Shown: positions 1-64,000 of the stretch, piece after piece
How the letters are laid out: every line of letters starts with the position of its first letter
How positions within the stretch are numbered: position 1 is the first letter of the stretch
Origin: Panopea generosa
Taxonomy: Eukaryota > Mollusca > Bivalvia > Adapedonta > Hiatellidae
DNA length: 64,000 nt
Assembly: GCA_029582155.1 (NCBI GenBank)
Contig: CM055908.1
Coordinates: forward strand, 17,669,906 to 17,733,905
Reading direction: 5' to 3'
The notes under the pieces: generated by a model
What the model saw: the letters and a program-made list of their open reading frames with translations, nothing else
Database searches by the model: none
Told to the model about the DNA's origin: nothing
Position numbers and translations under genes: made by a program

Positions 1-14
1 GGAAAACGTTTTTA

Positions 15-1380
15 ATGGTTCTCAATAATCATTTTACAACCGACGCAGTATTTTTACTACACACTATTATACAGAAGGTATTGTCACAGAATTCAAAGCT
101 ATGGTGTACGTTTATATATTATGAAAAAGCTTTTGACACTGTAAAACGTGATGCTCTATTGATTAAATTGTTAGAGTCTAATGTAAGCTGCAAAATGATT
201 ACCATGATTTAATCTATATATACTGTTTTATAGTCATGTGTCAAACTATCTTTAGAAATGCATATATGTCTGAGTTTATCAACGTCTCGTTTGGATTGAA
301 ACAAGGGGAACCACTCTCACCGTTACTATTAATTTTATTCATTAATGATATTCACGCAACTATAAATTTTAAAACACTGACTGTAAATGACTAAAATACA
401 TTGTCAATGTATTTAATTATATTTGCTGATGATATCGTGCTCTTCACAACTGATTCCAATAGCTTAAAAGCTCAAATTGATAATAATTAAAAGCTTTATC
501 TATCTAGGTGCCAAGTTTGTTCATACAGGTGATATGTCTGGTGCTGTTAATACATTAGCTGATCAAGCCCATAGGGCATATTGTAATCTTTATAATCTTT
601 AGTCACGTTTTGACAGAGTTAAATTAAATGTAAAACCAAATTAGTGGTACCTATTCTTTTATATGGTTCCGAAGAGTGGGGAGTCTATAACTACAAGGAA
701 GTTGATAAACTACATATTAAATTCTGTAAATATATATTGGGTGTCCGTCAACAAACATCTAACATGGCCGTCTATGGCGAATTAGGGAGACTACCATCAT
801 CAATTATAAGTGGGCTCATCCTATGAATTCAATAATTGAGCACTTGAGGTTCCCAAATGTACTAAATAACTTTGATTATAATTCTAACTATTTGCCATTA
901 TTAAAGGGACGATTGTGTGACCAATTCACCCAAGAATGGAATGCCTGTATATATGTCTAAACTTGAATATTAAACACTTTTTTAGACATCTTTCTGTTAC
1001 GAAGATTATATTGATAAAATAGATAATGATGCATTGAGAAAACAGTTTACACTCATTAGAAATTGAATTTGATAGATTTAATGGAATCGATAGAGAAAAC
1101 CGATTATGTAAATTGTGTAATCAAAATGTCATTGAATCTGAGTATCATTTCATCTTATATTGTTCAAGGTATACTGATATTAGGAAAACATATTTAGGAC
1201 ATATATCATGGCCTTCAGTACACAAATTCAATACTTTCATGTCAACAAAAAAATAAAAATATGTTGTTTAAACTTTTACAGTTCATCAAAGAAGCATTAA
1301 TCATTAGAAAAATTACTCTTGAAACTTTGACTTTACTTAATCTATATTCTACTTTCATCATATATTAAATTTAATCTTTC
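15..1380 (+). pseudogene. Decayed LINE ORF2 (reverse transcriptase and C-terminal region), cut by the window edge
   Basis: Broken pieces of a non-LTR retrotransposon reverse transcriptase follow one another in the right order but in different frames. At 15-212 the peptide YEKAFDTVKRDALL matches RT motif A. Near 290-350 there is a motif B-like QGEPLSPLLLILFINDI, and near 420-450 a FADDIVLF motif C. At 644-826 comes the post-RT block with YGSEEWG and YGELGRLPSS, then near 1105-1165 a C-x2-C ... H-x4-C cluster (CKLC ... YHFILYC). The same blocks occur in this order in the intact LINE at 12.5-18.15 kb (YGSEIWG, LGECGRLPL, CPIC ... HFFFEC), so the two are related, but the residues differ too much for the same subfamily. 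Frameshifts and stops make it non-functional. The 5' part lies outside the window and the 3' end is not sharply visible. Confidence 0.85.
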
Positions 1381-1520
1381 TCTCTACCTCACCTGATAAA
1401 TTTTAGACTATCAAGCACTAACACGGTATTTTCTATATTTTTGCAAAGTGGATCAATTTCAAATTTAAGTACTAAACCGTTTATAGATATTATAGATCTA
1501 ATGTCACCTATTATATGTAA

Positions 1521-1547
1521 TAAACTGTTGTTAATAGCAACAGTTTA
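1521..1547. repeat. Perfect 10-bp stem hairpin
   Basis: TAAACTGTTG and CAACAGTTTA are exact reverse complements separated by a 7-nt loop. It lies between the end of the LINE relic and the SINE. No T-run follows, so there is no reason to call a terminator. Confidence 0.6.
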
Positions 1548-1568
1548 CTATTTTCCTTTTCCAACATG

Positions 1569-1878
1569 ATTGATGTAATCAGCTGGGCCCGATTAGCTCG
1601 TCAGTTACGCGTCTGACTATCAATACAGGGGTCGTGAGTTCGAATCCCCGCCCGGCAACGGTCTCCGTGATGATTGATATACGACATTGTGTTTCATTAT
1701 TATTCGTATCTCATCGCTGATTCAAGTGGGGGAAGTTATCAGTTACTTGCGGAGATGGGGTATGCTCATCTATCAGGACCCCAGGAAACAGTGTTTAGGT
1801 TAATTGATCATGTGTTAGCACTCGATGGCATAAAAATGACGCTTAATATTCAATCAATCAATTCAATTGATGTAATCA
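1569..1878 (+). mobile_element. tRNA-derived SINE, family 2, with perfect 13-bp TSD
   Basis: The body (about 1582-1865) starts with a tRNA-like head: an A-box-like TTAGCTCGTCAGTTA and a B box GAGTTCGAATCCCC. A roughly 190-bp unrelated body follows, ending in an (AATC)n-type tail. The 13-bp direct repeat ATTGATGTAATCA at 1569-1581 and 1866-1878 is a perfect target-site duplication, diagnostic of LINE-mediated insertion. A second copy lies inverted at 42636-42940. The acceptor arms do not pair well, so it is not a functional tRNA gene. The central segment CAGTTACTTGCGGAGATGG shares its first 14 bases with the core of SINE family 1. Confidence 0.85.
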
Positions 1879-1951
1879 AATATTATAATTAGCATTGCGC
1901 ATCAAACTAAATTTATCAGTGCATTTAAAGCACGTACACGTGTGCTATACA

Positions 1952-2140
1952 CTATTACTATCTGTTATTACTATCTGTTATTACTATCTGTTATTACTAT
2001 CTGTTATTACTATCTGTTATTACTATCTGTTATTACTATCTGTTATTACTATCTGTTATTACTTTCTGTTATTACTATCTGTTATTACTATCTGTTATTA
2101 CTATCTGTTATTACTATCTGTTATTACTTTCTGTTATTAA
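1952..2140. repeat. 13-bp tandem repeat, about 14 copies
   Basis: The unit CTGTTATTACTAT is repeated head to tail with few substitutions (TTACTTTC variants). The two overlapping open frames here, repeating a 13-residue LLLLSVITICYYY-type peptide, are by-products of the period and are not genes. Confidence 0.95.
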
Positions 2141-2145
2141 TTTAA

Positions 2146-3130
2146 TGTTATTTGTAGTACATTAATATTCACTTATATGTTGGCCTACTTTCTCAACAAA
2201 TAAAATTGTTATGATTTTTTTCTAAATAGAGCAATCTATTTTACATAGAACGTTACGTTGTGCCCATCAGTAGATATTGACCTACTTCCCCAACCAATGA
2301 AATCGCCCCAGGAACGAGAAAGTATATAGATCAACATTTAAGGTGATTAGAAGTTACATTGAATTTTCTACTGCCATGTTTGTTTGCTAGTGAAATTTAA
2401 TTTACCTAGTATTTCTCTTTTCTCTATACTACTATTCCTTGTTTTCAAGAGAGTATAGATCTGACTCCATTGTTTTTGTTTGGTTACAGAGAATGAGCAA
2501 TTTGTAATAAATATGAAGTGCATGTGTTTATATCATGTTGATATCGTTCCAATTTACAGGGATATTACAAATATAAATGTATTTCTACTTCCACACAATC
2601 CGACAGTAAATCTAAACAGACGTTATATATTTAAACACGATGTTTTACCGACACTATTGAGACACATCAGCCAGATTGCCGAAGGCTTAAAAAACGCGTC
2701 TAATAAATATTGCCACCCATTTACTTATTTCCTGGAATTACTAAAGTATTACCGTGTGGTGGTGAACCTAGGAGCAAGCGTAATATAGCTGATAAGTTGA
2801 CTCCCTGGAGATGTTTCATTTGACTCCGTAGGCGTGTTGCCATTAGAACATAACAATACTGACATTTAAGAGGGTATGTTGGAACCTTATTACATTTTGC
2901 GACATTGTGGGGGAACATTTTGTGAATAGAGCACACATTTTTCAAGTTTTCGGTGTAAATAGATAACAGAAGTGAATGACGCACCATTATGGAGATCTGC
3001 GTGTAGAAAAGGGCACCGGTAAATTACTCCGTGTAAACAGAGTAGAAAACTATTTGGAAGATTTTTTTGTTTGCTTCTGATCTATTCTTAAATCGTCTAT
3101 CGATATTATACACGATGAATTTATTAACCA
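2146..3130. other. Unassigned; one weak open frame
   Basis: An open frame runs to 2788 from a splice-acceptor-like tract (TTTGGTTACAG, near 2479-2489). It contains PTLLRHISQIAEGLKN, matches no family I recognise, and has no ATG at its start. It could be an exon or chance. Nothing else is supported. Confidence 0.3.
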
Positions 3131-3135
3131 TTGTT

Positions 3136-3275
3136 TTGGTTTTGTTTCAGTTTTACCGATATAGTGATTTCCTGCAATATTCATGCAGTGTTTTGTTTTC
3201 AAATTCACCGATAAAGTGCTTTCCTGCAATATTCATCAAGTGTTTTGTTTTCAAACTCACCTAAATTGTTCTTTT
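3136..3275. repeat. About 52-bp tandem repeat, 2.5 copies
   Basis: The block GTTTTGTTTTCAAATTCACC followed by TTTCCTGCAATATTCAT recurs at about 3139, 3190 and 3242 with substitutions. Confidence 0.75.
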
Positions 3276-5150
3276 TCTAATATCCACCCACCTTCCTCCA
3301 GGACTCAACGTCGCATACACCAGTTAATTTTGCACTGTTCTAAAGATAGAGACATGTATTTCTGGAACACTGAACACATCGCCAATGGTTCTAAAAGTGT
3401 CTCCTGTTAGTCCAGAAATGCAGGACCAGATTGCCTTTTCACAACTTTGATGGTTTGAGGACACCCCTCCATTTATGACAATTCTGCCCATTTGTTACAG
3501 TGTATCACTAAGCATCTTTAAACTTCACCCAACAGTATCCAATGTCATTAAAACTTGATTGAACTCATGAAAATGTTCCAATGTTCTCATATGTACAAAG
3601 AAATATGTATTATAGTCAGTCACTTATGAATTATTGCATTTTATTAGTTTGATATTGTGAAATTTAAACCAAATATATAATTATGTGGGATATTTCGTTG
3701 TTAAGTTGAGACTACAAAATCTTATTCTTTCTGTACTTGTTAAATGAGAATATTTCAGAGGTCACTTATGATGAATAACCCTGTCAAAATATAACATAAC
3801 GGGACTAACATTAGAGAGATGAACTGGGTTTTACTGGCATTTAGCGGACGTAGAGTAGACACCTGTGCAGGAAATGCCTGATAAATAATGACTGGTATAT
3901 GAATTAGGTGTGACTTTTATGACAATATTTAGGTTTTAGTTCTCAAGAAGCGACAGAATAAAGGCAGTTGCAGTTTTACTTCGGGATGCGACTGGACAAT
4001 TAGGTTTTAAGTTTAGAGGGTTTTACATGGGGAGGCGAGAAGGAAAGACGGTTTTAGTATGGTTTGGTTGTTGTAGAAATGCGGGTTAAAATGCAATTGG
4101 TTTTTAAATAGGAACTGTTATACTAAAATGGGAAACGTGTTTGAAATATGTTTAGAAACGTCTATATGTGATAATAGAATTTACTAAAGTTTAACAGTTG
4201 TAACAATGTAAGAAATAAATATATATAGTTATGTGTGATGTTGAAACAAATATGACCATTTTAAGCATTTTTCAACAAAAGTAATGCCCAACCGATTTAC
4301 ACAGTTCTAATTTCTTGGGCGCAATAATCTTGCAACCGCCACCAAGGAAGGTAAATTATAAGTGAGACCTCAAGAACTTTCATTCAAATATTACATATAT
4401 CAACCTTTGAGAACGTTGTTGATGTATGATACATGGAACAGAAGAAATACACTTTCAATCTTCATATCATCTTTCAGTTTCGCTAATGTTGACTCTTACT
4501 TTGATCCTCATCGTAAACAAACTTAATACGGCTTCATAACACGCTAATGGCTATATCAACCATTATCTGACTATTGTTGTGGCGGACACGGACTTCCATT
4601 ACATACAAATTATTAAACTAGAATACAAGTGTAATTAATAATAGTTTACATTAAGAATGAAAATACATATAAGCACAACGTATCATAATATCCCTTAATG
4701 GATTTATTTAAGACAAAAGACATTTTTTTTTTCGTTTCCTATTTATCTAAATGTCTCGCCTTTGAGCTATAAGAACAAAAGAAGCCTCGTAAAAGCAAAA
4801 TTATACCATTAAAAGATAATGTTTAAAAGCATTTCATAGTAACGGAAATACGTTTTTGCTTTCATATCTTTTATTTTTTTGATGCTGCCCACGTTCCATT
4901 ATTACTGCTTTGCTTACTCGGTGTGATTACGCAACTTAGTTTTTAAAAAGATATTAAGTCTATGAGATTCATCTTGTACAATGTTCTATGCAAGTTAGCT
5001 TTTCAAAGATATATTATTTTTAATGTCATGTGATGCTTTACAGATGTACATTGTTATATACATATAGGGTGTAAGGATGAAAGACTTTCAATGAGATTTA
5101 TAAACATATAGCATTGTATCTCTCAATAAAATCTCTTTTTTTTATACTTT
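3276..5150. other. No recognisable feature
   Basis: AT-rich sequence with frequent stops in all frames. I see no conserved protein motif, repeat or RNA gene. Confidence 0.5.
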
Positions 5151-5154
5151 TTTT

Positions 5155-5372
5155 AGGTTTCGCGAGTTTCAAGATCACTTACCTCTCACCGCTGAGATCG
5201 TATGTTCGAGTACCGCTCGCTCCAAAAAAAAACTTTATGTGAGAAAGTGTGTCAATTGTTTGCGGAAGGACGGTGGTTCATTCAGATTTATTCCAAGATC
5301 TTCTTCCATCAATAAGACTGGACATGCCATATACAACCTGAAATATAACGTTAAACCCAGTCCAAAAAATCA
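5155..5372 (+). mobile_element. SINE family 1, 5'-damaged copy
   Basis: The second half of a tRNA-like head (CAAGATCACTTACCTCTCACC ... GTTCGAGTACCGCTCGCTCC) is followed by the family body: GTGAGAAAGT, TTTGCGGAAGGACGGTGGTTC, ATGCCATATACAACCTGAAAT, GTTAAACCCAGTCCAAAAAA. The A-box half of the head is missing or replaced. Compare the full copy at 11253-11505. Confidence 0.85.
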
Positions 5373-5830
5373 GATTAACGACCAAAGAGCTCTTAATTAA
5401 ATTACATGATCAAATTGATATTGTGTTGTTATTGTAACTTCCACGCTTATTGCAATCTAGCTTTTTTATCTTGTATTTACAGTAGCGGACCAGGATCAGT
5501 TTAGGATCAATTTAATGTGATTATAATGGGATTGTTATGTGCAAACCGTTTATTTTTAGAAGGTAATGTCTCATATTGATTTAATGGCATTGTGATTATA
5601 TTACCAACCCTTTTCTGATTTTATGGTGTTAAATAAGCGGTGACAGGTAATATATATTATTATGTAGCTCATACATGCCATAAGAGGTACTTAGTCTTTG
5701 GCATGATTTGCTGAAAATCTACAGTTATACATGTATTAAGGTTGTTGATTCACTTTTCATATTCATTTATTGATTTTCATTGTTGATTTTGTACAAAGAT
5801 AGTGAGACTTGAATCTATCTTCCTGTTATC

Positions 5831-6520
5831 AGTATGTGTCGGTAATCCGTAAATCCCTACAATTCACTCATTCCTTTACTTTGAGGCTGTAATCTATATT
5901 GTCGTAAGCTTTATGTGTCGGTAATCCGTAAGTCCCTACAATTTACTCATTCCTTTACTTTGAGGCTGTAATCTATATTGTCGTTAGCAGTATGTGTCGG
6001 TAATCCGTAAATGCCTACAATTCATTAATTCCTTTACTTTGAGGTTGGAATCTATCTTCCCGTTAGCAGTATGTGTCGGTAATCCGTGAATCCCTACAAG
6101 TCACTCATTCCTTTACTTTGAGGCTGGAATCTATCTTCCTGTTAGCAGTATGTGTCGGTAATCCGTAAATCACTACAATTCATTAATTCCTTTACTTTGA
6201 GGTTGGAATCTATCTCCCTGTTTGCAGTATGTGTCGGTTATCCGTAAATCCCTACAATTCATTAATTCCTTTACTTTGACGCTGGAATCTATCTACCTAT
6301 TAGCAGTATGTGTCGGTAATCCGTAAATCCCTACAACTCATTAATTCCTTTACTTTGACGCTGGAATCTATCTACCTGTTTGCAGTATGTGTCGGTAATC
6401 CGTAAATCCCTACAATTCACTCATTCCTTTACTTTGAGGCTTGAATTTATCTTCCTGTTAGCAGTATGTGTCGGTAATCCGTAAATTCCTACAATTCATA
6501 ATTCCTTTACTTTCATGATT
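5831..6520. repeat. 79-bp minisatellite, about 8.7 copies
   Basis: The core TATGTGTCGGTAATCCGTAA recurs every 79 bp (5833, 5912, 5991, 6070 and on). Each unit also holds TTCCTTTACTTTGAGG and AATCTATCTTCCTGTTAGCAG. Units differ by scattered substitutions; a partial unit may precede 5831. Confidence 0.95.
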
Positions 6521-6782
6521 GCTTTCTTTTATGCATTCATATATAATATTCTATATATCTTTGGTTGAAATGTAGCTTGTACCCGCATTATTGGAATATG
6601 ACAATGACACTGACAATTCTTTGATAGGCAATGTAGGCCTCCAGTCCATTATATAAAATGTTCAACAATGCGACATACAACATGTACTTTTGTATATAAC
6701 AAAACACACAATTATAGTAACACGTCAATATGATTTAGGTAATAACAGACATGTTAACATTTATCAAGAAGTGTACATTATA

Positions 6783-6809
6783 ACCATTGTGGTGAAACAC
6801 CACAATGGT
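6783..6809. repeat. Perfect 12-bp stem hairpin with 3-nt loop
   Basis: ACCATTGTGGTG, loop AAA, CACCACAATGGT. It is isolated, with no flanking element recognised. Confidence 0.7.
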
Positions 6810-7335
6810 ACTTTAAATCTAACAAAATGGTTTTGATATAACTTCTAAATATAGATATACATGAGTTCGACTTTTTAACCTATTGATTCTGTCTATTCTG
6901 AGTTTAAAAGGAAAGTCTATAAACGTTGATACGTTTTAAACTGTTACTTCATCACTAGTAAATTACTGATGAAATATTTGATATGTAGATGTATTAAGCA
7001 TAATAATGAATTGCTTTCTTAAGTTGCTATATAACGAGCAGATCATAATAAAATGATATTCATCTTCAACGGATTACCCCTTGCAAAATGAACATATTTT
7101 ATATTCATATGGAATAGTATTATATCTGCCAATTTCTATCATAAAATTATGCGCTGAGCATCTAAACAATGAGTGTGAAATTCTGAATTGCAATGGCAAA
7201 TCATAATACAAGTATTTTGCAGTTATCAGTTCAGACATAATTTATCTATAAAAATATTTATACAAATATTTGCTTGAATGTGTTAATAAACAATTTATCA
7301 TCACCAATCCATTATTTATTCAAGTATATAAACCC
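6810..7335. other. No recognisable feature
   Basis: AT-rich DNA. Nothing supported. Confidence 0.4.
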
Positions 7336-7535
7336 ATGGAGCGCTGGGTCCTGTGATAAAGCACCGAACCTACGGTCGGAGCTCGTGGGTTCGATCCTCC
7401 GCTACGGCTATGTGTGGTGTCCTTGAGTAAGACACTTCTTCCGAATATGCTAAGTAGTGGTAATACCCAGAAAGACTTCGAGCGTGATTTGCCTAAGTTG
7501 TAAGAACTTGTTTCACAATCGAAGTAAAATAAATA
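7336..7535 (+). mobile_element. tRNA-derived SINE, family 3
   Basis: A tRNA-like head (GGAGCGCTGGGTCCTGTGATA ... B box GTGGGTTCGATCCTCCGC) is followed by GTGTCCTTGAGTAAGACACTT, CGAGCGTGATTTGCCTAAG, TTGTAAGAACTTGTTTCAC and AATCGAAGTAAAATAAA. The copy at 40788-41000 has the same order and orientation. The CCTTGAGCAAGGCAC-type motif is common in invertebrate and fish SINE bodies. The TSD is unclear here. Confidence 0.75.
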
Positions 7536-8400
7536 TGTTTAAACTAACCCCATATTTGAATAGATCTTTAATTTTGGCTGCCCAACTTTATCCAATTGTT
7601 TTGACATTATATGACATTCGTATAGATGTCTTATTCTATTCATCTTTAGCATTTTAACCTATATCTGACACAATTACAGTGATAATCGACATACAGTGGG
7701 TATCTACTACATTCTTCTCTAACAAACATATAAAATACAATAGTTGGGAGTTTTAACATTTTTCTAAAAAAATGATCATGTACATTTTCAATTGGTTTTG
7801 CATATTAATTTCCCCATTTTGTTCCAATATCAACACAAAACTAACTCAGAAAGCGCAGTTCTTTTGATAAATCTTTATTGCTACATTATTTACATCAGCT
7901 TTCGTTTAAACTTTAATGATCAATATTAAACACATATAATACGCTTCAAAACATAGTTCAGACGAGATTGCTCCATCTTAGAACCTAACCCCCAAATATC
8001 CAATAACTCGAATCCCGCTTAGACAGTCTGATCCCAACTGTACCAGCCAGTCGTCCCATTTAGTAGTCGCCAGAGTCAGCAGAGACTGACAGCTAATTAC
8101 TGTACAGGCCACGTTTTTCATGGACATGCTGGAAAGATATTTGCAATCTAAAACTGGTCCAATTATATGCTCTGGACAGGTTAATAATCATCATATGTTT
8201 GACCCTTAAGTTAGGTACAGACCTAATCATAAACTATTTTGACTATTGGTATAGTATTCTTGACTATAACTTAATGACTATAAAAAACTATAACTATGAA
8301 TAAATAGCCCACATAAGTATTTTATCACGGCTCAAATGTTACGTTATCAAACTAATACATTAAATAATTAATAAGTGACTCTAAAAAAATATTTTAGATG
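7536..8400. other. No recognisable feature
   Basis: AT-rich DNA between a SINE and a LINE relic; no motif or repeat recognised. Confidence 0.4.
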
Positions 8401-8462
8401 TATTTAGATAAATTGGTTTAACCGAAAGTCTTTCCTCACAAAATAACCAACAATATTTTGTA

Positions 8463-9075
8463 ATTTAATTATTGATATGATTGCTTTCTTAGCTCGTGAT
8501 GCCAAATATGTTTTTGCATAAGTCCAAATCATTTTCCAAATATCTAAACCCATCTATGTATACATATGTTTCCAGTGACACGTCATTATAAAACTACTTT
8601 TCATTTTGTCTAAGTGTACCCATTTCTGAAAACAACTGTTATTGTCTTTTTTTACATTAATTTCAATTCCATTTATAATGCAGAATGGAGAAATGATATT
8701 AATCTGTAACTGCAAGCCTATAACACTATCACTAACATTTGCCAAATCATCGGCGTACATCACTGCAGCGACATCTTCAGTCTCTGATATTTGTATTCCT
8801 CTGACATCGGCTCCTTTTAGTTCATCAATAAGATCATTAATAAATAATGAGAATAAAATTGTGCTAAGTTTACACCCTTGTCGTGTACCTGTGTTAAATT
8901 AATATTTAAGTATATTTACATCATCAACCCTGACACATGTACATACATTTTTATACATAGCAACTAGGAGTTTAAGAAAAATTCCTTCGATTCCTTTTCG
9001 TATCAAACATTGCATAAGTTCAAAGTAGTTTAAAGTATCAAATACCTTGGAAATATCATTGCGTGCACTCAGGTA
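8463..9075 (-). pseudogene. LINE reverse transcriptase palm relic
   Basis: On the minus strand an almost continuous frame carries RT motifs in order. DISKVFDTLNYFEL (motif A) is near 9050, and GTRQGCKLSTILFSLFINDL (motif B) is near 8890-8830. MYADDLANVSDSV (motif C, catalytic DD) is near 8765-8725, followed by a conserved INGIEINVKKDN segment. At least one stop lies between motifs A and B, and the frame ends at about 8554. Possible downstream RT sequence (AKKAIISI) continues in another frame. Endonuclease and upstream domains are absent. It is related to APE-type LINEs like the intact one in this window but is clearly another lineage. Confidence 0.85.
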
Positions 9076-9394
9076 ATTTATGTCAGAAGTTAAGTCTTTT
9101 GAATTATCAAAACTACACTATTTGATCTTTGTGTACTTCAGCATCTACATTTTTCTCTGGCTATAATATATAATAAACTATAATTTATTGGACACATTCC
9201 TGAACTTTTAAAAATCAAATAATTAGTCGAATTTGTTAGATTTATGCCATTTAAATTATAAGAAATTGTATTATTTGATATTGTTTGCTCTGTAATTTCC
9301 GCATTTATTTCATATATGATATAATGCACTTTTTTGTATTCAATGTTAAGTATAATCACCTTTTTATTGATATTCAACATTTTTTTCAATACTC

Positions 9395-9545
9395 TTTTTT
9401 ATATATCCATTATTTTATTGTTTAAATTCACCTTGTTATTTTTTATATCCACTATATTATTGTTTAAATTCACCTTGTTATTTTTTATATCCACTATTTG
9501 ATTGTTAAAAATTCACGTTGCTACTTTTTTATATTCACTTTATAT
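9395..9545. repeat. About 55-bp tandem repeat, 3 copies
   Basis: TTTATATCCACTAT followed by ATTGTTTAAATTCACCTTG recurs three times, the last copy more diverged (ATTCACGTTGCTAC). Confidence 0.8.
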
Positions 9546-10290
9546 TTCATTAGACATCTTTTATGTAATTGTCAATATTAGCGGTAGATTATCATACAAC
9601 CAGTAAGGACTTTTCAACTCTTAAATATGGTGGATTGAATATCAACCGAGTAGTCATCATCATCATCATCATATCTAGTAATCGCATCCATATGGAAGAG
9701 TATTCTCGTGTTGTAGTTTGAATATTGAACACTAGCAACAGTCAGATCAGCTTTTCGCAGATAAAAAAATAGTTTGCACAGTAATATTGAAAGAAGGCAA
9801 AACCGTTAACGGTTAGCCTAAATAACTGGTCCTCAGTCTCCCAAAGGGCCGACTTAAAATCGTCTACGGTTAAGACAGAAATGATTTGCCAGTTGGAATA
9901 TGAGTATTGACTATATCCTAACGTTCAGTACTCATAAATTGTGGCATCACTTTCAAGATGTTTGGGGTGAAAGCCCCGAAAAGAGCAAACACTGTCAATT
10001 TCTAGAATATTTAAAAAAAAAGAAACATTTATAAGTATACATTTAAATGATCTTTTCTACCTTTTTATTGTTATGTTTGAACTTATATGTTGATGTTGAA
10101 CTAAGAAACGTGTAATTCCGTTTGAGCACCTTAATTGGATATAAAAAAAATGTTTTATAAAATATGTGAATTTTATGTAGTTCAAAATAAAATCGATTTT
10201 TAAATTAATAACAGAAGTATAACAGATGAATACTTGGGCGCTGCTTAAATGTGAAACATATTTATTGAATACCATCTGCATATCGTTAAT
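9546..10290. other. No recognisable feature
   Basis: Contains a short (ATC)n run near 9655-9672. Nothing else is supported. Confidence 0.4.
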
Positions 10291-10295
10291 GAAAT

Positions 10296-10640
10296 TTGTC
10301 TGGTGTTGATCATTGTTCGAATGAACTATTTGATAATTTACATATGGTAACTAAAAAAGCTGGAGTGCTTTCGATATGCTCATCTTTCTATCAAATCTAT
10401 AGCTACAAGACCCTACACAATCAATATCCAGACTACAGCAGCAGCATGATAAAATATATGGAACTTAAGATCGCATGATTCCATGACATCGTACAGTGGT
10501 GTATGGCAATCGAAGCTTTACGTTTTCCTGCTCCAAACTTATGAACTACTTTTTCTAGCAATATCAGGGATACCAGAATAAACACTGAATTTAAAATATT
10601 GTTAAAAACCCATTTGTTTTTGCACAACTATTTAAATTGA
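10296..10640 (+). pseudogene. LINE ORF2 C-terminal tail relic
   Basis: At 10296-10478 the peptide includes LFDNLHMVTKKAG and QIYSYKTLHNQYPDYSSSMI. This resembles the tail seen in many jockey/CR1-like LINEs (a LHWLPI-like block, FK..YK.L....P.YL). In another frame near 10585-10630, FKILLKTHLFLHNYL resembles the final FK..LK.YLF block. The frames are broken. Similar tail motifs appear at 62.4 kb. Confidence 0.5.
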
Positions 10641-11252
10641 TTAAGTTATTGTTTTGTTTTAACTATGCATATCGTTTTTGATGTTTGTCTTAATTAGATT
10701 TATACGCAGTATTTTACTACAAATCTTACAATGTTTTATATGTAGGCATTTGTATTTATTTTCTTTCGATAGTTTAATTAAATAAACAGAATATAATCAC
10801 AGGTTTACAAATACCGTTATTGGGATTAAGACAATGTATGTCATTTGCTAATCTAATTAATAGTTTAAAATATAATTGCTTAAGATCCGTTCTGCCAATT
10901 CATGTAATTATCTAAAGTGAGTTTTTAATTTAATTTTATTACATGTTTTGTACATGCTTTAACAATTTGGTTACTGTTTGTCCAGATACTTAACTGTTTA
11001 TAAATTTCCCGTTTGTGATATAATGTTGCTGTTGAGTGAATATTTTATTGAAATCAATACTTTGTCATATTATAAGTTTCTATTTTATAAATTATTATTT
11101 TCACTTCGGGTAATAACTAATTGTATAGAAATTAGTCTCTTATGATAAGTTCTAATGTGTGTGTTTTCGTGAGCAGTTATTGTTAATCAGGTCATAACTG
11201 ATCTGATGTGGTGTGATAAAACAATTTTAAAACAATTTCTTATTTACGGTTT
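10641..11252. other. No recognisable feature
   Basis: AT-rich DNA; nothing supported. Confidence 0.4.
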
Positions 11253-11505
11253 GGGTCCTCCGTGGCCGAGTGGTCTAAAGCGCCGTCTCAAGACCACTTA
11301 TCTCTCACCGCTATGGTCGTAGGTTCGAGTCCCGCTCGCTCCAAAAACTTTATGTGAGAAAGTTTCCAGTTACTTGCGGAAGGACGGTGGTTCTACTCAG
11401 TCTGACTCAGTCTGAGGTCTTCCTCCACCAGTAAAACTGGATATGCCATATATAACCTGAAATGTGTTGAAAATGGCGTTAAACCCCATTCAAAAAAAAA
11501 AAAAA
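11253..11505 (+). mobile_element. SINE family 1, full-length copy
   Basis: The head resembles a long-variable-arm (Leu/Ser class) tRNA: TCCTCCGTGGCCGAGTGGTC (A box), CGCCGTCTCAAGACC with CAA at the anticodon position, then GTAGGTTCGAGTCCCGC (B box). The body follows: CTTTATGTGAGAAAGT, CCAGTTACTTGCGGAAGGAC, ATGCCATATATAACCTGAAA, GTTAAACCCCATTC, and a 13-nt A run. The arrangement recalls the molluscan RUDI/V-SINE group, from memory only. Flanks CTTATTTACG and ATTATTAACG may be a decayed TSD. It is a mobile element, not a tRNA gene. Confidence 0.9.
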
Positions 11506-12039
11506 TTATTAACGCTTATTAGATGGTTTTATTTGCCCGAATGTGCTAGTTTTTAAACATCACGGTTTATTTCTATTCCTATTAATACAATTTTAGACCC
11601 TTCTGTATCACGTTGGATGCACTATGGTACGATTTACAATAACTGGTCATATATATGTATGTGATATGTTTTAACAAATATAGATAAATTACGTCCATTG
11701 AAGGACCATAATTGTACATGTATGGATAATGTTTTTAAATGTGGAGTTTCTTATAATTGAAATACATGTATGAATGGCATAATATATTTTAATTTATGCG
11801 TATGTTGTATGTTTGTATAATGATGAGACGAAAATAAAAAATATAAATAATTAACTGATACATTTCCTAAATAGATAATAAAAGACAGACTTAATGTCAG
11901 GTTTAATTGACTGTCATGTGTTTCGTTTATACTTTGCTATATTGAAATTATTTATATATGTTTTTACTTTTCATTACTTGTGAAATTAAGCATTTAATTA
12001 ATAAAGTTGGACCATTTAGAAATGAAGTACAACGTGGTA
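11506..12039. other. No recognisable feature
   Basis: AT-rich DNA; nothing supported. Confidence 0.4.
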
Positions 12040-12180
12040 ACAGTGTTAGGATTTCACCTGGTGTTCTTTTCAAATGCACTTCAAAATTCCCATGGCTAAA
12101 AAATGGCATGGTGGTCAAAATTCCCTTGATAGGTAGTCAAAATCCCCATGGCAAAAATTGACACAAAATGAGTAGCCCTT
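12040..12180. repeat. TCAAAATCCC-type subrepeats (possible left arm)
   Basis: Short degenerate subrepeats (TTCAAAATTCCCATGG, GGTCAAAATTCCC, AGTCAAAATCCCCATGG) resemble the reverse complement of the subrepeats at 18232-18415. The two blocks flank the intact LINE, so they may be arms of one foldback element into which the LINE inserted. Similarity is short and patchy. Confidence 0.4.
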
Positions 12181-12828
12181 TACTCAAATTTACACACTGG
12201 TCAGTTCATAGTTCATTGCTCTCATTTTGATAAATGGTTTATTGTTACTTAATTTATGGATTTCACTTTGGAGACAGCAAAGGTGTTGAGTAGAGACATA
12301 CGTGCATTTAATTTTTCACAACCAAACCAGGCTACTAAGCAAAATCATAAGCAAAATCGTAATAAAATATTAAGACAGTTTTTTTACCCATTCAGACGAA
12401 TCTTGAAAAATAATCTTAAAATCTGTATTCTGTATTCTATTCTATGATTTATTCTTACTTTTCTTAGTGTAAGCATAACCCTTACAAAGACGTTTACGAG
12501 GGACTTTTAACTAGACTACTAGAGTGACCTCCCTTGGCGATTGTTGTTTATTTTCTGCACGGAGAATTAAAAAACTTAAAAGTGAAATTAATAACATTTT
12601 CAAGTTACAGGTATTCTGAAGACTTCATGTATGACATTTTGAATATACTTTTTATCTACGTATGCCATAAATTGTGATAAAAAACAGTACTTTGCTTTTG
12701 TGAGAGCCAATTCAATTTTACATAGTGAAATAGTGACCAATCACCCGTATCAAGCGGCTATAGATTATATAAGTTATTTATTGACACTACTAGACACTAC
12801 TACGTTCAAAAATTTAGTGAGGCCCGTC

Positions 12829-14073
12829 ATGGGTGTTTCAATTGAAATGTGGCGCTGTAGAATTGGGTGCTTTTCTCAGCCTGTAAAATATAAAACAGCA
12901 CTGCAGGTATTGATTGTAAGTCGTTCCTGTGTATCTCTGAGTATACGGATTGTATTATTCCTTCTATTGGCTATGCACTGTGTAGAACAGAATCCCGGAC
13001 CTAATGGGGGTAATCCGCGCGGTGTTGGTGGACGTCGTGGTAAAACTAGAGGCCAGGCAAGAGACTCTGTTAGCGCTCAAAGAGGTCCTGATTATTTCTC
13101 CCAGTCGTCTGATACGCCACAAACACGAAGGTCTACACGTCTTTTTAATGATCAGCCAGCATTAAGCTCATGGCTTAGAACCCCACAACCGCCGTCCAGT
13201 CCAAACTCACTGAACGCTAGTTCCTTACAACGTTCGCCTGAATGCAGATCTAATAATCCCTCGAGTGCAAGCAGTATGGATCTAGGCTATGAACAAATAG
13301 AGCCACAATTGGATCATGATATAACCGTTCGACCTAGTCAAAATGAAAACCTATCAATGACTATACTACTTGATATACAAAAAAACTGTCAGAATTTAAA
13401 TAAAAAGTTTGATAAATTGGAAAAGTCAGTCAATGACCTTAAAAAAGAAAATAAAAAGCTACATGACCAAAATTTAAAACTAACCAAAACTGTTAATACC
13501 CTCGCAGTCAACGTCTCGGAATTGGAATTATCTGCGAAAGAAACATCATCTAAACTAGACCAATTAGAAGGTCAATCAAGAAGACAAAATTTAAAGTTCT
13601 TTGATATCGAGGAATCTAATAATGAAACTTGGGAACAATCAGAGGAAAAAATAAGAAATTATATTAAAACTGAACTTGAGATCGACGAACCCAATATGAG
13701 TATTGAGCGTGCCCATCGACTTCCAGGGAAAAATAAACCACGGCCTATAATCGTTAAATTTTCGTTCTATAAGGACAAAGATCGTATCATCAAGCGTTAT
13801 CGTGAAATACGTAAATCTGTGCGAGAAGCGCGGCCTAGTGATAACGTCGATAGCGTCAACATCGGAGCAACAGCAGGTGAATTATCCCGTGTGCGAGTGA
13901 GTGAGGACTTCCCAGACAGGGTCAGGAAAATGAGATCTGCGTTGATTCCATTCCTAAAGGAATCTATTGATAGTGGAAAAAATGCATTTCTGCGTTTTGA
14001 TAAACTCGTTGTCAATGGCAACGCATACGTTTACGATGAGACGAGAGAACGTCCTGTTCCGGCGTTTAAGTAA
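12829..14073 (+). CDS. LINE ORF1: 2A-like peptide, basic region, coiled coil and L1-ORF1p-like RNA-binding domain
   Basis: The frame is open from 12643 but the first ATG is at 12829, giving about 415 aa; positions here count from that Met. Residues about 24-49 are hydrophobic (LQVLIVS ... IVLFLLLAM) and lead into HCVEQNPGP (residues 50-58), a 2A-like motif. A Gly/Arg-rich basic stretch (GGNPRGVGGRRGKTRG) follows, then a Ser/Pro-rich linker. A coiled coil with heptads spans about 177-250 (IQKNCQNLNKKFDKLEKSV). The C-terminal region, about 250-330, carries RRQNLKFFDI, ETWEQSEEKI, IERAHRLPG and RPIIVKFSFYKDKD, matching the L1 ORF1p-type (Transposase_22-like) RNA-binding core. Such proteins coat element RNA as trimers. 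If 2A skips, a 57-aa hydrophobic peptide and a ~358-aa RNA-binding protein result. No CCHC knuckle or esterase domain was seen. Confidence 0.85.
   Translation: MGVSIEMWRCRIGCFSQPVKYKTALQVLIVSRSCVSLSIRIVLFLLLAMHCVEQNPGPNGGNPRGVGGRRGKTRGQARDSVSAQRGPDYFSQSSDTPQTRRSTRLFNDQPALSSWLRTPQPPSSPNSLNASSLQRSPECRSNNPSSASSMDLGYEQIEPQLDHDITVRPSQNENLSMTILLDIQKNCQNLNKKFDKLEKSVNDLKKENKKLHDQNLKLTKTVNTLAVNVSELELSAKETSSKLDQLEGQSRRQNLKFFDIEESNNETWEQSEEKIRNYIKTELEIDEPNMSIERAHRLPGKNKPRPIIVKFSFYKDKDRIIKRYREIRKSVREARPSDNVDSVNIGATAGELSRVRVSEDFPDRVRKMRSALIPFLKESIDSGKNAFLRFDKLVVNGNAYVYDETRERPVPAFK
12943..13002 (+). promoter_or_regulatory. 2A-like translational recoding site within ORF1
   Basis: It encodes a Leu-rich hydrophobic run followed by CVEQNPGP. 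The 2A consensus is D(V/I)ExNPGP, where the ribosome skips the Gly-Pro bond and releases the upstream peptide. Here V, E, N, P, G, P are present but the Asp is Cys. N-terminal 2A sequences in ORF1 are documented for APE-type LINEs of several animals. Activity of this divergent form is untested. Confidence 0.7.
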
Positions 14074-17000
14074 CGCGTTGGCCAAAGCCCCTGTGTTCAT
14101 GATAAAACGTTTACTTACAATGAACAGTTTCCAGACTCCAATATTGTTAACTGTTCTGAAAATGTTTCTATCATCCATAATGAATTGTTGTCTGAAACGC
14201 GTCTCTGCGATACCCAATTGAATAATGATGATATTCATTCAGAATTTGTTAATAATGCTGGGGGTAATATTCATACAAAGCTACTTTATCTTAATATATG
14301 CAGTTGGAATATCGAGGGTCTTTTAAAATATCAAAATGACATTGAATTTCAATCGTATGTTTCATCCTTTGAAATAATTGGTTTATTTGAGACGTGGACT
14401 GTTCAAGATGATGCGATTGATCTACCCGGTTACACTCATTTCGGTTATTCTCGGCCGAAAAAGAAGTCAGCAAACCGAGGTTCTGGAGGTGTTTCAGTAT
14501 ATGTTAAAGACTTTTTGATAAAAGATGGACTTGTTCAACGTATTTTTAATACATTCACAGAATGTGTTGTTTTATTGTTTAATAGTTCATTGTTCCGTAA
14601 TGTAAATGATATTGTCTTTATTTTTACATATGTGTCGCCTGAAAACTCACCTATTTATGATGAAAATGACAATAATGGTATTGAAATACTTAATAATAAG
14701 ATTAATAATATTATCGCTGAATACCCTAATGCAGAATTGTTCTTGTCTGGTGATCTTAATTCTAGAATTAAAGATTTTAATGATTACATTCCAGATGATG
14801 ATATTTCATATATATTTGGCAATGATGTTGACTACCCGTCTGACAATTTTTCGACTCCAAGAAAATCTAAAGATGAAAATTATAATCGTTTTGGTTTGTC
14901 ACTAATTGAGTTATGTTGTACGTATGATGTTCATACTTTAAATGGCCGTCTATTTAGTGATATGGATGGTAATTTTACATGTTTTGCCAACAATGGGGCA
15001 AGCATTGTTGACTATATGATAGCTTCATCCAGCTTATTTAAGTTTATTACTGATTTTAAAATTGGGGATAAGGATTACTCTGTACATTTCCCCCTTCATT
15101 GTCAGTTTTGTTTTAAATCCTGTTCATATAACCAGTCCTTTAATAATATTGATAGTTCAAATTTGCGTACTTGGCAAAAATATAAATGGAAAGAGGAGTT
15201 AAAAGATGATTTTTATGTTAAGTTTTGTGATAATTTCCGTTCCTTTAATGAAATAATAAGTAACCGTAATGATCGTTCTCTCAGTTCATATATACCCGAT
15301 TTTATTGATGTTTTTAAAAAGGCCGGCGATAATATGAAATTAAAGTCTAATTGTAAACAATACAGTTCAACCCAACCTTCCTGGTGGGATCATGACTGTA
15401 ATTCTGCTAAAGTTGACAAATCACGAGCACTACGATATTTTAGAATTACGAATGATAGAAAAGACCTTATTACATATAAAACAAAAAGGAATCATTTTAA
15501 ATCTATTTGTCTGAACAAAAAGGCTCTATTAGCTAAGAAAAAACGGAACGAATTAGTTAGTTCTCGAAAAAATTCTAAAGTGTTTTGGAAAACATTAAAA
15601 GGAAATTGTAATAAGCAAAACAATGATATTACACCAGAAAAGTGGCACGATTATTTTAAAAGTCTATTTATTTCAAGAGAAAATGACGATGATGAGCATA
15701 ACGATAATATCTTTGAAAATACACAATACGATTCTAGCAGCCTAAACGAACCTATATATAATCAAGAAATAATCGATAGTATACGTCATTTAAAATCTAA
15801 CCGTTCTGGAGGCCCTGACGGAGTATGTATAGAAATGTATAAGTATACACTTAATGACATATTGCCGTTTTTAAATCAACTTTTTAATGAAATATTTGAT
15901 TCAGGTTCGTTTCCTGAAAATTGGAGCGAAAGCATTATAACACCATTACATAAAAAAGGTCCAGTAAATGACCCAAATAACTATCGAGGCATTTCACTTA
16001 TCGATTCCCTATGTAAAATATTCTGTCACATATTAAGTAATAGATTAACTAAATGGTGCGATACTTTTGATGTCATTGATGAGTCACAGGCAGGATTTAG
16101 GAAAAAGTATACCACTATAGATAACATATTTACTTTAATGGCTTTAGGACAAAAGTATCTTTCTAAGAGAAAAGGACGTTTTTATTGTATATTTGTTGAT
16201 TTTGCTAAAGCATTTGATAGTATTCAACACCAAAAACTATGGAATGCTTTTACAAGAAAAGGTGTCGATGGAAAGTTCTTAATAATTTTACAGTCTATGT
16301 ATAGCAAATTAAAATCATGTGTTAAGGTTAATAATGGATTAACTGAGTTTTTCCCATGTAACATTGGAACCAGGCAAGGCTGTGTGGCCAGCCCCATAAT
16401 CTTTTCTGTGTTTATAAATGATTTAGTTACATTTCTACATTCTAAATGTGATCGTGGTATATTTGTTTCTGATGATATTAATGAGTTAGTAGCCTTAATG
16501 TTTGCTGATGATGTTTCAAGTTTCTCAGATACTGTTGTACATCTTCAAAGACAAATTAATTATATTGAACAATTCTGTGCATCTGTTGATATGAAAATTA
16601 ATCTCGATAAATCAAAAATTGTTGTTTTTAGAAATGGAGGCATCGTCAAGCTTACAGAAAAGTGGACATATTGTGGAGAAACTATAGATGTTGTCAAATT
16701 TTATAAATATTTAGGTGTTTATTTCACGCCAAAATTGCTATGGTCAAAAACGCAAGAAATGTTGGCATTGCAAGGTATTAAGTCTGTTGCCTGTATATTT
16801 AGATTTCAACGTAAATTTGGACATCTAAATTCAGTAGATATGTTTAAAGTATTTGATGCTATGGTCAAACCTATACTTTGTTATGGCTCTGAAATCTGGG
16901 GATACAAGTATGTTGAAAAAATTGAAAAAGTGCAAATCAAATTCTGTAAACAGTATTGTAATTTATCACAAAATACATCTGATATTCTAGCGCTAGGAGA

Positions 17001-17712
17001 ATGCGGAAGATTACCGTTATGTATTACTTATATTCCCAACTGTGTAAAATTTTGGCTAAGAATTATACGTATGGAAAACCATAGATACCCTAAACAATGT
17101 TATAAAATGCTAAAACAATTAGATGAAGCAGGCAGAAGAACTTGGGCTAGTCATATTAAAGAATTACTTTTTACATATGGATTTGGATATGCTTGGCTTG
17201 CCCAAGATGTTGGAAATGACATAAATTTTATTCATTTATTTAAAACACGCATTAAAGACTGCTATTTACAAAGATGGATCGCAGGTCTAAATGATTCTCC
17301 TAAATCTCTGCATTATAAACATTTTAAATCTCATCTGTATTCAGAATCATACTTAGACATTGATTTATCATATATTTTAAGAAAAACGTTGTCAAATTTT
17401 CGTTGTTCGACCCATACTTTAATGATCGAGAAGGGAAGACACTTATCAATAGATAAAAATTTAAGATTCTGTCCTATATGTATGAAAAATAATATTTCTG
17501 TAGTCGAAGATGAGTTTCACTTCTTCTTTGAATGTAATGAGTATGAACATTTTAGACAAACTTTTTTCAAATCTAATTGGTTAAGAAATAGATCGCTTAA
17601 CATGTATTACATAATATTTAGCTTGAAAGATGAGAAAAGCATTGTCAGTATTGCTAGATATCTTTTAAATGCTTTTAAAAGAAGAAAAGAAATTCTAGAT
17701 TTGCCCATTTAA
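14074..17712 (+). CDS. LINE ORF2: AP-type endonuclease plus reverse transcriptase
   Basis: This frame opens directly after the ORF1 stop (TAA, 14071-14073) in the same frame and runs 1212 codons. There is no ATG until 14962, inside the endonuclease, so initiation is unusual. Counting from 14185: the endonuclease (about 33-305) has LNICSWN, FETW (E69), SGDLN (D190, N192), VDYM (D276) and SVHFPL (H301; the usual SDH Asp is Val). The RT (about 520-850) has RSGGPDG, NNYRGISL, QAGFRKK, motif A FVDFAKAFD (D672), motif B GTRQGCVASP and motif C FADD (D775, D776). A post-RT region with YGSEIWGY and LGECGRLPL ends in a zinc-knuckle-like C-x2-C-x12-H-x4-C (1096-1117). Together these nick the target and prime reverse transcription. 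Frame and catalytic RT residues are intact. Confidence 0.93.
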   Translation, partial: RVGQSPCVHDKTFTYNEQFPDSNIVNCSENVSIIHNELLSETRLCDTQLNNDDIHSEFVNNAGGNIHTKLLYLNICSWNIEGLLKYQNDIEFQSYVSSFEIIGLFETWTVQDDAIDLPGYTHFGYSRPKKKSANRGSGGVSVYVKDFLIKDGLVQRIFNTFTECVVLLFNSSLFRNVNDIVFIFTYVSPENSPIYDENDNNGIEILNNKINNIIAEYPNAELFLSGDLNSRIKDFNDYIPDDDISYIFGNDVDYPSDNFSTPRKSKDENYNRFGLSLIELCCTYDVHTLNGRLFSDMDGNFTCFANNGASIVDYMIASSSLFKFITDFKIGDKDYSVHFPLHCQFCFKSCSYNQSFNNIDSSNLRTWQKYKWKEELKDDFYVKFCDNFRSFNEIISNRNDRSLSSYIPDFIDVFKKAGDNMKLKSNCKQYSSTQPSWWDHDCNSAKVDKSRALRYFRITNDRKDLITYKTKRNHFKSICLNKKALLAKKKRNELVSSRKNSKVFWKTLKGNCNKQNNDITPEKWHDYFKSLFISRENDDDEHNDNIFENTQYDSSSLNEPIYNQEIIDSIRHLKSNRSGGPDGVCIEMYKYTLNDILPFLNQLFNEIFDSGSFPENWSESIITPLHKKGPVNDPNNYRGISLIDSLCKIFCHILSNRLTKWCDTFDVIDESQAGFRKKYTTIDNIFTLMALGQKYLSKRKGRFYCIFVDFAKAFDSIQHQKLWNAFTRKGVDGKFLIILQSMYSKLKSCVKVNNGLTEFFPCNIGTRQGCVASPIIFSVFINDLVTFLHSKCDRGIFVSDDINELVALMFADDVSSFSDTVVHLQRQINYIEQFCASVDMKINLDKSKIVVFRNGGIVKLTEKWTYCGETIDVVKFYKYLGVYFTPKLLWSKTQEMLALQGIKSVACIFRFQRKFGHLNSVDMFKVFDAMVKPILCYGSEIWGYKYVEKIEKVQIKFCKQYCNLSQNTSDILALGECGRLPLCITYIPNCVKFWLRIIRMENHRYPKQCYKMLKQLDEAGRRTWASHIKELLFTYGFGYAWLAQDVGNDINFIHLFKTRIKDCYLQRWIAGLNDSPKSLHYKHFKSHLYSESYLDIDLSYILRKTLSNFRCSTHTLMIEKGRHLSIDKNLRFCPICMKNNISVVEDEFHFFFECNEYEHFRQTFFKSNWLRNRSLNMYYIIFSLKDEKSIVSIARYLLNAFKRRKEILDLPI

Positions 17713-18086
17713 AGAAATATTAACAAGAGTAAACTACTGTATTATTAATTAGACAGTATAAATAGTTTCACTTTATTTTGAATATAAATATTCATGATAT
17801 GATTTAATAGTCTTGTTCATTATAGTGTTAATTTTGGATTTATATATAGCTACATTTATCTCAAATCATATATCTTCAAAAATATATGTCACATCTGTTA
17901 CATTATAAAACTTTTGAAATGCTTAAACCTGAAATGATCTAATACAAATGCTATTATTTTTGGATTTATATGGCATGTTATAAGCTTATATTCACTTTAA
18001 TATGTGAATTCTGTAATACTGACTTGTATAAATGTATAATATTTAATTTGTGCCACTCTATATGATGTATTTACATGTTGTATTTT

Positions 18087-18150
18087 GGGCCGGAGGCCTA
18101 TATTACTTAATAAAATATGTCTATGTCTATGTCTATGTCTATGTCTATGT
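18087..18150 (+). other. LINE 3' terminus with hexamer tail
   Basis: GGCCGGAGGCC (inverted repeat) is followed by TATATTACTTAATAAAATA, containing an AATAAA signal, and five tandem TATGTC units. This short-repeat tail replaces poly(A) and marks the end used for reverse-transcription priming. Confidence 0.75.
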
Positions 18151-18231
18151 TTAAAAATAACTTAAATTGTTTAGTGAACCATTTCATAGACTTTTATATA
18201 ATTATGTAAAATACGCGTAATATATCTACAT

Positions 18232-18415
18232 GAAGGGGATTTCGACTAACTCTCTATTTTGACAATTGGGATTTTGAGCACACATTGAGTGGATTTTGAC
18301 TAACTCTCTATTTTGAAAATTGGGATTTTGAGCACCCATTGAGTGTATTTGACAATTCCTTTATTTGGCTATAGGGATTTTTATCACCCTGTTAATTTTG
18401 ACCTCTAGGTGCGGT
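18232..18415. repeat. 57-bp direct duplication and related subrepeats (possible right arm)
   Basis: GGATTTCGACTAACTCTC with TTGGGATTTTGAGCAC is duplicated at about 18238 and 18294, followed by GGGATTTTTATCACC and AATTTTGACCTC. The reverse complement resembles the subrepeats at 12040-12180. Confidence 0.6.
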
Positions 18416-18419
18416 CTTG

Positions 18420-19045
18420 CTTACGCTATAGAAATATACCCACACAGTTTTATATATGAAAAGTAAAAATATGAAAGGTAACATGAATGCGTGTTTAATA
18501 GTGTAATACCAATGGTGTTTAAAGCATCTATATCACTTATTAAACTATAATGCATTATGGAGAGAACCGTATTCTAATATATGGTATAACAGAATCCTTG
18601 CTTGAATATGTAAGAAATAAACGCAATAGTTTAGCCCGATTCAACATGCGGCGGGAACTACAAAATCAAGTTAACGATGACAATGAATGTTTATTTGTAT
18701 TTGAAAGAAGGTATTTATGAATCGAATCAGATCGATAATTTGAATGAACGAAATATGCAAGAAGAGAATGGATACTTTTATACAGACATCTCGCAGAGAA
18801 TATATTTTCCAAGAATTGTAGCTCAAACTGCAAAATCGTTTTTCCACTAAAAGAGGAATGAAGATTAAAAGTAAAATAGCATTCTTTTTAATGAAGATAT
18901 GATACAGTATATATTTGGACGTCACTAACTACTCAAAACTGTTATAAGGAAAATTGTCTCGTTCATGACGTATAGCCAAACAAAATCACATCCACATTCA
19001 TCCGATAATTTTGTGAGTATCAAAATTCTGTTTGATAGCTATACA
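18420..19045. other. No recognisable feature
   Basis: AT-rich DNA; nothing supported. Confidence 0.4.
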
Positions 19046-19049
19046 AATT

Positions 19050-19765
19050 GGATGTAGGACAAAAGCCCCTTGGTTAAAAATATACAAATGGACACAAGCC
19101 CCTAGGTGAATTTGACAAGATGGACAAAAACCCTTTGGTAGATTTTAAAAGATGGACAAAAGCCTCTTGGTGGATTTGAGAAGGTTGACATAAGCCCCTT
19201 GGTGAAATTGACAAGGTGGACAAAAGTCGCTCGATTATTTTAATAGATATTGTTGTTTGTGATGATTTTTCCATTGTGGAAAAGCAGTGATGATATAACT
19301 TAAAAATGCTATAATTTATAAGCAGAAATACAACAGTTGTAATACTGAGTACAAAATGTCACAACAATTAAAAATTTGATAAGTACAATAGAAACCTCCG
19401 CACACGTATATTTATTGAAATCAATTGTTGACAAAATTTCATTTACAGTAATTATAAGGAATTATAACTAACTATTTATAAAATTTAAACAATAACATTC
19501 AATTGATCTCTTTTCACTTAGAATAAAAGACAAGTAATATCAATTGAAATAAATTGTGAGCAAATTTTAATTCTAATTATCTATTAACATCAAACAACAA
19601 CATTCATTTGAAGAACAATGGGATTTTGTCGCTACTTCAAAATAATGAAAGGCCTTTCGTCCACCTTGTTAAATTCACCACCATGTCAAATTCACAAAGG
19701 AGGTTTTGTCAATGTTTACATTTTTTGACCAAACGGCTTTTTTTTTTATCCAGGGGCCTTTTCCC
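19050..19765. mobile_element. Foldback element with tandem-repeat arms
   Basis: The left arm (about 19050-19240) has five ~36-bp units built on GACAAAAGCCCCTTGGTG and AATTTGACAAGGTGG. The right arm (about 19640-19765) has the reverse complement of the same unit (GTCCACCTTGTTAAATTCACC, AGGGGCCTTTT). The ~400-bp AT-rich centre has no coding motif. This is a non-autonomous foldback/MITE-like structure. TSD not determined. Confidence 0.65.
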
Positions 19766-19769
19766 GGTT

Positions 19770-20605
19770 ACAATAAAAATGTGTTCACACAATCATCGTG
19801 AAAACACTTATATTTCCGGTTGATTAAACTCCAAACTGGCGATAATTGCATATTGTTTTACAGCTTCTTGCTAACAAAATACGGGTTCTTATAGCTCAAT
19901 ATCGATGTTTTTGTGAGGAAATCAGTCATTATCCGTGAAATATACCTTTATATTTGTATCCGCAAAAATGATCATTTCCTCCAGACATTGATATTTTGTT
20001 TAGGAATTCTTGCCTGGTAATGACGCCACACAGTGACAGGTAATATGACAAACTACATATCCGCTTCTAGTACGAGTAAATCCCTTACACATAACGTGCT
20101 AATTGATCGTGATGATCGGGGAGATATAGCTTTCTATGAAGGTATTAAAAAAATTCAGAAATCCAGCATACACAGATATATGAGAAAAACTAGAACTGTC
20201 GGTAAACATCATATCAGTCTTCTCATTTTTTTTTGAAAACGAAAATAACTTTAACATAGATATAAAGTGTAATTTATCGTCTGTACGTTAACATCAGAGT
20301 TAAAAAATGTCATTAATTTATATCTTTAAATCCGTGAGATTGTTAATGAAATCAGAATCACAATGAAACAGATAATGATTAGAACATTTCGAAATTAGAC
20401 AGGAAAGAAACGTTGTTTAAATGAAGCCGAGAAGTAATATGTATATGTGTAGTATGATAGGAGCGATAAATACCTGACATTTCTTTTCTTAGTAAAAACA
20501 TTTAGTAACGTAATGCATTTTGTAACTTCTTAAACTCTGTTGAACCACTTGCTAGTAAGAGAAACTCCATCTAAGCCAGGCCTAGAAAGTACCAAAAAAC
20601 ATCAA
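19770..20605. other. No recognisable feature
   Basis: A 67-residue open frame at 20033-20236 shows no family motif. Nothing else is supported. Confidence 0.35.
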
Positions 20606-20609
20606 CGAT

Positions 20610-20695
20610 ATTGTTTTCTCGCCTACCCGTTAACCGGTGTGAGATACATGTATTGTTTTCTCGCCTTCCTGTTACCCGGTGTGATATACATGTAT
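20610..20695. repeat. 42-bp duplication
   Basis: ATTGTTTTCTCGCC ... CCGGTGTGA(G/T)ATACATGT occurs twice in tandem. Confidence 0.8.
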
Positions 20696-20699
20696 TTGT

Positions 20700-22015
20700 G
20701 TTCATCTTCTACAACACTTGACATCCCTGTTACATGACCTGAATCTCGGATTTTATCTACCTGTGTCATATATTTCATTATCCCCATACTCATACTTGTT
20801 TATATTATTATTTTCATTCACACTTTTGCTGCAGGAATCCGTGAAATGATTTCATGACATCTTTCTGACACCCGTGAAAGTGTCACGTTTTTTTTATCAC
20901 TGGTTTTTACATTTTCTTCTGGTTGCAAACATTGTAACATGTACTAAACAAAACAGCTAACCACTCACGTTGAATTTTGGTTGATATCCAAATTTGCCAG
21001 GAAATAAGAACAATATGTCTAAAAATGTGTTTATCTTAAATCTTAATACAACCATTGTAAAACTGAAATTTTAATGAGAGTAATACTCAATTTCATTTTC
21101 GCAAAACTTGCTGATTGTCTAATTGTGCGGTTTCAATAGTGATATCGACCAAAATATAGGTGTCTGGTTAGCTGACTTGTTTACTATCAACACAGTATTG
21201 TAACACAGTTTAAATAACAAATCAGTTTGAGAAAACGAGTCCAGGTTAAATCGCGTCTTCGCCAGCTATCTTTATATTGCTATATGTGTGATGGCGGCAA
21301 ACCGTTACTATGCATTCATCTGTTGCTATGTGCCATTTTCTAATAACGATATCTTGTCATATAGTGCAAATAACAAGTGGAGTACTTGAGATCCCCTTGT
21401 AATTTGTTGATATTTACGATACCAAATACAAAGATATATTTTGCAATAATTATATAAAGACGTCGTATTTGCCAGAGAAAAGTCAGGTGTTGTTACAGAA
21501 CAGACAGTCGGAGATACTTTTATTTAAAGTGTCGCGTCTTATGATGTGGTGACAGAGAAAGAGTGAGATTAGATGCAAACGTTAACTAGGCGTAAGCTGC
21601 CTGGTGATACTACGGGCGGTTCCCAGGTGGTTAACCCCGTTGGTACTGTATCTATGTGTATGCTATGTACTTATCAGAAATATTCTGTGTACTAAATGTG
21701 TTCATACTGCGGTGATGCCACTGATGTCCTTGAATGCTACACCTTTTGTTGGTTTATATTTATTTATTCTGATAGATTTCCATAGAAACGAAAATGCAAT
21801 CAAACGCAATCACCTAAAACTAAAACACACACACGTTGTAACATACGTTTGATGTTGAGGTACATGTATCGATGTAAGTAAACAGGAAGCATCAAGCTCA
21901 AAGTGAAACATGTTGTTAAAATGTATAAAACCCTTGTTCCTACCGCAAGTCACATTATGCCCAGGAGACATATTGAAAAAAACTTGCACTCTTTTTGCTA
22001 TCAGTATGTTTTTAT
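20700..22015. other. No recognisable feature
   Basis: Ordinary unassigned DNA; short open frames without motifs. Confidence 0.35.
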
Positions 22016-22020
22016 AACAC

Positions 22021-22195
22021 ATTTCTCCTGTAAGTTAGTGTGACACGGGCTGCTCATTTCTCCTGTAAGTTAGTGTGACGCGGGCTGCTCATTTCTCCTG
22101 TAAATTATTGTGACGCGGGCTGCTCACTTCTCCTGGAAATAAGTGTAGCGCGGGATGCTCATTTCTCCTGGAAAATGATGTGAGGCGCGTGCTGA
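22021..22195. repeat. 35-bp tandem repeat, 5 copies
   Basis: The unit ATTTCTCCTGTAAGTTAGTG plus TGACGCGGGCTGCTC repeats from 22021 and 22056 onward, with increasing divergence towards the right. Confidence 0.92.
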
Positions 22196-22199
22196 GTGT

Positions 22200-22725
22200 T
22201 AACTATTGTTCAGCACTGAAGAGATTACGGTTTACTTAAGATCGAGAATCTTTCTTTAATAGTGTCAGTAGTATGTATTGGAACGGCCCCGAAGCTCAAT
22301 TAATTTACAGCAGTATATAATCAGCTGCTATCATTGCGTTTTCCACAGATTCAAATTATAACCTTTGACCTTACTGTCAATATTTCTCGCATTCGTAGAC
22401 CCAAAATGCATATACTATCCTAGACTGAAGTGAAAATATCCGCAAGAACGGATTTTCACTTTTTATAATGTTTTGCCCAATGAAGTTGGATACCCCCACT
22501 TTAAGCATGCACGAATCTAAAATTCGCCAGTTTTACTGTCCATACAGTTTCCTTGAGAGGAACATAAATTTTATTGACATAAACATAAGCAACCTACAGT
22601 CTATTGTGAGTATTTGCCAATTCCACTACATGAAGTTTTATGCATACAATGTCATTAACATGTCCTATATAAACGATGTTTCTGCACTAATGTTTTGGCT
22701 CTCTTTATTTCGGTAAGTACATGTA
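22200..22725. other. No recognisable feature
   Basis: An 82-residue open frame at 22468-22716 has no recognised motif. Confidence 0.3.
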
Positions 22726-22727
22726 TA

Positions 22728-22960
22728 CTAGTACAATGAAACCTCCATTAATCGGACACACTATAAATTGGACATTCAATAAACAGTGCACTCTGTAAAC
22801 CGGAATACTCAAAAGCAGTTCACTTTCAAAAGTCCAGACAATGTTTCTTCTCTTTTTCTATTGTAGAATAAACCTCTGTACACCGGAACCTCTCTATTCC
22901 GAAAGCCGGATGGATTTCATCAAGTTTTGTGTATTATGTACATTAATTTACCTCCATAAA
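22728..22960. mobile_element. pogo/Tigger-like DNA transposon remnant
   Basis: The motif ACAATGAAACCTCCATTAAT followed by CGGACAC resembles pogo/Tigger terminal repeats (CAGT..AACCTC...CCGGA). Degenerate internal repeats of the same theme follow (CTCTGTAAACCGGAA, AACCTCTGTACACCGGAAC, ACCTCCATAAACC). There is no transposase frame and the other end is not defined. Confidence 0.4.
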
Positions 22961-22964
22961 CCTG

Positions 22965-24050
22965 TATACCTTAACCTCTTCTTCATTACACAAGGTAGTA
23001 TCATATCAATTGACAGCTTTAGGTATAATTGTGATATTCGGCCGCCATCTTTTATAAAATGCCATTGTCTTGTCTAAATTGTGACAATCACAATGATCAA
23101 TTATGTAAATTGGGCTTTTACTAGCAAGTTAAGATGACAGTTGATGGTTCCAAACAAATAGAATAAATTAATTAAGGGGTTCAGGTAGTAAAGATTTCCT
23201 AAAAATAAAGGATGCACAGTGTGCTTGATTTAAATACATTCATGGAAAGGCGTTCGATTTCTATAATGTATATAAAAACTGGCATACACTGTAGAGATCA
23301 ATATAAGCTGACAGCGAAGTTTCCTTTTCAGACAATATTGAAACTATTTCCTTCCGCAGTGCACTTAAAATGGTTATACTTAGAAAACGTAAGCTGATAG
23401 GGAAGATTCCTTTCCAGATAATATTGAAAATAATTCCTTCTGTAATGCATTTAAATACTTGGAACATGTTTTTCACATTGAAGTTAATTACTTTGTAGCA
23501 TTGTAAATACCATTTCATTCTCCTTTTATTGTCCTGGTTATTGTGTGAAAGCATGGGCTTGATCAGGAAGCCAGATTAAGTAAAAACAAGCTAAAACCGG
23601 AAACATATCTTAACAGAAATTTTGGTTCGGTCCCAAAGTTGTCGGGTTTATAGAGATGACATTACAGTTATGTGTTATTTTAATTCGGAAGCAAATATTA
23701 CCAAATTGCGCAGGATAAACTTTGCTTTTATTAATTTATTTTTATACTTATGTTAACAATACATTAATATTTGCCAGTTTATTTTAAAGTATACTCAAAT
23801 TTTGGTATTTTGAAATTATATATAAAGCCTTCTTATTTTATCAATTAACTGCGAAAATAGGAAATATTAATTAAGAGTTCTGCCAGTCATCATCGTTTAT
23901 TGCCTGTCAAGCGATGACAAGGGTCTTGCCAGAGAGCACATCTGAGCCGATTCCACTATAACATAGCAGTGACATTACAACAGCAAGGATGCCATCCGTA
24001 GACGAGTGCTTAAACCCTGTTTCAGAAACATTTACTTCTCTTTGTTGAGC
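22965..24050. other. Near-duplicate stretch, otherwise nothing recognised
   Basis: A ~65-bp segment recurs: AAGCTGACAGCGAAGTTTCC with CAGACAATATTGAAA (23304-23343) and AAGCTGATAGGGAAGATTCC with CAGATAATATTGAAA (23391-23430). Each is followed by TTCCTTC and TGCA(C/T)TTAAA. No gene is supported. Confidence 0.5.
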
Positions 24051-24054
24051 TTAT

Positions 24055-24190
24055 GTGTTGGGGGTTCCGTTGGGCAGACACACGTATATAAGAAAATTGC
24101 CAGTTATTTCGGAAGGACACTTGTGTTTCTCAGATTCATGTATGTGCATTTATATATGACTTGTAACTGAAAATGACATGATACCTATTT
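24055..24190 (+). mobile_element. Possible decayed SINE family 1 copy
   Basis: ATAAGAAAATTGCCAGTTA, TTTCGGAAGGAC and CTCAGATTCATG follow the order of the SINE family 1 body (11340-11420), with later TATATATGAC and GAAAATGACATG. The head is unrecognisable. Confidence 0.4.
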
Positions 24191-24194
24191 CAAG

Positions 24195-25760
24195 CAAACA
24201 AAAATGATCTGAAAGCAGTATTGAACCGTATTATTACTATTAATACTAGCATTGTGGATATTTCCGACTATAACCATCCAAATTATTTCGTTTTGTTTTT
24301 GAAAGTTGTATCAACAATCCAGACATAGTTTGATTATACTGGAAATAAATCAGTGTGAAAATGTACAAGACCTTGTCTATAACATTACATTAAGTCCTAG
24401 ACAGACTTGTGAAAAAAATACATTATGCGTGACATTTACAATTTGCTTCTCATTATATCATTGGGAATGACCTTTGAAATAATGAATTAAACAGAAATCA
24501 CGAAGCAATGCAGTTGTAAGTTACACGCACATTTTTTTTTATATCAATGGAAACTAACTTCGTTCTTAACAAAAGTGTTATTGGTGTACAATTTCCGTCC
24601 ATCCTCAGGTAGATTTACGCTCATGACCAGCAAAGAGCTATATATGAAAATATTGCGCTTTTTAGACGTTTTTAGTGTGGTCAACATTTTCTTTGCTATT
24701 TTAATAATGAAACTGCATCTACTATCTTGCATAGGTCAACAGTACACGCACATTGTAACTGTTATGTTTTCTTTAAACTATATAAAATGTGAGTGCCAGT
24801 TATTACATGCAATGGGCAGATTTTTTTTTTGGACGATTGCTATAGTTTTTATGCGCACCATCTCCGCCCACAAAAGGAAGCAATTTTGTCGAGACCTACA
24901 AAAGTCACTACATACCGTTATACTACAACAGACCCTATTTCGGATGGTATAATCATTTACGGATATGCCTGAAATTGGTCTAATGTATTGTGTTCAATAT
25001 ATGAAACATGAATACTGGTATAAACTTATTGTTTATAGCAATTTAATCTGGATATCAAATATAATAGAAATCTTGATATTATACAAAAATACTCTGTAAA
25101 GTTCTGTAACTTTATTCTCGTGAATGTAGTAAAAGACTGCAAATACACAAAATAGAAACACTTAATACTAAACCGTAACAATATTCAGTCGTCATAGATT
25201 ACTTTCAAACCAAATACTAATAAAGATATATATATGAATGCAATAAAATTCTAGTTCTAAACAAATACGGTTTCAGTACGGTCTGAACAGTTTTTAGCCT
25301 AGCACTAAGAAAATTGGCGATATAGCGTCTTAATACTATTACTTATTCATGTTATTACAAACATTAACAGGAATACATATAAACAGAATAATTAATGAAA
25401 CTTACACCATGGGCCACAATTATGGACTAGAAATTTTAGGTTTTTGAGAACGCGGTTCTCTTAATGCAAATAACGATCATTTTTGACAAGGGAGCTTACT
25501 CACAACGTTTCATATATAAACACCCAAGACGAATACATAAAACATAAAACTTCACTGTCATCACATAGGTTAAATGAACATCACACTCCCTGTTTGATAT
25601 ATGAAATGTATCACTTTAAATCTTGACAACACATTTAAAAAAAAAAAAAGTTTTAACTCGAATGCTTGAACAAAGTTTAACTTAAAACGTTTGTACCAAG
25701 TTTAATTTGAATACCTGAACAAAGTTAAACATAAATGGTTGAACATTTAGCGTCTGATCT
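24195..25760. other. No recognisable feature
   Basis: A 125-codon open frame at 24575-24952 starts at GTG, is hydrophobic and matches nothing I recognise. If the BEL relic kept a 3' LTR it would lie at the right end of this stretch, but I see no LTR boundary. Confidence 0.35.
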
Positions 25761-25766
25761 GTAGTT

Positions 25767-27110
25767 TTATACAAGTTTTACAAGCTCAACTATAGGTCTT
25801 ATATAACATGTTGGTTTTCCGTCTTTGATAACTCGAACTTCAATCTTTCTTATTAAATTGTCATCACTTGGGAAAACTTGCGTAATTAAACCGAATGGCC
25901 ATTCATTTCCCGAAACTGATTTCTCACACAAAAGTACAACATCTCCTTCTTCAATATTAGAAGTCTGACTGTGTCATGTTTGTAGCATCTGTAACGTTTG
26001 CAAATATTCCCGTCTCCAACGCTTCCAAAATAACTCCGCAAGAACCTGAACATGCTTCCAATGTGCTCTGTACATCCCCTTAACATCCAGATCTTGGTAA
26101 GTATATATGGCACTATCTGCTGTCTTCTGACGAGCTGATGGAGTAAGTATAAGTGGAATCTCTGAATCCTACGATACCGGAACAATAGGCATTGATGATT
26201 GCGGAAACTTCTGCCATGAAGGTAGACAGCACATCATGAGAAAGCAGTTTGTGTTTTGATTCTAGGAGCATTGCATCAAGATTACGTCTTGTAACTCCGA
26301 TTAAGCGCTCCCAAGAGCCTTTCATATGCGATGAGTGGGGCGTGTTGAACTTCCAGACTGTTTCAGAATCGTACAAGAGATTCTTAACAGGACCATCTTC
26401 TACATTGACAACGTTAACTCCTAGATCGTCTGTTGTCACTACAAGGGTTTGTACCTCTGTCCGAGCGGAATTCCTTCACTTTACTCCTTTTTGAATGGAA
26501 CCTTCTCAACGCATTTATAAACGAAGATGAGCTCATTTCTTCTATCAATTCCAAATGTACAGCTCATGTATTTTGGCAATACTGCCCAACGTTTTGATGA
26601 CGCAACATCGCCGTGGTACGACGACTAACAATATTCCATGGAGCAAACACATCTATGCCAACAAAGGTGAATGGTGAAGCTGGGGTAAGTCGGTCTGTTG
26701 GTAAATCTGACATCTTTTGTTCCGAAAATCTACCACCTAACATTCTGCATGTTACACACTTGTGGATAAGGAAAGAAATCAGGCGTTTTCCTCCTGTAAT
26801 CCAGAAACCAGCTGCCCTAACAACCTCTTCCGTCAGGTGTCTACCCTGATTGTATATAGATTCGTGATAATAAATAATGGCGGATTAGTAGAGTTGCTAA
26901 TTCGGACTGCCCTGGTATGATTATTTGGAATTTTTCGCAAGTTGAAATCTGAGCCTTTCTTATTCTTTGTTCGACTCTTAAGTTTTTATTGTTGTCCAAA
27001 AACGACGATAAGGTCAAAACACATCTACCTTAAGGTATTGGTTTCTTTCCATTATTGCTTAGAATTTGTCTTGCATAAAAATATTTGCTGAATTTGTTTG
27101 ATGATTAATT
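25767..27110 (-). pseudogene. BEL/Pao LTR retrotransposon relic: integrase and C-terminal domain
   Basis: Reading the minus strand from about 27110: a LRVEQRIRKAQI-like block (usually LRVGGR..KA) comes first, then YHESIYNQGRHLTEEVVRAA (zinc-binding region; the usual HQGRH His is Asn). ITGGKRLISFLIHKCVTC follows, then the core with PFTFVGIDVFAPW (first catalytic Asp). Near 26439-26113 come WKFNTPHSSHMKGSWERLIG and a terminal FMAEVSAIINA block, the hallmark end of the BEL/Pao integrase core. After a frame change a DUF5641-like C-terminus runs to a stop at 25767-25769 (YIRPIVELVKLV). Several frameshifts and stops are present. RT, RNase H and protease are missing; the 59-bp satellite begins where they would be expected. 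Confidence 0.88.
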
Positions 27111-27186
27111 CCTTTGCATCGTTTTGAGACTTAACCGTCTTGTAAGTCTTACACATATGCCAATGTCTACACTGATCATCTTTCTC

Positions 27187-30100
27187 GCACGTGGACGGCG
27201 CTACATAAAGACAGGGTGCGTAAATATATTCGATAAATAGTTACTACACGTGAACGGTGCAACATAAAGGTAGTGTGTGTAAAAATAGTAGATAAATAGT
27301 AACTTCATGTGAACGGTGCTTCATAAAGGTAGGGTGTGTAAATATAGTCGATAAATAGTAACTACACGTGAACGGTGCAACATAAAGGTAATGTGTGTAA
27401 ATATAGTAGATAAATAGTAACTACACGTGAACAGTGCTACATAAAGGCAGGGTGTGTAAATACAGTAGATAAATAGTAACTACACGTGAATGGCGCTACA
27501 TAAAGACAGGGTGCGTTAACATAGTCGATAAATAGTAAGTACACGTGAACGGTACAACATAAAGGTAGTGTGTGTAAATATAGTAGATAAATAGTAACTA
27601 CATGTTAACGGTGCTACAAAAAGGTAGGGTGTGTAAATACAGTAGATAAATAGTAACTACACGTGAACGGTGCTACATAAAGACAGGGTGCGTTAACATA
27701 GTCGATAAATAGTAAGTACACGTGAACGGTACAACATAAAGGTAGTGTGTGTAAATATAGTAGATAAATAGTAACTACATGTTAACGGTGCTACATAAAG
27801 GTAGGGTGTGTAAATATAGTAGATAAATAGCAACTACACGTGAACGGCGCTACATAAAGTTATGTGTGTAAATAGGGTAGGTAAATAGTAACTACACGTG
27901 GACGGCGCTACATAAAGACAGGGTGCGTTAACATAGTCGATAAATAGTAAGTACACGTTAACGGTACAACATAAAGGTAGTGTGTGTAAATATAGTAGAT
28001 AAATAGTAACTACATGTGAACGGTGTTACATAAAGGTAGGGTGTGTAAATATAGTCGATAAATAGCAACTACACGTGAACGGCGCTACATAAAGTTATGT
28101 GTGTAAATAGGGTAGGTAAATAGTAACTACACGTGAAGGGTGCAACATAAAGGAAGTGTGTGTAAATGCAGTAGATAAAAAGTAACTACATGTGAACGTA
28201 GTTACATAAAGGTAGTGTGTGTAAATATAGTAGATAAATAGTAACTACATGTGAACGGTGCTACATAAAGGTAGGGTGTGTAAATATAGTCGATAAATAG
28301 CAACTACACGTGAACGGCGCTACATAAAGTTGTGTGTGCAAATAGGGTAGGTAAATAGTAACTACACGTGAACGGTGCAACATAAAGGAAGTGTGTACAA
28401 ATACAGTAGATAAATAATAACTACAAGTGAACAGTGCAACATAAAGGAAGTGTGTATAAATATAGTAGATAAATAGTAACTACACGTGAAGGATGCAACA
28501 TAAAGTTGTGTGTGCAAATAGGGTAGATAAAAAGTAACTACACGTGAGCGGTGAAACATAAAGGATGTGTGTGCAAATATAGTAGATAGATAATAAATAC
28601 ACGTGAACGGTGCAACATAAAGGAAGTGCGTACAATTACAGTAGATAAATAGTAACAACACGTGAACGGCGCTACATAAAGTTGTGTGTGCAAAAAGGGT
28701 AGGTAAATAGTAACTACACGTGAACGGTGCAACATAAAGGAAGTGTGTGCAAATACAGTAGATAAATAGCAACTACACGTGAACGGTGAAACATAAAGGA
28801 AGTGTGTATAAATATAATAGTTAAATAGTAACTACACGTGAAGGATGCAACATAAAATTGTGTGTGCAAATAGGGTAGATAAATAGTAACTACACGTGAA
28901 CAGTGAAACATAAAGGAAGTGTGTGCAAATATAGTAGATAAATAATAAATACACGTGAACGGTGCAACATAAAGGAAGTGTGTGTAAATACAGTAGATAA
29001 ATAATAACGACACATGAACGGTGCAACATAAAAGAAGTGTGTGTAAATATAGTAGATAAATAATATTTACACGTGAACAGTGCAACATTAAGGAAGTGTG
29101 TGTAAATATAGTCAATAAATAGTAACAACACGTGAAGGGTGCAACATAAAGGAAGTGTGTGTAAATGCAGTAGATAAATAGTAACTACACGTGAACGGTG
29201 CAACATAAAGGTAGTTTGTGCAAATACAGTAGATACATAGAAACTACACGTGAACGGTGCAACATAAAGGAAGTGTGTGCAAATACAGTAGATAAATAGT
29301 AACTACACGTGAAGGATGCAACATAAAAGAAGTGTGTGCAAATACAATGGATGCATAGTAACTACACGTGAACGGCGCAACGTAATGGAAGTGTGTGTAG
29401 ACACACTCGATAAATAGTAACTACATGTGAACGGTACACAAATAGGACGTGTGTGCAAGTACAGTCGATAAGAAGTAACTATACGTGAACGTTGCAACGT
29501 AATGGAAGTGTGTGTAGACACAGTCGATAAATAGCAAGTACACGTGAATGGTACACAAATAGGACGTGTGTGCAAATACAGTCGATAAGTAGTGACTACA
29601 CGTGAACGGTGCAACGTAATGAAGTGTGTGTAAATACAGTCGATAAATAGTAACTACACGTTAACGGTGCACAAATAGGACGTGTGTGCAAATACAGTAG
29701 ATAAATAGTAACTTCACGTGAACGGCGCAACATAAAGGAAGTGTGTGTAAATAAAGTAGATGAATAATAACTACACTTGAACGGTGCAACATAAATGTCG
29801 TGTTTGTAAATATAGTAGATAAATAGTAACTACACGTGAACGGTGCAACATAAAAAAAATTGTGTAAATATAGTAGATAAATAGTAACTAAAGGTGAACT
29901 GTGCGTCATAAAAGAAGTGTGTGTAAATACAGTAGATAAATAGAACTACATGTGAAGTGTGCAACATAAAGGAAGTGTGTGTAAATACAGTAAATAATAA
30001 GTAACTACACGTGAAGGATTTAACATAAAGGAAGTGTGTGCAAACACAGTAGATAAATAGTAACTACATGTGAATTGTGCAACATAAAGGAAGTGTGTGT

Positions 30101-30690
30101 AAATATAGTAGATAAATAGTAACTACACGTGAACAGTGCTACATAAAGGCAGGGTGTGTAAATACAGTAGATAAATAGTAACTACACGTGAACGGTGCAA
30201 CATAAAGGTAGTGTGTGCAAATACAGTAGATAAATAGGAACTACACGTGAACGGTGCAACATAAAGGAAGTGTGTGTAAATACAGTAGATAAATAGGAAC
30301 TACACGTGAACGGTGCAACATAAAAGTTGTGTGTGCAAATACAGTAAATAAATAGCAACTACACGTGAACGGTGCAACATAAAGGAAGTGTGTGTAAATA
30401 CAGTAGAAACATGGTAACTACACGTGAACGGTGCAACATAAAGGTAGTGTGTGTTAATACAGTAGATACATAGCAACTACACGTGAACGATGCAACATAA
30501 AGGTAGTGTGTGCAAATACAGTAGATAAATAGTAACTACACGTGAACGGTGCAACGTAATGAAAGTGTGTGCAAATACAGTAGATAAATAGTAACGACGC
30601 GTGATAGGTGCAGCATAAATGAAGTGTTTGTAAATATAGTAGATAAATAGTAACTACACGTGAAAGGTGCAACAAAAAAGACGTGTGTGG
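27187..30690. repeat. 59-bp satellite array, about 59 copies
   Basis: The unit contains CATAAAGG(A/T)AGTGTGTG, AAATA(C/T)AGTAGATAAATAG and TAACTACACGTGAACGGTGC. Most units keep a CACGTG hexamer. Higher-order structure is visible: a unit starting CTACATAAAGACAGGGTGCG recurs near 27496, 27672 and 27909, and an ACATAAAGTTATGTGTG variant near 27850 and 28085. In the distal part a family lacking 'AGG' (CACAAATAGGACGTGTG) alternates with normal units (29430-29690). The unit is not a multiple of 3, so the minus-strand open frames with repeating LHRSRVVTIYLLYLHT peptides cycle through all three phases. These are by-products, not genes. Confidence 0.97.
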
Positions 30691-30694
30691 TAAT

Positions 30695-31610
30695 GGTAAT
30701 ACATGAAAGAGTGCTCACGTGAAGAGTGCATTTAACGGACACGGCGTAAGGTGTTGTAATACACGAAATGACATTTTCATATTGGTATTCTTTACAAGGT
30801 TATTTTCATAGTATTCAAATTCAAAGCATCGAATTAAAGTGCAAACTAATATAATTTGTTGTTGATATCAGAAATTAGTATGCCAAAAGCGTCATTTCAG
30901 ATATTGAAAAAGATAACCAGGGGTCAAAATATTAGCAGTTTGATAGAAAATGAACATTATTTGATATTGAGTTAAGAACAAGGTACACTTCGTGTGTAAT
31001 TCAATTAGATAGGTCCAGAGTGAACAATTGAGGGAAACCCTGGCTGGAACAAGCGGATGGAACTATTTCTTAACGGTATTAATTTTCACAATTTGGCATA
31101 CAGGATATTGGTACCAATGTGTCCAATTGTCAAAGATAGTGATTTTTAATTTGTTGTAACATGAATAAAAATTTGGCAAAATATCATGCAATTTGTTTTG
31201 AGTTTTGTGGTGAGGGATACATAAATACCATTTCGTTAGAGAATTTGATAATAAGTAGATTCCAGCCACACAATGACACGATTTTAGTGACTATTTGTAG
31301 ACATATGCCAGCATATATACGACATAGAATGTGATAACATGCCACGGAAAGCATGGCCTCCAAAGATATCGAATATATAATACAATCAGCTTCCCCAAAA
31401 GAAATCTTACTTTCGGGAAAGTGATGTGCTTTAAAGGTAGACAGTGAGTATTTATATATAGACAATAAAATCGTATCTTCCACGTTAGAGACACAATTAA
31501 GTGACACGAGGATGTGCGTGTAAGCTGTGTATTTATACGAGAAGCACATCTTGTCCATTTAATCTCATTTACACCACGTGATGTGTTATGTTTAGGAAGA
31601 AGTGATATAG
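30695..31610. other. No recognisable feature
   Basis: Open frames of 68-124 codons on the minus strand (31063-31617) overlap one another and show no family motif. Confidence 0.35.
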
Positions 31611-31614
31611 GTCT

Positions 31615-32068
31615 CAATACACAGTTGAATTTTGTTCTTTGTTCTATATAAAATAATGTCTAGGATTTCACTGGTAAAAAAAGAATTCCACATAGAATAT
31701 TTTTAAAAGTAATTTTTCTTCATAGCAGGAATGTTTACACACATAAAAATGAACAGTAACTGGTATGTTGTCCACGTTGTTTTTTTGAAAGGGGGTGCAG
31801 TGACACCCTGAGTTTTTTTGAAAAAAGAAGTCCTCTAATGCTCATAAATACATGCATATATTGAAATCCTATAAAAGTCACATTTTTAGCACCAGTGATG
31901 TCTTAATGCAGTATATGCTATGCCATATTTTGCTTTACTCATCTGCAGCAAGAAACCACAGCCACTATGAACCATTTTGAAAATATTTCATTACCAAAGT
32001 TCATAGGCCTATTTTTTTAAGAGTAAGAATCTTGCTACCGTGGGAAAAAGGGGCGTAACTGTGTAGTG
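31615..32068 (+). mobile_element. 454-bp MITE-like element with CACTAC-type ends, copy A
   Basis: It begins CAATACACAGTTGAATTTTG and ends GGGGCGTAACTGTGTAGTG, so the ends are 12-bp inverted repeats (CACTACACAGTT, one mismatch). The inverted copy at 48595-49046 shares the whole length, including GGGGGTGCAGTGACACCCTG and ATGAACCATTTTGAAAATAT. CACTA ends suggest, but do not prove, a CACTA/EnSpm-type non-autonomous element. There is no coding capacity and no clear TSD. Confidence 0.75.
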
Positions 32069-32227
32069 AAAAGATATATACGTGAATAGGTTTGTAGGAA
32101 GTATGTTAGAAACGAAGTTGATCATTCTTAAATACTTTTCTCTTCTCTAAAACAATAAAATATCTTCTATTTTCATCATACTCATTATAAATTAATAGAA
32201 GATTAATGTTTTTTTACATTATATAGT

Positions 32228-32473
32228 AAAAGGATGAAGAAGCTCTAGGTGAATTGCAGAGCTACATTATCAAACTATTGTAAGCGATTTTACAATTTCA
32301 GACTATGCATATTAAGGTATTTTATTAATGACATTTTTTTTCAATATGATCTTTATTAATTGCAAAATCATTAAAGAACTAGCTTTACATACACATTCTA
32401 AATCGATGCATATCGCTTATAATAATTTGATAATGTGGCTCTGAAATCCACGCGGCGTTTCTTCCTCCTTTCG
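32228..32473. mobile_element. Foldback hairpin element, copy 1
   Basis: Arms at 32228-32286 and 32414-32473 are imperfect reverse complements (AAAGGATGAAGAA with CAGAGCTACATTATCAAAC, and CTCTGAAATCCACG with TTCTTCCTCCTTT). The loop is about 127 nt. A relative lies 610 bp downstream. Confidence 0.65.
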
Positions 32474-32835
32474 TAATATAAATTATAGTTTTATACAAAA
32501 TCGGTATGCGAACGCCTTCAACACCATTTAAATTCATCTGAAATCTACAAGGAATTGTACTGCCAGTTGTCAATGAACTCCCGTAAATCAGTGAATAGAT
32601 TTTATAAATAAACACAATTGAATGCAACATTCATCCATCAGCCATGACACATTGTTTATAATGTCTCCCTTGGTACCTGTTTACTGGCACTGAAACCAAT
32701 CAATAGCTGTATGTAGTTGTCAGGAAACAATATAGCGATAATTGAATAGTGTACGTTCATGCCATCCTTTCAAACAACAAGATATGCTGGGAATGGTTAA
32801 TGTAATAAACACCTGTTTTTGCTATAAATCCAACT

Positions 32836-33075
32836 CCTTCGTTTCTACTGAAATTATAAAGAAACGCCGGGTACATTTTCAAGCCACATTAATTAACTAA
32901 AGTAAGCGACAATAACAGTTTTAGAATATGTATGTTAAGTATTTTATTAAATTATCGACAAAATAATCAATTAAATACCTTTATATATTTATTATCAAAC
33001 TGAAATCATCGCTTACATAGTTTGATATAAAGGCTATAAATTTCACCACGCGTTTCCTTATCCTCTCTGTACATT
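32836..33075. mobile_element. Foldback hairpin element, copy 2
   Basis: Arms at about 32836-32908 (AAGAAACGCCGGGTA, AGCCACATT, AAGTAAGCGA) and 33009-33075 (TCGCTTACATAGTTTGATAT, CCACGCGTTTCCTTATCC) are inverted relative to each other. They align in the same order with copy 1, more diverged. Confidence 0.55.
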
Positions 33076-33079
33076 ATAC

Positions 33080-33595
33080 AATACGTTGTGTATATAGTTT
33101 TTCACCTATATCATGATCATCTAAGAATGCTGAGTATCTCATTTCTAATTTGTTGGAAATGATGATCCACATTGTTATGTTATAGATCGCATCTCCATTG
33201 TCATTTTTACACAAGAACGAAATTCAATATACTCATAAAAGGTTGGTAAGGGTACACAGATTACATTTTATCAGTACCCAGCGAATAATAAGAAATGGTG
33301 TAACAATAAAGGGGGTCAGGTAGCTCTTTTGAAAGCAACATTCATGGCTGTTATTTCGCTTCTTAAAACTATGAACTGTATTGGGTTGAAAATAACGCAT
33401 TTCCCCTCATTCGTCTCGATGTATATAGTTTAAAGCCGTTTACATAATAAAAAATATCAGATACTTACAATGTTCTTCTTAAATTACTTAGGATTGAAAA
33501 GTTTATCTTGCATTGTTTTGATATTCATATTTAAAATATAAATAAACATTTATTATATGATAAATGGAAAAGAAATATCACGGTACTAATGGCGT
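33080..33595. other. No recognisable feature
   Basis: Nothing supported. Confidence 0.35.
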
Positions 33596-33598
33596 ATT

Positions 33599-33658
33599 AA
33601 GTGGGTCCTCCGTGGCCAATGGTCTAAGGCGCCGTCTCAAGACAACTGACCTCTTAAA
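33599..33658 (+). mobile_element. SINE family 1, head fragment only
   Basis: GTGGGTCCTCCGTGGCCAAT followed by GGTCTAAGGCGCCGTCTCAA and GACAACTGACCTCTTA matches the first ~58 bp of the copy at 11253. The rest, including the B box, is absent. Confidence 0.8.
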
Positions 33659-33659
33659 G

Positions 33660-35130
33660 TAAATTGGATATGAAAGGTGTAATTACAAAATGAATAAAAA
33701 AGAGTTAAGTACCAATAAACAGTCCGAGAATATGCGCAGACATTTAAAGCTATCAATATGTAATTTAAAATCTCTTTTCCTAACATTAATTTCAAGTGGT
33801 CATTACATGTATATAGAGTTAATAAATTTTGATTAAGGAAAATAAAGTGTGTGGTGTTGTTAGTGCTGTTTTCTTTAGCAGTCATCCTAACTTATCATAT
33901 GTAATATATTCCAGTGAAAAGCGATTACAAATTGGACATTATAGTAAGTTTTTATATATCTCTAGTGAACAGTGAAAGAACATTTTTAGAGCTAATTTTA
34001 CCTATTATGAAATACAGTAACTGTATTTACTAATAAGGATTTTTATTATGTATTTTGGATATATGTGACCACTTAAATTCAGTTAACGTATTTTTTTGTG
34101 TTTATGTATTGCTGCTGTTTTTTTTAGAAAGAAATATTAAGGTAAATTAATACATGTTGAATATAATTCATTTTTTCTATACAAAAAGAGATGCTAATGT
34201 TTTTATTTGAAGTACATGAGTAAAATTGCTTTTTATTACTTTAGTAAGAAAATCATCCCAAAATTAGTTCACTGCACCTATTTACACATATTTATAAAAC
34301 TATAAACATGATAACTATGTTTTTATATGCCACATATGGTGGCTGTATAGGTCGAGTTCATTTTTATATTGAAATAAATATCAAAGACAGACATAAAAAT
34401 ATAATCATTTTATTTTCCTGGTTCAGCAGAGAAAATAATTTAATAATTTACTTGTCTAATGTCGGAAAATTCCATGTATATTACCTTCTAGACATCAGAT
34501 TTACACAAGTCGCTGTAGAGTTAATTTGCACCCAGTGAGGAATATGATTAATTTATTAATTCTGGTACCTCTTACTCCAAGTGTTGTTGTGTTATTAAGT
34601 AATAACGTATAAAATTCAAATCCACTTTAAGAGCATGAGGGTAATTTAAATTTAAATACATGAAAAAAAGATGAAGTAAAAAAATGTAATTCCTGTTTAT
34701 AACAGAGAAATCATAAGCGATATTTTAAAAAGTGAATAACAATTTGAAATCAATGATCAGTTATTCCTAGAAAGTTTGCTTGTGGTCCTGAGAAAAAATT
34801 CAATACCACATTCAAGCTACATAAAATTATAAAAACAGAGAGAGAGAAAAAACCAAAACATATTAAATTGCCAGAACACACTATTTCCATAAAAAAGGTA
34901 CTTAAAAAAGCGTTTCAAGTGTTAATAAAAGTCAAAGGCTTTTTCATACGATTGTGTGCTAAAATCATTAAAGATGGGACAAATCTAATTTTTATGGTAA
35001 TTTTGAGAAACATAATCTGTTTCATCTATATTAATATTTAAGTTAGAAAAACAAGATGGCGACATACTTACATATCGGTTCCAAAGTTAAAAGGAAGCTA
35101 AGTTTTTTTGTCAAATTTGTATTCAAATTT
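33660..35130. other. No recognisable feature
   Basis: Very AT-rich; short open frames at 33637-33885 (-) and 34308-34538 (+) match nothing known to me. Confidence 0.35.
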
Positions 35131-35132
35131 CA

Positions 35133-35797
35133 TAAAGGGAGATAATTAAACTCACAACAACGGAATTTACGATTTTTAGGATCTTTTCAGATGCTCATTC
35201 ACAATGCATGATATATATATATGGAGATAATTATTTGTGAATATCAAAGACATAAATGTACAGACCAGACTACGGCGAGTGCGCCTAGCTACAATGCAAA
35301 CAATGCATGTATGTAAATGTGTCCGCCCAGTCCAGATGTGTTGCATGTAATTTCATAGTATATAAGTCATGGTCAACACCAAATGTATTGGTTTGGCAGA
35401 GGCCTTGATATTGTACCTATGGTTTGCATTGTAGCTAGGCGCACACGCCGTTGTCTGGTCTGTGAGTAATCATGAATCCTTAACTGGATCCTACTCTTAT
35501 AAAGCTATTAGTTCATGTATGTAAATTTGTCCACCCTGTCCAGATGTGTTGCATTTAATTCCATAGTATATAAATCATAGTCGACACCAAATTTATTGGT
35601 TTGGCTGAGGCCATGATATTGTAGCTATGGTTTGCATTGTAGCTAGGTGCATTCGCCGTTGTCTGGTCTGTACATTTATTTTATGGTTATTCACAAATAA
35701 TTATCCCATATATATATATCATATATTGTGAATGAGCATCTGAAAAGATCCCAAAAATTGTAAATTCCGTTGTAGTGAATTTAATTATCTCCCTTTA
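35133..35797. mobile_element. 665-bp foldback MITE with ~165-bp terminal inverted repeats and internal duplication
   Basis: The left arm starts TAAAGGGAGATAATTAAA and the right arm ends TTTAATTATCTCCCTTTA. Complementarity continues through ACAACGGAATTTAC, GATCTTTTCAGATGCTCATT, TAATTATTTGTGAATA, GTACAGACCAGAC and CCTAGCTACAATGCAAAC. The interior carries a ~200-bp direct duplication (TGTCCAGATGTGTTGCAT at about 35325 and 35540), with an extra copy of the inner arm at about 35415-35462. If the ends are AAGGGAG, each is flanked by TA, consistent with a Tc1/mariner-type TA target. Confidence 0.82.
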
Positions 35798-35804
35798 TAT
35801 ATAT

Positions 35805-35960
35805 ATATTTAAATATTTGTTTTTAAAAATTAATATGCAAGGACAAAATATATATATGTTTTTTTTTTTTCATAATTTCACTATTTGAAACAGTGGATTA
35901 CCATACATAATCCACTGAGAAATATCTTTAATTCATAAAAAAGCATAAAATAAATGTGCG
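35805..35960. repeat. Dispersed direct repeat, copy 1 (pair with 38850-38995)
   Basis: TTTTAAAAATTAATATGCAA, GGACAAAA and TGAAACAGTGGATTACCATA followed by CATAATCCACTG are shared with copy 2. GTGGATTA and TAATCCAC form a hairpin. It abuts the foldback MITE. Confidence 0.75.
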
Positions 35961-35964
35961 TCTT

Positions 35965-38845
35965 CAAATTATGATGTTTTTTTTAAAGATCACGTTTATA
36001 CATAAATTTATAATAGAAGTACATTTCAATGACATACGTTTTATTAAAACTAACAAAAGTTTACATTTGACGTAAATACATGTGTCATCAAACACTAAAA
36101 TGAAAACTTCAACATACATTTATTTATGGCAGGTCAAACGTTGCAATATTTTGTAAAAACTCAATTTCTTTTTCAAACTTAACATCTGTGTTGTTGAATT
36201 GTATATAAATCATGTTAAGTTTTATATTGATATTATTAGTATTCTTAGTGTTAGTGTTCTTATTTATTTACTTAGAAAAAAAAATATAAAAAAGTTACAA
36301 CTAACATTTGAAATTCACAAACACAAATCAAATTGAACAATAAGAATGAAAATTAAGACAAGAAAGATAGCTAACAATATTATAATAAATAATATTCGAA
36401 GTTATAGTCATTTTAGACCTTTTAAATTTTTTTGGTTAATATGGATTTTATCTAAATTAAACACATGTATATGTAGTGTCCTTTTTTTTCAAGCCAACAT
36501 TAATACGCTATTCTATATTTTGTGACATGAGTCACTGTCTTTAATAGGTCCTGACTTTAATTGCTTTAATTTATTTGTTTGTGGTTTTACGCTTATTTCA
36601 ACGGTAATTCAGTTATTTAACAGTGGTGAGAGCACATTACCGTCGCTCCTTGGATCAGCCAGACCATTTGTCAACCAAGAGTATAACGACCACTTATCTT
36701 AAAGTCGCTGCAAGTCTGTAAGTCACAACAACGCCATACCTAACTGTGCCCCCGTCTCGTTGCATGTCGGTTAATATATCATGCATGTATGTTTAAGACG
36801 AGGACTTGAAAAGCGAATGCTACGCCTATTTTGTACTTGTGCGGTTATTAAAGTTAAAATGATTTAGTACAATAGAAACAGCACCAGATCTATCGTAGCA
36901 TATCGCAATATCTCGGTAACACTGGCTAGTTATCGTAAATGTTTCCAAAGCTAACATGACTGTTCACGGGCAAACAGTTATGGAATATAAACGTCACAAA
37001 CCTAAATAGATTCAATGCAGGAGGTACATCACGACTGTAAATATAACCTCATACAATCAGTGGTGCACGTTCCTGTTCGCAACAGATCAGAGAATTTAAT
37101 CAATCTACGTCTTCGATGGTAAATAACAAAATTATTAACAAAGAGTGTTAATATAATATATGTGTATATTAGAAAAAAACGGCTATGAATCGCTAATATA
37201 TATCAACACTTGCCAGCGGAAATATTTTCCAATCTAAGTCAGGTTTAGTCTCAGCATTGGTAATTAGATTGGTACACTCCTTAGAATCCTGAGGCGATAT
37301 ATCAAGTTTCGTCTTCAGCGTAAACATGTCTAGTCCCAATTTCACTAAATATCTCAACTTGATAAGTAATTTTTTAAACCTTATTTACATCGATTATTTT
37401 CCATATGATTATTTTCTCATGGGTAAAGATGTGTTCCAACTTTAATTATGTGCTATCATTTAAAGTGTAGTGAATTCGAGATACGATTAAGAGAAATTGA
37501 AAATTTTGAGATGAGGAAAATCTCAGCTTTGTGAAACCGACCCCTGCCATTCAACTTGTGCGAGATAACATTCATGTGCTCGTAAAATGCACGTGTTATG
37601 ATGGCGTAATGATTTCCCCAGAAAAGGTATTAATTAAAAATACTAATCCAAGTGATATACAATACAAAGAATAAATCAAAGAATATAATTAAGATATAGA
37701 ACGATTCCAATTGGTATCACTGTAACCGCGTCAACACCTACCTAATATTATATCCTTATCTACACATACCAACGATGAGATATGTATGTTCCATTGCACG
37801 AGGGTAATGTAGGTTATACAGATTCTACACCAATTAATTAAAACTATTTGATGTTCTTTTACATTGTTGTTAAACTTGATATTATCGATATAGATGCAGG
37901 CACAAATGCACGCATCGCACGCACGCATACACACACACGCTAGCATGCTCGCACAAAAACACGTACGTATACATATACTTCAACCTACAGAAAGTAATAT
38001 GTTAAATACTAGAATGTATGTCCAAACTTTACACATTCAAACTAAATAAAAAAAATCGTTCATATATTACATTTTCTGTCGTTCGATATCACAAAGTAAC
38101 TGTAAAGTGAAGACAAAGTGCTTGCCAAAGGATAATACAAGCTATTTCTTACTTGAATTGAAAGTAAGTAAATGTATGATTGTGGTAGTTTCAAACGCTT
38201 CTTAATTCGTATGTGTCATATCAGTGTTGCGTAATGTGGATCTTACATGATTGCTCATTTATTATTGAATTATATAAATAATTGGCAAAGATATATTACG
38301 TCATTTTGCCTGCCGAGTAGTTCATCATAATTATCAACTAGCAAGATATAATACATAAATAAAAAGTCCTTTTTTCATGTTTATTTATCTTTATAAGGAA
38401 AGAAAACAACTCGTTTTCCAGGAATGAATGAATGGTGTTTTACGGCACGTCGACACATAATCGTCTTCCAGGATATAATTAATAACACTACGTATGATAT
38501 ATTAGTATCCATTTGCCAACGTATAACGTTAACGTCTGAGAACGTAAGTTACAGTTGTCAGTTATCGTTATTATATAGAGGATATTTGACAATGTTTGTT
38601 TGGATGTAAGATCGACTTATATTTTTCATCAAGTGACCACCAAAGGTTATATTCTCACGAGTGGTTTGCCACGAATAAGAATCTCATTTTTAGTGGTCAC
38701 GAAATGAAATATCATTTCATCTTGCACCAAAACAAACAAATTTTCTTTTTATGTAATGCATTTACACAAATTTTTATTTATTTTGACCTCAATTCGCCAT
38801 AAGATAATAGTATTATTGTATTAATAAAAATAATTTAAGTACTTT
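35965..38845. other. No recognisable gene; short CA-rich tract
   Basis: Near 37890-37970 a purine/pyrimidine-alternating stretch (ACACACACACGC, GCACGCACGCATAC) is present. The overlapping minus-strand open frame (CVCMRACDACICACI) is a by-product. Nothing else is supported in this 2.9 kb. Confidence 0.4.
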
Positions 38846-38849
38846 TTAT

Positions 38850-38995
38850 TATTTTTTTTTAAATATATTATTTTTAAATTAATATGCAAGGACAAAAACT
38901 ATTTTTTTCCTACAATTTCACTGTTTGAAACAGTGGATTACCATAAATAATCCGCTGAAAAATATCTATAATTCATAAAAAAAGTAAAATAAAAT
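38850..38995. repeat. Dispersed direct repeat, copy 2
   Basis: TTTTAAATTAATATGCAAGG, ACAAAAACTATTT and TGAAACAGTGGATTACCATA followed by AATAATCCGCTG match copy 1. The hairpin has one mismatch here. Confidence 0.75.
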
Positions 38996-38999
38996 GTCC

Positions 39000-39460
39000 T
39001 TTCAAGTGGGACAGTAACTCGAGATGTGCTAGAGCCGGGTTAGATAAACAACAACGAATCAGTAGTTATACTAGACTACGTTAAAATAAAAACTATGTCA
39101 TGGGTTTATTACGTTCCTGCTCTGTACCTGATTACAAGTTTTATTAATTAAAACATACTTTTTTATTAATTAACTTTGAGAAATAAATCATTTTAATCGT
39201 TAAATGAAATCCAAATATAAAATAATGTGTCGTTAAATAAATAAAGATGCTCTAGCCATGCTAACGTCTCATACAGATATTTCAGAACCAACTTTAAATA
39301 CGCATTTTGAAATAACCTTCATCAGATTTTATATTCTTTAACCATGATTTACGTTAATAATTAACGAAATAACAACAACAACATGTTTTTGTTTAAATGG
39401 GATTGTTTCCCTATAACGTTTTTTTTAACGAAGGCTTGTTTTGTTCTCAATCACTTCATA
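39000..39460. other. No recognisable feature
   Basis: Nothing supported. Confidence 0.35.
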
Positions 39461-40592
39461 ATATATCTGATTTATTATCGAAGCTAATTATTTATTTTAT
39501 CTGATTGATTATACATCTGATTATCATTATATATCTGATTTATAACTATGTCTGATTTATAATTATGTCTAATCTATCATTATGTCTGATTTATAACTAT
39601 GTCTCATTTATAATTATGTCTGATTTATCATTATATCTGATTTATAACTATGTCTGATTTATAATTATGTCTGATTTATTATTATATCTGATTAATCATT
39701 ATATCTGATTTATAATTATATCTGATTTATAACTATGTCTAATTTATAATTATATCTGATTTATCATTATGTTTGATTTATAACTATGTCTGATTTATAA
39801 TTATGTCTGATTTATAATTATATCTGATTTATCATTATATCTGATTAATAATTATATCTGATTTATAACTATGTCTGATTTATAATTACATCTGATTTAT
39901 CATTATATCTGATTTATCATTATATCTGATTTATAATTATATCTGATTTATCATTATATCTAATTTATAACTATGTCTGATTTATAATTATGTCTGATTT
40001 ATCATTATATCTAATTTATAACTATGTCTGATTTATAATTATGTCTGAATTATACGTCTGATTTATCATTATATCTCATTTATAACTATGTCTGATTTAT
40101 AATTATGTCTGAATTATAAGTCTGATTTATAATTATATCTGATTTATAACTATGTCTGATTTATAATTATGTCTGATTTATCATTATATCTGATTTATAA
40201 CTGTGTCTGATTTATAATTATATCTGATATATAACTATGTCTGATTTATAATTATGTCTGATTTATCATTATATCTGATTTATAACTATGTCTGATTTAT
40301 AATTATGTCTGAATTATCATTATATCTGATTTATAACTATGTCTGATTTATAATTATGTCTGATTTATAATTATATCTGATTTATAACTATGTCTGATTG
40401 ATAATTATGTCTGATTTATAATTATATCTGATTTATCATTATATCTGATTTATAATTATATCTGATTTATAATTATGTCTGATTTATAATTATATCTGAT
40501 TTATCATTATATCTGATTTATTATTATTATTATATCTGATTTATCATTATATCTGATTTATTATTTTATCTGACTGATTATTATATCTGACA
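39461..40592. repeat. 17-bp AT-rich minisatellite, about 66 copies
   Basis: The unit TCTGATTTATAA(T/C)TAT(G/A) is repeated with variants at two positions (ATAACTATG, ATAATTATG, ATCATTATA). Variants are interspersed in recurring two- or three-unit patterns rather than at random. Stops (TAA, TGA) occur in most frames. Confidence 0.97.
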
Positions 40593-40787
40593 ATTATTTT
40601 ACATGCAAAATATACATTGCGCGTTTTATAACAAATTATGGTGCATGTGCTACTACTACATTTTCTAAAATTTGAATTCAAACATACTTGCTATATCCAA
40701 CTACTGTTTAATGATATTTGTTGCATCAATTAAAAGTATGGTATAAGTACAGTTTATTATAATATTTTGAATATATAGTTTCATTTC

Positions 40788-41000
40788 GGAGCGCATGGTC
40801 TAATGGTAGAGTACCAAACCCAGGATCGGAGGGTCATGAGTTCGATCCTCCGCCACGGCTATGTGTGGTGTCCTTGAGCAAGGCACGTTTTCCGTATATC
40901 CTAAATACTGGTTCTATTCAGGAGATTTCGAACGTGATTTGTCTAAGTTGTAAGATCTTTTTTCACAATCGAAGTAAAAAAAAAAAAGTTAAAAAAAATA
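40788..41000 (+). mobile_element. tRNA-derived SINE, family 3, second copy
   Basis: The head (GGAGCGCATGGTCTAATGG, B box GAGTTCGATCCTCCGC) is followed by GTGTCCTTGAGCAAGGCACG, CGAACGTGATTTGTCTAAG, TTGTAAGATC, CACAATCGAAG and an A-rich tail. Flanks ATAGTTTCATT (left) and ATAGATTCATT (right of the tail) form an 11-bp TSD with one mismatch. Confidence 0.85.
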
Positions 41001-41004
41001 GATT

Positions 41005-42630
41005 CATTAGTACGAACGTACGATTTGTCAACATCGCTTTTTTTTATTGAAAAGAAGCTTACAGCACTAAAACAAAATATATATGGAAAACGCAGCATTC
41101 ATGACCGTGTTTTTTTTCAACAAATGCTAAAATCGAACAACTTACCAAATGTGTTTCTGAATCACTGTCTTTTCTCATGAATAACTTTTATTTTTTTATA
41201 TATATATTTTACAGACCATTATGTATAATACTATATGAAGCGGTCGTAAGATTGATAAACTCTTTGTTTATCAGCAGGAACAGTTAATCAGGCAGCAACA
41301 CATACATTGATCACGTCATTGTTTATGCATTGTGTTAAAACATGTGTAATCACTTTTTTTCGACATTGTTAAAAATGTCAATATATATATATCAGCTAAT
41401 AATTATAACTAAGTCGAATATTTTTTTTAAAAAACTGTATTTGTTATAGATTAATTCCACCTATCAAAATTGGAACTACATTTGCGTGCATTAACCGCAG
41501 ATATACATGTACATACATGCGTTTTTTTGCTAGACTAAAATAATGCGTTGCTTTTTTAAATAAAAATGAATAAAGCACGCAAATAATAATAGGATAACTG
41601 GAATACTATGTTGGTGCCAGATATCTTAAAATATGTCAGGTTCGGCTGAAAAAATAAGCACTTGTAGAAGCTCATGCTTAATATTTTCTTTGTCTCATTG
41701 CGATAAATCTTAGACAATCAGGTATCAGCATGCTATTCTCGATTAATATGATTCGTTTGCTAGTGTACATACTTATTCTGAAGCTGTCATGCTTGATTGA
41801 CATATATCTGTTAATAATGGTTTAGCAAAGAGATGATTTTGATTTGAATATTGTTAATATTTCCTGCTTCGGATATATGTACAGTGTAAAAAATACACCT
41901 CGTTTGTAGATATTAACATATGCAACATCTTTGTTAGTTACTGAACGGAACAGCTAACTTAACACTTTTGTATTTTCAATAAAAAACTGCATACCAATTT
42001 CAATAATTATGAAGTTATTCTATTTACTGTCAAATTTGATAATACAAACTTGGTAATTCTTAAACAAATTTCAAGGAAATTTCTTTGATTCCTTTTGAGA
42101 CTATAACAAAATGTCAGGTGACGGGTTAGCTGTCCGTTCATTTGAGAAAATACATACAACAGCTGGTGGTGGGATAGCTGCTCCGTTCAGTTTACTTGAA
42201 ACAGAACTACCTTATCACAAAAATACTATCGTGATACTGATTTTCAAAAGAAACATCGATTAAAAACATGATTGTACCATAGTTTGCCTGTCTTTCACTA
42301 TCTATATATGCATTTGCTGGGGAGTTATTTCCTAAATTCTACTTTATCAAAATGGGCTTTGACCCTATAATTCTACAACCAGTTCGTCATATTGTATGTT
42401 TGGTGTTTGGCCCTTTTTACAGTTGATCAATACGTTTGCACTTTGCTTATATACGGGGACAGGAATATCTGGAATATACGAGTTCCCTATTAAGCCTTAA
42501 TGGAAAGCACCGCTACAATATTTGTCGTCTCCATCTTGTCATTACCTTTATTTTCTGATCTCGTGTTGCTCTGGATTCTGCGCAGTTATCGAATGTAATT
42601 GTAAGTTTAATAGTGGAACACAAAGTTAAC
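41005..42630. other. No recognisable feature
   Basis: AT-rich DNA. CAGCTAACTTAAC and ACGGGTTAGCTGTCCG near 41950-42130 are reminiscent of each other but define nothing. Confidence 0.35.
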
Positions 42631-42635
42631 GGTGC

Positions 42636-42940
42636 AGTAGTGTAAGATTGATTGATTGATTGAATATTCATCGTCATTTTTATGCCATCGAGGGCTAACA
42701 GACGATCAGTTAACCTAACCACTGTTTCCTGGGATCCTGACAGGTTAACCAGTACTCGAGCACACCCCATCTCCGAAAGTTACTAATAATTTTCCCACGT
42801 GAATCAGCGGTGAGAGGCGAATGATAATGAGACAAAATATCGTATACCTTTCATCACGGTGACTTTTGCCGGACGGAGATTCGAACTCACGACCCCTAAA
42901 TTGATAGTCAGACGCGTTGCCGACCGAGAGTAGTGTAAGA
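42636..42940 (-). mobile_element. tRNA-derived SINE, family 2, minus-strand copy with perfect 12-bp TSD
   Basis: The reverse complement of the family at 1582: B box GAGTTCGAATCTCCGTCC, ATTATCATTCGCCTCTCACC, GGAGATGGGGTGTGCTCG, CAGGATCCCAGGAAACAGTG, GCATAAAAATGACGATGAAT and an (ATCA)n tail. AGTAGTGTAAGA at 42636-42647 and 42929-42940 is an exact TSD. The 5' end differs from the first copy, so the head is probably slightly truncated or rearranged. Confidence 0.88.
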
Positions 42941-42944
42941 GACA

Positions 42945-43800
42945 CATGACAAATTTGGATATTAACATCAGACACGATAATACATTTTACACTGTTACAC
43001 AATTACTATATCTGTCATGGTTAACTGGACATCTAAAATTGAAATTTGGATTTTCAAGCTCAAGTCTTACAATATTCACAAGAATGTCTGGTGAATACGA
43101 CCCCTTGGTTGTACGATTTCTTCACTGACACATACAGACCATTAAAACAGATTTTCATAAGAATCGAAGATCGTTGCGTGCAAATACGTGCAATACCAAA
43201 CGTTCGGGCTCTTCTTTATAGCTTTTAACGAAAGATTTCTGTAAAAATGCATTCGTTGTAATAAAGATACTACGGAATCACATATAGTATTCCTTGTGAT
43301 TCATCACTTTTTGCTGTGCTGTTATTACATTATTCATAGTTCTACTTTTAACGATAGCTTTGCGAGAGAAAACTCATTTTCTGGTGCTACACGTGTTCTA
43401 TTTTGATTAGAATATGTTCCTTTTAAAACATAATGCTTTAAGTTTCAAAATGTGATTTCCTTAAGGCACTTTGTGACACGAGCGACGCAACTATTCAATA
43501 AACACTACATTATTTCTGTCGTGACATTTCCATATGAAATAAGATACATTCCTCACCCTTAAGCGGTGTTGTTTGAAATGAAAATCACCACATTTGCTCT
43601 TTAAAAAGCGAGACAATGAAATTATTCAGATATCGACGGAAATCTAAAAAACATGACAGTCTGTGAATAAAACAGGAGGCGTTTTCCACTTACTACTTTC
43701 CTGAAGGCCACTGTACTAGAATGACAGGATCTAGTTACATACTGTTATCTAGGCATAGTTTGTTTTCCAATATAACAAAGATGAAATCAAACACGAAAGT
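42945..43800. other. No recognisable feature
   Basis: Two overlapping 60-residue open frames (42946-43228) show no motif. Confidence 0.35.
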
Positions 43801-43806
43801 AGTGAA

Positions 43807-43807
<1 letters not shown>

Positions 43808-43863
<56 letters not shown>
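43808..43863. repeat. (CA)n microsatellite, about 28 repeats
   Basis: Uninterrupted CA dinucleotides. Confidence 0.98.
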
Positions 43864-43865
<2 letters not shown>

Positions 43866-44092
43866 AGATTTAACCTACTTTTGATGTACCAGTCTCAGTA
43901 AACAGAAATGATTAGAAGTGAGATAATGTCATTAAAACACGAACAAGCCTAAACCTCATTGTTAATTTCTTTTTGTATATAACTCATGTCCTTAAAAATT
44001 AAACATCTTATTTCCAGAGAATCGTTTTAAAAAAATATTCTTCTGCTAGCATTCTATAATTTTGATGACACTTATATCATAGGTTTCTTATT

Positions 44093-44232
44093 TAATCACG
44101 CGTCATAGCTATTGCAATTTTAATCACGTGTCATAGCTATTGCAATTTTAATTATGTGGCATAGCTGTTGCTATTTAATTACGTGTCATAGTTATTGCAT
44201 ATTTATTCATGTGTCATAGCTATTGGAATTTT
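44093..44232. repeat. About 28-bp tandem repeat, 5 copies
   Basis: AATCACGTGTCATAGCTATT followed by GCAATTTT repeats with substitutions and small indels. Confidence 0.9.
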
Positions 44233-44234
44233 AA

Positions 44235-44770
44235 AGTAAAGACCAGGCTATTTAAGAGGATGAAATAAACATCTCGAATGAAGCAATCAATCATTTATTA
44301 TTTAGATATTTGAATACATGACTTCGGATATCCCAAACATTATAAAAATCGTAACCACACAGTAATTGCTTAACGTTACTCACCCATTTTTTTCGACCAA
44401 TAATGCAATCATTATCAACAGATTTGTAAACATTTTGAAATATAATGTCATCAGTTTTTATGACTTTATGATGCCAATATTTTATAAACAGGTATGAATG
44501 CCTATAATGTGAAGCAGTATTACGTCGTCACGTACTTATTATTTCTGATTCGATGGAATCAGGGAATTCTCATTTAGTAGTGCCCTAAAATGCATGTTTC
44601 GTGTCCCCTCGTGGATAGACATTATTTTATTAGTTAATTAATGAATAGTTTAGAGGTTATTAGTTAACAAATACATATTGAATATGTTAGTATTTATGAA
44701 ATATTTCAAACGTTTCAGTTTCCAATATCTTTGACTATGATGTATTATGGATGTAAGACATCATCATTTT
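44235..44770. other. No recognisable feature
   Basis: Nothing supported. Confidence 0.35.
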
Positions 44771-44772
44771 GG

Positions 44773-45330
44773 TTAAAAGCGGCAAATAAGTAGCGAATTT
44801 AGCAAGAAAACAAGAAAAATCAAAATGAATTTAGAACAAAGATATTCGATTGTAGGTAATATGTTATCAGAGACAACATTAATGATCAATGATTGAGCGA
44901 AATCAATGTCAGGGGCACGATAATGCGTTAGGTATAATAAGTATGATCCAAAGATCGATGCAGTAGATAAATCAAACACAAGCTGTTTTAACTTAACTTC
45001 AGGAAAGACAGCCAAGATTATGGCATAACTTAATGTGCGGTATATGGCATTGAAAGACAGTTTGTACTTACAGAAGGCAACATGGTTTAACACCATAAAA
45101 CGAACAGTAAACAAATCTGCACTGTGCACTCGGGAATTAAGCCTAGTTAACGGTCCTGCTTTACATGGCCCCCCTCCCCCCCCTCCCCCCTCCCACCATT
45201 GAATGACATGTCTTGTTGTCGTGATCATTGTTTTGTTTTTTACTTGAAATCGAAAACAAACCATGTTATAGTTCGTTCCATTTGGTTGCCGAAAAGCGAT
45301 ACGAGCGTTTAAGTTAACGCTGATAACCAT
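44773..45330 (-). CDS. Unrecognised 185-aa open reading frame, probably chance
   Basis: It is ATG-initiated (45328-45330) and uninterrupted to TAA at 44773-44775, the longest open frame outside recognised mobile elements and arrays. I recognise no domain. Residues about 47-53 are a Gly run encoded by the C-rich tract at 45169-45196. The second half is hydrophobic in places (YAIILAVF, FILIFLVFLLNSLL), the latter resembling a membrane segment. No neighbouring exon or paralogue is visible. In AT-rich DNA a frame of this length can arise by chance. Confidence 0.15.
   Translation of the reverse strand: MVISVNLNARIAFRQPNGTNYNMVCFRFQVKNKTMITTTRHVIQWWEGGGGGGGPCKAGPLTRLNSRVHSADLFTVRFMVLNHVAFCKYKLSFNAIYRTLSYAIILAVFPEVKLKQLVFDLSTASIFGSYLLYLTHYRAPDIDFAQSLIINVVSDNILPTIEYLCSKFILIFLVFLLNSLLICRF
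45169..45196 (-). other. C-run with G-quadruplex potential on the minus strand
   Basis: Consecutive C tracts of 6, 8, 6 and 3 residues separated by single T residues. The minus strand therefore has four G tracts with 1-nt loops. Confidence 0.8.
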
Positions 45331-45334
45331 ACAT

Positions 45335-47620
45335 TTATGAGACTATCAGAAATTCCATGAAATAATGGAAAACAATCTTATCAAGTTATATGAATCATCC
45401 TTCATATTTACAATAAATTCAGACATTATGTCAAGATAGATAGACTGCATAAATGTATTCATGGACTAAAAGAGATATTATTCTCAAATCATATTTTGTC
45501 TTAAAATGCTATCAGTTTCATACTTGTTCTTTTCAACATTACCAACACTTGAAAAGGATTAAGGTTTATACGAATTAACGAGTAATAGTCTATAAAAAAA
45601 CCCGCTATGCGTAACACACGCGAACAGAATCGCACCATCCATTTCTGCAGTGATTTCTGTCAACTTCAAATCTAAAGCAATGTCTCAGGCATTGTCTAGT
45701 CAAATTTGATTTGGTCAGTTATGGTACAACTAAACTTTTAGAAGTAGTTGAACGTGAATTAAAAGAAAATCTTTTTCTAGCACGGGTCAATCTAATAAAC
45801 ATATAATCCTAATTTTCATCAATTATCTGATGTGTTATCGAATCGAGGCGACAGGATCTAGTGATTCCCCAAAAGAGTAATATAATGTTTACAAAGGAAT
45901 ACTGTGGTGCAATTAAATAGTCTTATTTTGTCATTATTTTCTGCAAATATTTCGATAATTGCCGTTGACGTATGAATGCTTTTGGAATCTTACCAGATAA
46001 AACTGACTCATTGACATTTGAAAATAACTTACAAGTGATAATAATTGATCAATATCTTGTATCGTGATACCTGATGCCAGATCATCTTTCTTGTATTCAC
46101 TGACTTTTTTGTCGACGTACATTAACATCTAATAATTCCGGAAGTATGTTTTGTAACTGGTATTCATGCTCTTCAACTTTATTTGTTTGCGAATACAGCG
46201 ATAGGCTATACACCAAGAACTTGCATGCTATATATATGTATTATATAAAGGTAAGTTCATTATTATCGAGCTTCCTGCGGCGGGTCGTCACAATGGCGGT
46301 TCAATATATGCGCGTTCGTCCGATTTTGTTCTTGGTATAACGTATTCATGCACTATGGATTTTAAAGTAACTTGGCACAGATGCTCACCATAATGAGCCA
46401 AAGTGTCAAACACAAGACGCAGGTTCTTCGCTTTAAGGTCAGACTTAGAGGTTAAATGTTGGAAAAAGTCACAAAGTTTCATGTCCATATCTTGTTAACA
46501 ACATGACAGATTACGAAATAAGATGCCACAAATTTTCAACTAGGCGATGTGTCGGGCGCAATACCCAGGTTTATATCTTAATAAACAAGGCCACACTCAG
46601 ATATTTAGATATTCAAGATCAGAAGAATGTACAGAAGTCTGTGTTCACACCATATCTTGTAAACTTCATCACTAACAGTCTTGTTCACAAATTCTAAGAT
46701 AATCCGGCCACGATTATTCGCGAACTATTGAACAGACGTAAAATAAAACGTAATCTTACATTAAATAAAGGGACCTAACTCAATGTAAAGTGAATGGATC
46801 CTTGTGTACATCGTTAAACAGATTCAGGTAACGATTATTCGAGTAATACAACTGAAGTGAATAAAACGGAGAAAAATACATTAAAAAAGGGGCTTAACGC
46901 ATGCTGAACATTCAATGTGTTGTAATATCCAGTGATAAGTAAGTACTTTGTGTACAGATTTATAAAACAATCAGCTTCAGAGTGTTTGAGTTAATGGGGA
47001 TCGTATGAAACATATTTCACCTGTGGATTTGAAATGCAATCATATATACAGTCTGGTTATGTTGAAATTTGAATAGAATTGGACTAAATAGGTTCGACAT
47101 TGACACGCCAACTCGTCAGTACAACTCGCATGAACATGACAAGTTCCGTTGTTTTAAAAATGGGCGTATAAAAAGTCTGATTGACTTTTCTCTATAATGC
47201 TATAATATTCATAATAATATGCAAAAACACCAATATTATAAGATCCTCACGCGTGTCATCAATCAATAAAACTTCTACATCACTTTTCAATGATAAACAT
47301 TCTTTAAGTATCTTGAATGAGCCCCCGCAATATTGGCTAACTAAGCGTTTTTGCTTATATATAGCTGTATGGCCTAGCTGTCAATTATTTAATGGCTGCC
47401 ACTGAGAGACAGTTTGTTGTTTCTTTTTTTGTGAATAGTAAACGTTTCGTGAAGTCTATAATAAACATATCTTAGTGTTTGTTTCTCTGAATATTTCTCG
47501 CATTCTGCAATACACGACTCCCATTTTGCATTTGGTATACAAAGTGCTTGTTTAAAAAATAAGTTATTCATAGCTTTTCGGAGTTACTCACAAGTACATT
47601 TTTCCAAGGTAGAACCGTGC
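45335..47620. other. No recognisable feature
   Basis: Open frames of 60-74 codons only, none with a motif. Confidence 0.35.
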
Positions 47621-47627
47621 TAGATCA

Positions 47628-47715
47628 TGCTTTTGAGAGGCCATGCGGTCGAACCCGCGATCTCTGACCTTTGTGGCTTACATCCTAACCATTACATTAT
47701 CGCTGCGGTTCGCAT
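47628..47715 (-). pseudogene. tRNA-like relic (SINE head or tRNA pseudogene)
   Basis: The minus strand reads an A-box-like ATAATGTAATGGTTAGGATG and, about 30 bases on, a B-box-like GCGGGTTCGACCGC. Arms do not pair into a good cloverleaf. No SINE body recognised in this window follows, so the source is unclear. Confidence 0.5.
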
Positions 47716-47719
47716 TTCG

Positions 47720-48590
47720 CATCAAGCATTAGGCGTACTGTACTGGCTTTCAATAATCGCTTATTGTGATACAAATAACACATTCTAAGTGTGGCCATCA
47801 TCACGTGTATTGTACCAATATTGGAAATCAGATAAATGTTAATTTTTACTGGGAAAATCCCATCAAATCGTTATCTGTTTATCTTTGTCAGTACAACAAA
47901 TATCAAAAGGTCGCTCTGATTAACGCTGATGTGGTTTACGTATATATTCATATATAACGAAATGGTCGCTATGGCAATTTTGACTTGAAGTTGGTAAATC
48001 AACACGAACAATGTTTCCATTACTGTTACACGATTTTACATAAAAACACTTGAAGTCATATTTAAATGAAATAGGTCAACTCGATTGGATACATAATAGG
48101 CTCGCATATTTTACAGGAAACTATGACTAACGCATCTGTTTAACACACACATGGTATAGATCCCTGCATCAATTAAAGTACATACCTCATGTGTCCATAT
48201 AAACAACGTAAAATGTTATAAATTTGTTATATTTTGCGTGTATTTCGAAAAATTAATGTCCTAGTTCGACCGACCCGATACGATGTATGGTAAACATAAT
48301 GTCGTTCGATTCTTAAAGTTTGAAAAAAAAAATCATATTCTTCTGTTTTTAAATGTGAATCTATGTTAAAAAATATATTTATATTCTAAATCGGCATAAA
48401 TCTGGCTTAAATTCCATATTACTATTACCTAGCAGAGCTATTATTGGAATACACCTCAGACGTACAGCTTTATTAATACATGTGTATCACATCTCGTTCT
48501 GGAATTACAATGTATTTTAAACCTGATATCATATAATCGCCATCTTACTCTGTTTTCTTCGTCTGGCATGAATAAGATGTTCATATGTTA
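47720..48590. other. No recognisable feature
   Basis: Nothing supported. Confidence 0.35.
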
Positions 48591-48594
48591 ATCT

Positions 48595-49046
48595 CACTAC
48601 ACAATTACGCCCCCTTTTTCCCACGGTAACATGATTCTTACGCTTAAAACTGAACAAGGCCTATGTAATTTGGTTTTGAAATATTTTCAAAATGGTTCAT
48701 AGAAGTTGTGATTTTTTTGCTGCAGATGAGTAGAACAAAAGATGGTTTAGCATATACTGCAAAAAGATGTCATTGGTGTTAAAAAAGTGACTTTTATAGG
48801 ATTTCAACATATGCATGTATATTGAGCATTTGAGGACTTCTCAAAAAAATCTCAGGGTGTCACTACACCCTCTTTAAAAAAAACACAACGTGGTCAACCT
48901 ACCAGTTATTGTGCATTTTTTTGTGGGTTTACATTCCTGCTATGAAAAAAAAAATTCAAAAAGATTTTTATGTGATTTTTTTTTTACAAGGGAAATCCTA
49001 GACCTTATTTTACATCGAACAAAGAACAAAATTCAACAGTGTAGTG
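48595..49046 (-). mobile_element. MITE-like element with CACTAC-type ends, copy B (inverted)
   Basis: It starts CACTACACAATTACGCCCCC and ends AACAGTGTAGTG. Its reverse complement aligns along the whole length with 31615-32068, with similar size (452 vs 454 bp). The open frames in and next to it (48890-49072) are not conserved in copy A. Confidence 0.75.
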
Positions 49047-49049
49047 GGA

Positions 49050-49680
49050 CTATTAGGAACAATTGCAATTAACGTAAGAAAGGCATTTTTCTAAATCACC
49101 TAAGAACAGACGGTAAATGTGATTATTCCAATAGACTAGATAATGATAAACGTTTCGTTTTTGCAATACAGTTGTGACAGTTATCTTAGATATATACATT
49201 TCCAATCTACGAGATATTTCAGCCCGCTTGATAAAAATGTACTACTTTTACGAAAGTAGATTGATTCAAAAGTACAAAATGATTTTCAAATTGATCTATC
49301 TTAGATTCAAATTAAATTTGATAAGATTTCAATATCTGATTGAGATACATGTATAGTAAAAGAAATAAATAAAAAAAAAAACTCATGCAATTGATGTTCA
49401 ATTATATTTTTGTACTTTGTCAATCTAGACTGTTATTTATATTTAATTCTGTTATCACATTGTCTTATATTTATGACATGTAGCACTATTTTTAAGTGTG
49501 TTATCTTCCCCCCACCCAGCCTTTACTTTCTTACAATTTTTTCAGTTCTTTATTTTCTTTATTTCTTTATTTGTTTTATTGCGGTCATACTCAACATTAT
49601 TTTGGTTTTGCTAATGTGAACTCGTAGCACAATCCTATTTCTGTATTATGATATAAATAAAGTATGTTTAAGCGAATGAA
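49050..49680. other. No recognisable feature
   Basis: A pyrimidine-rich open frame at 49410-49619 reflects T-rich sequence. Confidence 0.35.
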
Positions 49681-49686
49681 AATAAT

Positions 49687-49745
49687 ACGCTACATAACAC
49701 TTCCGCTAGCTACATAACACTTCCGGCAGCTACATAACACTAACT
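49687..49745. repeat. About 22-bp repeat, 2.7 copies
   Basis: GCTACATAACACTTCCG(C/G) repeats at the left and decays at the right. Confidence 0.8.
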
Positions 49746-49749
49746 GACA

Positions 49750-50180
49750 CTCTATAACTCTCGCTACATTGGTTATAATTTGTTAAATCATGTATATAGT
49801 ATAAGATAGTGATATTTGCATGACAACGATTATATCATAGTCAAATTTCAATGAATACCACTTTTGTATATTTTATATATATTCTATACCTCCAGCTCAG
49901 GAGTGGTACACGACTCGGCAAAGGACTATTAAAATATGCGGTAATTGTAAGCCACTAACATTTGAACAAAATAAATACGTAAATTTGCAAATGCCTTATT
50001 GTCACCAAAAATAGATAAATTACTTAGTAGATCTGTGGTTAAAGAGAACAACTTCGCTTTGAAAGATCACAAAAATGCGTGACAACCAACAGCGACAAGC
50101 TTCTCTCCAATTGGACCTAATTTTGTTAATGTTTGGAACATTTTATGCACAGTATTACTTGCCATGTATCAATGACACTC
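49750..50180. other. No recognisable feature
   Basis: Nothing supported. Confidence 0.3.
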
Positions 50181-50181
50181 C

Positions 50182-50696
50182 GTCCAACGTATACGTTACA
50201 TAAACGGCTACTACGTAGCATGTTCGGTGTCAACTACACACAATAAACCGGTACTTCCTGTCGTTTTTATGCACATGGTTGGGCAGTGAGGTAAGAAAAT
50301 CCCATTATTTTCATATTAATATTTCGTTTACAAATCAAAGATATAGACGACACGAGCGGCATTGTATAAAAGTTTCAAGCGGGCATGTGTTTTTGAATGG
50401 AACATGGCCGTTTACTCAAACATTCGAGAAAAGTGACGGTTTGAAACACTTTCAGATTGAAAACGCGTCATTTACAGCTCAATTTATTATTTCGGAAGCA
50501 TTTCTGGGACTACTTTTCGTGTTTTATATTTGTTTTATATTCCAATATACTAAATTATTTCTGTAGAAAAGTACAAGTTGAGGTTATAAGGGAGCTAAAC
50601 GTCAAAATTTGCATAATACGTAGCATAAGTAGGTACCTCGTGTATATTACGCTATGTAAGTCGGTGCAACGTGTCATAACAATAACATGAAATAAT
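50182..50696 (+). repeat. About 515-bp dispersed repeat, copy A of an inverted pair
   Basis: Runs from CCAACGTATACGTTACATAA to ATAACATGAAATAATG and matches the reverse complement of 53229-53753 closely throughout. Inside, an open frame encodes GTWPFTQTFEKSDGLKHFQI, aligned in the same frame in copy B (GTWPFPQTFEKNDGLNHFQI). The frame here opens at TTG, not ATG. Terminal inverted repeats are not convincing. The family is unknown to me; it may be a mobile element or a segmental inverted duplication. Confidence 0.75.
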
Positions 50697-50699
50697 GCC

Positions 50700-53225
50700 G
50701 TTGTCGTCAGGTCTGCGTTTGTTGTCTTTACAGTTTGAGATCTCTATTCTCTATATATACTCACTTTATTTGTATTTTCTGGTTTACATTATTTAAAAAA
50801 AACAAACAACTAAAGACGATCCGGAACCGAGTTCGTTCTTCTCGTAAATAACATTATGTATCACTCCTACTAACACGGATGTAAGCGTGTATACATGCTT
50901 TCATTGCATGGGATAAAACCTGAGCATCAGATAAAACGAATGCCATATGAAACTGGCATGTTGTCGGACATAAACATTGGTGTTTCCTTAAAATGAAGTG
51001 CATGGCAATTGTCAACAGTTGACAAACATGCAAAAGACGGACACATTATACTTATATGCCATTCATTATTGAGCCTTTGAAAATGATATTGAATATGCAA
51101 ATAGTGTGACGTGTAAACCCTTCCCGTCTAAACCATTTCCGTCCTGGTCAAAAGCAGTCACAGTCAGAATGGTCTCATTTAGCCGCACATTAATTAATTG
51201 TTCTCCTATAAGGTGTGCTTACGAAACTAGGAATCTGTTCGATAACCCATGTAATCAGGATGCGGGCAGTAGCAGGAGCACTTCGTAGTCGACTAGAAGC
51301 CCTGAGGGTTAACTGTAAAAAACAAATATAATGGATTTAAACTACATTTGATTTTACAAATACAACAACTAACAGCTGTCAGAAGATCGTGCACATAACA
51401 CGTGGAAGCTTGTCTTTTTTTTTATCTTAAACTTGTGTACTTTAAACATTTTTCCTCTTCATGTAAATCCGTCCGTGTGTGCATTGGATTGATAATTAGA
51501 TCAGCGATTTACATTCTGTTCATCACGAAGTAACCATACTTAAACAGCCGATTCTTTAACGGATTCGTTTAGGTGTGTTGAAATGATCAAAGGCTACTGT
51601 CCTTCATTTGACAATTTTAAGATACTTATTGTTTGAATGAGAAATAACACCTGTATTTTATCATTTTCTATTCATCATACTTGATTACTTATTATAATTA
51701 TCTCACTCTTGTTTTAATATTTTCAGATGAAAAATGATAAAAAATGTTTTACTTTCAAATGGCCAATCTAAAAAGAAAAAAAATCTACAGATAAGACCTA
51801 CATCCAAATAAAGTAAAAACACGCACATTTCAAACTCCTGTAAAAATAATAGAAAGAGGAAAGATCTAAGTTCAACGCCTTGCTCTAAAACGTCTAAGAA
51901 AAAAACATGTACATTTTGAATATGGTTCCTGTAATAGTACCGAAGAAATCACCTATTTATCCAATGCTTCTACCCAGATAATAGATGAACGTGAACTGGA
52001 AAACACACATCATATGAATCATAATGTAACTTCTGATTTAGGTTGTAAACTTCTGAATAGTGAAAAAAATGGGAATCCTCTGTGGAGTAGAATACTGGTC
52101 ATACGCATTACCGCAAGTCTAAAACTTTGTCACATATTGAGATTTTGTTATTATACGGGTATTCGCGGTAATAGATTTTTTAACTTGAGTTTAATCATAT
52201 TTTATTGCATTTATAATTGCAGCAATGGGGTTGGGCCACAAGTTCTCACAACATTAGTTGCGGCCCTTCCCCTAAAATATTACAAATAATTGAAGAAGAA
52301 TAAAACAACATGACATGGCATAACACATGATAAAGGGTTAATACAAAATGAAAAGAGACGCACCACAGTGTGTACACAGTTCCATCAGTTAATACCAATT
52401 GAAATAATATAGAAAAATTATTTCTTAAAAAATCAGTAATATCAATTCCATTCAGTTCTTATAAGGTTAAAAAAAAAAGAAGACTGGAAAAGAAATAGGA
52501 ATGCAATAGATGCATTTAGACACTATGCAGACTTGTAACACAACAATAAAAAAAGATTAACCCGGTATGATCTACATTGTTGTCATTAAAGTAACTGTTT
52601 ACATATTCTAGATATATATCAATATTGATTATGAATAATAACGTCAACATTATTTCCATGACGTTTGACTTCCTATGACAAGGTCAGAGTAAAAATTATA
52701 TCTAAAGTGTTTTGATTGAACAGACAATATGTGGGAAGATAAACAGTTGTAAATTCTAGTACATTATTTCAGTATGTGCCTTGGAATGTCAATTTCCTCA
52801 TATCTTGGGCGTTAAACACGCATTAAAAATAAAAGGATATTTTGCAATGACGGCCATCATCGAGAGTCCCTTTGGCTGAGATTGTTTTCTGTCCAACTTG
52901 GATAGCCTACATATGATATATTCTCATAATCTTCGACTTTTAACAGCTAAAGGAAAGATTGATATTACTTTGTTAAATATTAGGCTTTAATTTATGCCAT
53001 CGGGGCCCAATGGACGAATAGTACAATGTAAGTAGTGTACATGTATTACACGAAGAATAGGTAGCCTAATGGTAATCGGGTCTGAAACAGCTGCGATATG
53101 TCGTACAACATAGTGAGGTGGATATTAATGTTCTAAATCGAAAAAAAAAACACACTTCACTTGTTTAGTGTTAACAACAATATAACTTAAAAACTAATAA
53201 AAAAACCCTCAAATAGTTGGATAGT
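50700..53225. other. Unassigned spacer between the inverted repeat pair
   Basis: 2.5 kb without recognisable motif. Short open frames at 51106-51288 and 52014-52289 match nothing I know. Confidence 0.4.
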
Positions 53226-53228
53226 ATC

Positions 53229-53753
53229 ATTATTTCATGTTATTTAAATACCGTTAATTGAAACAATGACTCGACTTATGTAGCGTACAATATACGAGGC
53301 ACCTACTTATGCTACGTGCTAAGCAAATTTTGGCGTTTAGGAAATCTTATAATGTCAACTCGTATGTTTTTACAGACATAATTTGGTTTATTCATACATA
53401 AAACAAATGTAAAACCCATAAAATAGTTCAGAAATGCTTCCGAAGTAATAAATTGAGCTATAAATGACGTGTTTTCAATCTGAAAGTGGTTCAAACCGTC
53501 ATTTTTCTCGAATGTTTGAGGAAACGGCCATGTCCCCAATAAAAAAACACATGCCCGCTTGACACTTTAATACAATGCCGCTCGTATCGGCTTTATCTTT
53601 GATTTGTAATCGAAATATTAATATGAAAATAATGGGATTTTCTTACCTCACGGCCAAACCACGTGCATAAAAACAACAGGAAGTACCGGTTTATTGTGTG
53701 TAGTTGACACCGAACACGCGACGTAGTAGCCGTTTATGTAACGTATACGTTGG
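53229..53753 (-). repeat. About 525-bp dispersed repeat, copy B (inverted)
   Basis: The reverse complement of copy A: CCAACGTATACGTTACATAA at the right end, ACAATAAACCGGTACTTCCTG, GAAACCGT-region frame, and CATTATTTCATGTTATTT at the left end. The minus-strand frame at 53312-53539 starts with ATG just before GTWPF and differs from copy A mostly by single substitutions. Confidence 0.75.
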
Positions 53754-53934
53754 ATAGGGTGAATGACGTATATTTGTTTGTAGTTAAGATAAATATACAT
53801 GGGCCATGTTAGGCTTAATACAAGAATAAAACTATTTAAACTATAATTACACAACAATCATAGTAATCGGATTAACAGGGTTATAAGTCACAATCAATTA
53901 GTACAATATATAATAATTTAAGAGATTAAATACT

Positions 53935-54045
53935 TATGGTAGGTCGGTGGTTCTACTCAGTTTGATTCAATCTGACGTCTCCCTCCAACAATAAAACCGG
54001 ATATGCCATATATAATCTGAAATGGATGGGAAATGGCAATAATCG
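53935..54045 (+). mobile_element. SINE family 1, 3' fragment
   Basis: GTCGGTGGTTCTACTCAGTT, TCCCTCCAACAATAAAACCGG, ATATGCCATATATAATCTGA and GGGAAATGGC follow the family body. The head and first half are missing. Confidence 0.85.
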
Positions 54046-54049
54046 TATT

Positions 54050-54480
54050 TAAACAAGTTTAACATTGTGCTCATTTAAAATGTATACTGATTAAGGACGC
54101 GGATTTGCCGATTTCCCCTCTTGTTTTCATGAAGCCTGTCCTATATATTTATGTTGTATTGGTGGGCATATTCTTCGGATTCTGTTATCTGTAGGGCATG
54201 AACTGTTTACAGAAATATCTTAATTGACATATCACTTATTTTTCTCTTTTTCAATAAGAATCTCGTTGGATGCTTTGTTTCCCGTTCAACTTGATGGTTA
54301 GTGTCCGTTAGTGACTTGAGATTTTGTAGGGATTCTGATACAATATTCTTCCATATGCTTAAAGCATATTGTAGAGTAGCATTACTAACTCAGAATAAAG
54401 GTAAACACCTTGCAATCATTAGCAATTCATCCAACGTCGACTGTATCAGGGAACATGCAAAGTGTGAGTAGTTCTTTCAC
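54050..54480. other. No recognisable feature
   Basis: Nothing supported. Confidence 0.3.
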
Positions 54481-55680
54481 ATATATATACTGCCCGACGT
54501 CATTATTCTTAAAGTAACAGAGTGGTTGTCTCATCTATATATTGCACGTTATTATTATTGCCAAAGTGTGAGATGGGTTCATCACAAATATATTGCCTGA
54601 CGTCAATATTCCCAAACTGTGAGGGTGGGTCTCTTACTAATATACAGTCCTACGTCAATATTCCCAAAGTATGAAAGTGGTTCTCTCACCTATATACAAT
54701 CAGACGTCAATATTCCAAAAGTATGACAGTGGGTCTCTCACCTATATATTGGCCAACACCATTATTCCCAATGCATGAGAGTGGGCCTCTTACTTATATA
54801 TTGGTCAGCGCCAATATTCTTAAAGCATGAGAGCGGGCCTCTCATCTATATATTGGCCAAAACAATATTCCCAAAGCATGAGTGTGGGCAACCTCTTACC
54901 TATATATTGGCCGACGCCACTTTTCCCAAAGCATGAGAGTAGGCCTCTTACATATATATATATCCCGACGTCATTATTCCTAAAGCATGAGAGTGGGTCA
55001 TTCACCTATATATTGCCTGACGCCAATATTCCCAAAGCATGAGATTGGACCGCTCCCCTATAAATTGGTCAAAGCCAGTATTCCAAAAGCATGAGAGTGG
55101 ACCTCTCACCTATATACTGCCCGACGTCATTATTTCCAAAGTATGAGAGTAGGTCTCTCACCTATATACTGTCCAACGTCATTATTCACAAAGCATGAGA
55201 GTGGCCCAACGTCATTATTCCCAAAACATGAGAGTGGCCCAACGTCATTATTCCCAAAACATGAGAGCGGGTCCCTCACCTATATATTGCCCAACGTCAT
55301 TATTCCCAAAGCATGAGAGCGGGTCCCTCACCTATATATTGCCCAACGTCATTATTCCCAAAGCATGAGAGCGGGTCCCTCACCTATATATTTCCCAACG
55401 TCATTATTCCCAAAACATGAGAGTGGCCCAACGTCATTATTCCCAAAACATGAGAGCGGGTCCCTCACCTATATTTTGCCCAACGTCATTATTCCCAAAA
55501 CATGAGAGTGGCCCAACATCATTATTCCCAAAGCATAAGAGCGGGTCTCCCACCTATTGCCCAACGTCATTATTCCGAAAGTATGAGAGCGGGTCTCTCA
55601 CCTATATATTGCCCGACGTCATTATTCTCAAAGTACGAGAGCGAGTCTCTCAACCTGGCCGACGTCATTATTCTTCCAGA
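54481..55680. repeat. 52-bp minisatellite with 33-bp deletion units, about 23 copies
   Basis: The unit is CGTCATTATTCCCAAAGCAT, GAGAGCGGGTCCCTCACC, TATATATTGCCCAA. At about 55195-55260, 55405-55440 and 55490-55520 shorter 33-bp units lack the same 19-bp TCACCTATATATTG-containing segment. Homogeneity rises towards the centre (55260-55400). Open frames on both strands are by-products. Confidence 0.96.
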
Positions 55681-55684
55681 ATCA

Positions 55685-56340
55685 CAATTATAACCAATCT
55701 GAGAAAAGCGAAAGTTTCTATTTGATACGCCTTCACGTTGATTATAACAGTATGGAAAACGTTCTTAAGTTTTCATCATGTCATGTCTGTAGGCGAAATG
55801 ATGTTCTATATCTCGTTTAATTCTGACAAATCTGTAAATTGTATAGCTATCAACTGCTTCGTCAGAGAGCACATCAGAAGGTATAAATGTTTAGTGGACT
55901 CTGATTAGGCAAATATTGTTATACAAAAATAGGTTCGTTTCTGTGCTATAGGATTTAATTTGCAAAGAAACACAAAATAATGTGACATTCGCCATTGGCA
56001 TATATATTGTTCAACATGATCTTATTTTGCATTTATAATTTAATAATTTAACGTAAAGAGAATAAGAACAAGAAGCCTCATCGATTAGTTAAATTAAGTA
56101 TTATTGAACTGATAGTACAAAAGAAATTCATTGAATATAAAAAGGCAACATTTTTAAATCGCCCTCGTCCACCACCAACCCTCCCCCCCCCAAAAAAAAA
56201 AGAAAAAAAAAAGAAGACGAAACCAATAACAATACAAAACAGCAAAATATATAAAAAAAAAAAAAACTACATGGTATTTTAACAACATATTTTTTTAGAA
56301 AACAAATCAATCACTAGTAATACGGATTTAATATGAGATA
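55685..56340. other. Homopolymer-rich DNA
   Basis: C9-A10 and A-rich tracts near 56180-56270; otherwise nothing. Confidence 0.5.
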
Positions 56341-56346
56341 CAGAAA

Positions 56347-56432
56347 AGAACAGAACAGAACAGAACAGAACAGAACAGAACAGAACAGAACAGAACAGAA
56401 CAGAACAGAACAGAACAGAACAGAACAGAACA
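56347..56432. repeat. (AACAG)n pentanucleotide repeat, about 17 copies
   Basis: Uninterrupted GAACA/CAGAA units. Confidence 0.97.
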
Positions 56433-56790
56433 ATATTTTACTTCCAACGACAACCAAAATCCCGTATGTTCTTATTCCCTCCTCACTTCCAAACACGATT
56501 AGTTAGAGCCGTATACATTGACAAAGCTTTATCATTTGGATTTATGAAGTTGCATAATATTGTGCATATAGTTTGGTGTTATAAATAAGCCTAGTAAACG
56601 TATGACACACTATGTTAAGTGTTTTGATAATGAATTCAAAGATTGTATTCATAGCGATGACAGTGCATGTTTCTTGTACCTATATATTTAGTGATATTCG
56701 TAAAGACATAGTACATTAAATTCCGTTTTCAAAGCATGATGTATCATTTGATTAACAAATAATACATTTCAGTAGACAAAATAGAATGGA
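56433..56790. other. No recognisable feature
   Basis: Nothing supported. Confidence 0.3.
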
Positions 56791-56794
56791 ATGG

Positions 56795-56994
56795 AACTCC
56801 CTCTGGGTCCCACTCCCGCACACGGCCTATTTAGAACTCCCTCTGGTTCCCGCTCCCGCACACGGCCTATCTAGACCTCCCTCTGGTTCCCGCTCCTGCA
56901 CACGGCCTATCTAGACCTCCCTGTGGTTCCCGCTCCCGCACACGACCTATTTAGAACTCCCTCTGGTTCCCGCTCCAGCACACGGCCTATTTAG
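56795..56994. repeat. 40-bp tandem repeat, exactly 5 copies
   Basis: AACTCCCTCTGGTTCCCGCT followed by CCCGCACACGGCCTATTTAG. It is notably GC-rich compared with its surroundings. Confidence 0.95.
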
Positions 56995-56999
56995 GCAAT

Positions 57000-57540
57000 G
57001 CATTTATTAGTTGATGATGCATGTCAGTGAATATATATTTGTTATTGACTTATTTGATTTAATATTTGATAGCTGGCAAAATTATCCGTTTAAATCAATG
57101 AGCGCAACGAAGAAAGAAAACAAGCATATTGAGTTTTATTCCTTCTGTAAATGAGAAAAAATGTAATATGCAATACCACCCATGTCCACACATGTGTAAG
57201 CAATATTCTGTTTTCGTGCTAAATGAACTTTAAGGAGACATAGAACAAGAAATATCTGTCTCATTTTGCAATACAAGCCTTACGTCAGTAATTGTATAAA
57301 ACTGCTGTAAAACTGCTGTCAATAGCATTATTTGTAAATTAATATACGATAAGGAACAATTAAAAAATGCTGACATGAAATTTATCAAAATGTGTTATAT
57401 TAATTTGCTGCTTTTTGATACGTCGTCAATAATTGTCATTGTCATGGAGACAGTTATTGAAATTTCATTATGGTAAGCAATATGGAGAAAAGCAGTTATC
57501 ATCTACACAAAATCTCATTAACTTTATAACAGTATAGTCT
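57000..57540. other. No recognisable feature
   Basis: Nothing supported. Confidence 0.35.
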
Positions 57541-60440
57541 CTGGAATATCAACACAAAAAGTTTTTTATAATATTATATTTACTGGAATATTTATATGTA
57601 TAAACCGTCATTTAAAACAGTATATTCACTTGAATATCTACACAAACGATTATTTATGATAGTATATTCACTTGAATATCAACAAAAAATATTTAAAATA
57701 TTATTTTCAATGGAATATTTATATGCATAAACCGTCATTTAAAACAGTATATTCACTTGAATATCTACACAAACGATTATTTATGATAGTATATTCACTT
57801 GAATATCAACAAAAAATATTTAAAATATTATTTTCAATGGAATATTTATATGCATAAACCGTCATTTAAAACAGTATATTCACTTGAATATCTACACAAA
57901 CGATTATTTATGATAGAATATTCACTTGAATATCAACAAAAAATATTTAAAATATCATTTTCAATGGAATATCCACACAAACTATCATTTATAATAGTAT
58001 ATTCACTGGAATATCTACACAAACAGTTATTTATGATAATATATTCAATGGAATATCAACACAAACTGTTATTTGTAATAGTATACTCACTGGAATATCT
58101 ACAAAAACTGTCATTTATAATAGTATATCCACTGATATATCAACACAAACTCTCATTTGTAATAGTATATTCAATATAATATCAACACAAACTATCATTT
58201 GTAATAGTATATTCACTGGAATATCTACGCAAACTATCATTTATAATAGTATATTCACTGGAATATCTACACAAGCTGTTATTTATGATAATATATTCAA
58301 TGGAATATCAACACAAACTGTCATTTATAATAGTAAATTCACTGGAATATCTACAAACTGTCATTTATAATAGTATATCCACTGGATTATCAATACAAAC
58401 TATCATTTGTAATAGTATATTCACTGGAATATCTATACAAACTATAATTTATAATAGTATATTAACTGAAATATCTACACAAACAGTTATTTATGATAAT
58501 ATATTTAATGGAATATCAACACAAACTGTCATTTATAAAAGTACATGTATATTTAGTCGAATATCAACACAAACTGTCATTTGTAATAGTATATTCAATA
58601 GAATATCAACACAAACTATCATCTGTAATAGTATATTCACTGGAATATCTGCACAAACTGTCATTTATAATAATATATTGACTGGAATATCTACATACAC
58701 AAACTGTCATTTCACAGTAATATCTACACACACTGACATTTATAATAGTATATTCACTTGAATATCAACACAAACTATCATTAATTATAGTATATTCACT
58801 GGAATATCTACACAAACAGTCATTTATAATGGTACATTCAATGGAATATCTACACAAACAGTTATTTATGATAAAATATTCAATGGAATATCAACACAAA
58901 CTTTCATTTATAATAGTACATGTATATTCACTCGAATATCAACACAAACTGTCATTTGTAATAGTATATTCACTGGAAAATCTACACCAGCTGTCATTTA
59001 TAATAGAACATTCACTGGAATATCAACACAAACAGTTATTTATAATAATATATTCACTGGAATATCTACACAAACAGTTATTTATGATAATATATTCAAT
59101 GGAATATCAACACAAACTGTCATTTATAATAGTATATGTATATACACTCGAATATCAACACAAACTGTCATTTGTAATAGTATATTCAATAGAATATTAA
59201 CACAAACTATCATTGTTATAGTATATTCACTGGAATATCTACACAAACTGTCATTTATAATAATATATTGACTGGAATATCTACATACACAAACTGTCAT
59301 TTCACAGTAATATCTACACAAATTGTCATTTATAATAGTATATTCACTGGAATATCAACACAAACTGTCAATTAAAATAATATATTCACTGGAATATCTA
59401 CACAAACAGTCATTTATAATATTTTATTCACTGGAATATCAACACAAACTGTCATTTTTAATAGTACATGTATATTCACTCGAATGTCAACACAAACTGT
59501 CCTTTGTTATAGTATATTCACTGGAATATCTACACAAACTGTCATTTATAATAGAACATTCACTGGAATATCTACACCAACTGTCATTTAGAATAGTATA
59601 TTCACTGAAATATCAACATAAACTGTCATTTATAATAGTTTATTAACTGGAATATCAACACAAACTGTCATTTATAATAGTATATTCACTGGTATATCTA
59701 CACAAACTGTCATTTATAATAGTTTATTCACTTGAATATCAACACAAACTGTGATTTATAATAGTATATCCACTGGAATATCAACACAAACTCTCATTTT
59801 AATAGTATATCCACTGGAATATCTGCACAAACTGTCATTTATAATAATATATTGACTGGAATATCTACATAAAGAAACTGTCATTTCACAGTAATATCTA
59901 CACAAACTGTCATTTATAATAGTATATTCATTGGAACATCAACACAAACTGTTACATTTAGTAATATATTCACTGGAATATCAACACAAACTGTCATTTA
60001 TAATAATGTATTCACTGGAATATCTACACAAACAGTCATTTTTAATATTTTATTCACTGGAATATCTACACCAACTGTCATTTGTAATTGTACATTCACT
60101 GGAATATCTACACCAACTGTCATTTATAATAGTTTATTAACTGGAATATCAACATAAACTGTCATTTATAATAGTGTATATAATTATGTATCTACATACA
60201 CAAACTGTCATTTCACAGCAATATCTACACAATCTGTCATTTATAATAGTGTATTCACTGGCATATCAACACAAACTCTCATTTATGATAGTATATTCAC
60301 TGCAATATCTACACAAACAGTCAATTACAATATTTTATTCAATGGAATATCTATACCAACTGTCATTTATGATAGTATATTAACTGGAATATCTGCACCA
60401 ACTGTCATTTATTATAGTATATTCACTGGAATATTCTTTT
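57541..60440. repeat. 42-bp satellite array, about 69 copies
   Basis: The unit is TATATTCACTGGAATATCTA, CACAAACTGTCATTTATAATAG. Since 42 is divisible by 3, one frame stays open over many units and gives a 14-residue YSLEYQHKLSFIIV-type repeat. The start shows a 127-bp higher-order unit (ATGCATAAACCG-type at about 57596, 57723, 57850). Variants with CATACACAAACTG and TTTCACAG recur near 58690, 59290, 59870 and 60190, indicating longer-range duplication. Confidence 0.97.
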
Positions 60441-60564
60441 ATAGGCACTCATTAGTTATTGTAACTTGGTCTGAACTATGTTTTGAAGCGTATACTATGT
60501 TTAAGTAGTGACAATTACAGTTTAATGTAATAATGTAAGAATAAAATATATATAGAAAGTTGAA
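60441..60564. other. Non-repeat interruption of the 42-bp array
   Basis: About 125 bp unrelated to the unit, with ATTAGTTATTGTAACTTGG and a TAGTGACAATTACAG-containing segment, after which the array resumes. Confidence 0.8.
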
Positions 60565-60830
60565 ACAATATCTACATACACAAACTGTCATTTCACTGGA
60601 ATATCTACACAAACTGTCATTTATAATAGTTTATTCACTGAAATATCTACACAAACTGTCATTTATAATAGTGTATTCACTATAATATCTACACAAACTG
60701 TCATTTATAATAGTTTATTCATTGAAATATCTACACAAACTGTCATTTATAATAGTATATTCACTTGACTATCTACACAGACTCTCATTTATGAGAGTAT
60801 ATTCACTGATATACCAGCCATAAAAGCAGA
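60565..60830. repeat. 42-bp satellite array, second block, about 6 copies
   Basis: The same unit as 57541-60440 resumes with CTACATACACAAACTGTCAT and ends in degraded units. Confidence 0.95.
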
Positions 60831-60834
60831 TATA

Positions 60835-61500
60835 ATCTATTCTGAAAAACAGAGAGAAAAAAATATATGCCACTGTGTCGAACATGAGTGGTACCATTCA
60901 AATGTTATAAACAAAACAGTATTAGCAAAATGAATATATTACCTACAAGAGGACAACAACCGCCTTGGAACATCTAGTGGCAAAACTACAACTGTGGATA
61001 TTTAATCTGGTTTCCGGGTGCACCACTCAATCTCGCTTTACCCCCGTCGAGACATTACAATGTCATCAGTTAAACTGATTTCTTGGAAACACGTTGGACA
61101 TAATTATTTTGGAAATAGCAGGCTAGATTCATTTTACTTGCCATAGACTTGGTAAAAGTTGCTGTTCAAAATCGATTGTGCTGACATGTGAGTGGTCTAA
61201 CAAATGTATTTGTCCAGAACGTTGCTGCGGTATTTCAAAGCTTATAGTTTACTCATATTTATCAGCCATATTTGTGTCGATTGATTTTCATTTGTTGATT
61301 TATTGGTTGATTTTATTTATTTATTTACCTATATATTTATTTAGTTATTTATCATTTATTAATCATTAATTAATCAATTAATTAATTTATTCATTAAGTT
61401 ATTCATTCATTTATTAATTCATTAGTCCGTCCGTCCGTCCGTTCTTCTGGAGCTGCAGTTGTGGGTTGCGTTGCCAGTACAGAATGGCATTATGAGATTT
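60835..61500. other. Unassigned, with (TTTA)n and (GTCC)n stretches
   Basis: Imperfect ATTTATTTAT-type runs at about 61300-61420 and a GTCCGTCCGTCCGTCCG run at 61425-61442. No gene motif. Confidence 0.6.
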
Positions 61501-61568
61501 CTTGGTACTTGTGGGGTGCAAATGTGCACCCCACAAGTGCGAAATGCGTACAGAATGGCATTGTGGGG
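61477..61568. repeat. Perfect 14-bp hairpin flanked by 20-bp direct repeats
   Basis: ACTTGTGGGGTGCA (61507-61520) and TGCACCCCACAAGT (61525-61538) form a perfect stem with loop AATG. GTACAGAATGGCATT(A/G)TG(A/G)G occurs at 61477 and 61548 on either side. Confidence 0.75.
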
Positions 61569-61763
61569 TTAATTCCATTTTTTACACATTTTTCTTTTAC
61601 TTTTTTTTCACCTTATTTCATTCTTTTTTAGTGTCATTAGGGTTGGATCTCAAGGTTTGTGACATTAGGGTTAGAAAGAAAATATGTTTTGTTTTGTTTT
61701 ATGAAAAATAGATGTTTTTATAACATATAAAAACAGAACCCCTCAACATCACTTCCGCCAGAA

Positions 61764-61822
61764 CGTCCGTCCATCCATCCATCCATCCATCCATCCATCC
61801 ATCCATCCATCCATCTATCTAT

Positions 61823-61876
<54 letters not shown>

Positions 61877-61883
61877 TTTTTTT

Positions 61884-61958
<75 letters not shown>

Positions 61959-61965
61959 TTATCAT
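61764..61965. repeat. Compound (CCAT)n-(TTTA)n microsatellite
   Basis: CCATCCAT units change through CTATCTAT to TTTA repeats, broken by a poly(T) run at about 61860-61887. Confidence 0.97.
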
Positions 61966-61969
61966 TTAT

Positions 61970-62325
61970 TCATTCATTTGTTTATTTATAGATTTATTCC
62001 TCAATTTACCCACATTTCTACCATTTTTTGTATCTAGTATGATATGCGCATTGGCGACTTAGACATTAACATTGAATATATATCACACTTTGTAAAGTTC
62101 TTGTGACACTATCAGTGTGGTTCAACATCGTCTTATACCTTCTACAGAGTCCCATGACTTGCGTGATATTTTTATTTGATGCTATTGTAATTATTGTATG
62201 TATATGATATGACGAGACATTTAAAAATTATACATACACAGGGAGTGTCTTAATCTGCCATACATTTTCAAAGTTAACTGGCTACGCGTGAGATTAATTG
62301 CCTTTGGTTATTTACAAAGAATCTC
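61970..62325. other. No recognisable feature
   Basis: Nothing supported. Confidence 0.3.
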
Positions 62326-62332
62326 TGAAAAT

Positions 62333-62368
62333 GGCATGCTCTCTCAATATTGCCAAAGAGAGCATGCC
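62333..62368. repeat. Perfect 12-bp stem hairpin, 12-nt loop
   Basis: GGCATGCTCTCT and AGAGAGCATGCC are exact reverse complements. Confidence 0.65.
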
Positions 62369-62419
62369 GTATTATCTTAGGTGATCAATATTCAACATTT
62401 GCAGACGCTATGAAGTTAA

Positions 62420-62740
62420 TATATGCACTTTCCATTGATTAAAGAATATTTTTCCAAAAAAACAAAATTTATGTTCAGAGTTTCAAAAAACAATGCACCT
62501 TCCTATATGACAAATATGTTTAATATCCATAACAACGTTCGAAGAAATCTACGTTCAACAAATGAATTAAACTTTATCACTCCAAAACCCAACAGGGAGT
62601 TATTCAAAGGAAGTTTGTCTTACTCAGAAAATTTAATCGGAAATAGTATAATTATAATAATACCGGTTAATATCAGAAACTGTACTACAGTCAAAAGCTT
62701 TACAACAAATTGTGTTAAATGGTTACAAACAGAATAAAAT
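62420..62740 (+). pseudogene. LINE ORF2 C-terminal tail fragment
   Basis: The 104-codon frame ends in a TAA. It carries NNAPSYMTNMFNIH, NVRRNLRSTNELNF, ITPKPNRELFKGSLSYS, IIIPVNIRNCTTVKSF and NCVKWL. This order matches the tail found in many jockey/CR1-type LINE polymerases: P.Y....F..H.Y.LR....L..P.P..E..K.S..Y.G...WN.LP..I.....V..FK..L. The WN.LP part is changed to NSIIIIIP. RT and endonuclease are not present upstream, so it is a 5'-truncated copy, though its visible frame is unbroken. Confidence 0.6.
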
Positions 62741-62744
62741 ACTT

Positions 62745-63512
62745 CATATGTCCTGAATATATATTTTAGTAATAATTAAATAATTATTATCGCAAGTGCT
62801 GCAAATAAGCCACCACCTCCAATGTACACACATAAAATATTAACTGTAAATAATATAATTTTATTTTGTGGTTGTAACAGATGTAGTGATATTCACTTTC
62901 TGAATTATTTATATATACATAAAAAAGAAAAGTTCTAAAAAAATAATATACATGCAGTTATCATTTTTTCATGTACAACCAATTTGCTTGCAATGCATAA
63001 AATGTTTTGATATTATTTTGCTATTTTATTTTGTAAATGATATATAAATATAACTTTAGAGGACTCCAAGGAATATCAGGCTACCGTAGTTGGGCTACCT
63101 TCTTTAAATGAAGACTTTAATTAATTTAAACATTCAATAGTTTATTTCTTTACATTGCTCCTGTATTTCTTATATATCTCTGTAACTGTTCAGTTTTTAC
63201 GTGTATGTGTATAAAGCAAGTTGGTTATACATTCCTAACAGTGTGTATACAATACTTCAAATTATTAGTCTTTCAGAAATTTAATTTCTATTTAAATATA
63301 TTTTGTGGTCATAGTGTGTTTCATAACCACAACAATTCATATTTCATGACACTTTTGTTCATATTAATTTCATATTTCAAGTTATTCAGTATGCCATCCT
63401 TGTGTTTTCTTCTCCCCCATTGAATAACATTATATGTATTCTTGTAACCAAGGGAAATAAAGAAATAAATGATCCTGTTACACGTTCTATCATGCAAAAA
63501 TTAGTTTTAATG
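62745..63512. other. No recognisable feature
   Basis: May hold the 3' UTR of the LINE fragment, but no tail repeat is recognised. Confidence 0.35.
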
Positions 63513-63515
63513 TAT

Positions 63516-63753
63516 GGGTACTCCGTGGTCGAGTAGCATAAGGCGCCGTCCCAAGAACACCTAACTCTTGTAGGTTGTAGTGCGAGTTATGCTCGCTTCA
63601 AACAAAACTTTATGTGAGAAAGATTGCTAGTTACTTGCGGAAGGACGGTGATTCTACTCAGATTCATTCTGAGGTCTTTCTCCGTCAATAAAACTGGATA
63701 TGCCATATATAACATGAAATGTGTTGAAATGGCGTTAAATCCCATTAAAAAAA
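63516..63753 (+). mobile_element. SINE family 1, near full-length copy
   Basis: Head GGGTACTCCGTGGTCGAGTA and GGCGCCGTCCCAAG, with a weakened B box (GTAGTGCGAGTTATGC). The body keeps CTTTATGTGAGAAAG, CTAGTTACTTGCGGAAGGAC, ATGCCATATATAACATGAAA and GTTAAATCCCATT with a short A tail. Flanks AGTTTTAATGTAT and AGTTCCATGTAT may be a decayed TSD. The overlapping open frame at 63624-63974 is a by-product. Confidence 0.88.
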
Positions 63754-64000
63754 GTTCCATGTATTTTGACCTTTTTGGAAATTATGCTATTGATTGTTAT
63801 CTACTTACTACTTTGCACTCTGGCCACAATATAATAAAACTCGCTTATGCAATTTATAACAACTTACCAATATACACGTATCTTAACAACAGCGATTCTG
63901 CATTGATTACTATGTTAATTTGTTTCTTTCTGCCTAAGTCTAGTAATTCACAAACGACTTCTATTTATACATAATTGATGGCAGCATAATCCTCATCCCG

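Follow-up and report, generated by a model that had tools for sequence, protein, structure and literature searches.

Single in-frame stop codons with a conserved 3' context between ORF1 and ORF2 suggest readthrough in LINE families of Panopea generosa

Introduction

In retroviral gag-pol readthrough, a single in-frame stop codon, often UAG, separates a structural protein from the polymerase that follows it, and a signal lies 3' of the stop. No one mechanism accounts for the production of the scarce ORF2 protein in LINEs; for LINE-1 and SART1, reinitiation in one form or another is the favoured view. Here we describe a family of LINEs (family A) represented by a full-length copy in a 64,000-nt stretch of Panopea generosa DNA (hereafter the window), and compare it with further LINE families of the same genome. 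These families resemble the retroviral arrangement in having a single in-frame stop, ORF1 before the polymerase, and a 3' signal, but differ in that folding without pseudoknots finds no conserved stem among them.

Readthrough was proposed earlier for one LINE group of Paramecium, Group 3, in which ORF1 and ORF2 likewise share one frame (PMC5405496); a readthrough LINE is therefore not new as such, and the present case is a variant. Group 3 differs in belonging to a ciliate and, per its authors, to a distinct clade (PMC5405496); it is not known to have a conserved 3' context. Mammalian LINE-1 resembles family A in its reverse transcriptase (RT), the closest among solved structures, in an ORF2 that begins soon after ORF1, and perhaps in the type of its ORF1p (a weak match). 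In LINE-1, however, a 63-nt spacer separates the two ORFs and ORF2 begins with an AUG (PMC5972666), whereas family A has a single stop, the same frame and no AUG. SART1, too, is bicistronic and couples ORF2 to the stop of ORF1, but this coupling is described as depending on a stop-restart overlap and on a structure further downstream (PMC5972666), while family A has no AUG at the stop and no structure common to the families. Finally, 2A-bearing APE-type LINEs (PMC4981915) share with families A, C and D an NPGP in the N-terminal part of ORF1. Skipping at a 2A peptide has no need of a stop codon, and it leaves the stop between ORF1 and ORF2 unexplained.

Results

The full-length copy lies on the forward strand (12520..18150), beginning at the 5' end shared by its family (12520) and ending in a (TATGTC)n repeat (18116-18150). 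Full-length copies of family A have 5' ends mostly at 12516-12522 and 3' ends at approximately 18125-18156 (window coordinates). No LTRs are present, and the 39 other copies have a common 3' end region, many being 5'-truncated at differing points. The ORF2 reading frame (14074..17712, forward strand, with its stop TAA at 17710-17712) contains a putative endonuclease (EN), an RT and a C-terminal Cys/His motif. The RT domain (15949..16719) is of LINE type (RVT_1, E 1.3e-34), and its best solved relative is LINE-1 ORF2p (E 4e-37). The APE-type EN domain (14284..15120) was assigned from a weak profile match together with its motifs. The Exo_endo_phos_2 match before the RT has E 6.5e-4 and 20.0 bits against a curated cut-off of 27.4, and alignment to APE1-type chains is weak, from query residue 8 (E 0.15 and weaker). 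The motifs NICSWNIEGL (14293), FETW (14386) and GDLN (14749) are of types that we take to be those of the AP-endonuclease-like family, and what is presumably the usual SDH motif reads SVH at 15079 in the window copy. The predicted structure of 14074-15120 was too poor for use (pLDDT 38.6). Judged by these sequence features, the element is a LINE, probably of APE type; its family is young. Rfam and tRNA scans of the 64-kb window gave no matches, and viral contig scans turned up no relatives.

ORF1 (12829..14073, forward strand) occupies a frame that is open over 12643-14073 and has its first ATG at 12829. It encodes an N-terminal hydrophobic 2A-like leader, a coiled coil (recognized by eye), and an RRM/CTD that is probably of LINE-1 ORF1p type (a weak match, E 0.77). 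The 2A-like stretch (12946..13002, forward strand) ends in VEQNPGP, with NPGP at 12991, and the family A sequence CVEQNPGP lacks the D of D(V/I)ExNPGP. The same part of ORF1 carries GDIEANPGP in family C and GDVETNPGP in family D.

As the earlier note had reported, ORF1 ends in a single TAA (14071..14073), and ORF2 follows in the same frame, which is open from 14074 to 17712 (1212 aa). In this frame no ATG occurs before 14962..14964 (codon 297), which does lie inside EN, past NICSWNIEGL, FETW and GDLN. Positions 14074 to 14290 contain seven ATGs, all in frame +1, in agreement with the description of the linker ATGs as out of frame. An AUG overlapping the ORF1 stop in the manner of SART1 is absent, the junction reading TAACG. 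The linker from the stop to EN (14074..14283) is open and holds no in-frame ATG. In simulations with the linker's composition, 0.6% of random sequences lacked a stop over 72 codons. Given how often Met occurs in the remaining ORF2, 296 codons without an ATG have a probability of 0.0055; for the 73-codon linker alone the value is 0.28, which is unremarkable.

The earlier note had offered two accounts of this junction, a recent mutation to TAA or some form of recoding or unusual initiation, and had proposed a comparison across copies. This comparison is a stronger test than the chance estimates above; it set the window copy beside 39 other genomic copies of family A, 22 of which cover both ORFs. 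Neither a sense codon at the TAA nor a conserved in-frame ATG in 14074-14290 was found in the family: TAA is present at the junction in 39/39 copies, and an in-frame linker ATG in 0/39. A private in-frame ATG further in, within EN, occurs in three of the 39, and position 14962 is ATG in 36 and TTG in three. Extra in-frame stops are scattered through 17 of the 39 copies, in contrast to the invariant TAA, and among the 22 copies that span both ORFs four are undisturbed apart from it. Some pairs of copies are only 0.06% apart, and this is the divergence in ORF2 between the window copy and its nearest relative, which indicates that the split form is the one that has been spreading. For a recent mutation to have split one long ORF, a single substitution would suffice, and the flanking frame is open, but parental copies should then carry a sense codon. 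Given TAA in all 39 other copies and the corresponding TAG or TAA stops of eight other families (see below), we consider this account ruled out for the copies sampled, with virtually no chance of being correct, and only the second arm of the proposal stands.

Outside the linker, variants common to at least three family A copies comprise 30 nonsynonymous and 30 synonymous changes, versus 424 nonsynonymous and 152 synonymous among rarer variants, which points to protein selection on the copied lineages. The linker has 7 nonsynonymous and 1 synonymous shared variants, with no purifying selection on its amino acids. No local depletion of variants was detected at the junction among young family A copies.

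To place family A in context, twelve LINE families of the genome, family A included, were sampled, the others with one to three copies each; the sample leaves out one further match, C16:19694350 (48%). In nine of the twelve (A, C, D, F, G, H, J, K and M), one copy or more shows an open frame, exactly one stop, and then EN, and families B, I and N are represented by relic copies only. The junction stop is TAA in family A and TAG in C, D, F, G, J, K and M, while the two copies of family H have one of each. The upstream frame is recognizable as ORF1 in six families (A, C, D, G, H and J, the last weakly). A profile built from the ORF1s of A, C and D places ORF1 in frame with EN in both H copies (E 1.6e-10 and 1.5e-4), in two of three G copies (E 5.8e-6) and, weakly, in one of three J copies (E 0.029). 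In F, K and M, which have 23, 61 and 58 open codons before the stop, the profile found no ORF1 in any frame, so that for these three we infer that the upstream frame is ORF1. In the other two J copies, the other G copy and the B relic, ORF1 is off the EN frame, and we read these sequences as broken copies. A distant LINE copy of the same genome (L074, one copy checked) apparently has ORFs that overlap in different frames.

The distance from the stop to the tryptophan is 77 codons in A, 25 in C, 22 in D, 11 in G, 11 in H and 12 in J, and 16, 14 and 17 codons in F, K and M. Since these distances were taken to the nearest in-frame stop, their whole-codon values carry no weight in themselves; what counts is that the frame of ORF1 itself reaches the stop. 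The linkers differ in length between families and stay in frame. An in-frame AUG before EN is absent in eight of the nine families; one lies just before EN in family C and in the relic family B. These two families fit an alternative in which an RNA of its own, arising from an internal promoter or by splicing and starting past the stop, encodes ORF2, the frame relation being inherited but unused. Weak promoter activity has also been described at the gag-pol junction of the yeast element Tca2 (PMC7175516). However, the other eight families offer no such start codon, and an unused frame relation should tend toward loss as linker lengths shift, and we give this alternative only a slight chance.

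The families share a short conserved motif just past the stop, approximately stop-N6-GGY-CAA-RGC, and its surroundings are not conserved. In family A it reads CGC GTT GGC CAA AGC (14074..14088, forward strand). Over ten families (including the B relic), mean pairwise identity is 0.60 in the best-scoring 9-nt window past the stop, a value attained by 0/5000 codon-order permutations, and 0.29 in the 36 nt before the stop. With B and H removed, identity in the post-stop window is 0.69 (0/10000 permutations). Families G and H (TGT GAG AGT) and B (GGC CGG CAT) fit the motif poorly.

At the amino acid level the post-stop patch reads GQSP, GQGT, GQGP, GHGP or GRGP, in codons ordinary for the element. 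The similar residues and ordinary codons could mean that the patch is kept as a protein motif (approximately G-Q-G-P, at the ORF2 N-terminus) rather than as an RNA signal, with the stop simply leaky, a variant compatible with readthrough. We regard this as possible but doubtful, given that the patch is fixed 6 nt from the stop despite the differing linker lengths; moreover, the first post-stop codons must still be translated under it.

The main rival to readthrough is termination-coupled, AUG-independent reinitiation. Under this rival, ribosomes that terminate would remain on the RNA and resume translation close to the conserved motif, yielding a separate ORF2p, and a mechanism of this kind has been proposed for mammalian LINE-1. 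Forms of termination-reinitiation are described for LINE-1 and SART1 (PMC5972666), and AUG-independent initiation is held to be more likely for LINE-1 ORF2 (PMC5009743). A fixed restart point would account for the constant stop-motif distance and the in-frame linkers, and in equally keeping frame and context it would count against readthrough. Nevertheless, reinitiation does not require frame 0 for ORF2 (prior 1 in 3), the conserved post-stop codons are not near-AUG, and the 36 nt before the stop are not conserved; we consider it unlikely.

RNA structure was also assessed. In family A the first 117 nt after the stop fold well compared with the rest of the element, where only 1 of 123 other windows, an overlapping one, scored lower. 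The post-stop folding z stands near -2 for A and at +1.3 for C and D, with mixed values in F, G, H, K and M. Folding without pseudoknots revealed no RNA structure conserved between families after the stop, and a stem as shared signal was rejected because C and D do not share the good folding of A.

Discussion

Of readthrough, non-AUG initiation and reinitiation, we favour readthrough. Our preference rests on a single in-frame stop that is fixed in the sampled copies, the recurrence of TAG or TAA before EN in related families whose linkers differ in length, the lack of an AUG in most families, and the conserved 3' context. We think it probable that the stop is functional and evolutionarily kept, and that its programmed readthrough gives a minor ORF1-ORF2 fusion. 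The majority of ribosomes would terminate at the TAA at 14071 to give ORF1p, while a minority would pass it, aided by the short conserved sequence from 6 nt past the stop, and would cross the linker into EN and RT, producing an ORF1p-ORF2p fusion at a low ratio set as in retroviral gag and gag-pol. The occurrence of readthrough and its level, which amino acid is inserted, and the fusion being the working ORF2p are the elements of this scheme that we infer. Several observations count against it: the unrecognized ORF1 of F, K and M, the J, G and B copies with ORF1 off the EN frame, the ATG just before EN in C and B, the poor motif fit of G, H and B, the lack of a shared RNA structure and of purifying selection on the linker's amino acids, and the one to three copies per family outside A. 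In addition, a reporter assay on the gag-pol stop of Tca2 is reported to have detected no readthrough (PMC7175516).

We also lean, though only just, towards a broader proposal, in which an entire group of active LINE families within one genome would make its EN and RT through gag-pol-like readthrough with a short linear signal 3' of UAG or UAA and would carry a 2A-like peptide near the start of the same ORF, giving two kinds of recoding per RNA.

Families that keep one stop, one frame and a shared 3' context offer a simple, testable LINE readthrough system. If the readthrough reading is true, it would suggest that LINEs and retroviruses arrived at one way to set the ratio of an RNA-binding protein to a polymerase. 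Should the fusion itself be the functional form, EN and RT would have ORF1p attached to them from the outset.

The junction between ORF1 and ORF2

The full-length non-LTR retrotransposon of LINE family A lies at 12520 to ~18150 on the forward strand and ends in a (TATGTC)n tail; just 3' of it, at 18237-18350, a 54-bp unit is repeated about twice. Its ORF1 extends from the ATG at 12829 to a TAA at 14071-14073, and the ORF2 frame (14074-17712, 1212 codons, same strand) opens at the following codon in the same frame. ORF1 has a hydrophobic N-terminus closing with a 2A-like VEQNPGP, followed by a coiled coil (judged by eye) and a domain weakly matching LINE-1 ORF1p. ORF2 contains a reverse transcriptase (RT) domain (RVT_1 profile, E 1.3e-34; LINE-1 ORF2p, E 4e-37) preceded, from ~14284, by an AP-endonuclease-like domain (EN) with a weak profile match, below the Pfam cut-off, and the expected motifs present. 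The first in-frame ATG of ORF2 is at 14962, inside EN, and a start there would drop the first catalytic EN motifs. This arrangement had been described in an earlier note, whose coordinates were confirmed on the window sequence.

The 2A-like stretch in the N-terminal part of ORF1 (12946-13002) follows a hydrophobic leader that is signal-like, and its VEQNPGP is not preceded by the usual D; the related families C and D have the full motif. The EN motif at 15079-15087, usually SDH at this place, is SVH in the window copy and 38 of the 39 other family A copies, and SVY in the remaining one; this active-site variant is fixed in the active-looking family. 2A-like sequences of non-LTR elements are among the subjects of PMC4981915.

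The stop in other copies of family A

A DNA search with 13950-14300 against the same genome (1.47 Gb, 39 contigs) returned 78 candidates, of which 40 were scored and all matched, one being the window itself. The TAA is present in all 39 other copies, and the suggestion that it might be a recent mutation splitting one long ORF was thus not borne out. The reported lack of an in-frame ATG between the stop and EN does hold, as none of the 39 has one within 14074-14290; three have a private in-frame ATG inside EN. Additional in-frame stops are scattered over 17 of the 39, and 22 cover both ORFs, four of these being undisturbed apart from the TAA.

Divergence and variants were taken from 38 sequences (duplicates L021 and L031 left out, window copy added). 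Because ORF2 differs by a mean pairwise 1.0%, with 0.06% separating the window copy from its nearest relative, and every copy has the TAA, we infer that family A is young and that the stop-bearing form is the one that spread. Outside the linker between stop and EN, variants common to at least three copies comprise 30 nonsynonymous and 30 synonymous changes, versus 424 and 152 among variants in one or two copies, a pattern consistent with selection on copied lineages followed by neutral decay. In the linker (14074-14280) the shared variants are 7 nonsynonymous to 1 synonymous, so its amino acids, on these small counts, are not visibly constrained; shared linker stops, likewise few, number none in the ORF2 frame versus two in +1 and one in +2.

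Related LINE families in the genome

Translated 14074-15120, used as a protein query, yielded 119 matches (116 of 2659 candidates were scored), comprising family A, older copies, families C and D with long ORF2s (EN identity to A ~53% and ~49%, respectively), and the relic family B. A pattern for the EN start, blind to the junction, occurred at 180 places (reversed control, 0); among the matches listed were additional families, F, G, H, J, K, M, I and N. Each related family was sampled by one to three copies. C (L048, L049) and D (L050, L051, the latter interrupted upstream) share the layout of 2A-like peptide, ORF1, one in-frame TAG and ORF2. An in-frame stop 11-17 codons upstream of the EN tryptophan is also present in F, G, H, J, K and M, and at least one copy of each has a pre-stop frame open to the edge of the sequence examined. 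Nine of 12 families (A, C, D, F, G, H, J, K, M) therefore have an open frame followed by a single stop and EN; B, I and N are relics only, among the copies examined.

The junctions of the other families were each searched in three frames with an ORF1 profile built from A, C and D. H (L057, E 1.6e-10; L065, E 1.5e-4) and G (L063 and L064, E 5.8e-6) gave matches in the EN frame, and J gave a weak one (L067, E 0.029). Matches in another frame (G L056, J L058 and L066, B L054) are read as probably broken copies, since L058 lacks one base directly 3' of the stop that is present in L066 and L067, and L066 lacks a stretch upstream of the stop. No ORF1 was detected in any of the three frames in F, K or M, where 23, 61 and 58 open codons before the stop were examined, so that their assignment rests on the open frame and the conserved sequence after the stop. 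In one copy of a distant LINE, L074 (ORF2 of 1286 aa), an open frame closes at the EN start in a frame other than that of EN, and the A/C/D profile does not recognise it as ORF1; as a single control, this overlap-type layout is only a suggestive contrast to the nine families.

What is conserved at the junction

Seven of the nine families carry TAG as the stop and A carries TAA; in H one copy has TAA and the other TAG. None of the nine has TGA at the junction; in relic N and the broken J copy L058 the closest in-frame stop is a TGA. The distance from stop to EN tryptophan is 77 codons in A, 25 in C, 22 in D, 17 in M, 16 in F, 14 in K, 12 in J and 11 in both G and H. An in-frame ATG before EN is absent in eight of the nine families; family C has one five codons ahead of the EN tryptophan.

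The codons after the stop are CGC GTT GGC CAA AGC CCC in A, GAA GCG GGC CAA GGC ACA in C, GAC AAC GGT CAA GGC CCA in D, CAT GAA GGC CAA GGT CCG in F, GAG GAT GGT CAA GGC CCA in K, GAA AGC GGC CGA GGC CCA in M and GGG CAC GGA GAA GGT CAT in J, with poorer fits in G and H (GAC NNA TGT GAG AGT) and B (GAC GTC GGC CGG CAT). Across ten families, B included, the best 9-nt window after the stop has a mean identity of 0.60, versus 0.29 before it, which none of 5000 codon-order permutations reached, the permutation ignoring shared descent; without B and H the mean is 0.69 (0 of 10000). From ~19 nt past the stop onward, identity falls to roughly the pre-stop level. No stable RNA structure common to the families was found after the stop, and the conserved patch may act as RNA or as peptide.

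Other repeats in the window and genome

Contigs C3 and C12 carry many near-equal LINE copies with ORF2 frames of 1231-1246 aa (150 of 2317 candidates scored); their number on two contigs suggests site-specific insertion into arrays. Within the window, long tandem arrays lie at 27188-30689 (59-bp units), 39458-40590 (17-bp) and 57523-60808 (42-bp). Two 219-nt arms at 50176-50394 and 53543-53761 form an inverted repeat (93% complementary, spacing 3.1 kb) that encloses additional inverted arms and is possibly a DNA transposon.

How ORF2 may be made

The stop, its frame and the sequence 3' of it have persisted while the proteins and the linker diverged, and this argues that the junction has a function. 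Reinitiation without an AUG, at a set position past the stop, would likewise account for the constant patch and the retained frame; its prior for frame 0 is one in three, and we consider it rather unlikely. SART1 stop-start coupling and LINE-1 reinitiation are described in PMC5972666, and for LINE-1 a passage of PMC5009743 considers AUG-independent initiation more likely. ORF2 may also be made from an RNA of its own. Passages of PMC2861651, PMC11203168 and PMC2881922 yielded nothing relevant, and in open-licence PubMed Central texts we found no account of animal LINE families that share in-frame stops with a conserved 3' context; descriptions of single families may exist in subscription papers or Repbase. 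Tca2, whose stop between gag and pol was not read through in a reporter assay (PMC7175516), is a warning against assuming readthrough. A leaky stop that is read through at times is most likely, as this single assumption would cover all features of the junction. With such readthrough, ORF1p would be the major product and ORF1p-EN-RT the minor one.
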